From Chthonomonadales bacterium (GTDB taxonomy: Bacteria; Armatimonadota; Chthonomonadetes; Chthonomonadales; CAJBBX01), in assembly GCA_027459625.1 (NCBI GenBank), contig DAIDHP010000001.1, positions 124,001-188,000 of the forward strand: a stretch of 64,000 bases of DNA, given 5' to 3'. Every line of letters begins with the position of its first letter. Within the stretch, counting starts at the first letter, position 1. The notes beneath the pieces were generated by a model. The model did no database searches. It saw only the letters and a program-made list of their open reading frames with translations, and was not told the origin of the DNA. Positions 1 through 64,000 of this stretch are shown piece by piece. The position numbers and the translations under genes were made by a program.

Positions 1-727
1 TCCCCGTCTGAGGATCGTATTGACAACAAATCAACAGAATTTGATCCACGAAAGATCCGACTTTTCCTTTCGATGCGGAGACTAGTCCAAGGCGCAAATC
101 TTCGGGATGGTATTCTATACCGTAAAAGTATTTCGAGACTCTTCCACTCGGGGTGATGATCAAAATGCCGGCGGGGTGAATATACTGCTGGGATGTTGGA
201 TCGTAGTAATACTTGTATCCGATTGCATCAGCCACCCTATGGATTTGAGTGGAGTCACCTGTGAGAAAGTGCCAGCCGCTTGCCGCGCTCGGCTGCCCGA
301 GCATCTGGATGTATTCCTGTTTGCGCTCCATGGCGAGCGCGGGAGTCTCCTTCGGATCTATGCTAATCGTGACGACGTTAAAATCCTTTCCGATTTTCAG
401 CTTCTGCTGTTGAAACGTTTTCACCATGCTTTCCAACTCCAATCCGCAAAGGCTAGGGCAGTTGTACCAAACGAGGTTCAAGACCACAGGCTTGGATCCG
501 AAATAATCGCCCAACATCACGGTTTTACCGGTCTCATCCTTAAAAACCGCATCCAAAGGCAATTGAGCGTTCAGTTTTTGATCAAGAGCGACTTTGTTGT
601 TTCCGTTTGTTTGTGATTGGGCGTATACGGGATTCGCGAAGCATATGAATCCGAGGTAAATGAGTGTAACAACGCCCAGCGGAACGCCCATGGTTTTACG
701 ATTAATGGGTATGCCATGTGAGTTCAT
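1..727 (-). CDS. SCO1/SenC family copper chaperone (runs off the left edge; not in the ORF track)
   Basis: Reverse-strand reading from ATG at 727: MNSHGIPINRKTMGVPLGVVTLIYLGF...PVVLNLVWYNCPSLCGLELESMVKTFQQQ...; CxxxC motif, thioredoxin-like context; end of Act cluster. Confidence 0.85.
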   Translation of the reverse strand, partial: MNSHGIPINRKTMGVPLGVVTLIYLGFICFANPVYAQSQTNGNNKVALDQKLNAQLPLDAVFKDETGKTVMLGDYFGSKPVVLNLVWYNCPSLCGLELESMVKTFQQQKLKIGKDFNVVTISIDPKETPALAMERKQEYIQMLGQPSAASGWHFLTGDSTQIHRVADAIGYKYYYDPTSQQYIHPAGILIITPSGRVSKYFYGIEYHPEDLRLGLVSASKGKVGSFVDQILLICCQYDPQTG

Positions 728-1184
728 AACGATAAGTATCCTTTTCTGTCGCTTGCGGACGAAGCGACGGTGGTAGCTCCGGAAGACCCTGTTTGGCGAT
801 GATATCCAGAGCCAGACCGACAGGTATGCGTACAATGCCTTCCTGACGATTGACCCACCCGTAACTGTTTAGTTGCGCATCCTCGGCTCGTTTATAAAGG
901 AGAAGGTCGAGAGCCGGATGCGCCTGCAACCTTGGCTGAGGAGGAAGTTCTTGAGAAACCGCAGCGGATGAACCTGGCTCGGGAGCGGGAGTGAGATGCA
1001 CCATCACCTTGAATACAATCAAGGATGTTAAAACCGCCACCCCTGTGAAAAGAAAAAGCCCAGCCACCCAACGAACATATGGCGCATAGGATACATCACG
1101 CTGCTCATATCCTCGTTTGGTATCATTCTCCTCGATCTTTTCGTCATCGTCATCTTCGTGCATGTTCCATGTCCTCCTCCGCAA
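702..1184 (-). CDS. Conserved single-TM protein of ACIII/cox clusters (contains LNSYGWVNRQEGIVRIPV)
   Basis: ORF between ActF and SCO1, one TM segment, motif typical of small proteins next to SCO1 in ACIII clusters. Confidence 0.65.
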   Translation of the reverse strand: MRRRTWNMHEDDDDEKIEENDTKRGYEQRDVSYAPYVRWVAGLFLFTGVAVLTSLIVFKVMVHLTPAPEPGSSAAVSQELPPQPRLQAHPALDLLLYKRAEDAQLNSYGWVNRQEGIVRIPVGLALDIIAKQGLPELPPSLRPQATEKDTYRYELTWHTH

Positions 1185-2412
1185 TTCGATAATCGTTTTG
1201 CGGAACCAAATTCCTTGAAGCCAACTGATGCATCATTCCGGAGATCCAGAATCCCCCCACGGCGACGAAAGCCGCCAAATCGCTCCATGCGATGTTAAAT
1301 CGATGCAAACCGAAGGCTGGCATTACGATCCAATATAAATTCAATACACCCGTAAGCAATAGTAAACCCGCCACAGAGCCCAACATAAATCGCGACCGCT
1401 TCGTTCTGTTCGACAGGAGCAGTAGGAACGGAACTGCAAACTGAAATACCACAATGAGTTCCGCCAATATCCGCCACTCCCCGCCGTTGCGCACCACATA
1501 AAAGCTAATCTCGCGCGGTAAATCCGCCGACCAAATCAGCAGATACTGGGAGAAGGATACATAAGCCCAAATCAATGTGAGGAAAAGGAGGATATTCCCC
1601 AAATCCTTCGCGGTTCTCTCATCAAAGTATCCGTTCCATGGGTATTTGTCCTCGAAAATCAGGAATATCAATAACACCAGCGAAAACGCGCCTAAAACCT
1701 GAGACACAATCATCATGAAGCCGAACATGGAGGAACTCCAATTCGGTGTTAGTGACATCACCCAATCCGTCATCGCAAGCGTGATGGTTATGAACAGGAG
1801 AAAAATCGCAGGGGCTCCAAGGTTAACGCGCAATTGGCGAAGCTTCTCATCTCCGCTAACATCCTGTTGATAAGACCAACCGGAGAGCGCATAGGCGAGC
1901 AGGGTCCAAATCACGAAGTATATTCCCCAACGCAAGGTGAAAAACGGCGTCTGCAAATAGGTAAGTTTCGCCTTGCTCATGTCATCCGACACCACTGCCG
2001 ATTGCAACCATGGGTGAATATCATGCATGCCAAATAGCAAAACGGGCAGAAAAGCGAGCGCGACGTATGGTATCATCCGCGATCCGGCTTCGAGAATCCT
2101 CACTATGGGCAATCCCCATTTCGGACGAATTACATGAATAAAGCTAATGAAACATAGGCATCCCAGAGTGATTCCGGTCCAAAAGACCGCAGCGAAAAAC
2201 CATGATTGGAAAAACAGTCTTGCATTCGCCATCAGTGAGACAACGCACAGCAGAACCCCAACGATGCCCGCCACTAATCCCATCGCGGCGTAACTGCGAA
2301 TTTCGGTTTTTGTATCGAATTGATCTATCCTATAATTGATATCATCCATGTCATTGCGCTCCACCGGACGTGGTGTATGGTTCGCCTGAGACGACTGGGT
2401 TTGATGCATCAC
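1150..2412 (-). CDS. actF: Alternative complex III subunit ActF (quinol:cytochrome c oxidoreductase membrane subunit)
   Basis: About 10 TM polytopic protein in canonical order after ActE; overlaps neighbours. Confidence 0.8.
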   Translation of the reverse strand: MMHQTQSSQANHTPRPVERNDMDDINYRIDQFDTKTEIRSYAAMGLVAGIVGVLLCVVSLMANARLFFQSWFFAAVFWTGITLGCLCFISFIHVIRPKWGLPIVRILEAGSRMIPYVALAFLPVLLFGMHDIHPWLQSAVVSDDMSKAKLTYLQTPFFTLRWGIYFVIWTLLAYALSGWSYQQDVSGDEKLRQLRVNLGAPAIFLLFITITLAMTDWVMSLTPNWSSSMFGFMMIVSQVLGAFSLVLLIFLIFEDKYPWNGYFDERTAKDLGNILLFLTLIWAYVSFSQYLLIWSADLPREISFYVVRNGGEWRILAELIVVFQFAVPFLLLLSNRTKRSRFMLGSVAGLLLLTGVLNLYWIVMPAFGLHRFNIAWSDLAAFVAVGGFWISGMMHQLASRNLVPQNDYRIAEEDMEHARR

Positions 2413-3067
2413 TTCCCGAACTCGTAAGCTCTTTCATCCGTGATTTCGGAACCACGGAGAGTGGAGCCTGCTGACTGAATTGCAGAACTCGTATATAAGC
2501 GGCGATATCCCAGCGATCCCTCGGATTGGGAATGCTGCTCGCATAGCTGTACATAATCCCGTATCCGTTCGTAATGACATCGAAAAAGCGCCCCACGGGA
2601 GACTTGATAAGTCTTTCCGTGTGGAAATTGGCGGGTTTCTGATGAACGAATCCTCGTATCGCAACCATTCCGTTTCCATCCCCCAAAACTCCATGACAGG
2701 GACTGCAATATATGTTAAACTGGCTCTGTCCTCGCAACAGATCCTGTTTCGTCACTTTGAAAGGGAAGGCGTTGACAAATCGCCCCCGCGACACACCTGT
2801 CTCAGTAACGGAAACTCCGGTAGCGTTTGGTATCATGCCGGTATCATATGGATCGTTATAAGGTACTTGTCCGATCGCCACGGTATGAGAAACGGGCATT
2901 CGAGCGGATGATTGATCCGGGAAAAACGTACTTCTGGCGAAAGGATGATCCACTTTTTTCTGCACCCACATATCCGTGTGGCATCCGGCAAGCATTACAA
3001 GCAAGGGAAGAGAAAGTAACCCCGCCAGTGATTTACGAAAGGTTATCCTGATATTGTCGATGTTCAT
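2351..3067 (-). CDS. actE: ActE, monoheme cytochrome c lipoprotein-like
   Basis: Lipobox-like LAGC; single CSPCHG heme motif; gene order. Confidence 0.85.
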   Translation of the reverse strand: MNIDNIRITFRKSLAGLLSLPLLVMLAGCHTDMWVQKKVDHPFARSTFFPDQSSARMPVSHTVAIGQVPYNDPYDTGMIPNATGVSVTETGVSRGRFVNAFPFKVTKQDLLRGQSQFNIYCSPCHGVLGDGNGMVAIRGFVHQKPANFHTERLIKSPVGRFFDVITNGYGIMYSYASSIPNPRDRWDIAAYIRVLQFSQQAPLSVVPKSRMKELTSSGSDASNPVVSGEPYTTSGGAQ

Positions 3068-3663
3068 ATTTCCGACCTCGCGGGTACGATATCCTCGTTT
3101 TCAATGGTCTCGGATTCATCGTAAACCTCGCTCACATGCAGTGCATCCGCGGATTCAAGAAGATGCGTGGTATCCTCAAGATCAAACAGGGGATCACGCG
3201 CCTCCACGCATAAAAAGAAGCGGTCCGTGCTCATGCGGTCAAAATCGGAAACGCTGAAAATCGGATGCCATGGATGGGGGAATCCATTAAAAACCAGCAT
3301 CCCCAAGATCACCGCCAACGCGGCGAACAGGATGGTGGTCTCCACAGTGACGGGGAGAAAAGCCTGCCAGCTATTATTCGGCTTGCCTCCGACGTTCACG
3401 GGGTAGTCGATGACGCTGGTCCAATACTGCAACCCAAAGCCCGCAACGGCTCCGAAAATACCACCGAAGAATGCCAGCCAAGGCAGGAACGGCTCGCGAA
3501 ATCCCATGAGAGTATCCAATCCCTCCACAGGATAAGGGGTGTAGGCGTCCATGCGCGTATAACCCGCATCTTTCGCTTTTTCGGTGGCGGCGATAAGCTT
3601 TTCCTGATCTGCGAACTCCGCAACGATACCGTAAACTCTGTTTTGATAACTCTCAGTTTTCAT
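3064..3663 (-). CDS. actD: ActD (DUF3341) membrane subunit
   Basis: DUF3341-like N-terminus (YGIVAEFADQEKLIAATEKAKDAGYTRMDAYTPYPVEGLD), 2 TMs, gene order. Confidence 0.9.
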   Translation of the reverse strand: MKTESYQNRVYGIVAEFADQEKLIAATEKAKDAGYTRMDAYTPYPVEGLDTLMGFREPFLPWLAFFGGIFGAVAGFGLQYWTSVIDYPVNVGGKPNNSWQAFLPVTVETTILFAALAVILGMLVFNGFPHPWHPIFSVSDFDRMSTDRFFLCVEARDPLFDLEDTTHLLESADALHVSEVYDESETIENEDIVPARSEI

Positions 3664-3718
3664 ATCTTCCTCATCCGGTTTCCGGCTTTATGAGACATGC
3701 ATCCCGTAATCCCATCGG

Positions 3719-5141
3719 CTAACGACTATGGTTCTTCCCGCCCTCATCGTTTGCGAGCAGCGTCTTCAATTCAGTCAGCGACATTAAAGGAATAAATCGC
3801 ACAAATAGACACATCAGGAATAGGAACAATCCAATGGACCCAATAAAGACGGCAATCTCCCATATGGAGGGAGTGTAGAATCCCCATGTTGAGGGAATAT
3901 AGCTCCTGGAAAGGCTTGTTATTAAGGAGATAAACCTTTCAAGCCACATCCCAAGATTCACAAATATGGAGACTATGAATACAATTGTGATATTGCGCCG
4001 CAGTCTCGGAGACCAAAGGATTAGAGGAGCAATGAGGTTGCACGCCATCATAATCCAAAAAAGAGGCGCATAGTGACCGAACATTTGGTTCCGCAGTACG
4101 AGTTTTTCGTATTTGTCTCCGCCATACCAAGTGTAAAAGGCTTCGGCGAAATAACCGTAAACGATAACCATGTTTGATCCAAGGAGATATTTAGAGAGCC
4201 AATCGATATGTACGTCAGTGATGTAGCTTTGCAGTCCATACCACGCTCGCAAGGGAATGATGATAGTCAGAGCGATCGCAACCCCCTCGAAAATGGCACC
4301 GGCGACGTAAAAGACGGGAAGAAAAGTGCTGTGCCAGCCGGGTATGATGGACATCGCGAAGTCGAAACTCACAAAACTATATGCCGATATCGTCATGGCG
4401 ACGCATAATCCGGCAACGATGTAATATGCCGTCTGATATCGCCGCCAATGCCTCGCAGATCCCCTCCATCCCAGCGCCAGCACCCCTGTGATAATCTGAA
4501 CCGTGGGGTTCTTGGTGCGATCGCGCAGACATGCGATATCCGGGATCAAGCCCATGTACCAATAAAGGGTCGCCACCACCATGAAAGTGGACATAGCGAA
4601 TACATCCCATACCAATGGGCTCCTAAACTGTGGCCAAAGCCCAAGAATATTTGGCCCCAATGGCATCAGCCAATAGAAAACCCAAGGGCGACCAAGGTGC
4701 AAAATCGGGAAAATTCCGGCGCACATCACCGCGAAAATGGCGGTGGATTCCAATATTCGGCTTATGGATTTGCGCCATTGTTGCCGCATCAATAGCAATC
4801 CGGCGGAGAGTAACAACAGCGATTGGCCAATCGCCATCCACCACTCGAAATTAACGATTGCCAGTCCCCATCCCACAGGGATGTTTATCCCCCATACTCC
4901 CACGCCTTTATAAAACAACCACGCGACTCCGACCGTGAGAGCGCCTAAAAACGCAAAAGCCACAAGCAAGGATACATACCAGGCGCGAGGATGTTTGTTC
5001 CACTCGAAAACTATGGAACTGACCTTATGGGTGACGGTTTCAAGCGTCTGTTCGCCTTCTAACAAAGCGTCCCGTTTCGTTTCGACAGGTTGGTTTTCCA
5101 ATATGTCCATGCGCATTTTCATTCTCTTATCCGGTCTCTTG

Positions 5142-5149
<8 letters not shown>
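3719..5149 (-). CDS. actC: ActC, NrfD/PsrC-like membrane subunit
   Basis: 476 aa polytopic NrfD-like protein; gene order. Confidence 0.9.
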
Positions 5150-8195
<3,046 letters not shown>

Positions 8196-8207
8196 TCGAC
8201 ACTGACT

Positions 8208-8876
8208 TTACCGGTGGCACACCGAGCAGTCAGTCAAACCATTTTTGTGAACATGATAGCTAATCATCAACTCCTTGCCCAAGGTTGACTGGTCCGGAGG
8301 ATATCTGTATTCCATATTGAAAACCTGATTTTTCGGTCTGATAAATTTGGCGGGATCGCGATGACACTTGAGACACCACGCCATGAAAAAGGTTTTCGCC
8401 TTGAACGTGATATTCATATGGTTCACCTGACCATGACACACGTCGCAACCGATTCCCTTGCGAACATGGATGCTGTGATCGAAATAGACGAAATCCGGCA
8501 AGCTGGTCACACGGTTCCACACCAGCGGAACGCCGGTTTTATAACTTTCCCTCACGGGTTTCAGCAGGGGACTGTTCGTCCACACTTGGGAATGACATGA
8601 CATACAGGTATGAGTGGAAGGCATTCCCGCATAAGGGGAGTTCTCCACGGTTTTATGGCAATAACGGCAGTCTATCCCTAACTCATTCACATGGTGTTCG
8701 TGGCTGAATGGAACCGGCTGGTTGAGAGGCACATTCACATTCGTGTTCCATGGGGAGCGAGAAACCGCTATCCCAGCCCCGACTAATCCGCCGGGAATGA
8801 TAACAAAAGCCAACAAACTTAGTCGGGCAAGATGATTTGCACTCGGTTTGAATACCTGAGCCATTTTTTCACTCAC
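8208..8876 (-). CDS. actA: ActA, pentaheme cytochrome c
   Basis: Five CxxCH motifs: CRYCH, CMSCH, CDVCH, CLKCH, CSVCH. Confidence 0.92.
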   Translation of the reverse strand: MSEKMAQVFKPSANHLARLSLLAFVIIPGGLVGAGIAVSRSPWNTNVNVPLNQPVPFSHEHHVNELGIDCRYCHKTVENSPYAGMPSTHTCMSCHSQVWTNSPLLKPVRESYKTGVPLVWNRVTSLPDFVYFDHSIHVRKGIGCDVCHGQVNHMNITFKAKTFFMAWCLKCHRDPAKFIRPKNQVFNMEYRYPPDQSTLGKELMISYHVHKNGLTDCSVCHR

Positions 8877-8889
8877 GCTCCGTTTTCAT

Positions 8890-8929
8890 ATCATGGAAGC
8901 ACTCCGGCTATCACCTATGCTTCCATGAT
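8890..8929. promoter_or_regulatory. Perfect 12-bp inverted repeat (ATCATGGAAGCA-n16-TGCTTCCATGAT) upstream of actA
   Basis: Read directly; lies just 5' of the actA start. Confidence 0.6.
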
Positions 8930-9011
8930 GATTATCGGACTTATTTATTCATGCAAAATAATTAAACACTTATATTACGACGGCTTTGTGAAGCTGTTCC
9001 CAAAGAATGGA

Positions 9012-9029
9012 AAAAGTCCGCGGACTTTT
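9012..9029 (-). terminator. Possible terminator/palindrome AAAAGTCCGCGGACTTTT after ctaAB
   Basis: Perfect 18-bp palindrome with T-run just downstream of the ctaAB stop. Confidence 0.5.
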
Positions 9030-9043
9030 CCAATCCGTTACAT

Positions 9044-10933
9044 TTAACTCAAAACCCTATCCAACGCTATCGTCAGAAACAACAAAGCGAGATACAGCAT
9101 CGAATATTTGTACAGGGACAACGCTTGGGGACGACCCGGTTGAAGATATAAGAGGGCGCATCTCACGAGCAGCACCGCATTCAGAAGAAACGAAACGATC
9201 ACATAGAAGATGCCGACGCTCCCCTGAGTTAGGGGTAGAATGGAGAGCAACGCGGTAAGCACGGCATACAGGGATATCTGCGTTACAGTCATCCTCACAC
9301 CTCTTACAACCGGAAGCATGGGGATGCCTGCGCGCGCGAAATCATCCTTCATCAACAACGCCAACGCCCAAAAATGCACGGGAGTCCAGAGGAAGATGAT
9401 CGCGAATAGCCACCAAGCGAAGGAGTTCAGTTGCCCCGTCACCGCAGCCCATCCGACTAGAGGTGGAAAAGCTCCCGCCGCGCCTCCGATGACGATATTG
9501 TGCCACGTTCGCCTTTTAAGTCCGAGAGTATATACCAGCACGTAGAAAACGAGACCGGCAAGCGCAAGCAGAGCGGAAAGAAGATTGGCGAAAAGAGTGA
9601 ACAGAAGGAATGATCCCGCCTCCAAAACCACCGCGAAGAGGATCGCGTTACGCGCACTGATTGTATGAGTAACAGTGGGACGTTGGGAGGTGCGCTTCAT
9701 CTGGGCGTCGATATCCCGATCGATAACCATATTGATGGCGTTCGCCGCCCCTGCGGACATATAGCCGCCAATGGCGACAGCCAGGAGTAAAGTGAGCCCG
9801 GGCCATTGAGGTTTGGCAATGAACATCGCCGCGATAGTGGTGAAGAGAAGCAAGCTAATCACCTTTGGCTTTGTGAGGGCGATATAATCCTTTAAATGCG
9901 GGATTCCCTCGGAATGTCGGGCGGGCTTCGCATCCTCTCGCTCCGAGACGGCCACATCCATTCGCGGAGCATCCACGGATAATGCTGAACAGGCAAGCAG
10001 GATAAGCGCCACCCACATGATATCCGCCAGCAATAGGTGCACGAGTTGCATCCAGACAGGAGCCAACAGAGCCATGTTTATGAACCCCGCAGTGATTTGA
10101 GACACGATCACAATGGCGACCACGCGAACATATTTCACAACCGAATCACTCGGACGTAGATATCCCGTCAATCCGGCGATAACGATTGTGTAAAGTCCCA
10201 CGGATATGGCGATTAAGGGATGCAAATAGCGCAATCGAATGAGAAAATACGCGGTGGTGGAGAAATCCTGTTGGATGCCCTGTAAAAGGGAATGAGAGGG
10301 GAATAGGGTATCACCCAAGGCGGTCACGGCTCCGCTCACTGAGAGGACCATCGTGCCAAGAAGCGCCAGCCCGATCCCCCATCCGAGGGCTCCCTGATCG
10401 CGTAATTTCAGTCGTTTCCCCCCGCTCGCCCACCATGCGGCTATGGTCAAAGCCCCCAAAAGCATGAAGGTGTTCACCAGATGCGCCGCCATGGCGACAG
10501 CTCGGTAAACCGAGGCGTTGTGCACCACCAAACCGTATATCACCAGCAGCGCGCCAATGAGGGCTTCGGAAAGCGTGAACACCACGGACCACAGGCTGGC
10601 TTTGCGCACTCTGTGACCGGAGGGGTACAACCGGAACGCTCCGTAAACCAACCCGGCAAGCGCGACAAAGCAAAAAGCGACCGACACACGGTGGGTGTAT
10701 TCGATCAATGTGTGTATGGAACTGGCATCGGGTATCACCACACCGTTGCAGGATGGCCAATGCCCCCCGCAGCCCGCTCCGGAATTGGTTGCCCGCACAT
10801 ATGCCCCCCACAAAACCACAAGGATGTTGTAGCCGAGAACGAACCAAGCGTATCTGGCGAAAAAAGGAGTTCTCGACCGAGGCGATTTCACATCATTGTT
10901 TTCAGTAGAGTCAATTTCGGTTTTCATTATCAT
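9044..10933 (-). CDS. Fused heme A synthase (CtaA/COX15) - protoheme IX farnesyltransferase (CtaB/COX10)
   Basis: N-terminal half CtaA-like ([22 protein letters not shown]); C-terminal half UbiA/CtaB-like ([15 protein letters not shown]... [19 protein letters not shown]). Confidence 0.92.
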
Positions 10934-10953
10934 AACCTTGTGATCAAGGACGG

Positions 10954-10977
10954 CTCAGCCATATGACATTGGCTGAG
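10954..10977. promoter_or_regulatory. Inverted repeat CTCAGCCA-n8-TGGCTGAG upstream of ctaAB
   Basis: Read directly; perfect 8-bp arms in the 5' leader. Confidence 0.45.
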
Positions 10978-11285
10978 TAAATTGGAAAACTACCTTACGC
11001 AGTGGTAATTTCATATCGAACAAGAATCGGCTTGCATCCGGCGGACTCCGTTCGGTGAAAGTCCCTGAATGGGAATTATGCAATTATCTCCTTGAAAATA
11101 TAATTATTTAGACTACGTAAATATATTCACGATGTTCCGTGCTTGTGAAAAAAAAGGAAAAGTCCATTTAGCGGATTTCACAAAGTGGGGCAATGTTTCC
11201 TGTTGGAGAGAAGAGTATAATAGAAGGAAATCGTAAGCGATGTTTGAACGAAGGCGTCACAAAGGGATAAACGGACTGTTATACG

Positions 11286-12494
11286 ATGGAACAGATTGTA
11301 TCGGAAAAACCATACATCGAGGAAACCACGGATGAATCCATCTATTATCAACGACTATCCGATGGCATTCCGTATCAACCCTCCTTTCGTCTGATCGATC
11401 TCTTTTGTGGAGCGGGTGGGTTTTCGCTAGGTTTTTCCCCGCTGTTTGGTCATCATTTCCAGCACGTTTGGATGAACGACATTGATCCAGCCGCTGTCAA
11501 AACGTATCGGTGCAATTTCGAGTCCACCGGAGGGCATGAGGATATCCTGAAAGTTGCGGAGCATCCCGAGGATATTCCAACCGCCGACGTCGTGATAGGC
11601 GGCCCGCCCTGCCAAGGGTTTAGCTTGTTAAATAAGAACCGCGAGAATGACCCTCGCAAACAGTTGTGGCGCCCGTTCATGGAAATTGTGAGAATATCTC
11701 ATGCGTCTGTTTTCGTAATGGAAAATGTACCGCAATTGCTTGGCAGCGAGGAATACAACCGAATAAAAACTCTTGCGCAGGACAGGGGATTTCTTGTCAC
11801 TTCGGCAAAGCTATGCGCCGCCGACTATGGCGTGCCGCAAACGAGATGGCGAGCGTTCATTATCGGCTGTCTTTTTGCTGACCCCAAACTTTTTTTTCCG
11901 CCCAGGAAAACACACTATGATTCAAGGAAAGGAAATCCAAAATCCAATTTATTCGACGATGAATATATTATGAATCCAAAGCCTTGGAGAACGGTATACG
12001 ACGCCATATCCGATCTGCCCGCGCCATTGCCTGCAAACAACGGAGACGCGGCACCGCCGCTCGATTTGCATTATGGCAGAAATCCTACTCCTCTTAGTTT
12101 GAAAAGATATCAAATCGTCGGGCGGGAAGGAATGAACCGTTTTGATTTGCAAAGACTAGCTCCGGACCTAACACCATCCTGTTGGATAAAAAAAACCAGC
12201 GGAGGAACGGATCTCTTTGGACGCCTTTGGTGGGATCGTCCGGCGTTCACTATTCGCACGGAATTTTTCAAACCTGAAAAAGGACGATATCTGCATCCAT
12301 CGCAACATCGTCCGATCACGCACAGAGAAGCCGCGCGCCTGCAATCCTTTCCCGACTCTTTTCGATTTCAAGGTACGAAGCTGGAAATAGCGCGTCAAAT
12401 TGGGAATGCAGTGCCTCCCATCTTGGCGGCGCGAATTGCGGATTCCGTATATGCATTGCTTATATCTCGAGTTTCAGGAGATACCGCTTCGTAA
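11286..12494 (+). CDS. DNA (cytosine-5-)-methyltransferase
   Basis: C5-MTase motifs: I LIDLFCGAGGFSLGF; IV GGPPCQGFS; VI VFVMENVPQ; VIII QTRWRAFIIG; IX EAARLQSFPDSF; X QIGNAVPP. Confidence 0.95.
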   Translation: MEQIVSEKPYIEETTDESIYYQRLSDGIPYQPSFRLIDLFCGAGGFSLGFSPLFGHHFQHVWMNDIDPAAVKTYRCNFESTGGHEDILKVAEHPEDIPTADVVIGGPPCQGFSLLNKNRENDPRKQLWRPFMEIVRISHASVFVMENVPQLLGSEEYNRIKTLAQDRGFLVTSAKLCAADYGVPQTRWRAFIIGCLFADPKLFFPPRKTHYDSRKGNPKSNLFDDEYIMNPKPWRTVYDAISDLPAPLPANNGDAAPPLDLHYGRNPTPLSLKRYQIVGREGMNRFDLQRLAPDLTPSCWIKKTSGGTDLFGRLWWDRPAFTIRTEFFKPEKGRYLHPSQHRPITHREAARLQSFPDSFRFQGTKLEIARQIGNAVPPILAARIADSVYALLISRVSGDTAS

Positions 12495-12529
12495 ACTGTG
12501 GCAAAACTCTGTGATCCAAGGAATATTTC

Positions 12530-13078
12530 ATGAGCGCTCGTGATCGGATTAGAGAATATTTCGAAAAGAATATCGGGAAAGTAATAAACACTCGTGAAAT
12601 CAGAGAAGTGGCGGGGATTAACGATTATGCACGGAGAATCCGCGAATTGCGAGACGAGGAGGGCATGCAGATAAAAACCCACATCGATAGAAGTGATCTC
12701 AAGCCTGGCGAATACCTTCTCGAATCTTTGGTACGGCTTCCTGTAATTGCACGAAATGTATCCCCTCAATTGAGAATGGATATTTTGGAGCGTAATGGGT
12801 TCACCTGTCAACTTTGCGGCGCCGGTGCGGGTGACCGTGATCCGTGGAACCCCAATCGAAAAATAAGATTGCATATAGATCATATCATACCTTTAAGTCA
12901 AGGAGGGCTCAACACTAAGGAGAACCTACGAGTCGTCTGTTCGGCGTGCAATCAAGCCAAATCGAACATCCAACCTCCCAGCGAATCTGCTCGCAATATC
13001 CTGATAAGAATACGTCGTATGCCTCGTTCTGTAAAAAAGGAAATTTATGAAGCTTTAAAACGTTCTTTCTCAGATTAG
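12530..13078 (+). CDS. HNH endonuclease with N-terminal winged-helix-like domain; candidate cognate restriction enzyme
   Basis: CQLCG...LHIDHIIPLSQGGLNTKENLRVVCSACNQAKSN; 36 bp downstream of the MTase, same strand. Confidence 0.85.
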   Translation: MSARDRIREYFEKNIGKVINTREIREVAGINDYARRIRELRDEEGMQIKTHIDRSDLKPGEYLLESLVRLPVIARNVSPQLRMDILERNGFTCQLCGAGAGDRDPWNPNRKIRLHIDHIIPLSQGGLNTKENLRVVCSACNQAKSNIQPPSESARNILIRIRRMPRSVKKEIYEALKRSFSD

Positions 13079-13303
13079 GGGCTTTGAAAGAGCATGATGA
13101 TTTCCATGATAACAACCCATTTTGTAACGGATGCTACAAGATGCCAGTGATTGAATTCCGCATGGATTCAGTAAAATTGGGTTGAAAAACACTTATAGAG
13201 ATGCGGATCACCGTGAGATTAGAAATAAAGAGCTTAAATTCAAATGATCACCTACAGATTCAAACCATCTTTGAGACAGTCTATTATCACTTGATTTTGC
13301 CTC

Positions 13304-13981
13304 ATGAACACACTGCTCATTAAATCCATAGCCGGAATGCTGAACTTTTTCATCGTGATGGCTTTATGCCTTTTTCTCCCTGCAATGACTTTCCAATTCT
13401 GGCAGGCGTGGCTATACCTTTTTTGCGTTCTTATCTCCGTGCTTTACATCACAATCTACTTGCTACGGCAGGACTCGGCGCTGCTCCAACGACGGTTGAG
13501 GGTTGGTATGTTCTCCGAACCGAGATTATACCAAAGAATCATACAGACATTCTCAAGTCTCTTATTCATTTTTACATACCTCATATCCGGCTTTGATCAT
13601 CGGTTCCATTGGTCATCGGTACCCCCTTTTCTTGTCATCACCGCGGACGCAGTCGCTCTTGCGGGATTATACATCGTCCATTCGGTTTTCAAAGTGAACT
13701 CCCACACCTCCTCCGTCATCGAGATTTCCGAGGGGCAACGGGTGATCTCCACAGGACCTTACGCTCACGTCCGACATCCCCTCTACTCCGGAGCATTGCT
13801 GATGTTGCTCGCCACGCCAATCGCTCTTGGGTCCTGGCGTGGGCTTATCGCCATCCCTCCGCTTATCCTCGTCATCATCCTAAGGCTTCTCGACGAGGAG
13901 AGATTTCTGCGCCAAAGCCTTCCGGGTTACGAAGAGTATTGCCGCCTAACCCCGTGGCGACTTATTCCCCGCATATGGTGA
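13304..13981 (+). CDS. Isoprenylcysteine carboxyl methyltransferase (ICMT/PEMT-like) family membrane protein
   Basis: C-terminal YAHVRHPLYSGALLML...LLDEERFLRQSLPGYEEYCRLTPWRLIPRIW. Confidence 0.85.
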   Translation: MNTLLIKSIAGMLNFFIVMALCLFLPAMTFQFWQAWLYLFCVLISVLYITIYLLRQDSALLQRRLRVGMFSEPRLYQRIIQTFSSLLFIFTYLISGFDHRFHWSSVPPFLVITADAVALAGLYIVHSVFKVNSHTSSVIEISEGQRVISTGPYAHVRHPLYSGALLMLLATPIALGSWRGLIAIPPLILVIILRLLDEERFLRQSLPGYEEYCRLTPWRLIPRIW

Positions 13982-14445
13982 TCTTACACCGGGGAAATTG
14001 CATGCCATGATCTTTGAGAAGCATCGAAACAATTAATAACAACATCAATATTTGCTCCTTTACAAACCAAAGATATATATCAACTCAAAGCTCTGAGGGA
14101 AGATATGCGGATCGATGTTATGATATCCAAATGAGGGTTGCTACACACATCCATACGATACTCCGCACATCGCGGATGGCGATAACAGGTCGACTAACGA
14201 CGGTATCTCTTTTCGCTTGTTCCACCGCCGATGTTTTGTCATAATTAGGATGATCGCTACGGATTTGCGCTTAACGATGAATGGTGGAAATGATTATCGT
14301 TATAGCGAATGCGCTTTATCACCGGATTGAACGCCTCCATAGTTTGTCGCGGTTTCATTCGATGAGCGAGTGTGTCATCACGTGCGATTGAACAGCAATT
14401 CGTCCGGCACTGGACCTATGAACACGGGCTTATTCGATAAAATCA

Positions 14446-16323
14446 ATGCGTGAAACTAACTCTGGAAAGCAAAGAGATAAGATCGTGACATCACTCCCTC
14501 CGCGGAAGATTGTGATGCATGATGCACACGGCCTTCTCGGGGACACCCCCGGCTGGCGAATATTTCATGATCCCGTCAAGGTGATCCAAGCCGCTAATCT
14601 CGAAGAAGTCGCCGACGCATTGCGCCGCGTGGAGCTTGCCGCCGGGGAGGGATACACGGCGGCGGGTTTTATCTCTTATGAGGCGTCCCCCTCGTTTGAC
14701 TCCGCCCTTCACGCTCGTCGCAGCGGCGAGTTGCCTTTGATTTGGTTCGCTCTTTACGACGAATGGAGCACGTATGAACTTCCCACGGTCACGGAGGAAA
14801 GAGCATATTCGGTTTCCTCTTGGCGCCCGGCGATCACGCGGAACCGGTATGTTGCGGATGTTCGCCGCATCAAAGAACTGATAGCCTGCGGCGAAACATA
14901 TCAGGTGAACCATACATTTCGGCTGAGCGCCGACTTTCAAGGGGACGCATGGACGTATTTTTTGAAGCTCCAAGACGCCAAACAGTCCAAATACGGCGCA
15001 TATCTTGATATCGGAAACGACGTTATATGCTCCGTCTCTCCCGAGCTCTTCCTTCTTCGCAAAGGGCGGAAACTGACCTGCCGCCCGATGAAGGGGACGG
15101 TGGGTCGAGGACTTGGTTATCGGGACGATGAATCCAAGGCGGAATGGCTGCGCTCCTCGGAAAAAAACCGCGCGGAGAATGTGATGATAGTGGACATGAT
15201 GCGAAACGATCTCGGAAAGATCGCGGAGTTGGGAACAGTGGATGCGGAAAGCCTCTTTGACGTGGAACGCTTCGCAACCCTATGGCAGATGACATCCACC
15301 GTCACCGCCGAATGCGACTCCTCGCTGTGCGCCATCCTCGCCGCGCTCTTTCCCTGCGCCTCCATCACCGGTGCGCCTAAGGTCCAAGCCAGCCGAATCA
15401 TCGCGGAGATGGAATCAACACCTAGGGGCGTTTACACGGGATGCGCCGGGTTCATCGCCCCAGGCGGGGATGCGCAATTCAACGTGGCAATTCGCACCGT
15501 TCATCTTAACCGGCGCAAGGGACGCATGACTTACGGAACCGGTGGAGGGATCACTTGGGATTCGGACCCGGACGAGGAATACGGGGAGTGTCTTACAAAG
15601 ACTTTGGCGCTTACGGCGGACTACCCCTCGTTCAAATTGCTTGAAACGATATTATGGAAGCCAGTTTCAGGGTACTTTCTGATTGAGGGGCACATGCGTA
15701 GACTTGCGGAATCCGCTCGTTATTTCGAGATTCCCCTGGACATGAGGAAAGTGAGCGAATGTCTGCAAAATCTTGCTCTTAACTTCCCTCCCGTCTCGCA
15801 ACGAGTGCGTTTGCTGGCGCAGAGCGACGGAACGCTTCACGTCGAGGCGCAGCCTCTTACATACGCGCGACCGAGAAGAAGACGTGTATTGCTGGCGAAA
15901 CGCCCGATATCGATCGACAACCGATTCCTGTACCATAAAACCACGATGCGAGAGCCCTTCCGTCTTGCGCTGGAGGAGGCTCCGACGGCGGATGACGTTC
16001 TGCTGTGGAACATGCGTCGCGAGATCACCGAAACGACCATCGGCAATGTCGTGGTGAAACTGAGCGATGCGTTCCACACGCCTCCCGTATCCTGCGGATT
16101 ACTGCCGGGCGTGTATCGGGAACGACTTTTGGAAAAGGGGCGAGTCACAGAGCGAGTCATTAGCATTGAGGATATGCTTCAAGCCGAAACTATTTACGTT
16201 GTCAATTCGGTACGCGGATGGATGCCCGTAGAAAGAAGCATGCTGCTTGAATCCATTCGATTCCTCGGCGAAGAAAGTAACCGTCAAGAAAGATATTCCA
16301 TTCGTGGTTTCCCCACAAAGTGA
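14446..16323 (+). CDS. Aminodeoxychorismate synthase component I fused to 4-amino-4-deoxychorismate lyase (PabB-PabC)
   Basis: Chorismate-binding motifs (YQVNHTFRL, GTVGRG, RAENVMIVDMMRNDLGKI, ITGAPKVQA, GVYTGCAGFI, GGGITWDSDPDEEYGE) then class IV aminotransferase region. Confidence 0.9.
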   Translation: MRETNSGKQRDKIVTSLPPRKIVMHDAHGLLGDTPGWRIFHDPVKVIQAANLEEVADALRRVELAAGEGYTAAGFISYEASPSFDSALHARRSGELPLIWFALYDEWSTYELPTVTEERAYSVSSWRPAITRNRYVADVRRIKELIACGETYQVNHTFRLSADFQGDAWTYFLKLQDAKQSKYGAYLDIGNDVICSVSPELFLLRKGRKLTCRPMKGTVGRGLGYRDDESKAEWLRSSEKNRAENVMIVDMMRNDLGKIAELGTVDAESLFDVERFATLWQMTSTVTAECDSSLCAILAALFPCASITGAPKVQASRIIAEMESTPRGVYTGCAGFIAPGGDAQFNVAIRTVHLNRRKGRMTYGTGGGITWDSDPDEEYGECLTKTLALTADYPSFKLLETILWKPVSGYFLIEGHMRRLAESARYFEIPLDMRKVSECLQNLALNFPPVSQRVRLLAQSDGTLHVEAQPLTYARPRRRRVLLAKRPISIDNRFLYHKTTMREPFRLALEEAPTADDVLLWNMRREITETTIGNVVVKLSDAFHTPPVSCGLLPGVYRERLLEKGRVTERVISIEDMLQAETIYVVNSVRGWMPVERSMLLESIRFLGEESNRQERYSIRGFPTK

Positions 16324-16665
16324 TTCCAAAGAGCTCTGGGCTGAGTTATCCCGGAAATAAGAAGGTCTGTCGCTCAAGGAAATCATTCGAATACTTGAGA
16401 CCGCAATCCCCCCAATCCGTACGGTTAGCGAAATCCATGCATCACAGCGGATAACAACCCCGAACTTTTCCATCGCTCCTCGTTCCTGCTCCTTGCCAAA
16501 CCACCATATCATAATTTATCGCTCCCCTTTACTGATCCTATGATATCCTTACTCATTTTTTTCCTTCCGCTTCCCCCGTTTACCATCCCCCCCGCTTTTA
16601 TGGAATAATCTTTGAATATCACACTCGTCATCAAGCTCCCGCCCGGGAACGCACATAAAGGAACC

Positions 16666-18102
16666 ATGCTCATGTCCGCCGACAAGGAACAGCTTTACGC
16701 CGACCGTTTCGCGCGATACACCACCGCCATGCGCAACGAAACTCCGGATCGCATCCCCGTCCGCCCCTTCGTTGCGGAGTTCACCGCGAAGTATGCGGGC
16801 TTTACATGTCAGGAGGTTACACACGATTTTCAAAAGGCGTTCATCGCCGCAAGAAAATGCGCCTGCGACTTCGACTGGGACGCCGTGGTCAGCAACATGG
16901 TGTATGTCTGGAGCGGATTGACCGAGGCGGTCGGACTCACCTATTACGGCGTACCGGGAATCGATATCCCCTCCAACACCGGCTTTCAGTATCACGAGCC
17001 CCCTGAGGAGCAGGCTTTCATGAAACCGGACGAGTACGACGCCTTGATCGACGATCCCACCGCATTTCTTTATAACGTATGGTATCCCCGTGTCACCCGC
17101 AATACCAAGGCGCCGGGAGAGCGAAACACATACGCAAACAATCTTGACTTCGTGCGCGGCGGCATGGCGATGATGCACTACTTTCAATCCTTCGGGACTC
17201 AGAACGAACTGCTCCGGACCGAATGCGGCACGGTTTCCGCCATTGCGGGCATTCTCAAAGCCCCCTTCGATATCATCGCGGATAAGCTTCGGGGATACAT
17301 TGGCCTCACGATGGATATGTTCACCCAGCCGGAAAAAGTGCTCGCCGCCTGCGAGGCTCTCGTACCGCATCTATTCCATGTCGCCCTCACCACATCCGAT
17401 CCTAACGGGCTGGTTCCGATAGGATTCTGGATGCACCGCGGCTGCGTGCCGTTTATCACTCCCGGACAGTTTGAATCTCACTACTGGCCGACCCTCCGTC
17501 CTGTTATCGAAGAGCTCTGGAAAAACGGCCGCCAAACCCTCTTTTACGCCGAAGGAAACTGGGATCCCCACATTGAACGTTTCTCGGAGTTGCCGGAAAA
17601 GAGCATCGTCTATCATGCCGACAGAGGGAATATCTTTCATACGAAGCGGGTCTTGGGAGATAAGTTCTGCCTTAGCGGCGGCATTCCTAATATCCTGTTA
17701 AGCTATGGGACGCCCGAGGAATTGATCTCGCATTGCAAGCGGATCGTGGAGGAAGTGGCTGTTGACGGCGGATACATCGCCGATGCGAGCGCAATCATGC
17801 AAAACGATACGAATGAGAGGAATCTGCGAATCATGACGGATTACATGCGCGAGCACGGCGCCTATTCCCAGGGACACTCCCGTTTTGCGCCTCCGAGCGA
17901 GAAGGCATGGAAGCCGACCTCGCCTGCGGGTCTTGCGAGGTTGCCCGAGCCCAAAGCGGAGCCGGGGGTTTGCCTGCCGTTTGAGGAGGCGGAGGCGTTT
18001 CGGCTGGCTATGAACGGGGACGAAACGATTGTCAGGGATATATGGCGCATGACGGATGAACTGGCTTACTCATTCATCTGGCAAATGCTTCTCTCTTTTT
18101 GA
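16666..18102 (+). CDS. Uroporphyrinogen decarboxylase (URO-D) family protein
   Basis: TPDRIPVRPF, DAVVSNMVYVW...YYGVPG, LVPIGFWMHRG; ORF also open to TTG at 16612. Confidence 0.8.
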   Translation: MLMSADKEQLYADRFARYTTAMRNETPDRIPVRPFVAEFTAKYAGFTCQEVTHDFQKAFIAARKCACDFDWDAVVSNMVYVWSGLTEAVGLTYYGVPGIDIPSNTGFQYHEPPEEQAFMKPDEYDALIDDPTAFLYNVWYPRVTRNTKAPGERNTYANNLDFVRGGMAMMHYFQSFGTQNELLRTECGTVSAIAGILKAPFDIIADKLRGYIGLTMDMFTQPEKVLAACEALVPHLFHVALTTSDPNGLVPIGFWMHRGCVPFITPGQFESHYWPTLRPVIEELWKNGRQTLFYAEGNWDPHIERFSELPEKSIVYHADRGNIFHTKRVLGDKFCLSGGIPNILLSYGTPEELISHCKRIVEEVAVDGGYIADASAIMQNDTNERNLRIMTDYMREHGAYSQGHSRFAPPSEKAWKPTSPAGLARLPEPKAEPGVCLPFEEAEAFRLAMNGDETIVRDIWRMTDELAYSFIWQMLLSF

Positions 18103-18328
18103 GATCGCGTGTATCACCACAGAGGAATTTGCCGCCTGTTTCCGGTTTTTGACGCATCCACGGAATTCATTATTGGGGGTATTTGTGGGTGTTTGCCGAC
18201 ACTCATCACAAGTGAGGATCGAATAAACATAGCGACACAAAGATATGATTGATGGATATCGGAACGATTCCTGCGCACGTTAAATCAATATATCAACACG
18301 CCCTCCATGAGTAATTGGAAGAAATGAT

Positions 18329-18925
18329 ATGAAGAACGAAAAGGATTACTATGTCATTCTGCATATTCCTCCCACCGCCTCCGCATCCGAAATCAAGGAG
18401 GCTTATCGGTTGCTCATATCCGCCCTTCATCCGGACAAGTTTCAGAACAATAGCAAACGGGCGAATCTCGCCAATAAGATAGTCACGGATATCAACGAGG
18501 CTTTCGATGTATTGAAGGATACACAAAAACGCGAGGAATACGATCTCCTTCGCAGAAGCGCAAGAGAAACGGATGTGAGCGGTGTCGAAGAGAGGGTTCG
18601 TACTGAATGTGAACGAAAGTATTCACAGGATATCGCCAAGCTGAAGCAGGAGTATAGTCAACGATTGAACAGCGAGGTCGAACGTGTAAGAGCGGACATG
18701 GAAGCTGAAATCCAAAGCCGAGTGATGAGTGCATCGCAACCGTTGCGCGAAACGATCATGATTCTGCGGGATGAGATCATTTCGCTTAGACAGAGAAATC
18801 CCAATGAATCTCATCCCTATTCATCGTCGGATCGCACCACGCACATGCATCCCGATTCCAATGAATTCTCCATGACCGAATTCATGCGCGTCATCCATGC
18901 ATTCCTTAAGGGGGGGAAGAGCTAA
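18329..18925 (+). CDS. J-domain protein with coiled-coil tail
   Basis: DYYVILHIPPTASASEIKEAYRLLISALHPDKF: J-domain with HPD; charged coiled-coil C-terminus. Confidence 0.85.
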   Translation: MKNEKDYYVILHIPPTASASEIKEAYRLLISALHPDKFQNNSKRANLANKIVTDINEAFDVLKDTQKREEYDLLRRSARETDVSGVEERVRTECERKYSQDIAKLKQEYSQRLNSEVERVRADMEAEIQSRVMSASQPLRETIMILRDEIISLRQRNPNESHPYSSSDRTTHMHPDSNEFSMTEFMRVIHAFLKGGKS

Positions 18926-19710
18926 CGCCGCTGATCCATCATTGCATTCATGCTCGCCATCACATCCGCCGAACCGGATAGTTCGATCCGATTTTTGTCA
19001 ACTGTGAATTGGTTCAGGGTAACCGGAAACGGCAAGGACGAGAAATCAAACGCATGGTTCACATATTTGGCGAGATACCTCAGCCAGGATTCGGGCAGGG
19101 GAATATGCAACCCCTCAACGGTCATGCGATCCGGCTCCATCTCCAATGTCGTAGGAGAGGTCAACAGCGGCGTGGCGGAGATGGTGAAGGGAATCTCCTT
19201 CCCGAGAAGCATATAATTCAGGTAGAGCATTAGCACGCCTTTGCGAGCCCCGATCATTCGAATACCTATGCGCTGATCCGGCGGAAGAGGATTCGATCGG
19301 ATATACTGGTTTAAACTGTTTTGATCGAGCACAACCTGAAACGTTGTCTTTCCGACGGACTTAAGTTTCCTCTGCAGCGGATCGATATCCACGTTATCCA
19401 TAACGATATGCAGGGATTGGCAAGTGATCTGGTTGTGTAGTTGAACGTCCTCTCCATCAATGGTGATCTTGCTCAACCTGCCCTGAATGGTTCGCAAAGG
19501 AGGATTGTCCACATGCGCCCGCCACACTTTCGCGGGACCAAGATAGACGGGGAGAATATCTCGAATTTTACGTTCCGCCGTTCGATTGACCACTCGCGCA
19601 CAACCGACGGAGAACATTAGGGGGATGACGATGGTGGCAATCGACAAAAAAATACGTACTTTTCCGGAAACTTTCAATTTCAAGATCATTAACCTTGTAA
19701 TAATCCGCAT
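18922..19710 (-). CDS. DUF2993/LmeA-like lipid-binding family protein
   Basis: N-terminal hydrophobic segment; repeated beta pattern (GRLSKITIDGEDVQLHNQITCQSLHIVMDNV); family call by eye. Confidence 0.5.
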   Translation of the reverse strand: MRIITRLMILKLKVSGKVRIFLSIATIVIPLMFSVGCARVVNRTAERKIRDILPVYLGPAKVWRAHVDNPPLRTIQGRLSKITIDGEDVQLHNQITCQSLHIVMDNVDIDPLQRKLKSVGKTTFQVVLDQNSLNQYIRSNPLPPDQRIGIRMIGARKGVLMLYLNYMLLGKEIPFTISATPLLTSPTTLEMEPDRMTVEGLHIPLPESWLRYLAKYVNHAFDFSSLPFPVTLNQFTVDKNRIELSGSADVMASMNAMMDQRR

Positions 19711-19742
19711 CGCAAAGCGTTAAAAATATCGCTTTGCGATGC
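19707..19742. promoter_or_regulatory. Perfect 13-bp inverted repeat GCATCGCAAAGCG-n10-CGCTTTGCGATGC between the FNR gene and the LmeA-like gene
   Basis: Read directly; one arm includes the annotated ATG region of the downstream gene. Confidence 0.65.
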
Positions 19743-19764
19743 ATAACATCATTGTCCCCGACGT

Positions 19765-20757
19765 TTACAAGCTCATATTGCTGCTGTGTCCGGGGAAGAA
19801 TTTCGAGTTTGGATCGACCCACGTCTTCGCCGAGCACACGGCGATGCAAGCCTCTCCGGTGCCGGTGGCGATGAGCCTTAATTTCCCGTCATAGGTGCAT
19901 ATATCGCCCGCTGCGTAAACGCCCGGGATATTCGTTTCCATTTTTGAGTTTACCACAATTTGATTGCCTTCCATCACCAATCCCCATTCCTTGATGGATC
20001 CAAGGTTGGCGGCGAATCCAATGTTCACCAGGCAGAAATCCACCTCCAGGGTATCCTCTGCGTTGGTTTTGTTATTGAAAATGATTGCCTTTTCCACACG
20101 AGCTCCGCCTTCCAAACACCTCAACTCCCACCACAATTTGGTTGTGACTCTGGATTTATGGAAAAGCCAATCCACGCTCTCCTCGTGGGCGCGGAAAACA
20201 TCGCGGCGGTGGATCAAAGTGATGCACTTTGCTATAGGCTCCAGTTCCATCGCCCAATCCAATGCGGAATCGCCGCCGCCGATGATCAGAATGCGCTTGT
20301 CAGTGAACTGGACTTTATTGCGAACGAAATAGTTAACGCCCCTACCCTCGAACTCTTCCAAGGATGGTATGGGAAGTCTTTTCGGAGAGAAAGCGCCGGG
20401 GCCAGCGCATATCAGCACGGAGCGAGCGATATGCTTGGATTTGTCCGTGGTGAGGAGAAACATATCTTTCTGATTTTTCTCCAAATTCACGACTCGCTCC
20501 CCCATTGCGAGCGTCGGATTAAACTTCGTACCCTGCTCCGCCATCTGTTCTCCCAGTTTGCCCGCCAATATTTGAGGGAATCCCGGCATGTCATAGACGT
20601 ATTTTTCGGGATAAAGCGCCGAAAGCTGTCCGCCAAGTTCGGGAAGACTGTCGATGATGATTGTGGACATGCCCCGCATACCTGCGTAAAAAGAAGCAAA
20701 AAGACCTGTTGGACCACCGCCAATAATAGCGATATCGTGAACTACTTCGTCATTCAT
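19765..20757 (-). CDS. Thioredoxin-reductase-like ferredoxin/flavodoxin-NADP reductase
   Basis: DIAIIGGGPTGLFASFYAGMRGM...DSLPELGGQLSALYPEKYVYDMPGFP; second dinucleotide motif IIGGGDSALDWA; no CxxC redox pair. Confidence 0.9.
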   Translation of the reverse strand: MNDEVVHDIAIIGGGPTGLFASFYAGMRGMSTIIIDSLPELGGQLSALYPEKYVYDMPGFPQILAGKLGEQMAEQGTKFNPTLAMGERVVNLEKNQKDMFLLTTDKSKHIARSVLICAGPGAFSPKRLPIPSLEEFEGRGVNYFVRNKVQFTDKRILIIGGGDSALDWAMELEPIAKCITLIHRRDVFRAHEESVDWLFHKSRVTTKLWWELRCLEGGARVEKAIIFNNKTNAEDTLEVDFCLVNIGFAANLGSIKEWGLVMEGNQIVVNSKMETNIPGVYAAGDICTYDGKLRLIATGTGEACIAVCSAKTWVDPNSKFFPGHSSNMSL

Positions 20758-20881
20758 GAAGCCACCTCTTCTCGTTCATTTATTTTTTTGGCGAAGACGA
20801 AACGCAATTGCTGACGCACTATGAGATTGCATATCTCCCCATAGGTGCGTGTTGCGAATGGTTTGCCCTCACTACGATGAA

Positions 20882-21226
20882 TTAATCGGGTCGATAACGA
20901 CAGGCGTACTTCTCCGTTTCCCACACTGTGACAGCGGAGACGGAAAGCCCGCGGTTTTGTAGTTGCTCGAAAATCCATCGAGCCACATTTTCAGCCGTGG
21001 TTACGAACGGCATTACTTCATTCAAATAGGTGTGGTCCGGCAAAAATTCATTCAGCACGGATTTCAGATCGCCGAAATCATACAACATCCCAAGGGAATC
21101 CAACTCTTTGCCGGTGAATTCCGCCTCCACGCGATATCCGTGTCCGTGCAATCTGGAGCATTTTCCCTTGTGACCCGGTATTTCATGCGCCGCTTCGAAA
21201 CTGGCGCGAACGATTAAGGTGTACAT
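20882..21226 (-). CDS. queD: 6-carboxy-5,6,7,8-tetrahydropterin synthase (QueD/PTPS family)
   Basis: FEAAHEIPGHKGKCSRLHGHGYRVE; MLYDFGDLK; TAENVARWIFEQL. Confidence 0.92.
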   Translation of the reverse strand: MYTLIVRASFEAAHEIPGHKGKCSRLHGHGYRVEAEFTGKELDSLGMLYDFGDLKSVLNEFLPDHTYLNEVMPFVTTAENVARWIFEQLQNRGLSVSAVTVWETEKYACRYRPD

Positions 21227-21230
21227 AATC

Positions 21231-21252
21231 TCCTTTCGCTCGGAGCGAAAAG
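21231..21252 (-). promoter_or_regulatory. Hairpin overlapping the queD Shine-Dalgarno
   Basis: Minus-strand CCTTTTCGCT-CCG-AGCGAAAGGAG directly before ATG; one arm includes AAAGG of the SD. Confidence 0.4.
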
Positions 21253-21415
21253 GGTATTCAAATTACATAAACGCTTGTAACGCTCATACGCAATTCAACT
21301 CTTCGTTGTTTCTGATTTTGAGATTTTTTTCAATATCTCGACCATTTTCAATTTGAATGGTCGCGTATTCATCAATGATAAAGATAAATCCATATATTGA
21401 TCAAGTAGGACATTG

Positions 21416-21835
21416 TTATTGTTTTTTATATTCCGCAAGCACCGTTGAGTGTATTCCGCCTCTCACGCTAAACTCCCCCTTCACGGTCATTCTGCGCGGT
21501 CGGCACGCCTCCACGAGGTCGTCCAGGATTCGGTTAATAACCGCTTCATAGAAAATCCCTTGTTGCCGAAAACCAAGAAAATAATACTTCAGAGATTTAA
21601 GTTCCACGCATAGCCGATCAGGTGTATATTCAATCGTTATCACTCCAAAATCAGGCAGTCCGGTAATGGGGCACACCGAAGTGAACTCTTCGCAAACATG
21701 CATGATTGTGTAATCCCGATCGGGTCTTGGGTTGTCGAAGGTCTCCAATCCCTCCGTTCTATCCGCCACTATCTCCTCCTTCAGGATCGTAATCGTCTTG
21801 ACAATGATTCCAGCACATTCAAGTGCCTTTTGCAA
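21416..21835 (-). CDS. queF: NADPH-dependent 7-cyano-7-deazaguanine reductase QueF
   Basis: [16 protein letters not shown] signature; [25 protein letters not shown]. Confidence 0.93.
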
Positions 21836-22271
21836 ACCTTATGTCAGGCGCTATCGGCTGATAGTAAACCGCATTTCGCGATTTCACTCATATCATTATA
21901 CTGCGGTCGCGTGTAAAGTTCATTTCTCGCCATGTTGAAGACGGAGCTTATGATACTCTTCCCGCCTCCCTTTCCGGCATGACGGAAAAGGGGTATAGTA
22001 ATAGAGTGTGAAATGACATCACATCTTGTAGAAATACAACCATCGTTATCGATGGAAATTCACGTAAACAAATCATGCTTTTACAAAAATCGGTGAAACT
22101 CCCGCGTCTTAAACATTGTAATTACCATTGATAAGCGTATTTATCTCCCAGGCGGGCGCATACATGGTGTTCAAGACGAAAGATTTTATAAAGCCTTCAC
22201 TTGCTTGTATTCCTGCAGTCCCGTGAATTTTCCATATCCGCATTCTCCGTTTACTGAAGAGGAGGCTTTTC

Positions 22272-23450
22272 TTGGGTCACCATAGTAAAATGATGATCTT
22301 TATGGTTTGGTCATTCGGTTTTTTCGCTATGTTCGCTTGGCTTCTACCCGCCGTCGATTATCTTTTGGCTCATTGGAGACCGATACGGCTGGATTCCCTT
22401 CCGGAACAGTTTCCCGAATCCTTTCCCAAACTCTCCGTGGTCATCGCTGCGTTGAACGAGGCGAACACGGTGGAACAGGCGATGAAAACCCTTTTGCAAC
22501 TTCAATACCCCGATATGGAGATCATCGCGGTGGATGATCGCTCGACCGACGGAACGGGTGAGATTTTGGATCGTCTGGCGCAAACCGATGAGAGACTGCG
22601 AGTGGTTCATATCACGGAACTTCCTGCGGGATGGCTTGGGAAAAATCACGCATTACATATTGGCGGACAGCAGGCAACCGGGGAATATATTCTCTTTACC
22701 GATGCGGACGTACATTTCAAAACCAACGCATTGAAACGAGCCGTGGCGTATATATTAGCAAACCGGTTGGATCACTTAACACTCTTCCCTGATATCGACC
22801 TCGAGGGTTTCTGGGAGCGACTATCCGTTGGCTTCTTCGGAGCTCTGTTTTCCATGCATACTCGTCCCTGGAGAGTCGCCGATCCCCGAAGCGGAGCATA
22901 TGTAGGGGTTGGCGCATTTAATCTCGTCAGAACGGAGCCCTATCGATGGATGGGAGGACACGCCTCGCTGCCGATGGACGTAACCGATGACATGAAACTC
23001 GGTAAAAGGATGAAAATGAACGGCGGCTCCTCGGCGTGCATGCCAAGCGGCGCATTGGTGAGGGTGAGATGGGTTGTCGGTCTTCGCGGTTTGGTGGAGG
23101 GTCTTACGAAGAATATGTTCGCCGGATTCGGGTTTCAAGTTCCCTACGCCCTGGCTGCGGTCATTGCGATCTTTTTGATGTCCATGTGGCCATTCATCGG
23201 ACTGTTATACGGACCTTTGGCGACGCGTTTGATGTGCCTTACTGCAATACTTCTAATGATGGCGACGGCGGATTCCGCATCCCCTGCAATGGTGGAGCTG
23301 ACACCTATTTACGGCCTATGCTTCCCAATTGCGGGGGTCATCATGCAGTATATCATTCTACGATCCATGTTTTTCACGTTTCGACAGGGAGGCATTGTGT
23401 GGAGAGGCACTCTCTATCCTTTGAGGGAGTTGCGCAAGGGCGTGATATGA
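22272..23450 (+). CDS. Membrane glycosyltransferase family 2 (HpnB/CrtQ-like)
   Basis: LSVVIAALNEANTVEQAM, IIAVDDRSTDGT, LFTDADVHF, C-terminal TMs. Confidence 0.8.
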   Translation: MGHHSKMMIFMVWSFGFFAMFAWLLPAVDYLLAHWRPIRLDSLPEQFPESFPKLSVVIAALNEANTVEQAMKTLLQLQYPDMEIIAVDDRSTDGTGEILDRLAQTDERLRVVHITELPAGWLGKNHALHIGGQQATGEYILFTDADVHFKTNALKRAVAYILANRLDHLTLFPDIDLEGFWERLSVGFFGALFSMHTRPWRVADPRSGAYVGVGAFNLVRTEPYRWMGGHASLPMDVTDDMKLGKRMKMNGGSSACMPSGALVRVRWVVGLRGLVEGLTKNMFAGFGFQVPYALAAVIAIFLMSMWPFIGLLYGPLATRLMCLTAILLMMATADSASPAMVELTPIYGLCFPIAGVIMQYIILRSMFFTFRQGGIVWRGTLYPLRELRKGVI

Positions 23451-23480
23451 ACGCCACTGCAATTCAAACATCGCGTAAAT

Positions 23481-25319
23481 CTACGCTCGCTTTTTTCGGT
23501 ACCCTGATTCCATCATATATTCGGAATTAAACCTCCGACGTCTCGCTTCAAACACGCAGGATCTCCCAAGATACCCCGCAATACGTCGCGGATTGTTCGC
23601 CTCCACCACCACCAGTCGCCCAATCCCATGCTCCACCATCCTTTTCACCGCCTCATAAAGCGTCTCGTTGGGCGTGCAGGTCAAAATAGCCTTGGAACCT
23701 GCATCCATGACTGTAATTTTATTGGCATTCTCGGAATTCATCGCCTGAAAGATATCTCCGACGGTTATTATCCCGCATATCTCATTTTTCTCATCCACAA
23801 TGCAGAACGCCTGATGTCCGGTTATGACGTGGGCTCGCGCACTTATTCGACGGGAAACCTCATCAATGCTCATCTTCTTGGGAATGGTAAGAACCGTTCG
23901 ATCCATCACCTCCCCTACGGTGATATTCATCAGCAGGTCGGTTTCATATCCGCTTTGAGGGATATTCAAACCACGCCTGGCTAGTTTTTCCGTCATTATG
24001 GAGTTTTGCATCCACGTCCTGCTGACTGCCTCTGCAATCGAACAGACAATCATCAATGGAAGTATCGCGTTGTAATCCCTTGTAATTTCGAAGGCGAATA
24101 TCATGAAGGCGAAGGGGGAGCGAGCCGCCGCACCAAACACAGCCCCCATCGCAACAAGGGCGTACGCCCCCGGGGCTAGGTGTGCAATCGGAATAAGACG
24201 ATCCATTCCAATAGCATATAGAGCCCCCATTGCGGAAGTCGCCATGAACATAGGGGCAAGCAAACCACCGGAGGTTCCGGAACCTAGAGAGATCAACAAC
24301 ACCAAGGATTTAAAGACCGCTATGGCGACCAGAATGTTCCCTGCGTAATGGTTGCGCAGTATGGAGGTGATGATATCATATCCAACCCCCAAAACCATTG
24401 GATGGAAATATCCTATCACACCAAGTCCCAACGCACCGATTGCCGGGAGCCACATCGAATTGATAGGGATGCACGCCATTCCGTCCTCAAACCAATACAG
24501 ACTTTTGCTGAACACCACCGCCGCCACGCCGCAGAACAGCCCGAGTAAAATATAGAAAGGAATTTGGGTGGGCATTCCAAAATCCGTGGTACTGAAGTCA
24601 AAAATGGGATTCGGTCCCAATAAAAGAATGTGCATCGTGGCACCAATGGCGCTGGCGATCACAATGGGGATAAAAGACCGAGTTTTGAACTCCAGCGCCA
24701 ATAGTTCGATCACCATTATCACCGCTGCGATAGGCGTGTTGAATATCGCCGCCATACCCGCGCCCGCCCCGCACGCAAGCAATGTGCGCCTCTCCACTGG
24801 AGTGGTGCTGATGAATTGGCCGCATAGTGATCCCAAAGCGGCGCCTGTCTGAATGATAGGCCCCTCGGCGCCGAACGGACCGCCGGTTCCAATGGCTATC
24901 GCGGCGGATAACGGCTTCAGAATCGCAACACGCAGGGAAATCCTGCTATCCTCAAAAAGCACAGCCTCCATGGCTTCGGGAATCCCATGACCAACGATTT
25001 TCGGCGTCCCGTACTTAGCCATCACACCTACGATCAAGCCGCCGATTACAGGGACCATTATCAACCATAAACCGATATGACTGCTGGCGGGGCTGATGAA
25101 CTGGAGCGAAAATCGATGAAAAAAGAAAATGTTTGTTAGAAAACCGATCAGGTAATAAAAAAGATACGCCACCACTCCGGCCAGCACGCCTATGATTATT
25201 GCGAGAAGCGAAATAAATAACAACCTATTCGGCTTATCTGTGTATTGTCCAAGAGAATTGGAAACACCTGAAACGAAGCCATCATTCCCGTTATCCACAA
25301 AACATCCTCCATCCAACAT
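23481..25319 (-). CDS. CLC-type chloride channel/transporter with tandem CBS domains
   Basis: GTGGPFGAEGPIIQTGAALGS, GSGTSGGLLAPMFM, GAVFGAAARSPFA; C-terminal paired CBS segments. Confidence 0.92.
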   Translation of the reverse strand: MLDGGCFVDNGNDGFVSGVSNSLGQYTDKPNRLLFISLLAIIIGVLAGVVAYLFYYLIGFLTNIFFFHRFSLQFISPASSHIGLWLIMVPVIGGLIVGVMAKYGTPKIVGHGIPEAMEAVLFEDSRISLRVAILKPLSAAIAIGTGGPFGAEGPIIQTGAALGSLCGQFISTTPVERRTLLACGAGAGMAAIFNTPIAAVIMVIELLALEFKTRSFIPIVIASAIGATMHILLLGPNPIFDFSTTDFGMPTQIPFYILLGLFCGVAAVVFSKSLYWFEDGMACIPINSMWLPAIGALGLGVIGYFHPMVLGVGYDIITSILRNHYAGNILVAIAVFKSLVLLISLGSGTSGGLLAPMFMATSAMGALYAIGMDRLIPIAHLAPGAYALVAMGAVFGAAARSPFAFMIFAFEITRDYNAILPLMIVCSIAEAVSRTWMQNSIMTEKLARRGLNIPQSGYETDLLMNITVGEVMDRTVLTIPKKMSIDEVSRRISARAHVITGHQAFCIVDEKNEICGIITVGDIFQAMNSENANKITVMDAGSKAILTCTPNETLYEAVKRMVEHGIGRLVVVEANNPRRIAGYLGRSCVFEARRRRFNSEYMMESGYRKKRA

Positions 25320-25512
25320 ACATCATCATGCCAGGCAATTTAACAGGTACTTGCATTATTCCAATATGGCTTTGCTATCAAAAGATACATATGCGATGTC
25401 AACCGTTTATTTTGATGGATGCAATCACCTCATTGGATATCAATCAGCACTACGTGTATTTGGATGAAAGGATTCCTTGCGGTTACACACCGCGAGTGGT
25501 GTGATAACTCGA

Positions 25513-26289
25513 CTAAGGCAGCCAGCCCGCGGACTCCGTTCCAGGCCATAACGTTGCAACAAACCTTCTGCCCGTAACACCGTCGGAAACATTTGAAGCC
25601 AGATAAAGAAGGGGAGGCACTATGATCTCGGGTTCAAGCAATTTAATCCTGAAAGTATCAGATATTGCGTCAGGAATCATCCCCGTGCGCGTAGCCCCGC
25701 CAGGAAGTAATGAATTCACCGTGACGCCTGTTCCGTTTAACTCTTGCGCCCAGATCACCGTTTCGGATTCCAATGCGGCTTTGGAGGGACCATACGGAGA
25801 AAAACCGACACGCTTCATAGTCTCGTAATTCATTGAAATATTGATGATACGACCCCATGCCGCTTCAATCATAGGGACGACCGCCGACCTTGCCATTAGG
25901 AATGGGCCATTCACATTGGTATCGATAAGCCTTCTCCATGCGTTTATATCCGTTTGCCAGAATTTCACGGGCTCCGTCATGAATTTTTCCGAGATAGTGC
26001 GCATTCCCCTCCCAGCGTTGTTCACAAGGATGTCCAGCCGTCCGAAACGCTTTATCGCCATGTCCACGACCCGCATGCAATCATCCGGGTCGGTCACATC
26101 CGCCCTCATAGCCAAAACAGAGTCGGGATATGATGCGGAAAGTTGATTAAGCTCATCCAGTCTTTGAGACGCTGTGCAGACAACCCTGCAACCCGCATCC
26201 ATTAACCCATTCGCAATGGCAAGGCCCAACCCTCTGCTTGCTCCCGTCACAATCGCTGTTCTGTCCTGTAAATCGGCGTATCCGTGCAT
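25513..26289 (-). CDS. Short-chain dehydrogenase/reductase
   Basis: TGASRGLGLAIA; NNAGRG; YGPSKAALE (YxxxK). Confidence 0.92.
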   Translation of the reverse strand: MHGYADLQDRTAIVTGASRGLGLAIANGLMDAGCRVVCTASQRLDELNQLSASYPDSVLAMRADVTDPDDCMRVVDMAIKRFGRLDILVNNAGRGMRTISEKFMTEPVKFWQTDINAWRRLIDTNVNGPFLMARSAVVPMIEAAWGRIINISMNYETMKRVGFSPYGPSKAALESETVIWAQELNGTGVTVNSLLPGGATRTGMIPDAISDTFRIKLLEPEIIVPPLLYLASNVSDGVTGRRFVATLWPGTESAGWLP

Positions 26290-26397
26290 TATTCGTTCCT
26301 TTATCCTTCTTCCATCATCGCATAATGGATAACCGCGTGCTTCGTATCTTTTTCGGTTGTTTTTTCCTTCCTCTTTATTTTACATATTTCTATATCG

Positions 26398-27507
26398 TCA
26401 TAGAATTCGTATGTAACAGTTACCCGGCAGTCTCCTGACCAAGCCATCCATCTCGAGCAATGTCATCTGCACGCCCGCATCCACCGTGCTCACCCCAGCC
26501 TCGGCGGAGAGAGTGTCTATGTGCTTAGGTGTAAGGCTTAAAAGACCCACAAGCTTTTTCTGAAGGGGGGGTAACTGCGATCCCGCTCCTTGTTCCATTT
26601 CCTTGGGACGCTCTAACACTAGGATGCCAAGCGTGTTGAGGATATCCTGAACGGTGGTCACAAGTGCGGCTCCGTCACGGATGAGGGCGTTGGTTCCGCG
26701 ACTGCCGGGACGGTCTATGTTACCAGGCACCGCCATCACCTCTTTTCCCTGCTCCGATGCGATGCTCGCCGTTAAAAGAGCGCCACTGCGATCCCCCGCC
26801 TCCACCACGACAACCCCCATCGCCAATGCGCTTATGATACGGTTCCGCATTGGAAAACGCCAAGGTTCCGGTTGAGCACCCGGAGGGAATTCCGTTATGA
26901 GCGCACCGAGATCTCTTTCCACCACCTTTTCAAAAATGGACACGTTCTCTCGCGGATAGGGAATATCCAATCCGCAACCATGGATGATGAGGGTCCTTCC
27001 GTTAGCGCGGATCGCCTCCTGATGCGCGATAGCGTCGATTCCGATAGCTCCGCCGCTAATGACCGTCAAACCAGCACCCGCCAACTCCTTGGCGAAGCGG
27101 GAGGTCACGCTGCGACCATAGGGTGACGCCTGGCGCGAGCCAACCAAAGCGACCGCGAACCGATCCTTTTCATCCATTCTGCCGCGCACGAAAAGCAATG
27201 GGGGCGGATCGGGAATGGTGCGTAACGACTGGGGATAGTTCTGGTCCAACCAGGAAATCACATTGATATTCTCACGGCTCATAAAATTTAGTTGCGAGGA
27301 ATCTGGGGCGTAAGAGGAATCCAGAACACGCATTGAAAAACGATCGGTCATACCCTTAACTGAAAGGATATGACCCTCCGAAGCGTTGAAGATTTCCTCC
27401 GGATTACCGAAGTATTCCAACAAATCCACCCCGAGGCGGGGTGGAAGTTGGAGGTTTGCCATACGAAGCCATAAATCCTTCATGGGATGCGCTTCCTTAA
27501 TGATCAA
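26398..27507 (-). CDS. dprA: DNA processing protein DprA
   Basis: VALVGSRQASPYGR, SGGAIGIDAIAHQEA, GCGLDIPYPREN, GALLTASIASEQGKEVMAVPGNI, C-terminal winged helix. Confidence 0.93.
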   Translation of the reverse strand: MIIKEAHPMKDLWLRMANLQLPPRLGVDLLEYFGNPEEIFNASEGHILSVKGMTDRFSMRVLDSSYAPDSSQLNFMSRENINVISWLDQNYPQSLRTIPDPPPLLFVRGRMDEKDRFAVALVGSRQASPYGRSVTSRFAKELAGAGLTVISGGAIGIDAIAHQEAIRANGRTLIIHGCGLDIPYPRENVSIFEKVVERDLGALITEFPPGAQPEPWRFPMRNRIISALAMGVVVVEAGDRSGALLTASIASEQGKEVMAVPGNIDRPGSRGTNALIRDGAALVTTVQDILNTLGILVLERPKEMEQGAGSQLPPLQKKLVGLLSLTPKHIDTLSAEAGVSTVDAGVQMTLLEMDGLVRRLPGNCYIRIL

Positions 27508-27558
27508 TCAAATGAAAGTCATACGATCAATAACTCAAGCGAGAAAAAACAATCGCTT

Positions 27559-29328
27559 TTATCGATAGCCTCCGCCATAACCGCCATAACCGCCACGGTA
27601 ACCGCCACCGCCACGGTAACCGCCACCGCGGTAACCGCCTCTTCCGCCGCGATAGCCACCGCCATAAGGATTGTTTCCTCCATAGGGGTTCCGACGATTG
27701 TAAGGCTGAGTCACAACATTAGGTTTCACGGTTTTGGCGATGCTGTTATCCACGATGAAACTCCATGACTTTGTAGCGACATTGCCTCGCCAATCAGCAA
27801 CGGAGAGGGTGATCTCATGCCGCCCGTTGGTCAAGGGGTGAACCGCGCTGGCATCCGTCGGAGCCACGGTTTCATATTCCAAAAGACAGGTGCTCGGGTC
27901 GTATGTATAGCCAGGCTTTTCGCTGGGTTGACCCGTATATTGATCTCTCTCAGGTTTCTTGGGAATTGTATCCCCGTCGATAGTGAATTGGATGCTATCC
28001 GGATTTACCCCGGAACCAACATCCTCGATCTTCGCTTGAAAGTGAACAGGCGGGGTTCCATTAATAATCCATCCTATTTCCGGCACAACATCGCTGATAA
28101 CCGGCGGAGTGGTATCCAAAGCGGAATTGCTGAATTTTGTAAGTGTTCCATCATCCGCCAATACGTACAAGGAGGAACCATCCGCAACGGGCGCCGCTCC
28201 GACATTCGCATAATCGGGAATATAATCCGGATTTGGGGTGGAGGGAGCTATGTCGTAAATCCATTTGATCGCACCGGTTTGTGTGTCTATGGCGTAAAGC
28301 AATCCCTGAATGGTTCCGACAAATAATAGGTTGCCGCAAATCGTAGGCGGTGCGATAACATCGTATTTCAGCTTAGGCCATTTTTTCCATAGAACTTGTC
28401 CCGTGGTGGGATTGAAGGCGTAAACGGTATGGTTATCGGATACGACGTAAATCCCCTGCGCTGAAATGGCGGGACTCGCCGCGATATCATCCGGGAGCAG
28501 CTGGGTCCATTTGCTGGCTCCGCTTCGAGCGAACAGACAGTGCAACTTGGATCCACTCGGAACATATATAAAATCCCCTTGGGCCAGCAGATTGATCCCT
28601 TGCACGCTATCGGATAATCGGTAACGCCACGTTTCTCTACCAGTCGCCAAATTTGCGGCATGCACCACCTGATCCAAGGACATGGCGAAAATCATGTCAT
28701 CCGTGATGCAGGGAGATCCTTGTATCTCATCGTTAGCCTTGAAGCCAAGCCAACTTTTCACCTGATCGCCAGTTTTCGCGTCCACTGCGTAAAAATTACC
28801 TGACTCGTTTCCAAAATAGAGCACTCCTTGATAAAGGATAGGAGAGCATCCGATACTGCTGTGCGTGTCGAAAATCCAAACCTCGGCGCCAGTATCCTTG
28901 CGCAATGCGTAAAGCTTTCCGTTATCGGCGCCGAAATAGATCATCGTATCCCCGATGGCGGGAGTGGTGTGAATGCCGGCGGTTAACGGAGCATCGGCGG
29001 GATATTTCCATTCCAATGCGCCGGTTTTTTTATTCAGAGCGTAAACGCGGCTTACGGAGATGAAATAGACTGTGTCGCCCGAAACTGCAGGGCTACAAGG
29101 ATTATAGGGAGACATCTTGGAGGTGTATTGCCAATCGACTGATAGAGGCAGAGTGACATCCGCATGGTAATCCCCGGATTGCCTGATGTCTCCCCTAGCC
29201 ATTAGCGTATCCGCTTTGACCCCTGTAACCGATAGAGCAAACAACATACACGTTATAACCCCAACCCACCCGCTGAGCGTCCTTATAACGGTGTGTTTAA
29301 GCTGATTATTCATATGCATGGTAGTCAT
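27559..29328 (-). CDS. Exported PQQ-like beta-propeller repeat protein with Gly/Tyr/Arg-rich C-terminal tail
   Basis: Signal peptide; repeated VYALNKKTGALEWKY / LYALRKDTGAEVWIF / FYAVDAKTGDQVKSW units; tail GGYRGGRGGYRGGGYRGGGGYRGGYGGYGGGYR. Confidence 0.85.
   Translation of the reverse strand: MTTMHMNNQLKHTVIRTLSGWVGVITCMLFALSVTGVKADTLMARGDIRQSGDYHADVTLPLSVDWQYTSKMSPYNPCSPAVSGDTVYFISVSRVYALNKKTGALEWKYPADAPLTAGIHTTPAIGDTMIYFGADNGKLYALRKDTGAEVWIFDTHSSIGCSPILYQGVLYFGNESGNFYAVDAKTGDQVKSWLGFKANDEIQGSPCITDDMIFAMSLDQVVHAANLATGRETWRYRLSDSVQGINLLAQGDFIYVPSGSKLHCLFARSGASKWTQLLPDDIAASPAISAQGIYVVSDNHTVYAFNPTTGQVLWKKWPKLKYDVIAPPTICGNLLFVGTIQGLLYAIDTQTGAIKWIYDIAPSTPNPDYIPDYANVGAAPVADGSSLYVLADDGTLTKFSNSALDTTPPVISDVVPEIGWIINGTPPVHFQAKIEDVGSGVNPDSIQFTIDGDTIPKKPERDQYTGQPSEKPGYTYDPSTCLLEYETVAPTDASAVHPLTNGRHEITLSVADWRGNVATKSWSFIVDNSIAKTVKPNVVTQPYNRRNPYGGNNPYGGGYRGGRGGYRGGGYRGGGGYRGGYGGYGGGYR
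27560..27675. repeat. Low-complexity (CCGCCATAACCGCCACGGTAA)-type repeat encoding the RGG/GYR tail
   Basis: Visible degenerate short tandem repeats. Confidence 0.8.
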
Positions 29329-29448
29329 TCATCTCCCTTTGGAGTAGGAACTTAAGAGGGTTGCCGGCTAGTGAATGGCGTGGTGCGCATACACCCCATA
29401 GCCAGACAAGAACGAACCGTGAAAGACACGTTCGTATCTCCTTGTACC

Positions 29449-29477
29449 AGTATAGCGAAACGGATTTATCCTGTCAA
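29449..29477 (-). promoter_or_regulatory. Sigma70-type promoter for the PQQ-propeller gene (TTGACA-17-TATACT)
   Basis: Minus strand TTGACA GGATAAATCCGTTTCGC TATACT, about 120 bp upstream of start. Confidence 0.7.
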
Positions 29478-29796
29478 GTACCAAATGGAAAGATATGAAA
29501 CTCAATATCATATACATCTCTATTTCCGCTTGATGAGTATTATTTTCCATGTTGATCTTATACGAACGGAATCAGTTTTTTCATTTCCCACACTAATGAT
29601 ATCCACCGTTTGGATTTTACAAAAGCAGGTGCGGAACGCGCAATCCCTTCGTATTGAACGGTGACATGCCATGGTTGCGCATTCGACGCGTCATGGAATA
29701 GCTTTCCAACGTTTTCTCTTTAGTCTTTCGAGCGGGCTTCACTCCATATGAAGATTGTGACGCTTCTCTCGTATAATACATGAATAGGAGTTTCTC

Positions 29797-30555
29797 ATGC
29801 AAGGGATAGATCAGGATGGATTATCCGTTCATTACCGCCTCAGTCCGGAACAAATAGAGAGCTATCAAACCGAGGGCTATCTTTTGTACCGCCAACCTGT
29901 TTTTTCGCCGATTAAGTTCTATAGATTGCAGGATATCTTTGAAGAGGATTTGCGAAAATACGGTGAGGATAATCTGGACACAATTCATTTTCGAGACGAA
30001 CGACTTTTGGAATACCTGCTATCCGATGAAGTGTTGGATCTAGTGGAACCTCTGGTGGGTCCGAACATAGGGTTATGGAGCAGTCACTTCATTTCAAAAC
30101 CTCCTCATACTGGCAAGGCCACCCCATGGCATGAGGATTCAGCCTATTGGAAAGGCAGGATATCCACCATGGCTGGGATATGCACTGTCTGGCTGGCGAT
30201 GGATGCGGTGATGCCAGAAAACGGATGCATGCGCGTTATTCCCCGCACCCATTCCGGTGGTTTTTCCGAATACGAGCCAGTGGACGCGTCAAAGAATATT
30301 TTCGACTCGCAGATCAAACCAGACCTGATAGATGATACAAAGGCGGTCTATTTTACGCTCAATCCGAATGAATGCAGTTTGCATGAGGCTCGTCTTATCC
30401 ATGGCGCCCAGGCGAACACTTCGGACAGGCGCCGCGCGGGCTATACCATGCGTTATTTTCCAACGTCCAGTTATATCATCCCCGATACGAACAAGGGACA
30501 CATGATATGGCTCGCGCGTGGAAAGGATATTGCAGGAAACAAATATGTAAATTGA
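29797..30555 (+). CDS. Phytanoyl-CoA dioxygenase (PhyH) family protein
   Basis: PWHEDSAYW (HxD), late LIHGAQANTSDRRRAGYTMRYFPTS (distal His/Arg). Confidence 0.88.
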   Translation: MQGIDQDGLSVHYRLSPEQIESYQTEGYLLYRQPVFSPIKFYRLQDIFEEDLRKYGEDNLDTIHFRDERLLEYLLSDEVLDLVEPLVGPNIGLWSSHFISKPPHTGKATPWHEDSAYWKGRISTMAGICTVWLAMDAVMPENGCMRVIPRTHSGGFSEYEPVDASKNIFDSQIKPDLIDDTKAVYFTLNPNECSLHEARLIHGAQANTSDRRRAGYTMRYFPTSSYIIPDTNKGHMIWLARGKDIAGNKYVN

Positions 30556-30565
30556 ATGTCACCCC

Positions 30566-32833
30566 TCATGCAGCTTGAGACTGGGTAGCGAGGATTTCCT
30601 CCGTCAAGTCTATATTGTTCAGCGCCTCCTGATGGTTGGGCATCAAGTCGAGAACCCTCCGCCACGCCTGACAGGCGTTTTGATACTGCTTCAGTTGAAA
30701 GAAACAGTTGCCCAGCACGAAGAATCCTCCCGCATTGCCTGGGTCTCTTTTCAAACCCTCTCCAAGAAAACGCGCGGATTGCACATAGAGACCGCCTTGA
30801 TATAAAAGGTCCGCAGCGTTGAAATAGGCGTTGGCGCATTGGGAATTGGAAAGAATCGCTTGCGAAAAGCATTTCAATGCGGCATCCTTCTCCCCCATTT
30901 TAACCAACACTCGCCCAAGGTTTATCTTGAGATCCGCAGATGTTGGATCCATTTCCACCGCCTTCCGATACGCCGCCAACGCTTCGTCATATTGCGCCAA
31001 TCGATCCGCGCAATCGGCGAAACGCGCCACCACTCGACTCATGCCTTTTTCGCCCTTGTATGCCCGTAAGAGATGAGGATATGCGTCAAGATACTCCCCC
31101 CTGTCATAGTGCAGGACGCCAAGTCTCACAAGCCCTTCCTCATGCCCCGGGGCGACCTCCATCAGCATTTGCAAATAGGGTATGGCCTCCTCATCCCTGT
31201 TTTGCTCCATCAGCGCATCCGATAGGAAGAATAATCCGTCCTCAAATGTTGGTCTCTCCTCGATGGATTCCCGTGCGTATCGCTCCGTCGATTTCCAGTC
31301 CTTGCGTGCGTGTGAGACTAAAGCCAAGCCGAACAAGCATTTATAACCCGAAGCCGCGCTGTCGCCTATTTGAACAAAGATAGCGGAGGAGGTCTGTCCG
31401 CGTTTTCGAGCCAGCTTGAAATGGCGTTCCGCCATATCAAGCATCCCCTTTTGAAGATATGCATGGGCTCTTTCGAAATCCAAGGTGGAGGATTTTATCC
31501 CCATTTTCTCCGCACGGTCAGCCACGGCTATCATTTCATTGAATCGATGCAAGTTATGCAATGATGCGACCCAGGTGGAGTAGAGCGATATGACATATTC
31601 TTCTGTAAAGGATAATCCCTCCGCCGCCTTCTCCAACCAGTAAATCGCCTCCTCATACCGTTTGGAGGCGAAATAGGCGTTCCCGAGGTTGAACATATTG
31701 AACCCGCGAAGCCCCGTAAGATTCTCATCATCCACATCCCTGTGCAGCATGCGGATGAACCTTTCATACTTGTTCCTTCCCTCCATTAGGTCATCCAAGT
31801 ATCCGTAATGACTTAAATTCACATGAGACATCACAAACTGATATCCAAGGGAATGCAGGGAGGGCATCACCTGTTCGTGCACTCTGCCAATGAACCGCGT
31901 TTCGGGTGTTATGCGGAACAACCGTACGGCGCGATGCCAAAAAGCGTCCGGATTATTCCGGTCACCGATATAGTTGCGGAAATTCACCATAAAGCCACCG
32001 GTATTATCCGCAGCGTTGGCGATTAGGGAGCGAACAAGGTCTTTCTGTCCCTTGTCCAATCTCTCATCCGCATCTATCCAAAGCGCCCAGTTCCCCGTCG
32101 CTTTGGCAAGCGACGCATTGCGCGCATCGGAAAAATCCTCGTTCCATGGAATTTCGATGCAAACGGCGCCATACTCTTTCGCAATCCGCATGGATCCGTC
32201 TGTGGAGCCTGTGTCCGCGATGACGATCTCATCAGCCACATCCTTGACGCTTTCCAAACACTCGCGAAGATATTGCTCCTCATCCTTCACGATCATAATC
32301 ACCGATAGCTTCGGCTTTTGCCTGGAATTTGAAATCTCCTCGCGTAAGAGGGAATCCGCCCGGAGTGTCAATGCTTTCAACCGCGCGTATTCGGGATCTT
32401 TTTTGGCTTTGCCTTCCGTACGGCCTTTGCGAATCCTACGAGCCTCCTTAACGATAACGCCCCTGATTCGCTCCACCGTCCGTCTTATCTCGGGGCTATC
32501 AGGAGAGAGCGCAATCGAGTCTAAGGCGTGCTCCATCGCTTCCTCATACGCCCTTTTTTCCAATAGAACGAATGCCAGATTATGCGAAAAGTCGCGGTTG
32601 TCCGGGCAGTTATCCAGTCCGTGACGAAACGCCTCCTCCGCCTCTTTCATCCCGCCTAATTTCATGTGCGCAACCCCACGAGCGTTCCACAAATCCCAAT
32701 CATCGGGACGATCCTTCAAGCATTCGTCTATATGGATCAGCGCTTCCTCCCATCTGCCGGAACGCGTAAGAGCGATCGCCTCTTGCTTTTTATCCTCGTA
32801 ATCAGCGGTTTTCTCGTTTATTTTCAGTCCCAT
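30566..32833 (-). CDS. TPR-repeat protein with embedded GT2 glycosyltransferase domain
   Basis: N- and C-terminal TPRs flanking KLSVIMIVKDEEQYLRECLESVKDVADEIVIADTGSTDGSMRIAKEYGA...WALWIDADERLD; start taken at ATG 32833 (ORF track extends to 32983). Confidence 0.88.
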   Translation of the reverse strand: MGLKINEKTADYEDKKQEAIALTRSGRWEEALIHIDECLKDRPDDWDLWNARGVAHMKLGGMKEAEEAFRHGLDNCPDNRDFSHNLAFVLLEKRAYEEAMEHALDSIALSPDSPEIRRTVERIRGVIVKEARRIRKGRTEGKAKKDPEYARLKALTLRADSLLREEISNSRQKPKLSVIMIVKDEEQYLRECLESVKDVADEIVIADTGSTDGSMRIAKEYGAVCIEIPWNEDFSDARNASLAKATGNWALWIDADERLDKGQKDLVRSLIANAADNTGGFMVNFRNYIGDRNNPDAFWHRAVRLFRITPETRFIGRVHEQVMPSLHSLGYQFVMSHVNLSHYGYLDDLMEGRNKYERFIRMLHRDVDDENLTGLRGFNMFNLGNAYFASKRYEEAIYWLEKAAEGLSFTEEYVISLYSTWVASLHNLHRFNEMIAVADRAEKMGIKSSTLDFERAHAYLQKGMLDMAERHFKLARKRGQTSSAIFVQIGDSAASGYKCLFGLALVSHARKDWKSTERYARESIEERPTFEDGLFFLSDALMEQNRDEEAIPYLQMLMEVAPGHEEGLVRLGVLHYDRGEYLDAYPHLLRAYKGEKGMSRVVARFADCADRLAQYDEALAAYRKAVEMDPTSADLKINLGRVLVKMGEKDAALKCFSQAILSNSQCANAYFNAADLLYQGGLYVQSARFLGEGLKRDPGNAGGFFVLGNCFFQLKQYQNACQAWRRVLDLMPNHQEALNNIDLTEEILATQSQAA

Positions 32834-32849
32834 GGACCACTCCTTTTCT

Positions 32850-33881
32850 TCATGCGGCGAGCGGAAATCGTGAAAAATCAAAGCAGCGGAGAGAGTAACG
32901 CTTCTCGAGATGCGTATCCAACGGTCCTCCGCATAAAGGGATGTAAAACTCCCCTTCCAACGCCACACTATTGATGATTTCAATTTCGGGTGCGTTTTCA
33001 GGCTTCATATTTCGTTGATCAAGGTAATCCGACACAATTTGAAACACCTCGCGAGTATCGCTATTTGTCAAATCCCCAGCGTAAAGCGACAGGAGACAAT
33101 CCTTATTTCCGGAGTGAGATTGGATATATGTATCCAACAATGGCATCCAGGTGCCTCGGTTCTCCCAATCAGGGGCGGCGAACCATCGCACTTCACGATC
33201 CGGTAGGCAGGATTTGAAGGCACTGAGTTCCATGAAATAGGCGGTGAGGGAGGGAGAGGAAATGCGGCACATCATTCCGCTCTGGAAAGCGAACCTATTC
33301 GCTGCTTGAAGCATGGATACGTTCAATCTCCCGGCATAAAGCAATATGATCCCTGTCGGGGAAATCATTGATTGCCAGTCATGCAAGGTACGCAGATATC
33401 CTTCGAAGGTTTTCATTTCACTGATGACAAGCAAGTCCACGCTTTCCGGCTCATATTCCGCGATAGCTTCGGAACTCTCCATACGTGATATCGCAATGAT
33501 ATGCTCGATATCGGTCCGCTTCAAGTGTTCCTTGATTGTCCCATGCGGCTGATCTCTCATTTGAGCATGATCACGATCGGTTCTTCTCCCCGAGCCCCCG
33601 CTTAAACGCTGATATTGAACTTGGTTTTTATTCTGCGCCTTGAGTCCCATGCCGATTATCACGGCTGGACGCGTATCCTCGCCTCCCAATTCAACCACTA
33701 TCCCCTCATCCCGCACCCTCACGCTTAATTCGAGAAGATATTCCATATCATGCATTTGCAGGTCCCGGGAGATAACCCTTGGGATATCGATGCGAACAGA
33801 AGGTGTCCTCTGAGGATAAAATGATATGTTTTCCTCTTTGTTGAGTACACACTGCAGGGAATCCACTTTGATAAGAGACAT
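32850..33881 (-). CDS. Uncharacterised protein, possibly a divergent Rossmann/SAM-methyltransferase-like fold
   Basis: IVVELGGEDTRPAVIIGMG and VDLLVISEMKTFEGYLRTLHDWQSMISPTGIILLYAG resemble a methyltransferase core with non-canonical motifs. Confidence 0.4.
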   Translation of the reverse strand: MSLIKVDSLQCVLNKEENISFYPQRTPSVRIDIPRVISRDLQMHDMEYLLELSVRVRDEGIVVELGGEDTRPAVIIGMGLKAQNKNQVQYQRLSGGSGRRTDRDHAQMRDQPHGTIKEHLKRTDIEHIIAISRMESSEAIAEYEPESVDLLVISEMKTFEGYLRTLHDWQSMISPTGIILLYAGRLNVSMLQAANRFAFQSGMMCRISSPSLTAYFMELSAFKSCLPDREVRWFAAPDWENRGTWMPLLDTYIQSHSGNKDCLLSLYAGDLTNSDTREVFQIVSDYLDQRNMKPENAPEIEIINSVALEGEFYIPLCGGPLDTHLEKRYSLRCFDFSRFPLAA

Positions 33882-34415
33882 ACGGTTTCACTCACCTTCT
33901 CATGGAATCACTCCATCGGGTGACCCCTTCTCTCCGACTAATACAAAACTGTGATCCTTTAAGTCAGACAAATGCGAAATTCGAGTTTCAGATATTATTG
34001 TGCTGAACTCAATTGCATTCTTCGCTTCAGATTCTGAGTTTGCCATTTCCCAATCGGTTGAACTTCGCTTTTCGGATGGCGTCCCACGCCTAGGTGACTC
34101 TAAGTGCGGGAAATATCGCCAATTCCCTGTTCTATATTTCGGCTAAAAGCAGGTAAAAAAACAGGTTAAAAAAAGAGACGGACATGGAATTGGCTATTCC
34201 CTGTATGAATCCATATATTGTTGCCAGAAAAACGTTTTCGCTAAATCCATTCACGAATCGAATAGGGGAATTGCTGTGCATAGTTTGCAAAGAAAGCGAG
34301 CAATGGGTATTATAATTCCATAAGGTCCGAACGCTTTAACATCTATTTCAGAACATCTCGTTATCAGTGCGCATCGAAGAATGCATTTCACCCGGTTCTT
34401 ATTCGCGAAGAGATT

Positions 34416-35306
34416 ATGGATACAATAAACCCACCGGAAAATCCCTATCGTATTGATCGCGATTACACCCTGGACGAATCGCTGAGATACTGTACGCGAC
34501 TGGCGAAATCGCATTACGAAAACTTTCTGGTAGCCACTTTTTTCATTCCTTCCGATCTAAAGCAGGATTTTTACAACCTTTACGCTTACTGCCGCATTTC
34601 GGATGACCTTGGCGATGAAAGCGGTGGGGCGGAGAAAGCTCTACCGCTTTTGTATTGGTGGGAGGAGGAACTCAAGGCGTGTTACAAAGGATCTCCGCGG
34701 CATCCTGTTTTCAAAGCGTTGGAGGTAACCAATCAACGGCACAAAATCCCGATTGAACCTTACTTCGATCTGCTCACAGCGTTTCGTCAGGATCAAGTTG
34801 TCAAACGATACGATACGTACGAAAGCCTGCTGAACTATTGCAAATTCTCCGCGAATCCAGTCGGTCGGTTGGTATTATTCCTCTGCGGCTATTCCGATTC
34901 CCAACGGCAAAAGCTCTCCGACGCCACATGCACCGCCCTCCAATTGGCGAACTTTTGGCAGGATGTGGTGAGAGATTACGACATTGGCCGCATATACATT
35001 CCCCAAGAGGATATGGAGCGGTTTCATGTGAGCGAAGAGGATATCTCGGCGAAACGTTTCACTCCGCAATTCGCGGAGTTGATGAGATTTGAATGCGAAA
35101 GAACCATGGAACTGTTCCGGGAAGGAATGGCTTTGCATTCCATGGTGAATCGAAAAGTGCGATTGGACATAGAAATGTTCGGCAGAGGCGGAATGGAGGT
35201 TTTGCGACTCATCAAAGCCAGGAATTACGATGTCCTGACCAAACGACCCGAAATTCCAAAATCACGACAGATAGCGATTTTACTCAGGAGGATGCTTTCC
35301 ATATAA
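34416..35306 (+). CDS. hpnC: Squalene/phytoene synthase family, HpnC
   Basis: FLVATFFIPSDLKQDFYNLYAYCRISDDLGDE; LANFWQDVVRDYDIGRIYIPQED; first of hpnCDE. Confidence 0.9.
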   Translation: MDTINPPENPYRIDRDYTLDESLRYCTRLAKSHYENFLVATFFIPSDLKQDFYNLYAYCRISDDLGDESGGAEKALPLLYWWEEELKACYKGSPRHPVFKALEVTNQRHKIPIEPYFDLLTAFRQDQVVKRYDTYESLLNYCKFSANPVGRLVLFLCGYSDSQRQKLSDATCTALQLANFWQDVVRDYDIGRIYIPQEDMERFHVSEEDISAKRFTPQFAELMRFECERTMELFREGMALHSMVNRKVRLDIEMFGRGGMEVLRLIKARNYDVLTKRPEIPKSRQIAILLRRMLSI

Positions 35307-35311
35307 CCCCC

Positions 35312-36205
35312 ATGATTCGATCGAAGAACATAATCTTGGATAGATCTTACGACTATTGCCGCATGATCGCGAAAACTCAGGCGAAGAATTTTTATTACTC
35401 CTTTACCGTGCTGCCTCCCGATAAGCGAGCGGCAATGTGCGCCGTATACGCATTCATGCGCTATTCCGATGATATTTCCGATGAAGACAGGTCCGATAAA
35501 AAGGAGATGATTTCAAGATGGCGCGCCGCCTTGGACGAAGCATTCACCGGAGAGTATGGTGATAATCTCATCTTGCCTGCTTTTCACGACGTGGTGCGCA
35601 AGTACTCCATTCCGAGACGTTTTTTCTATGATGTCATTGACGGAGCGGAAATGGACCTGTATAAAACCCGCTATGAAACATTCGAGGAGCTAAGGGAGTA
35701 TTGCTATAAGGTCGCCGCCGTTGTTGGCTTGGTGTGCATTCATATTTGGGGTTTCTCCGGGGGCGAAGCGACATATTCACTTGCGGAGACCTGCGGCTAC
35801 GCCTTTCAATTAACGAACATCCTGAGGGATGTGCGAGAGGATGCGGAGCGAGGCCGAATTTATCTGCCTTTGGAGGATTTGCGGCGTTTCGGATTAAAAG
35901 AGGATGACATACTGAACGTCGGCATGGATGAAAGGTTCACGGATCTTATTCACTTTGAAGTGGAACGAACGGATAAACTTTATAAGGAGGCTTACCCATT
36001 GACGGAAAAAATCGACTCCGTGAGTCAATCCACATTCCTCATCATGTATCGTATCTATCACGGTCTGCTCGATAAGATACGCCAGCAAAAATATGATGTC
36101 TTCTCGGATCGCGCCAGTTTATCCACCGGCAAGAAGGCGGGCATAGTCGCCAAGGCGTGGCTCGATAGTCGCTTCAAATATAACGAGCGTCTGCTGAAGT
36201 TGTAA
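35312..36205 (+). CDS. hpnD: Presqualene diphosphate synthase HpnD
   Basis: AKNFYYSFTVLPPDKRAAMCAVYAFMRYSDDISDE; LTNILRDVREDAERGRIYLPLEDL; start ATG at 35312 (ORF track starts at 35093). Confidence 0.92.
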   Translation: MIRSKNIILDRSYDYCRMIAKTQAKNFYYSFTVLPPDKRAAMCAVYAFMRYSDDISDEDRSDKKEMISRWRAALDEAFTGEYGDNLILPAFHDVVRKYSIPRRFFYDVIDGAEMDLYKTRYETFEELREYCYKVAAVVGLVCIHIWGFSGGEATYSLAETCGYAFQLTNILRDVREDAERGRIYLPLEDLRRFGLKEDDILNVGMDERFTDLIHFEVERTDKLYKEAYPLTEKIDSVSQSTFLIMYRIYHGLLDKIRQQKYDVFSDRASLSTGKKAGIVAKAWLDSRFKYNERLLKL

Positions 36206-36218
36206 AAATCACTCAGCC

Positions 36219-37661
36219 ATGATAAATCATCCCTCTTCACCTCGCCTAACCGGCGAAAAGGTCATTGTTATTGGCGGAGGAGTTGCAGGTCTTGCAGCCG
36301 CCGTCGCATTGGCGGAGGAGGATTTTCGGGTGACTCTGCTGGAAAAACGCGCCACATTGGGCGGCCGAGCATCCTCCTTTACGGATCAGACCACGGGCGA
36401 AATGGTGGATAACTGCCAACATATCACCATGCGTTGCTGCACCAATCTCGAGTTTTTTTACAGAAGGATCGGCGCTTGGGATAAAATACGGTTTTATTCC
36501 AAGCTTACCTTCCTTGATCATCAAGGAAGGCCGGCGGTCATTCAAAACGGATCGCCATTCCCCGCGCCGTTTCACACACTCTTCTCTTTCGCCCGCTTCC
36601 ATCCTCTAAGCCTATCGGAGAAATCATCCGTAGCCAAAGCTCTCATCGCCATTCTCAAGGCGGGGACAAATCCGAAAATGGATTCGGAGAGCATTGGAAA
36701 CTGGCTGCGCAAACAGAAACAACCTGCAAGGGCGATGGCGCACTTTTGGTGCCCCATCCTTGTGAGCGCATGCAATGAGGAACCGGATCGCATCTCCTGT
36801 GAACTTGGATTCAAACTGTTCCGCGATGGGTTCCTATCGAACGCAGAGGCGTACCAAATGGGGGTTCCGAGCGTTCGCCTAAGCGATCTTTATACACAGC
36901 CATCCATTGAAACTCTTTCGGCTTTGGGGGCGGATATACAACTCAAGGTGCATGCGGACGCTCTATCTGTCGCCAATGGGAAGGTGAAATCGGCGACTCT
37001 ATCGGACGGGTCGACAGTATCCGCAGACTATTACCTCAGCGCGGTTCCCTTTGACATCATGCTGAAAATGCTCCCGAATGATATTAGGGTGACGCCCTTT
37101 TTCAAAGATATCAGTCGTTTGGAATATTCACCTATCACCGGAGTGCATCTGTGGTTTGACAAACCGTTTGAAGTGCGGGAACCGCTTGCATTGTTGGATC
37201 GCGATACGCAATGGATTTTTCCGAAAGAGAACACTCAGTCAGATGGGGATAAATTATCAGAAGGGGGGGCTTATCTTGCATTGGTCGTAAGCTCATCGAA
37301 ATCGTTTCTATCTCTCTCCGCTGATGAAATCATTGATATCTGTTTGAAGGAGGTGCAAGAGGCGTTGCCGCAATCCCGATCCGCTCGACTATTGCACGGT
37401 CGGGTAATCAAGGAGAAGAAAGCGACTTTCGCGCCCATTCCGGGAGTGGAATCCCTCCGCCCAAGTCAAACCACTCCCATTGCGAACCTTTTCATCGCCG
37501 GAGACTGGACTCGCACCGGATGGCCCGCCACCATGGAAAGCGCCGCGCGAAGCGGATATCTGGCGGCGGAGCGGATAATGGAAAGGGCGGGACGCCCCAA
37601 GAGCCTGGTTCAACCGGATCTGCCGCCCTCTCGTCTCGCCAAGTGGTTTTTGAGGACGTAA
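36219..37661 (+). CDS. hpnE: HpnE, FAD-dependent hydroxysqualene dehydroxylase/desaturase
   Basis: VIVIGGGVAGLAAAVALAEEDFRVTLLEKRATLGGRASSF; DNCQHITMRCCTNLEFFYRRIG; C-terminal FIAGDWTRTGWPATMESAARSGYLAAE. Confidence 0.93.
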   Translation: MINHPSSPRLTGEKVIVIGGGVAGLAAAVALAEEDFRVTLLEKRATLGGRASSFTDQTTGEMVDNCQHITMRCCTNLEFFYRRIGAWDKIRFYSKLTFLDHQGRPAVIQNGSPFPAPFHTLFSFARFHPLSLSEKSSVAKALIAILKAGTNPKMDSESIGNWLRKQKQPARAMAHFWCPILVSACNEEPDRISCELGFKLFRDGFLSNAEAYQMGVPSVRLSDLYTQPSIETLSALGADIQLKVHADALSVANGKVKSATLSDGSTVSADYYLSAVPFDIMLKMLPNDIRVTPFFKDISRLEYSPITGVHLWFDKPFEVREPLALLDRDTQWIFPKENTQSDGDKLSEGGAYLALVVSSSKSFLSLSADEIIDICLKEVQEALPQSRSARLLHGRVIKEKKATFAPIPGVESLRPSQTTPIANLFIAGDWTRTGWPATMESAARSGYLAAERIMERAGRPKSLVQPDLPPSRLAKWFLRT

Positions 37662-39596
37662 ATCGGGTAGGCGGGGTCATTACTGATCCCGCCTCCCACA
37701 CCACCCGGCATGCGGGTCCGCACCGGGCGGTTCACACCTTCGCAAACGACAGATAACGTTCATACAAGCTGGAGTATCCGCGCAGCGCCAGTCTCTTATT
37801 GGTCAATGCCCTTTTCATTGCCGGTGAGTCCGACGCACGCCAGGGACCGCACCCTTTAAGAGCGATGCCATAAGCCAGATATGGACCCACCCCCGCTTTG
37901 ACCATGTTTATCGCACGGGTGCGCCAGCGTTTCCAGAGCTTCCATTGGTAGCACCGAAGACGCCTGCGTATCCATGAGTCAACGTCCTTAAAGACGCTTG
38001 GCGTGTGGGCGCGCCAAAAGTAGCCCATCCATCCGTCCGTGAAGGAACGTAACTCCGCTATCACCGTATCAAAGCTCACTCCCCGGTTTCGCCGCGTGAT
38101 AGCGCGAACTTTATCCATCATGCGCTTCTTGCTCTTAGCGGATATCAATTGGCGAATATCGCCTTTGAACCGTGCGAGCGTGAAACCCAGAAACTTGCGA
38201 TTGGCAGGATGGTCAACCGCACTCTTCAGCCTGTTGACCTTCAGCTTTAGCACTGTTTCCAGATATCGCGTAACCGTGAGCATCGTTCGTTCCCCGGATC
38301 GCCTGCTCCGAACATAGATATTGCAGTCGTCCGCGTATCGGCAAAACCGATGTCCGCGCCGCTCCAACTCTTTGTCAAGGTCATCCAGAAGGATGTTGGC
38401 GAGCAGTGGTGATAAGGGACCGCCCTGAGGAGTTCCTTCCTCGGTTGCAACCATCACACCATTAAGAAGTACTCCCGCTTCCAGATATCGGCGAATTAGG
38501 CCAAGCAGCCGTTTATCTCCAATACGTTTAGCAAGACGACCCATAAGGATATCATGGTTTACCCGGTCGAAGAACTTTTCAAGGTCAAGGTCCACAACCC
38601 AATTTCCACCTTCCGACATGTGCTTCTTAGCCGCCGAAATTGCGTCATGCGCACTCTTTCCCGGTCTGAAACCATAGCTTGAGGTGGAAAACGTTGGGTC
38701 ATAAAGAGGGTTCAGCACTTGTGATATAGCTTGCTGAACCAGACGGTCTACAACCGTAGGAATGCCAAGAAGCCGCACTCCCCCATCCGGTTTTGGTATC
38801 TCAACTCGTCTTACCGGTTGGGGTTGGTAAGTGCCGTCTAACAGTTCTTTACGAATACGGAGCCAGTGTTCCTTAAGATATGCCTGCAGTTCCTTCACAG
38901 TCATACCGTCTATTCCCGCTGAACCACCATTCGTACGAACTCGCTTTAAGGCCTGGCTCATATTGCTGCGTAGTACAATTGCTTCCATGAGATTCTGCGT
39001 CAAGGTTCGCATGGACGTATCCGCCGGGGATGGTTTAGACCCTTGCGTGGGCTCCGGCAGGACTTCACCAGCATCCTCCCACACGAAGGCCAATTGTTCC
39101 GCGTTAACCGCTGAGTTATTGGTTTTCCGTCTCATTACCACTCCGAGGAAACCTCCGCTCCCTTGTGATTGTGTGTTCCGTACTTCCTCACCGCGTCTCA
39201 CCGCCGGGGTGACATGCTTCGCCAATAAGCGGTTCGCGTTTGATGAGTACTATGACCTCTGCTGACTTCTGACGTCCCTTCCCAGACGGTTACCCGTTTG
39301 GTAGCCTCCTCACGAGGCGGGACGCCAGATCTCCCGGGATAAGTTCATGCACTTTCGTCCCGAACCTGCCGGATTTACCACGAGCCAGTGTTGGAAACCA
39401 CGGGTTTGACTGTCTTTTGCCAGCTCACCCATCGCTCATTGCCTTATATCCGATTTCTGTTCGTCAGGTCGTGACTGTGGCTCCGGCTTCTTTCAGACCC
39501 CACTTCGCAGTGACGCCCTTGCCTTCGCTTAACGGTTACGGTTTCCTGCACCGTAGAGGACTTGCACCTCCGAGAGCATGAACATGCCCGGCATAC
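37662..39596 (-). mobile_element. Group II intron (IIC-like), full length; boundaries inferred
   Basis: 5' end GTATGCCGGGCATG at 39596 directly after terminator T-tract; domain V at 37700-37731; domain VI with candidate bulged branch A at 37668; 3' end ...CCCGAT at 37662; internal RT/maturase. Confidence 0.85.
37732..39225 (-). CDS. ltrA: Group II intron reverse transcriptase/maturase (no obvious endonuclease domain)
   Basis: RT motifs: IPKPDGGVRLLGIPTVVDRLVQQAI, YGFRPGKSAHDAI, DLDLEKFFDRVNHD, GTPQGGPLSPLLANI, CRYADDCNIYVRS; ends after maturase region SSLYERYLSF. Confidence 0.97.
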   Translation of the reverse strand: MAKHVTPAVRRGEEVRNTQSQGSGGFLGVVMRRKTNNSAVNAEQLAFVWEDAGEVLPEPTQGSKPSPADTSMRTLTQNLMEAIVLRSNMSQALKRVRTNGGSAGIDGMTVKELQAYLKEHWLRIRKELLDGTYQPQPVRRVEIPKPDGGVRLLGIPTVVDRLVQQAISQVLNPLYDPTFSTSSYGFRPGKSAHDAISAAKKHMSEGGNWVVDLDLEKFFDRVNHDILMGRLAKRIGDKRLLGLIRRYLEAGVLLNGVMVATEEGTPQGGPLSPLLANILLDDLDKELERRGHRFCRYADDCNIYVRSRRSGERTMLTVTRYLETVLKLKVNRLKSAVDHPANRKFLGFTLARFKGDIRQLISAKSKKRMMDKVRAITRRNRGVSFDTVIAELRSFTDGWMGYFWRAHTPSVFKDVDSWIRRRLRCYQWKLWKRWRTRAINMVKAGVGPYLAYGIALKGCGPWRASDSPAMKRALTNKRLALRGYSSLYERYLSFAKV

Positions 39597-39623
39597 AAAA
39601 AGGGATGCCCGTCGGCATCCCTT
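39597..39623 (-). terminator. Rho-independent terminator AAGGGATGCC-GACG-GGCATCCCTTTTT
   Basis: 10-bp perfect stem with tetraloop and T-tract, downstream of the small zinc-ribbon gene and abutting the intron 5' end. Confidence 0.9.
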
Positions 39624-39645
39624 CGTTTGAAGAAACTCTGTTTAC

Positions 39646-39810
39646 TTAAGCGCTCATCCCGCAACAACGACGAATCATCATCTTCTTGCCGTTAGGAGTC
39701 ATCGTCATAACAACATCTATCTTATTGCCGCAGAATTTGCAAAGCTGAGCGGCAGACTTTGCCTCCTGACGAGCTGCAACGTTTGTTTTAGATTTCTTTA
39801 CATCCGCCAT
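39646..39810 (-). CDS. Small Cys-rich (zinc ribbon-like) protein
   Basis: MADVKKSKTNVAARQEAKSAAQLCKFCGNKIDVVMTMTPNGKKMMIRRCCGMSA; CxxC and CC; strong G-rich RBS before ATG 39810. Confidence 0.65.
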   Translation of the reverse strand: MADVKKSKTNVAARQEAKSAAQLCKFCGNKIDVVMTMTPNGKKMMIRRCCGMSA

Positions 39811-39918
39811 TGATATCCCCCCCCTTGCAACAATTAATATTTTTGCTTTTATTATACCTTGAAACGGCATTATCTTCCCTATTAAAATGAGATTCTCCAA
39901 GCTCGTTCTCGGGAGCAT

Positions 39919-42900
39919 TCATCCTGCATTCTCGCTAAGTATTTCCGTATGCCATAAATACGGAATGCCTTCCGGCATGACAGGGGCTATCACGGATGTA
40001 TATTCATGCAATGTGGCTCCCATTACAACATCAAGCGACAATGCGGTATTTGGATAGAATCCTCCAATCCTCCAAAGCCATCCCCATCCTCCAAGACGAT
40101 ACCCCCCGATAAAATCCTTGTCACCGCAAGACACGAGCGTTTGGTGATCGAGTGCAAAACCTTTTGGCAGGCTTCTGTTCGCATTGCACAATTCGCCTTG
40201 AATAAGATTCGCAAGCGTATCGCCCAGCCATTCCCTTCCCATCGGCGTTACGGATAGGACATCCGTGGCATTATCATCACTGTCAATTCCAATGCCAAGA
40301 TAGGCGAGCCCATCGCCTCCCAAGGATTCGGACTGTCCATTCGGAGCGATTGGCTGCGTGAAAGATTGCCCCCCCGTCTCCCACCAGTTCCCTCCATTCC
40401 GAACATAATCACGAATCAGAGCCAGCATATCCTTCCAATGCGATAGTTCATCGACGGCGAATTTCTCTCCATATGGATTGATGATCGTAAGAAACTTATC
40501 CGCACCGGATTTTAACGCATCATCCAACTGTTCTATCGAATTGATCGTCGAAACGCGTATTCCGAGTGCTGATACAGAGCTATTTTTGGATAAGGCGTTA
40601 ACCCAATCCTGCGGTTCCAGCTTTGTCCACGCGAGTTCTCCCATCCACGGTATCTCCAATACGCCAATGCTTGGCGGTTTATCGCTCCATTTGATAGGCG
40701 GAATCGATTTTATCTCCCGAGGGGGCGATATCCTCAAAGTCGCCGCTTTTTTTGAAGGCAGCGTAAACTCAATAGTTTCATTTCCGACCGTTGCGATAGC
40801 CTTTTCGCCGGAATCAAATTTCAATCCATATTTACCGGAATGCAATCGGTTGACTGGCAGGCGCATCTTTTGCTCTTCGGGGGCGTACACCCATAAGCTT
40901 AGCGTTTTCCCGACCCATTCCTGCACAAATGACTGTCTGCCGGAACCGTTTGAACCGCCGTCAATTGACGAGATACTGCCTGCCGACACGTTGCCGCCCT
41001 CCGCAAGGAACCCGTAAGAGGCGATATCATGATCGTTGATATTACGCGGATTGGGTCCTAAATTAGCTAATATTCGGATTTCGCCGTAATTGGAACGAAT
41101 GACACCGTCATCCTCCACTTTCGTGGTGGTTCCCCAGTCATGATCGAATCCAACGACCGCGCCGCCAATATACCTCGCGCATACGGACTTTTGCAGCCTA
41201 TCCAGCCATCGCAGCCATTCCAGTTTCGCCCTATCCTGTAAACTCGAAGCTGATGTGGTGAAACTGAGAGAAAAACCCAATGCCAAAGCCCATGCGAGCG
41301 TCTGATGATTCATTACAAACTGACCCAGATCGTGAAACAGCATCATGGATCTCTGATGAGCTATTCTTTGAGCCAGGGGATACACGCGCCATGTGGTGAC
41401 AGGGTATTGAGTTTTCATTAACCTGCGCCAGGGGGGACCGCCAATGGTCGGAACCAACTCCCATGATAGCCCACAAAGCTGGGTCTCAAACTCGGAAACC
41501 CTATCCCATCCCGCCTCTGTAGAAAGAGGAACGAAATGACTATCCTGGAGACTCTGTGATAGGAGCCCTTCCGTGTAAGCGTAAGGGGTCGGGGATGCCG
41601 GATTCATATCATACACCCATCCCCTCGCCCCTACTTGATCCTGAAACAAAACATCTGAAGGGTAGTCAACCGAGAATTGCCGTCTGATGCGGAGGTTGGC
41701 GGCGCGGACGTCCGGATGCCAGGGACAATCCGTCCAACCATCGTTGGCGTTGTATTTCTCATAAATCGGTTCTCCGTTAAACTGTTTCACCAATGGCGCA
41801 TTGCCGTCCTTTAGGAATGTCGGTCCTTTCGGGTGATCGCACCACCAGGTTGTGTTGGTGTACGGCATTACGAGATGCCCCAAATGATGAGCTTGATCGT
41901 AAAACGCCTTTAACTCCTCGGGTGTTCCGAAATCGGGATTTGGGGGAAGAAGGTCCGGATACTGTTTATCAAAACCGCCATGGATATAGTCGGCGAAATG
42001 AATAAGTGTTGGTACGGGAAGCAGAGATAAATACCGCATCTTCTCTTTGGCGTTGCCTGCGTAATACACAAGAACGGAGCGTTTGAGTTTATCCAATGTT
42101 TCAGGTTTGACTTTATCTTTCAAAAACCGACGAATGTTGTTGCTCTCGCAATATCGCACCAAGCTTTTATCCGAGGGGTCACCAAAACGGATGCAGACGG
42201 AAGGGACATAACCCATTTCATTAGGTTTGAAATAGACGCCATATGTCCGATCGATATACCCTCCTTTGTCATCGCCTCCGCATCCTATATTTCCGGGGAT
42301 GAAAATGTCGGATTTTTGTCTCACCCCTATCCAGGGTTCGGTGTTTTCAGGTTGAATCCGGAACAAGCTGATGGGTGCACCAATGAAGTCCATATGGATG
42401 AAATCAGCGAATAGAGATGGGTATGTTCCGTTGTACTGAAAGTATGTAAGCGGTTGCATTGCGTAAAAGAACGGATACCCGCCGGTTTCGAACCAATTCC
42501 CTCCATCTCGCACGTATTTTCTGATCGCTGCCACGGTCGCAATCATATCCTTGTTCGGTAATGTCGGACATCCCTCGCCGTAAGGATTGATAATCGCCAA
42601 ATAGTCCGATCCATCCAGGGCTGACGCTAATTCCGCCGGTGTGCGAAATGCAATGACTTTGATATCGTTGGATACGGCCGTAGGCAAACCATAAAGCAAT
42701 TGGATCCATTGCTTCACCGTTACCGCCGCCCATCCTCCTGAATCCGGACCGCCCTCCAGAGAGATGACGCCAATCTTTGTTCGCGATGGAGTTCCGGACG
42801 TAAGTCTCTTCAACACCTCGCCGACTGCGTTTAATACGAGGCTTGTCTCCGTATCATCCACCGCTCCCCCGATTCTCCAGATTGATCCGGCGCCGCCAAG

Positions 42901-43779
42901 ATGGTTGCGGGAAAACCAGGAACCATTCGGCGAACCCACAAGCGATTGAAACGAATCGCTCGAGCTTGGGGGGCGGTTCACAACGGCTTTTGAACCGTTG
43001 AATTCCCTGATGACAGTTGAATCCAACCATTTTTCACCCTCATTGGTGACGGTGAGCGGAACGGGCGGATCATCATTGGGTCTCATCGCCGGAGAGGATC
43101 CGAAGACTAAGGCATAGCCTTGCGGTCCGGGGTTCACCTGCTGCCATCCTGCGGGATGGTCCGATGACTGTTTTTGGAAGAATAACGATTGAAAGGCGGC
43201 CCCGACTCCCATATTCCCGTTAATGGGAAATACCATTTCCTTAAGATTTGACGGATCGAATCGCAATCTAGCGGGCAATGAAAAATCAATCACGTTTTTG
43301 GTAACCGATTGAAATTTTGCATTCATAATTAGTTCGTTCCAACGCGGATGAACGCTTACTTTAACTTTTATTTCAGGGCTTGCATAATCAAAAAAAACCG
43401 TATTTTCCTTCGCTTGAACTTTTATCGCAAACAGAGCGTCTTCCTTTCCCTTTGCGAAATCAGAGGATTGGATTATCGTCCCATCCTGGAATTTGGCGGT
43501 CCAAAGACCCGTGGAATCGCTGTTAATGAGATTGGAAATGGAGCCTCTTTTTCCAATGGACAAAATCGATCCATTGGAAGCGCTGAATATAGTTTCGTAT
43601 TCCCCGCATCTAATGGCAATGGCTCCATTCGACTGAATAATAGCTGGTTTGGGGTGCGTTTTTATTATATTATCCGTTGCGGCCAAACTATTCGCATTCG
43701 CGCCTGCGATTGCCGCCATCATACCGGCTTGGATACATTCGCGGCGAGTGATTTGCGCCTTGGATCTCTTCTTGTCCAT
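39919..43779 (-). CDS. Large Tat-exported protein, DUF6259-like/glycosidase-like core with flanking duplicated modules
   Basis: Tat-like RRECIQAGMMAAIAGANA; central barrel-like region; repeated IINPYGE...IR.YVR.GGNW.ETGG and WRIGG modules. Confidence 0.65.
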   Translation of the reverse strand: MDKKRSKAQITRRECIQAGMMAAIAGANANSLAATDNIIKTHPKPAIIQSNGAIAIRCGEYETIFSASNGSILSIGKRGSISNLINSDSTGLWTAKFQDGTIIQSSDFAKGKEDALFAIKVQAKENTVFFDYASPEIKVKVSVHPRWNELIMNAKFQSVTKNVIDFSLPARLRFDPSNLKEMVFPINGNMGVGAAFQSLFFQKQSSDHPAGWQQVNPGPQGYALVFGSSPAMRPNDDPPVPLTVTNEGEKWLDSTVIREFNGSKAVVNRPPSSSDSFQSLVGSPNGSWFSRNHLGGAGSIWRIGGAVDDTETSLVLNAVGEVLKRLTSGTPSRTKIGVISLEGGPDSGGWAAVTVKQWIQLLYGLPTAVSNDIKVIAFRTPAELASALDGSDYLAIINPYGEGCPTLPNKDMIATVAAIRKYVRDGGNWFETGGYPFFYAMQPLTYFQYNGTYPSLFADFIHMDFIGAPISLFRIQPENTEPWIGVRQKSDIFIPGNIGCGGDDKGGYIDRTYGVYFKPNEMGYVPSVCIRFGDPSDKSLVRYCESNNIRRFLKDKVKPETLDKLKRSVLVYYAGNAKEKMRYLSLLPVPTLIHFADYIHGGFDKQYPDLLPPNPDFGTPEELKAFYDQAHHLGHLVMPYTNTTWWCDHPKGPTFLKDGNAPLVKQFNGEPIYEKYNANDGWTDCPWHPDVRAANLRIRRQFSVDYPSDVLFQDQVGARGWVYDMNPASPTPYAYTEGLLSQSLQDSHFVPLSTEAGWDRVSEFETQLCGLSWELVPTIGGPPWRRLMKTQYPVTTWRVYPLAQRIAHQRSMMLFHDLGQFVMNHQTLAWALALGFSLSFTTSASSLQDRAKLEWLRWLDRLQKSVCARYIGGAVVGFDHDWGTTTKVEDDGVIRSNYGEIRILANLGPNPRNINDHDIASYGFLAEGGNVSAGSISSIDGGSNGSGRQSFVQEWVGKTLSLWVYAPEEQKMRLPVNRLHSGKYGLKFDSGEKAIATVGNETIEFTLPSKKAATLRISPPREIKSIPPIKWSDKPPSIGVLEIPWMGELAWTKLEPQDWVNALSKNSSVSALGIRVSTINSIEQLDDALKSGADKFLTIINPYGEKFAVDELSHWKDMLALIRDYVRNGGNWWETGGQSFTQPIAPNGQSESLGGDGLAYLGIGIDSDDNATDVLSVTPMGREWLGDTLANLIQGELCNANRSLPKGFALDHQTLVSCGDKDFIGGYRLGGWGWLWRIGGFYPNTALSLDVVMGATLHEYTSVIAPVMPEGIPYLWHTEILSENAG

Positions 43780-43856
43780 TATCCGTATTTCCTTTCGGTC
43801 TATCCTTTTTAAGAGTATTGTGACACATCACCGGCAAGCATGGCATCCGTTTTAGC

Positions 43857-43886
43857 TTGACCAATCGGCATATTATCTGATATACT
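43857..43886 (+). promoter_or_regulatory. Promoter for tRNA-Ser (TTGACC-18-TATACT)
   Basis: -35/-10 elements about 18 bp upstream of the tRNA 5' end. Confidence 0.7.
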
Positions 43887-43904
43887 TTAACGTTGTATTT
43901 TCAA

Positions 43905-43997
43905 GGAGCGATGTCCGAGCTGGCCTAAGGAGCACGACTGGAAATCGTGTAACGGGGTAACACCTGTTCGTGGGTTCGAATCCCACTCGCTCCGCCA
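43905..43997 (+). tRNA. tRNA-Ser(GGA), CCA encoded
   Basis: Acceptor GGAGCGA/TCGCTCC, anticodon loop CTGGAAA, long variable arm, GGTTCGAATCC T-loop, GCCA 3' end. Confidence 0.96.
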
Positions 43998-44033
43998 TGT
44001 TATTGGCTTTCGATCGTCAAAGGCGGAAATCCG

Positions 44034-45473
44034 TTGAGTCTCAAGCATATACGCCGAGCGATATACATTTTGATATTGTTGCTGTTGGTATATTTCGCTA
44101 CCGCCAGCGCGACTTTTCTTATCCATATTCACGCAGCCAATGAATCAATACCCGAATCCTCCTTATCCGATTATCCCCCACCCCCGCCAAACCATTCGCT
44201 GCTCATATTCTCTCCTCATCCAGACGATGAGACACTAGGATGCGCGGGATTAATTCAAGACGCCCTCCATAATGGGTCATCCGTGCATGTGGCATTCCTG
44301 ACAAATGGGGATGGGTTTCGCCTTGCAGCCGAGAGGGAGTTCCACCGACTTAACCTATCCTCAGAGGATATGATAAAGTTCGGGAACATACGACAGAACG
44401 AGGCGATAAACGCTTTGGGAAAACTGGGCGTCCCGCGTTCGGATGTCCTATTTCTCGGATATCCGGATCAGGGCTTGACACACCTCTGGGAAAAGCATTG
44501 GTCTTCAAGCAATCCTTATACATCCCCTACCACAGGCGTGAATTTCTCGCCGTATTCGAACTGTTTCCATCCCGGAACCAAATACTGCGGATCATGTGTT
44601 CTTGCGGATATCAAGGATTTGATAAGGAAATACAAGCCCACGGATTTATATGTTACTCACCCCTTGGATGAACATCCGGATCACTCCGCCGCATCCTCTT
44701 TCGTCACGTTGGCTCTGGCGCAAATGCAGATGTCCGATCCAACCTTGACCAGCAATTGCCATCTGCACTATTATTTGGTGCATCGTGGTGATTGGCCGGT
44801 TCCACAGGGGTTGTTCCGTAAGAAATCGCTCACTCCGCCTGCGGAAATGGCGGATTTGGACACTCGATGGAGTGCTTTGCCGCTGACCCCTCACGAGGAG
44901 AATCGCAAAATCGCCGCCATCGATCAATACGCCAGCCAAACCGCCCTAATGAAAAGATTCCTTCTCTCCTTCGTACGTACGAATGAGATATTCGGCGATC
45001 TTCCCGTCAAAAAGATCGATTCATACACGCCGTCCGTGGATACCAACCTTGGTCTTTCCAACATACGCTGGTTACAACCACCGATAATCGAAGATCCCGT
45101 GGATGATAACTTGTTATGCAATTTTCTCGGTGCGGGTGATATTCGAAACATTTACGCAGTTACGGATGGAATGTACATGTACCTAAAAATAAGCACGTCG
45201 GAACCTATCACGAGTAAAATACAATATTCCATCAAAATACGCTACTTCGGAAATCCCACATTATACGAAACGGGAGGCATGTATACCATGCGATGCATTC
45301 CCGGCAAGCCCACAATACCGAATTTAACGCAGTCACTGGTATCGAAAAACTTCCTGTATATCAGAATCCCCTTAAGAGATATCGGTTATTCCCACTTAAT
45401 CGGTATGTGTGTCGCATCCTCCGTAATGGGTATTCAGGAGGATACGACAGGCTATCATATCCTCCAAATGTAA
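44034..45473 (+). CDS. PIG-L/LmbE family deacetylase, membrane-anchored or exported, with extra C-terminal domain
   Basis: LIFSPHPDDETLGCAGLI; HPLDEHPDHSAASSF; N-terminal TM. Confidence 0.88.
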   Translation: MSLKHIRRAIYILILLLLVYFATASATFLIHIHAANESIPESSLSDYPPPPPNHSLLIFSPHPDDETLGCAGLIQDALHNGSSVHVAFLTNGDGFRLAAEREFHRLNLSSEDMIKFGNIRQNEAINALGKLGVPRSDVLFLGYPDQGLTHLWEKHWSSSNPYTSPTTGVNFSPYSNCFHPGTKYCGSCVLADIKDLIRKYKPTDLYVTHPLDEHPDHSAASSFVTLALAQMQMSDPTLTSNCHLHYYLVHRGDWPVPQGLFRKKSLTPPAEMADLDTRWSALPLTPHEENRKIAAIDQYASQTALMKRFLLSFVRTNEIFGDLPVKKIDSYTPSVDTNLGLSNIRWLQPPIIEDPVDDNLLCNFLGAGDIRNIYAVTDGMYMYLKISTSEPITSKIQYSIKIRYFGNPTLYETGGMYTMRCIPGKPTIPNLTQSLVSKNFLYIRIPLRDIGYSHLIGMCVASSVMGIQEDTTGYHILQM

Positions 45474-45476
45474 TGC

Positions 45477-47516
45477 CTACTTCGCTTCATGCTGAAGGTG
45501 TATCTTAAGCAACAGCATTAAAGTGTTCAGATCCACCACTCTAATATCAGGTCTTAGTTTCTCCAAATCATCATACATGGTTTTCAACCCCGATGGAGAC
45601 CAAAGGATTGTACGATACACTCGAAATGCCGGGGCTTGCGCGGGGGCGTTTTGCGCGATGAACTGCGCAGCCTTTTTGGAACTGAAGTCCAAGTCCGACG
45701 CCATCGCTAAATAGGGAGTCCCATTGATCAATCCTTGATAAGCCGGCAATTTCTGAGCCACGAATCCACCCGGGGAAAAATGAGCGTAGGCTTCCAATGT
45801 GGCTTTATCCATCGGCGGGGCGTTTCCATCAATGATAAACCCTGTCACACGCAAATCCCAACGATCGTAAAACCGCTCGCAATGGGTCACCCAGTCCCCC
45901 AGCCCGGATGGCAAATCCGACCATTTGCGCGGCGGGTCCAAATACCCTGGATTCAGATACCCCGCTCCGGAGTCACCTGTAGTGAATGAGTCATTCCGCG
46001 TCGCCGTCTCCCTCGTGTACGCCATGCCTACCGGGAACCGCAAGGATAGGTTTGGATTAAACGCCCAAGCTATCGGTATCTCTCCTCTGGTCTTATCCGT
46101 CCATAGTTCCGGGAGTTTTTGATAGAGCCAAGCCGAGGAATCATAATCCCCGACGTATATTCCCACATAGACCTTAGGAGCCACGTCCCCATCCGATTGC
46201 ACCAACCCTTCGTTTTTCAACGAGGACAGGGTTAACAGATTCATTTGAGGATAATGTTTCGCCAAAGGATAATGGCAATAAAAAGACGCATTCGCCATTG
46301 CGTTAATACCCGGGGCGTCTGCGTCCATATAGGCGTTGTAACATGACAATATCTCCGCATATCGCCACTCCGTAGCCACTCCGCCATGCTTGCCGCCTGT
46401 GAAATCCGTGTACTTCTGATCCCACGGCGTGAAACCGCCGACCATAATCATCCCGCTAGCCGGTTTGTTTCCTTCCAGATTTTCATATTTTTCATGACGG
46501 GCGCTGTGCAATTGATCGTAGGCGAGACGCAGTATGAATTTCATAGTGCGTGCATCGGATCCCAACGGTTGATTGGGGTCATCCCTCGGGCTTTCATCAT
46601 CCCAAGGTGAAAGATCAAAAAAGAAGGCTTTATGGGAAATGAAATAGTCCTGATTCAACAGCAAAGTGCGGCCTGGAGGGACGGGAGACATGCTCCTAAT
46701 CCAAAAGGCATCCGGGTAATACCCCATCACCGTGGGGTTACAGCGACCGGTTTTAAGGTATTTCAATCCCGCCCAAACATAGGCGTCATCCTTGGCGCTT
46801 CCCGTTGATGGCGTGTTCGTATCCGGTATGTCGCCGGTTCCCGTGAAGAGAGAGGTCCCATCCTTATGTATCAGCCATACTTTTACGGGCATTTTCGGCC
46901 CCGACGCGGCTTTCGTTAAGTCGGAGAAGAGGCTTCCAGCCCCAGGATCATAACGAACTATCTCCAAACTATCGACGCCGGCTATCGTCGCCGCCACGTT
47001 TGATGTTGACGGCACATTGCCATCCCATACGACCAATCCTCCGAGATAACCATGGAATATTTGCAACGCCTCATCGAAGTCGGATATCCGCTTCACTTTG
47101 CAATTGTGAAGCCATTGATTCGGTTCTCGCATCCAATCGAACCAAAAACGATCCGTTGAACCGTTATCCCCCACCGCGAAGAAATATAATTTCGGATGTT
47201 GTCGATTCACCAGCGCCTGAAGAGATACAAGGAACTGCAATTCGTCCCATAAGTGCTGCCTCTCCTCGAGAGTGGAGACAGGTGAATTTAAAAGCGAAGT
47301 TAAGTCATAGGTGTAGATTATGGATGAATTCATTTTAGCCGCCGCCGCTGAATTATTGGAGAACGCTAACACGCCCAAGCAAAAAATAAGACTCGCCAAA
47401 CAAGCCGCAACGCGGGAACGATGCAAGTGATCATAAAGAATGTGAATTGGATTGTCCGTTGCTTCACTCTTTTGATGGATATCCTCGCCGATAATTCTGA
47501 ATTGCTCCAATGCCAT
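45477..47516 (-). CDS. GxGYxYP-type putative glycoside hydrolase family protein
   Basis: Motif TTGDSGAGYLNPGYLDPP; N-terminal TM/signal; family call by eye. Confidence 0.65.
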   Translation of the reverse strand: MALEQFRIIGEDIHQKSEATDNPIHILYDHLHRSRVAACLASLIFCLGVLAFSNNSAAAAKMNSSIIYTYDLTSLLNSPVSTLEERQHLWDELQFLVSLQALVNRQHPKLYFFAVGDNGSTDRFWFDWMREPNQWLHNCKVKRISDFDEALQIFHGYLGGLVVWDGNVPSTSNVAATIAGVDSLEIVRYDPGAGSLFSDLTKAASGPKMPVKVWLIHKDGTSLFTGTGDIPDTNTPSTGSAKDDAYVWAGLKYLKTGRCNPTVMGYYPDAFWIRSMSPVPPGRTLLLNQDYFISHKAFFFDLSPWDDESPRDDPNQPLGSDARTMKFILRLAYDQLHSARHEKYENLEGNKPASGMIMVGGFTPWDQKYTDFTGGKHGGVATEWRYAEILSCYNAYMDADAPGINAMANASFYCHYPLAKHYPQMNLLTLSSLKNEGLVQSDGDVAPKVYVGIYVGDYDSSAWLYQKLPELWTDKTRGEIPIAWAFNPNLSLRFPVGMAYTRETATRNDSFTTGDSGAGYLNPGYLDPPRKWSDLPSGLGDWVTHCERFYDRWDLRVTGFIIDGNAPPMDKATLEAYAHFSPGGFVAQKLPAYQGLINGTPYLAMASDLDFSSKKAAQFIAQNAPAQAPAFRVYRTILWSPSGLKTMYDDLEKLRPDIRVVDLNTLMLLLKIHLQHEAK

Positions 47517-47725
47517 ATTGTGATTTCCTCAAATCTGATTTATTGCACTTCCATATCCATATTGTTTTACCACTGAAAGCATCCGATCACTCACATACCC
47601 ATCAAAGGGATTGATTTCGGGTCACTTATCTGAAAAAGAGAGGATGGCATAGCCAAAAACGCGCTCTGTTCCAAACGCCTATGGAAAGGCGGGACGAAAA
47701 AGATTTTCAGACGCTGGATACGGGA

Positions 47726-48967
47726 TTACTTGAGTGAATTGTATATTTCCTGAATGGTTTCGCGGCGCAGATTGCCTACAATTGTGTAAATGCAGTTGTC
47801 GTGAACCCAAATCGCCGCGCCGGGACGGAAATGAAGTTTTTGAAATTGCGATTTTCTGAGTCTAACGGGCATCTTGCCGGTGTGGAACGGGTGTTCGAAG
47901 AGAGCGAAGTAGTTTACTCCGTCCGTATAGCGCAATATGGTTACCGGATAATCCAGCATATTAGGTAGAACCCAAATTCCATTCAACTTATACCCAGGTT
48001 TCATAGCGGGAACCTTGATGGGAAATCCGGCCTTAATACGAGCTTCTTCAATGGAGTTCAATGGGGGTGTCTCGGGAAAGACCGGAACTCTTGTAGCCTT
48101 AGGCAAGGATGACGGCGTGAATTCCTTCGGATTAAAAGCGGGGGAATATTTGATCCATGTGAAATAGCTTGAGGATAACACGCGTCCGTTCTTGTCCATA
48201 TTTTCGTTCTTCAACCGAACACCCGTTCGTTCATCTATCCAGAACCGTTTATACGCTGTGCCGCCCTCCTTTGGGCGAATTTCGATAATAGCAGTCGGTT
48301 GTCCCGCGACAATCTCATTGCCTATGATTCGAACGATGATTTTGTTGGATCGAATATCCTTCAGCAGAGAACGAATATGAAAACGCACTCTGTTAAATGG
48401 CACATACCCCTCATCAATAGCGGGTGTGGGTTTCGGACGATAATTAAAAAACATGCCATGGTTGAAAAGCAGCGTCTCTCCTGCCAAGGCGGGCGGCTTC
48501 AAATAGATGATTTTTTCCTTTCCCATCGTCAAATGCTTGACGATTTGAGTGGATTCACGCGTTCCATCCATGTAAATCTGGGTCACCTGCTCACCGATGT
48601 ACGGTTTTTTCAATCCCGTTCTGAGATAGGTTTCCATCACATACAGGCCTGCCTGCTGATCCGGCGTCATCGCGTTGACAATCGGATTCTTGCGATTCAA
48701 AGAACGAATGTTTTCGCGCCTGTATGCAATTTCGCTTTTCGCGGGCTTCGAAGATCTAATATATCTTGGATGGGCGTAAGCCGGGGCGGTGCATAGGATA
48801 AGGATTACGCCTATGCCGTATATAAAACAGGATAGGCATATTTTTGCATAATCCGGATATCTTTTATGGATGAAGTATGAGCCAAATCGCATCTTATTAT
48901 TCGGATGTATTTGCATTCGAACCAAACTGACCGGAGGGATGGGCGGAAAGATTGGCAATGGAAACAT
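47726..48967 (-). CDS. MucB/RseB-like or LolA-like sigma-factor regulatory protein (likely starts near 48892)
   Basis: Third gene of ECF sigma operon; signal/TM then beta-rich region (ERTGVRLKNENMDKNGRVLSSSYFTWIKYSP). Confidence 0.65.
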   Translation of the reverse strand: MFPLPIFPPIPPVSLVRMQIHPNNKMRFGSYFIHKRYPDYAKICLSCFIYGIGVILILCTAPAYAHPRYIRSSKPAKSEIAYRRENIRSLNRKNPIVNAMTPDQQAGLYVMETYLRTGLKKPYIGEQVTQIYMDGTRESTQIVKHLTMGKEKIIYLKPPALAGETLLFNHGMFFNYRPKPTPAIDEGYVPFNRVRFHIRSLLKDIRSNKIIVRIIGNEIVAGQPTAIIEIRPKEGGTAYKRFWIDERTGVRLKNENMDKNGRVLSSSYFTWIKYSPAFNPKEFTPSSLPKATRVPVFPETPPLNSIEEARIKAGFPIKVPAMKPGYKLNGIWVLPNMLDYPVTILRYTDGVNYFALFEHPFHTGKMPVRLRKSQFQKLHFRPGAAIWVHDNCIYTIVGNLRRETIQEIYNSLK

Positions 48968-49439
48968 CCTCCAATGGATTTACTGCTGAAAACGCCATGT
49001 TTTGAACCTTAGCCTGTTGGACAAAATTAGCCTCTGTGGAAGGAAAAGTGTTCAAATTGACCGTACGGATAGGTTTTTGATTGAAAAACACCATCATAAC
49101 CAACAAGATGCCCAGTATTGACGCCGCGCCCCAGGCAGGAAGCAATCTCGGGCGAAACATACGACTTAACCCCTTTATCCACATGAATCGATCCGGCTTA
49201 GGCTGCAGTTCGGAAAGTTTCTCCTGCAATTTGGCGTCAAAATCCGCTGAAACCTCGAAGGAGGGTATGTCATGGAGCAATTTAATCGTACACTTCATCT
49301 CGTTCAGATTTCGTTGGCATTCATGGCACTCCGCCAAATGGCGGTCAACTTCCCAAGTATCTCTAGCGGAAAGAGCGTTGTCGATGAACGCGGAAAGCAT
49401 GGGTTGTATTTTATCGCACTTCATAATTCTCTCTCTCAT
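48897..49439 (-). CDS. Zinc-finger anti-sigma factor (zf-HC2) with single TM
   Basis: DRHLAECHECQRNL (HxxxCxxC); TM LLPAWGAASILGILLVMMVFF. Confidence 0.88.
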   Translation of the reverse strand: MRERIMKCDKIQPMLSAFIDNALSARDTWEVDRHLAECHECQRNLNEMKCTIKLLHDIPSFEVSADFDAKLQEKLSELQPKPDRFMWIKGLSRMFRPRLLPAWGAASILGILLVMMVFFNQKPIRTVNLNTFPSTEANFVQQAKVQNMAFSAVNPLEDVSIANLSAHPSGQFGSNANTSE

Positions 49440-49452
49440 TTCCGGAGATGTC

Positions 49453-50100
49453 TCATACGGACGAATTCAAATAATGACTAATTTTTTTTCTTATCGTTTG
49501 TCTGGCGTTGAAAAGTCGCGATTTCACGGTGCCCAGCGGGCAGTCCACGATTTCCATGATCTCCTCATACGCCAGCCCCTCAATATCATGAAGCAATATC
49601 ACTGTTCGCAATTTTTCGGGCAAATCAAGCAACGCCTTGCTAAGTTCCGTGTTCAGTTCCTTGGTCAATAACATATCTTCCGGATTGTATCTGGTGTCCG
49701 GAATGTCCATCTGCACATCTTCCTCGTTATCGGCATCCTCTCTTTGAAGGGGAACGAGATTGCTTTGAATTCTCTTGACCTTCCGTTGGTGGTCGATACA
49801 GATATTCGTTGCGATGCGAAAGAGCCAAGTGTTCAAAGTGGCGCGGCTTTGAAAAGATTTGATGTTCATATAGGCGCGAATGAACGTCTCCTGGGTGAGA
49901 TCATCCGCATCCGCTCCCGGACCCACCGTTCGGCAAATATAGTTGTAAACCCTGTTTTTATAGCGTGCAACGATTTCATTGAACGCGGCAGCATCATTAT
50001 CCTGACACCTAAGTATCAGACTGGTGTCTGCATTGGACACGGCGGTCACCTTTCGTGCTCCGAATCCGGCATTAGCCTGTGGTGATCCCAGCTCCATCAC
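49453..50100 (-). CDS. ECF RNA polymerase sigma factor (RpoE-like)
   Basis: Sigma2 DADDLTQETFIRAYMNIKSFQSRATLNTWLFRIATN; Sigma4 LPEKLRTVILLHDIEGLAYEEIMEIVDCPLGTVKSRLFNARQTIRK. Confidence 0.94.
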   Translation of the reverse strand: MMELGSPQANAGFGARKVTAVSNADTSLILRCQDNDAAAFNEIVARYKNRVYNYICRTVGPGADADDLTQETFIRAYMNIKSFQSRATLNTWLFRIATNICIDHQRKVKRIQSNLVPLQREDADNEEDVQMDIPDTRYNPEDMLLTKELNTELSKALLDLPEKLRTVILLHDIEGLAYEEIMEIVDCPLGTVKSRLFNARQTIRKKISHYLNSSV

Positions 50101-50354
50101 TCAGGTTTATTGACGGACGTTAAGCATGGAAGTTCATTTGTAAACGGTTTCATGAAAAATAAATGAAAATCAAGCGTGCGATCCACATTTTGTTTTCATG
50201 TTAGAGCCGCAGGCGTACATGTTTCCAACGGGTTTTGCGTCGATTGAACAAAATATGATACATTATACATGATTTGACTTTTGCCGCTACATCATCAGGA
50301 TGACTCCGCACTTCATCCTACGCCTTATAATTCTGTTACAGGAGCGCAAAGTAT

Positions 50355-51188
50355 ATGGTGAAGCGTCTCATCAGCGCGCTTTTCGGGATCCCACTCTATA
50401 TCGGCGTATGTCTTTGGGGCAGAGTGCCGTTCGCGATAGGAATCACAATCGTCGCGCTGCTGGGTCTGATTGAACTTCTGAAAACCTATTGGAATCAGGG
50501 TATTCGACCAAGTCTCATCCTCGCGTTTCTCGGTCTTACCTTCCCTGCCTGGCATTTTCTGACACTATTCATCCCATTAAAACCGCTAGTCATCATCATT
50601 TTAACGATGGCGATGTTCGCTGTGGGATGGGAGGTTATTCACGCCTCCATTACCGGGGAGATGAAGGCGGGACGAAATATCGGTTACGGCATGCTTTCCG
50701 GATCGTACATAGCGTTGTTCGGCGGATTAACCTCCTTACGATCGTACACCAATCTTTCTCAAAGTCAAACATTACACTCCCTGCAAGTGGGTGCCGCATA
50801 CACTATTTTGGTTGCGCTATGCATATGGGCGACGGACAGTTTCGCGATGTTCGTGGGTGCGTGGATTGGCAAATCCAAACTCGCCCCCAATCTTTCCCCT
50901 CAGAAAACAGTCGAAGGCGCATTTGGAGGCTTGACAGCATCCGTCATCGTGGGCCTTGGATTTGGCTCCTGGTTGCTAGGCTCCCCGATATGGGGGGTTG
51001 TAATTGGAGTGATCGCAGGCGTCTTCGGACCCATAGGCGACCTCTTTGAATCCGCTCTGAAAAGGGAGGTTGGCGTCAAGGATTTCGGCAATGTAATGCC
51101 CGGACACGGCGGTGTTTTGGATCGGTTTGACAGCCTCATCTTTGCGGGGGGGGTATTGTCCTTAATTCTTTATCTCTGGGTGAAGTGA
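50355..51188 (+). CDS. cdsA: Phosphatidate cytidylyltransferase
   Basis: TDSFAMFVGAWIGKSKLAPNLSPQKTVEGAFGGL; GPIGDLFESALKREVGVKDFGNVMPGHGGVLDRFDSLIFA. Confidence 0.95.
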   Translation: MVKRLISALFGIPLYIGVCLWGRVPFAIGITIVALLGLIELLKTYWNQGIRPSLILAFLGLTFPAWHFLTLFIPLKPLVIIILTMAMFAVGWEVIHASITGEMKAGRNIGYGMLSGSYIALFGGLTSLRSYTNLSQSQTLHSLQVGAAYTILVALCIWATDSFAMFVGAWIGKSKLAPNLSPQKTVEGAFGGLTASVIVGLGFGSWLLGSPIWGVVIGVIAGVFGPIGDLFESALKREVGVKDFGNVMPGHGGVLDRFDSLIFAGGVLSLILYLWVK

Positions 51189-51989
51189 TCCCTTCATATA
51201 TCTCATGCTCTCTCTTGCGATGGTTTCCGGGTCCGGCGTATAATCGAACACCTCCACCGACACCCACCCATCATATTTCACATCCTTTAAAGCAGCGAAA
51301 ATAGGGACAAAATCCGTTTCCCCAAATCCCGGACCCTTGCGATTGGTATCGTTCGCGTGAACGTGTTTGATAATAGAGGCGTAACGTTTGATTAATTCAG
51401 GGGTTGTATGATCTTCCGCCCCGGCGCTTTTCACGTCGAGAATTGTTTTAACCGCTGATGAATCAAACCGCATTGTCAACTCCCCAGCTTCCTCAAGAGT
51501 GTTTATGAAATCCGTCTCCTCTTTTGGCAATGGCTCCAAGCATATTGTAATGCCATTTTTCTCCGCCATCAGGACTGACGGCTGAAGTGTTTCGCATAGT
51601 CTTTGCACAGCGACATCCCTGCCGCCATCCATGGGAATGGTGCGCTGCTTGGGGGATCCGAACACCATAACTTCGCCACCCAGATCGAAGCATAATCGGG
51701 TTAATTCCAATAGGTAGTCGCTTGCAGCCTTGCGTACATCCGCTGAGGGACTGGTGCAGGACAATCCTTCGGGGGAGACAAGCAACCAGTGCAATCCGAC
51801 AATCCGTATCCCGGCTAAATCCGATTCTGTTCTGATTTTCATTCGATCTTTTTCATCCAAGCTTCGAATATCATCAGCGAAAGTGTACGGGGCGATCTCC
51901 ACCCCATCATACCCATGTTTTCCGATGCATTCGCATAGGTCTCGCCAATCCCAACCCTTGAACATCTCATTGCAGATTGAAAACCTCAT
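51162..51989 (-). CDS. Sugar phosphate isomerase/epimerase (xylose isomerase-like TIM barrel)
   Basis: GYDGVEIAPYTFADDI...ICLEPLPKEETDFINTLEEA...HVHANDTNRKGPGFGETDF...YDGWVSVEVFDY; start at ATG 51989. Confidence 0.9.
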   Translation of the reverse strand: MRFSICNEMFKGWDWRDLCECIGKHGYDGVEIAPYTFADDIRSLDEKDRMKIRTESDLAGIRIVGLHWLLVSPEGLSCTSPSADVRKAASDYLLELTRLCFDLGGEVMVFGSPKQRTIPMDGGRDVAVQRLCETLQPSVLMAEKNGITICLEPLPKEETDFINTLEEAGELTMRFDSSAVKTILDVKSAGAEDHTTPELIKRYASIIKHVHANDTNRKGPGFGETDFVPIFAALKDVKYDGWVSVEVFDYTPDPETIARESMRYMKGSLHPEIKN

Positions 51990-52260
51990 ATCCCCTACCC
52001 CCTGTGTGTTTAAAATCGCAAGATAATCATAGGATACTCGATAAACAATTCCGAATATAAGAATCCGATCACTTCTCGCATTAATCTGAAAGTGAGTAAT
52101 ATCAACATGAAGGGGATTCCATACATAATAAAGAGCGGGTAGTTGCAAAAATCGATTTTTGGGTCTTTCATCAAGCGTTATACGTGAGATATAATCCTTT
52201 ATTCAGACTTTTCAAATTACCCCATGTGGACAAAATCCTACAGAGGAAGGAGAATGAACA

Positions 52261-53151
52261 ATGGAAATGAGAACAATGGGCGCCACCGGGATGCAGGTAA
52301 GCGCATTGGGATATGGAGCGGCGGAAATCGGATTCACTCAAACTGACAAAAGCATCGTATCCCGCATTTTAAACGAGGCTTTGGACTCCGGGTTAAACGT
52401 GATAGATACGGCGGAATGCTATGGAAGCGAGGGGGTGATCGGCAAGACAATCGCGCATAGACGCAAAGATTATTATCTCTTCACGAAATGCGGGCACGCC
52501 TCCGGATTTGATCTGCCTGATTGGGATCCGGAATTGCTGCGTAAGAGCATTGAGCGGAGCTTGAAACTCCTTCAAACGGATTGCGTCGACTTAATAAATC
52601 TGCACTCGTGTTCCGAAGATATTCTTAGAAACGGCGAGGCGATTGAAATACTCAAAAAAGCGCGTCAGGATGGCATGACTCGTTTCATAGGATACAGCGG
52701 GGATTCATATGCAGCTCGATTCGCGATTGAATGCGGTGAGTTTGACGTTCTTGAAACTTCGGTCAGTATTGCGGACCAGGAAGCACTGACCTTAACCCTT
52801 CCCATTGCATTGGAAAAAAGGATGGGAGTGATTGCAAAGCGTCCCATCGCCAACGTCGCATGGGTGAAAGGTGAGCCTGAAAATGAATACGGACATGAAT
52901 ACTGGAAAAGGTTACAGGTTTTGGACTACCCATTTCTTCACGAACCGTTACCCAAAGCCGTGGAAATAGCATTGCGCTTTACTTTAAGCACGTCTGGTAT
53001 GCATACCGTTATCGTGGGTTCCACCAACCCCAATCGATGGAAGGAAAATCTCCAATACTTTTCGAAAGGTGAATTGGACCCTTCCGAATATGCTGCAATC
53101 GTGGAAAGATGGCGTCAACGAGCCGCAAAGGACTGGGTGGGGCAGGCATAA
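52261..53151 (+). CDS. Aldo/keto reductase
   Basis: LNVIDTAECYGSEGVIGKTI; LINLHSC; AIEILKKARQDGMTRFIGYSG; IVGSTNPNRWKEN. Confidence 0.93.
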   Translation: MEMRTMGATGMQVSALGYGAAEIGFTQTDKSIVSRILNEALDSGLNVIDTAECYGSEGVIGKTIAHRRKDYYLFTKCGHASGFDLPDWDPELLRKSIERSLKLLQTDCVDLINLHSCSEDILRNGEAIEILKKARQDGMTRFIGYSGDSYAARFAIECGEFDVLETSVSIADQEALTLTLPIALEKRMGVIAKRPIANVAWVKGEPENEYGHEYWKRLQVLDYPFLHEPLPKAVEIALRFTLSTSGMHTVIVGSTNPNRWKENLQYFSKGELDPSEYAAIVERWRQRAAKDWVGQA

Positions 53152-53158
53152 ATTACAA

Positions 53159-53191
53159 GGAGAGGTTGACAGAAATCCGCGCAGCCTCTCC
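53159..53191. promoter_or_regulatory. Inverted repeat GGAGAGG-n19-CCTCTCC between the AKR and GDH genes
   Basis: Perfect 7-bp arms read directly. Confidence 0.35.
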
Positions 53192-53263
53192 GATATGGCA
53201 TTGTAATAAGTGACCAACCATACGATATCTGTGAACATTTCGGATATAGAGGAGAATACTTTT

Positions 53264-54523
53264 ATGGAACCTTCGCGGAAGACGATCAATCCCTATGAAA
53301 ACGCTCAAAAACAACTCGCTATTGCAATTGAAAGACTAAATCTCAGTAATAGTTTGTATGAGGTTCTGAGATACCCTCGCAGGGAGTTGACGGTGAATTT
53401 CCCCGTTAAGATGGATAATGGCGACATAAAGGTATTCACCGGATACAGGGTGCAGCACAATCTTTCCAGGGGACCAGCCAAGGGAGGAATACGGTATAGT
53501 CCTCACACCGATCTGGACGAAGTTCGTGCACTAGCCATGTGGATGACATGGAAATGCGCCACGGTCGATATCCCGTTCGGAGGTGCCAAGGGAGGCGTTG
53601 CATGCGACCCAAACACACTTTCCATGGCGGAATTGGAGCGACTGACTCGCCGCTATTCCACGGATATCAGTCTTCTCATCGGTCCGGAAACCGACATCCC
53701 CGCTCCGGACATGGGAACTAATCCGCAGGTTATGGCGTGGATCATGGACACCTATTCCATGCATCGAGGACATACATTCCCCGCAGTCGTCACAGGCAAA
53801 CCTGTGCCGATTGGCGGATCTGAAGGTCGTCAGGACGCCACAGGAAGAGGGGTGGTGATACTCGCGCGGGAAATGGCGAAGAGAATCAATCTTGAATTAC
53901 AAAACGCGACAGTGATCATTCAAGGATTTGGCAATGTGGGCTCTATGACGGCAAAAATTATCCACGAAGCCGGTGCGAAGATCGTTGGCATATGTGACCG
54001 ACGCGGCGGTGTTTGGAATCCTAATGGGTTGGATATTCCCACATTGCTTCCCCTATCAAATCATGATGGTGCGCTGATGGAATCGCACATGGGAGATTCC
54101 ATTTCACCCAAGGATATCCTCGAACTGGAAGCGGACATCCTAATTCCAGCCGCAATGGAGAGCCAAATAACAATGGAGAATGCGCCGCGCATTAAGTCAA
54201 AAATCATTGTGGAGGGGGCGAATGGACCGGTGACACCCGAAGCTGATATTATTCTGAATCAACGAGGCATAATGCTCGCTCCCGACATTCTCGCAAACGC
54301 CGGAGGAGTGATCGTATCCTATTTCGAGTGGGTGCAAGACTTGCAAAGCCTATTCTGGTCGGAACAGGAGGTTAATAATCGAATGGAGAGCATGCTTATG
54401 AAAGCATGGCGACATATACTGGATGTGGCTGAAAAGGAAAAAACGGATTTTCGCACCGCTGCATACATGGTCGGCGTTAAACGGGTTGCGGACGCCACGA
54501 TTCTACGGGGCATATACCCTTAA
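53264..54523 (+). CDS. gdhA: Glu/Leu/Phe/Val dehydrogenase (glutamate dehydrogenase)
   Basis: GPAKGGIRYSP; WKCATVDIPFGGAKGGV; GPETDIPAPDMGTNPQVMAWIMDTYS; VIIQGFGNVGS; start ATG 53264 with GAGGAG RBS. Confidence 0.93.
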   Translation: MEPSRKTINPYENAQKQLAIAIERLNLSNSLYEVLRYPRRELTVNFPVKMDNGDIKVFTGYRVQHNLSRGPAKGGIRYSPHTDLDEVRALAMWMTWKCATVDIPFGGAKGGVACDPNTLSMAELERLTRRYSTDISLLIGPETDIPAPDMGTNPQVMAWIMDTYSMHRGHTFPAVVTGKPVPIGGSEGRQDATGRGVVILAREMAKRINLELQNATVIIQGFGNVGSMTAKIIHEAGAKIVGICDRRGGVWNPNGLDIPTLLPLSNHDGALMESHMGDSISPKDILELEADILIPAAMESQITMENAPRIKSKIIVEGANGPVTPEADIILNQRGIMLAPDILANAGGVIVSYFEWVQDLQSLFWSEQEVNNRMESMLMKAWRHILDVAEKEKTDFRTAAYMVGVKRVADATILRGIYP

Positions 54524-54553
54524 GTTTATCCTCAATACAAGAAAGGGATTGCA

Positions 54554-56836
54554 ATGCTCCAAACAAAACCGGAAAATCATCGAAGCTTACGTCACAAGGA
54601 GATCGTTTCGGATATTACTATAGCGGGAGGCGGTTTGGCTGGAGTATGTTGCGCCATCACCGCTGCGAGATCGGGATTGCGCGTGGCGTTGGTGCAGGAT
54701 CGTCCGGTTCTCGGTGGGAATGCATCCAGTGAAGTCCGCCTGTGGGCTCTGGGAGCCACCTCTCATATGGGAAATAACAATCGCTGGGCGAGAGAGGGTG
54801 GAGTCATTGACGAGATTATGGTCGAAAACCTGCATCGGAATCCCGAAGGGAACCCCGTAATATTTGACTCACTCCTACTGGACAAAGTATCCGAAGAGGC
54901 TAACATATGTCTTTATTTGAACACGGCGGTGTATTACCTTACCAAATTGGATGCGGAAACGATATCCTCGATCACAGCTTTCAATAGTCAGAACTCCACG
55001 AGATATCAATTCAAATCCCCGTATTTCTGCGATGCAACAGGGGATGGTATCGTCGGTTTCCTTGCTGGCGCAGCGTTTAGAATGGGCGCGGAAAACAGAG
55101 AGGAGTTTGGCGAAATGTTCGCACCGGACAAGGAGTATGGCGAGCTATTGGGGCATTCCTTATTCTTTTATTCACGCGACACAGGCAAACCCGTCCGATA
55201 CGTTCCGCCCTCGTTCGCATTGCAGGATATCACACAGATACCCCGTTTCCGGAGTTTTAATTCAAAGGATCACGGATGTAAGTTATGGTGGATTGAATGG
55301 GGCGGCAGACTGGATACAATTCACGACACCGAAACCATTAAATGGGAACTTTGGAAGATCGTTTACGGGGTATGGGACTACATTAAGAATTTCGGTGCGT
55401 TTCCGGATGCCGTCAATCACACACTGGACTGGGTTGGATTGATTCCAGGAAAACGAGAGAGCCGACGATTTGAAGGCGATTACATGCTGCGACAACAGGA
55501 TATCGTCGAGCGAACGGATTTCGAGGATGCGGTCTCCTATGGCGGATGGTCCATCGACCTTCACCCGGCGGATGGCGTCTACAGTCCCGAGCCGGGATGC
55601 AATCAATGGCATTCCAAGGGAGTTTATCAAATTCCATGGCGTTGTTTGTATAGCCGGAACATACGAAACCTGTTTCTCGCCGGCAGAGTTATAAGTTCCT
55701 CTCACGTGGCGTTTGGAAGCACACGAGTTATGACGACTTGTGCGCATGCCGCCCAGGCGGTGGGCGTGGGAGCCGCGTTATGCCAAAAATACGGTTTGTA
55801 TCCCAAAGATCTACGTATTGGAAAGCCCCTCGAATATTTGCAACGCGACCTTCTGAAAATGGGACAGTTCATCCCACGAAAAAGACTTGAGGACCCGGAG
55901 GATTTGGTAAAGGAGGCGATCATCAAGGCTTCAAGCTGTTTCATTCTAGATGAGTTAAGGGACGACGGCAGTCTCCTTCCCCTCAAGGATTCCATGGCGA
56001 TAATGATACCGTGCGATAAAGGGACTTTGCCATCCTTCTCATTTTTGGTGGATGCGAACGCCTCGACCGACTTCATCGTTGAATTGCGCGCCAGTTCTCA
56101 ACCCGATCATCATACGCCCGATGTTTTGCTTGAAAGATACGCGTTTTATCTGGATCCGGGGGTAAGCATACCGATACATATCGCCTGCCAATATCAATTC
56201 GAACAAAGGCAATACGCTTACATCTGTGTGATGCACAATGAGAATGTGGTCGTTCATGGAAGCGATCAACGAATCACAGGCATTCTCTCACTATTCAACC
56301 ATTATGATCCCATTTGTAATCGTCAACACTCGCAAAATCCTCCCGAGGGTATCGGGGTGGACTCCTTCGAATTCTGGACCCCTCGCAGGCGCCCTAACGG
56401 CAAGAATTTCCACATTAAAATCAATCCCGCAATCGCAACGTTCGGCACGGAAAATCTGAAAAATGGCATCCAACGTCCCACCATTCACCCAAATGCATGG
56501 ATAGCCGCTCGATGCGATAAAAACCCGACATTGGAGTTGCGCTGGGAAAAGCCACAATCCATCCGCGAGGCGATGATATCCTTTGACACCGATTTCGATC
56601 ATCCGATGGAAACGGTTCAAATGGGGCATTCCGAATGTGACATCCCCTTCTGCATCAGAGCCTTTCGCATAATGGATCAACAAAGGCGTATTGTGCACGA
56701 AACTCTGAACAATCATCAAACCATCAATCGGATCCGATGGGATAATCCGATAGTATCCGATAACCTGATCTTTGAATTCGACCATCCCTCGCCCCTCATT
56801 CCAGCCGCACTCTTTGAGATAAGATGCTACGGATGA
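54554..56836 (+). CDS. FAD-dependent oxidoreductase (FAD_oxidored family)
   Basis: ITIAGGGLAGVCCAITAARSGLRVALVQDRPVLGGNASSEVRLW; C-terminal NLFLAGRVISSSHVAFGSTRVMTTCAHAAQAVG; C-terminal extension. Confidence 0.9.
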   Translation: MLQTKPENHRSLRHKEIVSDITIAGGGLAGVCCAITAARSGLRVALVQDRPVLGGNASSEVRLWALGATSHMGNNNRWAREGGVIDEIMVENLHRNPEGNPVIFDSLLLDKVSEEANICLYLNTAVYYLTKLDAETISSITAFNSQNSTRYQFKSPYFCDATGDGIVGFLAGAAFRMGAENREEFGEMFAPDKEYGELLGHSLFFYSRDTGKPVRYVPPSFALQDITQIPRFRSFNSKDHGCKLWWIEWGGRLDTIHDTETIKWELWKIVYGVWDYIKNFGAFPDAVNHTLDWVGLIPGKRESRRFEGDYMLRQQDIVERTDFEDAVSYGGWSIDLHPADGVYSPEPGCNQWHSKGVYQIPWRCLYSRNIRNLFLAGRVISSSHVAFGSTRVMTTCAHAAQAVGVGAALCQKYGLYPKDLRIGKPLEYLQRDLLKMGQFIPRKRLEDPEDLVKEAIIKASSCFILDELRDDGSLLPLKDSMAIMIPCDKGTLPSFSFLVDANASTDFIVELRASSQPDHHTPDVLLERYAFYLDPGVSIPIHIACQYQFEQRQYAYICVMHNENVVVHGSDQRITGILSLFNHYDPICNRQHSQNPPEGIGVDSFEFWTPRRRPNGKNFHIKINPAIATFGTENLKNGIQRPTIHPNAWIAARCDKNPTLELRWEKPQSIREAMISFDTDFDHPMETVQMGHSECDIPFCIRAFRIMDQQRRIVHETLNNHQTINRIRWDNPIVSDNLIFEFDHPSPLIPAALFEIRCYG

Positions 56837-56975
56837 AATTACAACTTGACAGGCTTATATGCTCATATTTCTTCGAACATGATCCCCTTCCATGATGGAA
56901 ATCGTAACGATGATTTTTGAACCATCCCAATAGGAACGTGGTAGAATTGACTTATACCCAATAAGGAGAAGGACA

Positions 56976-58196
56976 ATGCGACAAGCTATCTTCGTTATCA
57001 CGGCCATGGGAATCATCATCGCATCCGCAATACCCTCGTTTTCAAAAGATACGGCAAAGGATTTCGCCAAAGCATCCAACCTTTTCGGATTTTCGATGCT
57101 GAATGAAATCGCTCGAAAGAATCCGAATTATAACTTAGTGCTATCCCCCCTTAGCATTGATCTGGCGCTGTTAATGACATGGAACGGCTCCGCCGGCGTC
57201 ACGGAGAAAGAGATGGCGAACGTGCTCCATATTTCCGAAATTCCACGGAATGGAGTGAACGGGGGAATAAGGTCATGGACCGCACAAATCACGAAAGCCG
57301 ACCCCCTAACCCAGCTAAACCTGGCGAACTCCCTTTGGATCAACGAACGATACCGTGTTAATTCGCACTTCATTGCGGAAAACAAAGAGGAGTTGCAAGC
57401 GGAAGTGCGTACACTGGATTTCCTGAATGCCGTCGATGCGGCGCATCAGATCAATACATGGGTGAATCAGCATACGAATCATCATATTCCAACAATCGTC
57501 TCTCCGCAACAGGTTCATGGCGCAGAGATGGCGCTGGTGAATGCCGTCTATTTCAACGGAAAATGGATGCATCCGTTTCAGTCGGATGACACTCACAAAG
57601 CTGTTTTCACTCCCTCCGATCAAAGTCAGCTTCAAGTAATGATGATGAAAAAACAGGGAGTGATGGAATACGGAAGCAATTCCCAGGCGCAGACTGTCAT
57701 ACTTCCTTACGGCAACGGAAACACGGAAGCGGTTATCATTCTTCCCGATCACACCCAATCCGCCAAGGAGTTTCTCGCCAAGTTATCGTTCGCCGAATTT
57801 AATGAATGGCTGACGCAATGCAAAATGAGACCGGGTGTATTAGAGCTTCCAAGGGTGAAAACCTCTTATTCCATCACACTAAACCAGATATTGGCGAACC
57901 TGGGGATGCGTTCCGCTTTCACCGGGTCTGAAGCTAATTTTTCTCGGATGAGCGCCGCAAACAAACGTGATCTCTTCATATCCCTGGTATTGCACAAGGC
58001 GCAGTTGGACATCGGCGAAAAAGGAACGGAAGCGTCCGCAGCAACAGCGGTGATCATGCTTCGGAGCGCATTAATTTTACCACCCAAAAACGCCTTTCGA
58101 ATGATTGTGGATCATCCATTTCTTTTTTGCATCCGAGAGAAAACCACCGGGACTATTTTGTTTTTTGCATGGGTTGAGAATCCCGAACAGGATTGA
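56976..58196 (+). CDS. Secreted serpin (serine protease inhibitor family)
   Basis: Signal peptide; NLVLSPLSIDLALLMTWNGSAGVTEKEM; LVNAVYFNGKWMHPF; hinge/RCL EKGTEASAATAVIMLRSALILPP; DHPFLFCIREKTTGTILFFAWVENP. Confidence 0.95.
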   Translation: MRQAIFVITAMGIIIASAIPSFSKDTAKDFAKASNLFGFSMLNEIARKNPNYNLVLSPLSIDLALLMTWNGSAGVTEKEMANVLHISEIPRNGVNGGIRSWTAQITKADPLTQLNLANSLWINERYRVNSHFIAENKEELQAEVRTLDFLNAVDAAHQINTWVNQHTNHHIPTIVSPQQVHGAEMALVNAVYFNGKWMHPFQSDDTHKAVFTPSDQSQLQVMMMKKQGVMEYGSNSQAQTVILPYGNGNTEAVIILPDHTQSAKEFLAKLSFAEFNEWLTQCKMRPGVLELPRVKTSYSITLNQILANLGMRSAFTGSEANFSRMSAANKRDLFISLVLHKAQLDIGEKGTEASAATAVIMLRSALILPPKNAFRMIVDHPFLFCIREKTTGTILFFAWVENPEQD

Positions 58197-58247
58197 TAAC
58201 AAACAGGGATAAAGATAATACATGCGGGCTTTTAATCCACATCGCCA

Positions 58248-59024
58248 CTACATGGAGGATTGGTTGAAACGATCCAAAATGGGATTGAGGGGGGAATAGT
58301 CAGTTAAAAGATAGCATGCTCGCTCCAGTTCCCACATTGTAAGGTTATTCTCTTCAAACCTTATGGTAAGAGCCGCTGCGAATCCGTCAAGGAGGGATTG
58401 AATGATAATTCCTCCTTCAATATCACTTAAAGGATAATCCGAATGCGAGAAATCCCCGAGGAATACGTCCGAAGGGAATGCGGATGTCGGCTGATGGCGC
58501 AGCGAGCATTGCTCGAGAATGGCGTTTTTCACACGCCGTTGCGCGCATCCGAGAATTTTTTCGCCATTGGCGCATAATATATCCGCTTCGGACCGCAAGG
58601 CGAAGCAATCCGCCACGTGATGCTGACGTCTTTCCGAATAACCCTGACGAGTTTCAACCCCCATCCGCATCAATGCGGCTTTGAATGCCACGGCGAACTT
58701 GGCGTAATTTCCTGCGATGCTCTTCGACCACCCTTCACGGGGCTGCATGCATATGGTTATCCCCTGATCCCCCCCATGAAGAATACCCCGCCCGCCGGTA
58801 ATTCGCCGAATAACGGGAATCTCTCGTCGAGAACACTCCTGCAGTCTAACACCGTTTTGAAGGGATTGATTATGTCCCAGTGTCACCGCTTCCCCTTCCC
58901 ATCGATACAGACGAATCGTGGGCGGCGCCATGCCTTCGCTCACCGCATCCATAATCGCATGGTCCACCGCCATATTCCATGACGGCTTATTCGCCTCCTG
59001 TATGATAAGTCTCCATGTAATCAT
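58248..59024 (-). CDS. Lipoyl/octanoyl transferase or lipoate-protein ligase family (LipM-like)
   Basis: NMAVDHAIMDA, RRITGGRGILH, DCFALRSEADILCANGEKILGCAQRR. Confidence 0.85.
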   Translation of the reverse strand: MITWRLIIQEANKPSWNMAVDHAIMDAVSEGMAPPTIRLYRWEGEAVTLGHNQSLQNGVRLQECSRREIPVIRRITGGRGILHGGDQGITICMQPREGWSKSIAGNYAKFAVAFKAALMRMGVETRQGYSERRQHHVADCFALRSEADILCANGEKILGCAQRRVKNAILEQCSLRHQPTSAFPSDVFLGDFSHSDYPLSDIEGGIIIQSLLDGFAAALTIRFEENNLTMWELERACYLLTDYSPLNPILDRFNQSSM

Positions 59025-59069
59025 AGGGTGTCACTTAATGCAAAGGATGTATTCGACGGGAACCTTTTC

Positions 59070-60542
59070 TCAAGCATCCTTTGTTTCTTCGTGATGCGTT
59101 AACCAATTTACATTCAGTTGCTTCAACGCGACGGTTTCATTAAGCCTGCCAATTTCCGTATTGTGAGGGGCGGAGAAAAGAATTTCCGGATTCACCTCCG
59201 CCTCCTTTGCGATGCTTAGCATTGCATCGCAAAAAGCATCTAGGGTCTCTTTATTCTCCGTCTCCGTAGGTTCAATCATTAAGGCTTCGGGAATAATCAA
59301 CGGGAAGTAGTTTGTCGGCGGATGATAACCGTAATCCATAAGGCGTTTGCTTATATCCAATGCGCGCACACCGCAAGCTTTCTTCTGATGTGATGCTGAA
59401 AGCACCACTTCATGCATGCAAAAGCGATCATGCGGAATCTCATACGCAACCTTCATCTTGCTGCGAATATAATTAGCGTTAAGCACCGCCATCTCCGCCA
59501 CTTGACGCAATCCATCCGCCCCCAGATTGCGAATGTAAGCGTAAGCTCTTACCGCCACCAAAAATGCACCATAGAAACTGTGAATTCTGCCGACCGATTG
59601 AGGGCGGTCGCAATTCAATCGGTATTGATCCCCCGCTCTTTCTATCCTCGGAGTTGGCAGGAAGGGCTCCAATTTCTTTGTCGTTGCAACCGCGCCGCAG
59701 CCGGGACCGCCGCCGCCATGCGGGGTGGAGAAGGTCTTATGGAGATTGAAATGCATCACGTCGAAACCCATATCTCCCGGACGAGCGATTCCAAGCAAAG
59801 CATTCATGTTTGCGCCATCGCAGTACACCAACCCGCCGGATTCATGCACCACGTCGCATATTGTGCGAATATCCTTTTCGAATAGGCCTGTGGTGTTGGG
59901 ATTGGTTAGCATGAACGCCGCGACAGTATCGTTCAACATCCGCTTCAGCTCCTGAACGTTCGTCAAGCCCTCGAAGTTGGTGGGGACTGATTTCACCTTG
60001 AAACCGCATCGAGCGGCGCTGGCGGGATTCGTTCCGTGAGCGGAATCCGGTATCAACACCCACTCTCTCTTATCATCGCCTCGGGATTTATGGTAGGCGT
60101 GAATCATCATCAAGCCCAATAGCTCTCCGTGGGCGCCGGCGGCCGGTTGAACCGAGCAAGCGTGCATCCCAGCAATCTCGGCCAGAATTCGTTCCAGATG
60201 CTCCATTAATTCCAGCGCACCTTGGATTGTTTCCTCGGATTGCAACGGATGCAAATCGGCAAACCCCGTCATTTTGGCGATAGCATCGTTCATTTTAGGG
60301 TTGTACTTCATCGTACAGGAACCAAGAGGATAAAAACCGTTATCAATGGAGTAGTTATTCCGGGAGAGTGCCGTAAAGTGACGAACCGTATCCATTTCCG
60401 ATAATTCCGGCATGGGTAGTGAATCCCTTAGATTCTCCTCTCCAAGAAGATCCTCCAAGGGTTTGGATGGCACATCACAGTCGGAAAGGGTCACTCCTTT
60501 TCGACCTGCGACACTAAGTTCAAATACCGTTTTTTCTTTCAA
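59070..60542 (-). CDS. gcvPB: Glycine dehydrogenase (decarboxylating) subunit 2
   Basis: NYSIDNGFYPLGSCTMKYNPK; MHFNLHKTFSTPHGGGGPGCG PLP-lysine region. Confidence 0.95.
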   Translation of the reverse strand: MKEKTVFELSVAGRKGVTLSDCDVPSKPLEDLLGEENLRDSLPMPELSEMDTVRHFTALSRNNYSIDNGFYPLGSCTMKYNPKMNDAIAKMTGFADLHPLQSEETIQGALELMEHLERILAEIAGMHACSVQPAAGAHGELLGLMMIHAYHKSRGDDKREWVLIPDSAHGTNPASAARCGFKVKSVPTNFEGLTNVQELKRMLNDTVAAFMLTNPNTTGLFEKDIRTICDVVHESGGLVYCDGANMNALLGIARPGDMGFDVMHFNLHKTFSTPHGGGGPGCGAVATTKKLEPFLPTPRIERAGDQYRLNCDRPQSVGRIHSFYGAFLVAVRAYAYIRNLGADGLRQVAEMAVLNANYIRSKMKVAYEIPHDRFCMHEVVLSASHQKKACGVRALDISKRLMDYGYHPPTNYFPLIIPEALMIEPTETENKETLDAFCDAMLSIAKEAEVNPEILFSAPHNTEIGRLNETVALKQLNVNWLTHHEETKDA

Positions 60543-61897
60543 CGTTCATTCTCCATCGCCAGTTTCACCGATTCCACGAGATGATCGATTTCCGTTTTGC
60601 TGCGCTTTTCCGTGACGCACAGCAACATGCACCCTTTCCATTCAGGATAACTTCTTCCGAGATCGTAACCGCCGAGAATGCCGTCATGTAACAGAATTTC
60701 GTTGAGTCGCTGCGGAGGGATGTATTCCGGAAGTCGTATTACGAACTCCTTGAAATATCTCCCCTTCAAAGGTAACGTCACACCAGGGAGTTCTGATAGT
60801 CTTTCGGCCGCGTAATGAGATTTTTGCACGCAACTCTCAGCCACTTGTCGTAGCCCGTGTTTTCCCATGGCGGTCATATAGACTGCGGCGGCAACGGCGA
60901 GAAGGGATTCATTCGTGCAGATGTTCGATGTGGCTTTCTCGCGTCGGATATCCTGCTCGCGAGTCCTCAGCGTCATCGTGTAACCAAGCCGCCCATCATT
61001 ATCCTGCGCTACTCCGACGATTCTCCCAGGAAAACGGCGTTGATGCTCCATTTTACAGGCGAAAACACCAAGAAGAGGTCCACCCAAGCTCATGCTTATG
61101 CCAAGCAATTGCCCCTCCCCCACCACAAAATCAACAGCGTATTCACCGGGAGGCTTTAAAAGAGCCAAGGAGATCGGATCCACAACCACTATCATCAACG
61201 CGCCTTTTTTATGCGCCAGTTCGGTGGCTTGCTGAATGAACTCCAACTGACCTAGGAAATTGGGGGATTGTACGATGAAACAGGCGCAATCCTGATTTAA
61301 CTGGTTATCGATTGCGTCCAGATCGGTCACCCCTGATGAACCACCTACTTCGAGTAGATTTTTACCGGCGGAATTCAGATAAGTGCGTAATACATGTCGG
61401 TAATTGGGATGAACCAAGGATGAAACCAAGACTGTATGTCGGCCGGTCGCCGCAATTGCGGTCAGAGCTGCCTCAGCCATTGCCGTGGAACCGTCATACA
61501 TCGATGCGTTGGACATATCCATGCCCGTCAACCCACAGATGAGGGATTGATACTCGTACAGGGCTTGCAGCATCCCTTGGCTAAGCTCGGGCTGGTAGGG
61601 AGTGTATGCCGTAAGGAACTCACCTCGGGAAACCATCGCATCCACCACTGACGGAGAGAAATGATCATAAACGCCAGCCCCAAGAAAACACGCCAGATTA
61701 TCAAGCGATTGATTTTTCTTGGATAGCTCCAGCATATGCCGCCTTACCGATAATTCATCAAACGCCTCGGGAATATCCAAAGGATGCTTCAGGCGAATAT
61801 CTTCGGGAATATCCTTGAAGAGGTCCTCCACCCTATCAACGCTAATCGTAGCCAGCATCGACCGAATATCCTGCTCTGTATGAGGAACGAAACTCAT
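60539..61897 (-). CDS. gcvPA: Glycine dehydrogenase (decarboxylating) subunit 1
   Basis: FVPHTEQDIRSMLATI; FLGAGVYDHFSPSVVDAMVSRGEFLTAYTPYQPELSQGMLQALYEYQSLICGLTGMD; overlaps gcvPB by 4 bp. Confidence 0.95.
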   Translation of the reverse strand: MSFVPHTEQDIRSMLATISVDRVEDLFKDIPEDIRLKHPLDIPEAFDELSVRRHMLELSKKNQSLDNLACFLGAGVYDHFSPSVVDAMVSRGEFLTAYTPYQPELSQGMLQALYEYQSLICGLTGMDMSNASMYDGSTAMAEAALTAIAATGRHTVLVSSLVHPNYRHVLRTYLNSAGKNLLEVGGSSGVTDLDAIDNQLNQDCACFIVQSPNFLGQLEFIQQATELAHKKGALMIVVVDPISLALLKPPGEYAVDFVVGEGQLLGISMSLGGPLLGVFACKMEHQRRFPGRIVGVAQDNDGRLGYTMTLRTREQDIRREKATSNICTNESLLAVAAAVYMTAMGKHGLRQVAESCVQKSHYAAERLSELPGVTLPLKGRYFKEFVIRLPEYIPPQRLNEILLHDGILGGYDLGRSYPEWKGCMLLCVTEKRSKTEIDHLVESVKLAMENER

Positions 61898-61938
61898 CTA
61901 TTCACCTCAGTGTAAGTGTATTTCAAATGAGACCTCCC

Positions 61939-62319
61939 TCATTCTTCTAATAATTTGGAATACGTTTTTGAATCAAGCAGACCGTCCAACTCATCCGTCT
62001 TGGACACCCTCACCTTCAAGAGCCATGCCGTATTATACGGATCCTTGTTGATTGTCTCGGTTGCGTCGCACAAAGGCGCGTTGGTTTCAATCACCTCTCC
62101 GCTCACAGGGCTATAGAGTTCCGATACGGCTTTGACAGATTCGACCGTACCAAATACCTCCTCCTTTTGTAAAACCCTGCCCGCTTCAGGTAGTTCAAGA
62201 TAGACGATATCCCCCAACTCAGCCTGGGCGTGATCGGTAATACCTATTGTGGCTACATCACCATCAATTTGCAACCATTCATGTGAATTCGTATATTTCA
62301 GGTTTTCAGGGATACTCAT
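61939..62319 (-). CDS. gcvH: Glycine cleavage system H protein
   Basis: YTNSHEWLQIDGDVATIGITDHAQAELGDIVYLELPEAGR; lipoyl-Lys region FGTVESVKAVSELYSPVSG. Confidence 0.96.
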   Translation of the reverse strand: MSIPENLKYTNSHEWLQIDGDVATIGITDHAQAELGDIVYLELPEAGRVLQKEEVFGTVESVKAVSELYSPVSGEVIETNAPLCDATETINKDPYNTAWLLKVRVSKTDELDGLLDSKTYSKLLEE

Positions 62320-62321
62320 TC

Positions 62322-63431
62322 TTAATCTCCTTTGGATAATGACAACATCTTATGCTTTTCAATCGTGGAAACCGGATATAATTTGCCTCGAATCTCCACG
62401 AAGACTGTCCTGCCAGCTTTTGCGTAAGGTGCGTTAACTCTCACACAGCCCACGCCGCATTTAAGAGTTGGGGAATACGTTCCGCTCGTTACGAAGCCAA
62501 CTTCATGCTCATCCGCAATGATGGGATACCCTTGGCGCGGGATGGTTTTATCCGTTGCCAAAATCCCGATAGATCTTTTCTCGGCTTTTTCACGATTGTT
62601 TTCGATAATCGCATCCGAGCCGATGAACTTTCCTTTATCTATAATTACCGCCCAAGCCAAACCCGCCTCTCGCGGGAATACATCCTCCTCAATCTCATGC
62701 CCGTATAATGGAAATCCCGCTTCGATGCGCAATATGTCCCGGGCGCCCAAACCGCAAGGTGTCACACCGAGTTCCATTATCTCGCGCCATAGGATCAATG
62801 CAAAATCGGCCGGCGCCGTGATCTCGCATCCATCCTCGCCGGTATATCCGGTGCGGGAAACGAGGAGATTTTGGTTTTTATAACTCAGCTTTTTGATTTG
62901 ATACCGCTCCAATGGCGGATAGTATAGTTTGAAAAGTGAGGCGCATTGCTTTAACGCATCCGGTCCCTGCCATGCGATCATCGCCGTCTCACGGGTGATA
63001 TCCTCAAGTGATACCGAGGCTGGCTTATGTGATAGTATCCAATCCAAATCCTTCCTGGCGTTCCCGGCGTTAAGAATCAGAAAATACTCCTCTTCAGATA
63101 TTCTAAATTGAAGGATATCATCCTTGATACCACCTTGATCGTTTAGTAACAAGGAGTATTGCCCCGTTCCATTCGTTAGCCGATGGGAATCATTCGATGT
63201 AAGATATTGGATGAAATCGCCCGCATCGGATCCTAGGATTCGAACCCTGCACATATGGCTTACATCAAAAAGTCCGCTATGTTCGCGAACCCCTGTGACC
63301 TCATTCAAGATACCGGAATATTGCAGAGGCATTTCCCAGCCGGCGAAGGGTGTAATTCTGGCTTTCAAATCGGTATGCACCGAATACAATGGGGTTCTTA
63401 GAAGAGATTCGTTGATTTCCGTAATATCCAC
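62322..63431 (-). CDS. gcvT: Glycine cleavage system aminomethyltransferase T
   Basis: LKARITPFAGWEMPLQYSGILNEVTGVREHSGLFDVSHM; GYTGEDGCEI; C-terminal VTSGTYSPTLKCGVG. Confidence 0.95.
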   Translation of the reverse strand: MDITEINESLLRTPLYSVHTDLKARITPFAGWEMPLQYSGILNEVTGVREHSGLFDVSHMCRVRILGSDAGDFIQYLTSNDSHRLTNGTGQYSLLLNDQGGIKDDILQFRISEEEYFLILNAGNARKDLDWILSHKPASVSLEDITRETAMIAWQGPDALKQCASLFKLYYPPLERYQIKKLSYKNQNLLVSRTGYTGEDGCEITAPADFALILWREIMELGVTPCGLGARDILRIEAGFPLYGHEIEEDVFPREAGLAWAVIIDKGKFIGSDAIIENNREKAEKRSIGILATDKTIPRQGYPIIADEHEVGFVTSGTYSPTLKCGVGCVRVNAPYAKAGRTVFVEIRGKLYPVSTIEKHKMLSLSKGD

Positions 63432-63657
63432 CCGCTTCCATTCGATATTTTCTTGTAACTTGAGCTAATCGCAAAATTCGTAAAAGAAAGGCTAAAATCG
63501 CCTATTCTGCGCACATGGAAAAAGCGTCAAAAACGATTCTTGCAATCACTTGGCTCTCGATAATACACCTATAATTATATCTGTTTCATTCGCATTTGAG
63601 ATGGTTGTCAGGAAAAAATGGCTTCTCGATAAAAGGAGCGAGTGAGAAATGCCCAGC

Positions 63658-64000
63658 CTATTCCAATCCGTTGACTGATTCCGCCCATATACGCGCTTCA
63701 TGCAAAATGGCTCTCAGGTCTCTTCCGGCATCCAATGCGTACGACCACCAATCTCTAATTCCCAAAGTTCTATGAGCATTCCAACAGATCGCTTTCAGAT
63801 GCATGTTCCCGGGACTACCAGTCAAGGTTAGATTGGCTTGGATCATGTGTCTATTCCTCCACTTAATCAGGCATTGCGGTGCGGCGAGGGAATTTTGGGG
63901 AATATCCAGTTGAATATCCATCCCATATTCACGTGCGAATTTTTCCATGATAGGTATCAAGGAGGCAAAACGTAGCTTATGATGATCCGCAAGCACCTGA
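63658..64000 (-). CDS. C-terminal part of an uncharacterised protein running off the right edge
   Basis: Open frame to window end, no recognisable motif. Confidence 0.4.
   Translation of the reverse strand, partial: QVLADHHKLRFASLIPIMEKFAREYGMDIQLDIPQNSLAAPQCLIKWRNRHMIQANLTLTGSPGNMHLKAICWNAHRTLGIRDWWSYALDAGRDLRAILHEARIWAESVNGLE

Follow-up and report, generated by a model that had tools for sequence, protein, structure and literature searches.

Between the stop codon of hpnE and the terminator of a small convergent gene, the window (the whole 64,000-nucleotide stretch of DNA analyzed here) carries an intron-like element that fits the seam to the nucleotide. Such a locus raises two questions: what the element is, and whether it landed in a terminator that the two facing genes had shared or instead lies between genes that were not neighbors to begin with. 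The features on which the answers depend are collected in Table 1.

Table 1. Features of the hpnE-intron locus (positions are those of the window).
Feature	Position	Strand	Evidence or remark
hpnE (hydroxysqualene dehydroxylase), TAA adjoining the intron 3' end	36219..37661	+	TIGR03467, 445.2 bits; 3' exon matches G001 contig C194
Complete group IIC intron (apparent)	37662..39596	-	1935 nt, GTATGCC...CCTACCCGAT; Rfam matches, genome-wide junctions, sister-genome empty sites
Domains V and VI (bulged A at -7)	37662..37732	-	RF00029, 45.0 bits; fold
Intron-encoded reverse transcriptase/maturase	37732..39135	-	TIGR04416, 423.9 bits; PF00078 and PF08388; start uncertain
Ribozyme D1-D4 region, Rfam RF01998 (group-II-D1D4-1)	39211..39304	-	47.0 bits, E = 7.4e-7
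Ribozyme domain I core, Rfam RF02001 (group-II-D1D4-3)	39344..39514	-	124.4 bits, E = 1.2e-26
Intrinsic terminator of the upstream small gene (5' exon and intron target)	39597..39623	-	Hairpin, -20.1 kcal/mol; uninterrupted in G001 contig C84
54-aa small gene (MADVKKSKTN...); the intron follows its terminator	39646..39810	-	ORF list; synteny with G001 contig C84

Judged from its sequence and predicted folds, the element belongs to group IIC (bacterial class C) and is a retro-intron of full length, apparently intact. The scores against both Rfam models for ribozyme domains I to IV exceeded their gathering cutoffs, and the RF00029 match (gathering cutoff, 40) stopped exactly at the intron 3' end, which directly adjoins the hpnE TAA (37659-37661) and whose terminal AU agrees with the group II AY consensus. 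Domains V and VI gave a minimum-energy fold of -46.8 kcal/mol (z = -6.26 relative to shuffled sequences) in which the A at position -7 was unpaired. The maturase open reading frame (ORF), which may start at the ATG at 39135 or the ATG at 39012 (the longest ORF opens with TTG at 39225), contains RVT_1 and GIIM domains and a YADD motif, and a protein profile search of the maturase for an HNH endonuclease domain gave no match. In a tree of the closest matches, the proteins readable from three further Armatimonadota genomes (G032, G073, and G123), together with a divergent piece from G079, formed one clade with the window maturase (support, 100/99).

The window intron is one of many. In the 114 contigs of the window's genome (G000), we counted 26 junctions at the 5' end of the element and 29 at its 3' end, or about 29 near-identical introns, each directly behind a predicted transcription terminator. 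At every one of the 26 five-prime junctions, a hairpin and a T-run are followed by GTATGCC; the hairpins ranged from -13.3 to -27.0 kcal/mol, with a mean of -20.7, compared with -7.9 for random positions in the same flanks. T occupies position -1 of the 5' exon in 26/26 cases and positions -5, -3, and -2 in 25/26. The 3' ends all read CCTACCC[G/A]AT, and the next base (+1) is T in 27 of 29. The IBS1-like T-run (-5 to -1) and the IBS3-like T at +1 would fit the exon contacts of IIC introns. By simple ORF calls, the closest ORF on the 5' side reads toward the intron, in the same sense, in 24 of the 26 cases, and on the 3' side the nearest ORF is convergent in 16 of 29; because three of these convergent ORFs end within 1 nt of the intron, a tight seam of the hpnE type is not unique. 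The two full copies (that in the window and that on contig C4) differ by one single-nucleotide polymorphism (SNP) and a 2-nt insertion, and the other 24 five-prime ends are identical across their readable 67 to 76 nt. The burst to about 29 copies in this Armatimonadota genome thus appears to have been recent. The 2-base insertion in the C4 copy (L109, ~3307) lies at intron nucleotide 1807 and puts the last part of the maturase out of frame. Three 3' ends (L061, L062, and L063, on contigs C20, C49, and C68) carry GTGTGGTAGG instead of GTGTGGGAGG, a variant also present in an intron remnant of the sister genome, which suggests that there are two intron subfamilies.

That sister genome, G001, is the only close one compared; it belongs to the same genus, and the flanks share roughly 80 to 96% DNA identity. 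Twelve intron sites could be paired in it, of which 11 were empty at the predicted point and 1 held an internally deleted intron, and no target duplication or loss was evident at the well-conserved empty sites. The 11 empty sites fix both ends of the intron. Since the 5' exon and the intron both end in T, they would by themselves allow a one-base shift, an ambiguity settled by the usual G...AY intron ends. Intron remnants with large internal deletions and both termini kept occur in G001 at L269 (5749-6408), L206 (5218-6026), and L219 (6927-7170); the L269 site is also occupied in the window's genome, and the intron family is therefore older than the split between the two genomes.

For the element itself, these results uphold what the initial annotation had claimed. 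It had assigned the intron to group IIC, and the Rfam D1-D4 and domain V/VI matches, the terminator targeting, and a reverse transcriptase/maturase made up of RVT_1 and GIIM only, without the endonuclease domain whose lack had been predicted, all agree with that assignment. The boundaries that it had drawn are confirmed by the 26 and 29 junctions, by the 11 empty sites, and by the covariance-model comparison that it had proposed as a check, in which the RF00029 match ends at the predicted nucleotide 37662. The anatomy that it had drawn by eye for domains V and VI, including the bulged A at -7, is reproduced by the minimum-energy fold, and insertion after terminators is a property of all 26 readable copies, far beyond chance.

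A further remark, that the 5' end departs from the usual motif, turned out to describe a whole clade. The usual consensus for group II intron ends is GUGYG...AY, which is not obligatory. In the window's genome the intron begins with GUAUG in 26/26 copies; in six further genomes of the phylum (G017, G019, G025, G032, G073, and G123), every copy that could be read begins with GTATG or GTACG, and two separate lineages of Bacillota have GTACG, with GTAYG at three Bacillota loci. Because all readable Armatimonadota relatives and two Bacillota lineages share GTAYG, we consider GTATG to be a tolerated 5' splice-site variant, and the departure does not exclude group II membership. When GUAYG introns were set against GUGYG introns by eye at the GGTGNNAGTCC loop close to the 5' end, no compensating change was seen, and a literature search on GUAUG in group IIC introns returned nothing relevant. 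In order-level relatives, the GTACG introns at L099, L100, L102, and L114 (genomes G017, G025, and G019) have 5' flanks in which the customary T-run is missing, a hint that these introns may prefer another kind of target.

The history of the seam is less simple. In the window, the hairpin AAGGGATGCC-GACG-GGCATCCCTT and its T-run are followed directly by GTATGCC at 39596. A consensus terminator scan of the intron site called no terminator, although the fold shows a plain hairpin; by our reading, the greedy stem, with its G-T pairs, consumed part of the T-run. By removing the intron, the initial annotation had rebuilt an ancestral seam, GACGTAA|AAAAAGGGATGCC, in which this terminator stood against the hpnE stop, and had proposed a search for the corresponding empty site in related genomes. 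The nearest genome, G001, does not have the predicted hpnE/GGGATGCC junction. There, hpnE ends GAAGTAAAAAAAGAGGCGAC..., and its stop abuts the terminator of a sigma-factor gene that converges on it, so that the seam reads GAAGTAAAAAAAGAGGCGACATCCC, with another terminator. In the window's genome, contig C31 starts with the sigma-gene terminator, which has an intron behind it (L019). The small-gene region is syntenic with G001 contig C84 (89% DNA identity over 5.4 kb), where the GGGATGCC terminator precedes an unrelated ComM-like region, and that region corresponds, at 91% identity, to the flank with which contig C49 ends; the sigma factor and the ComM-like product were named by eye from their sequences. 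Since G001 has other partners for both flanks, the reconstructed ancestral seam is refuted under misassembly and recombination alike. What survives is the convergent seam at the hpnE stop and the separation of hpnE from a facing terminator, but the terminator and its gene are those of the sigma factor. With hpnE and the sigma gene as the true neighbors, the intron would part hpnE from the facing hairpin, a putative terminator for hpnE, and antisense read-through is plausible. In 28 relatives that are more distant, a search reaching 1.5 kb from hpnE found no sigma gene, so the ancestral hpnE/sigma order is read from G001 alone.

How the two flanks came to be joined can be judged from the other copies. 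The assembly crosses only 2 of the ~29 introns, and both crossings join two different sites as compared with G001: the second crossed copy (C4) is likewise mis-paired, the proper partner of its 5' side being C17 and that of its 3' side C48. All remaining junctions stop at contig ends after ~77 shared bases, which indicates that the assembler was normally unable to cross the intron repeat. Because both crossed copies are mis-paired and the assembler stopped at the other junctions, this pairing of contigs with G001 points to an assembly chimaera, made through the 1.9-kb repeat, as the most likely origin of the window join. Homologous crossing-over between two intron copies, by inversion or a similar event, would also produce exactly the joins seen on C1 and C4, with the 5' side of one site (A) attached to the 3' side of another (B), and identical 1.9-kb copies are good substrates for it. 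Moreover, GC skew is uniform over the window join, with no sign change and hence no support for a misjoin. A real hpnE-intron-GGGATGCC order made in this way is nevertheless unlikely, since neither crossed copy is concordant and nothing evident would have let the assembler get these two right. With only a few sites rearranged, it would be rare for both crossed copies to belong to them, but joins made arbitrarily would nearly always come out discordant. With G001 alone for comparison, the direction of any real rearrangement is not polarisable. We regard as quite unlikely the wider proposal that the joins are real and that recombination among the ~29 introns reshuffles terminators and convergent neighbors across the genome; if they were real, a retroelement that avoids genes would still rewire transcription ends.

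Neither of two other accounts fits well. It is hardly credible that a single insertion split a terminator that the small convergent gene shared with hpnE and that the window still shows the ancestral order: the junction in the window is clean, but G001 holds the two flanks at separate places, each with another partner, and these partners match loose contig ends of the window's genome at ~91 to 95% DNA identity up to the junction. The deviant 5' end and the mostly internally deleted introns of G001 could be taken to mean that the element is a degraded, immobile remnant spread by DNA recombination only. This is very improbable given the intact ORF with YADD, the intact domains V and VI, and the near-identical copies at ~29 unrelated terminators, which together with the exact empty sites argue for recent retro-insertion. 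Taken as a whole, the locus is very probably explained by an intact IIC retro-intron that inserted at a terminator, has recently undergone a burst, and sits in a chimeric window neighborhood.

For such an intron, the excised RNA, together with its own reverse transcriptase/maturase, would reverse-splice into DNA directly 3' of a terminator hairpin, at hairpin-TTTTT|T, and the intron DNA would then be copied by that reverse transcriptase, with priming supplied without an endonuclease and without target duplication or loss. The empty sites give the insertion point; the reverse-splicing route, splicing, and mobility are proposed by analogy with the known family. Group IIC RNA-protein particles reverse-splice at terminator motifs, with endonuclease-free priming (PMC4424553), and IIC ribozymes use hydrolysis almost exclusively when alone and branching with their protein (PMC7161350). 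Because the introns sit in the sense of the terminated gene, they would presumably be transcribed only through read-through.

We therefore regard the window intron as probably an ordinary mobile group IIC intron whose gene pair here is an assembly mistake and not its original neighborhood. Like the group IIC (class C) introns B.h.I1, the O.i. intron, and Ta.it.I1, it combines a compact ribozyme with a reverse transcriptase and X-domain protein that lacks an endonuclease (PMC4424553; PMC7161350), and it shares with them a position directly after terminators, a short T-rich 5' exon contact, and a bulged A in domain VI; unlike them, it has a 5' GUAUG, a high copy number, and an Armatimonadota host. 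Class C-like introns in the Armatimonadota genomes G032, G073 (JANYKG010000017.1), and G123, whose proteins are 62 to 67% identical to the window's, share the 5' GTATG or GTACG and the upstream terminators, in other copies and at other sites. In carrying many terminator-inserting copies, the genome resembles expanded class C genomes, which are mostly Firmicutes (PMC8919778); the phylum differs. Most genomes have at most 3, and more than 10 is rare (PMC8919778, after Leclercq 2011), compared with ~29 here; the record in PMC8919778, across all classes, stands at 101, in Arthrospira platensis. A literature search on Armatimonadetes group II introns returned nothing relevant, and in searchable papers we found no earlier report for Armatimonadota of a recent class IIC burst with exact empty sites. 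The 26 natural target sites and a clade with a GUAYG 5' splice site offer a resource for work on these introns. They also carry a warning: metagenome assemblies may cross such repeats wrongly, and single-copy accounts of gene seams need a sister genome or long reads. Beyond the small gene, the minus strand of the window (39919-43779) encodes a protein of 1286 aa that matches DUF6259 weakly and has, by eye, an apparent internal repeat of two stretches (...IINPYGE...NWxETGG).
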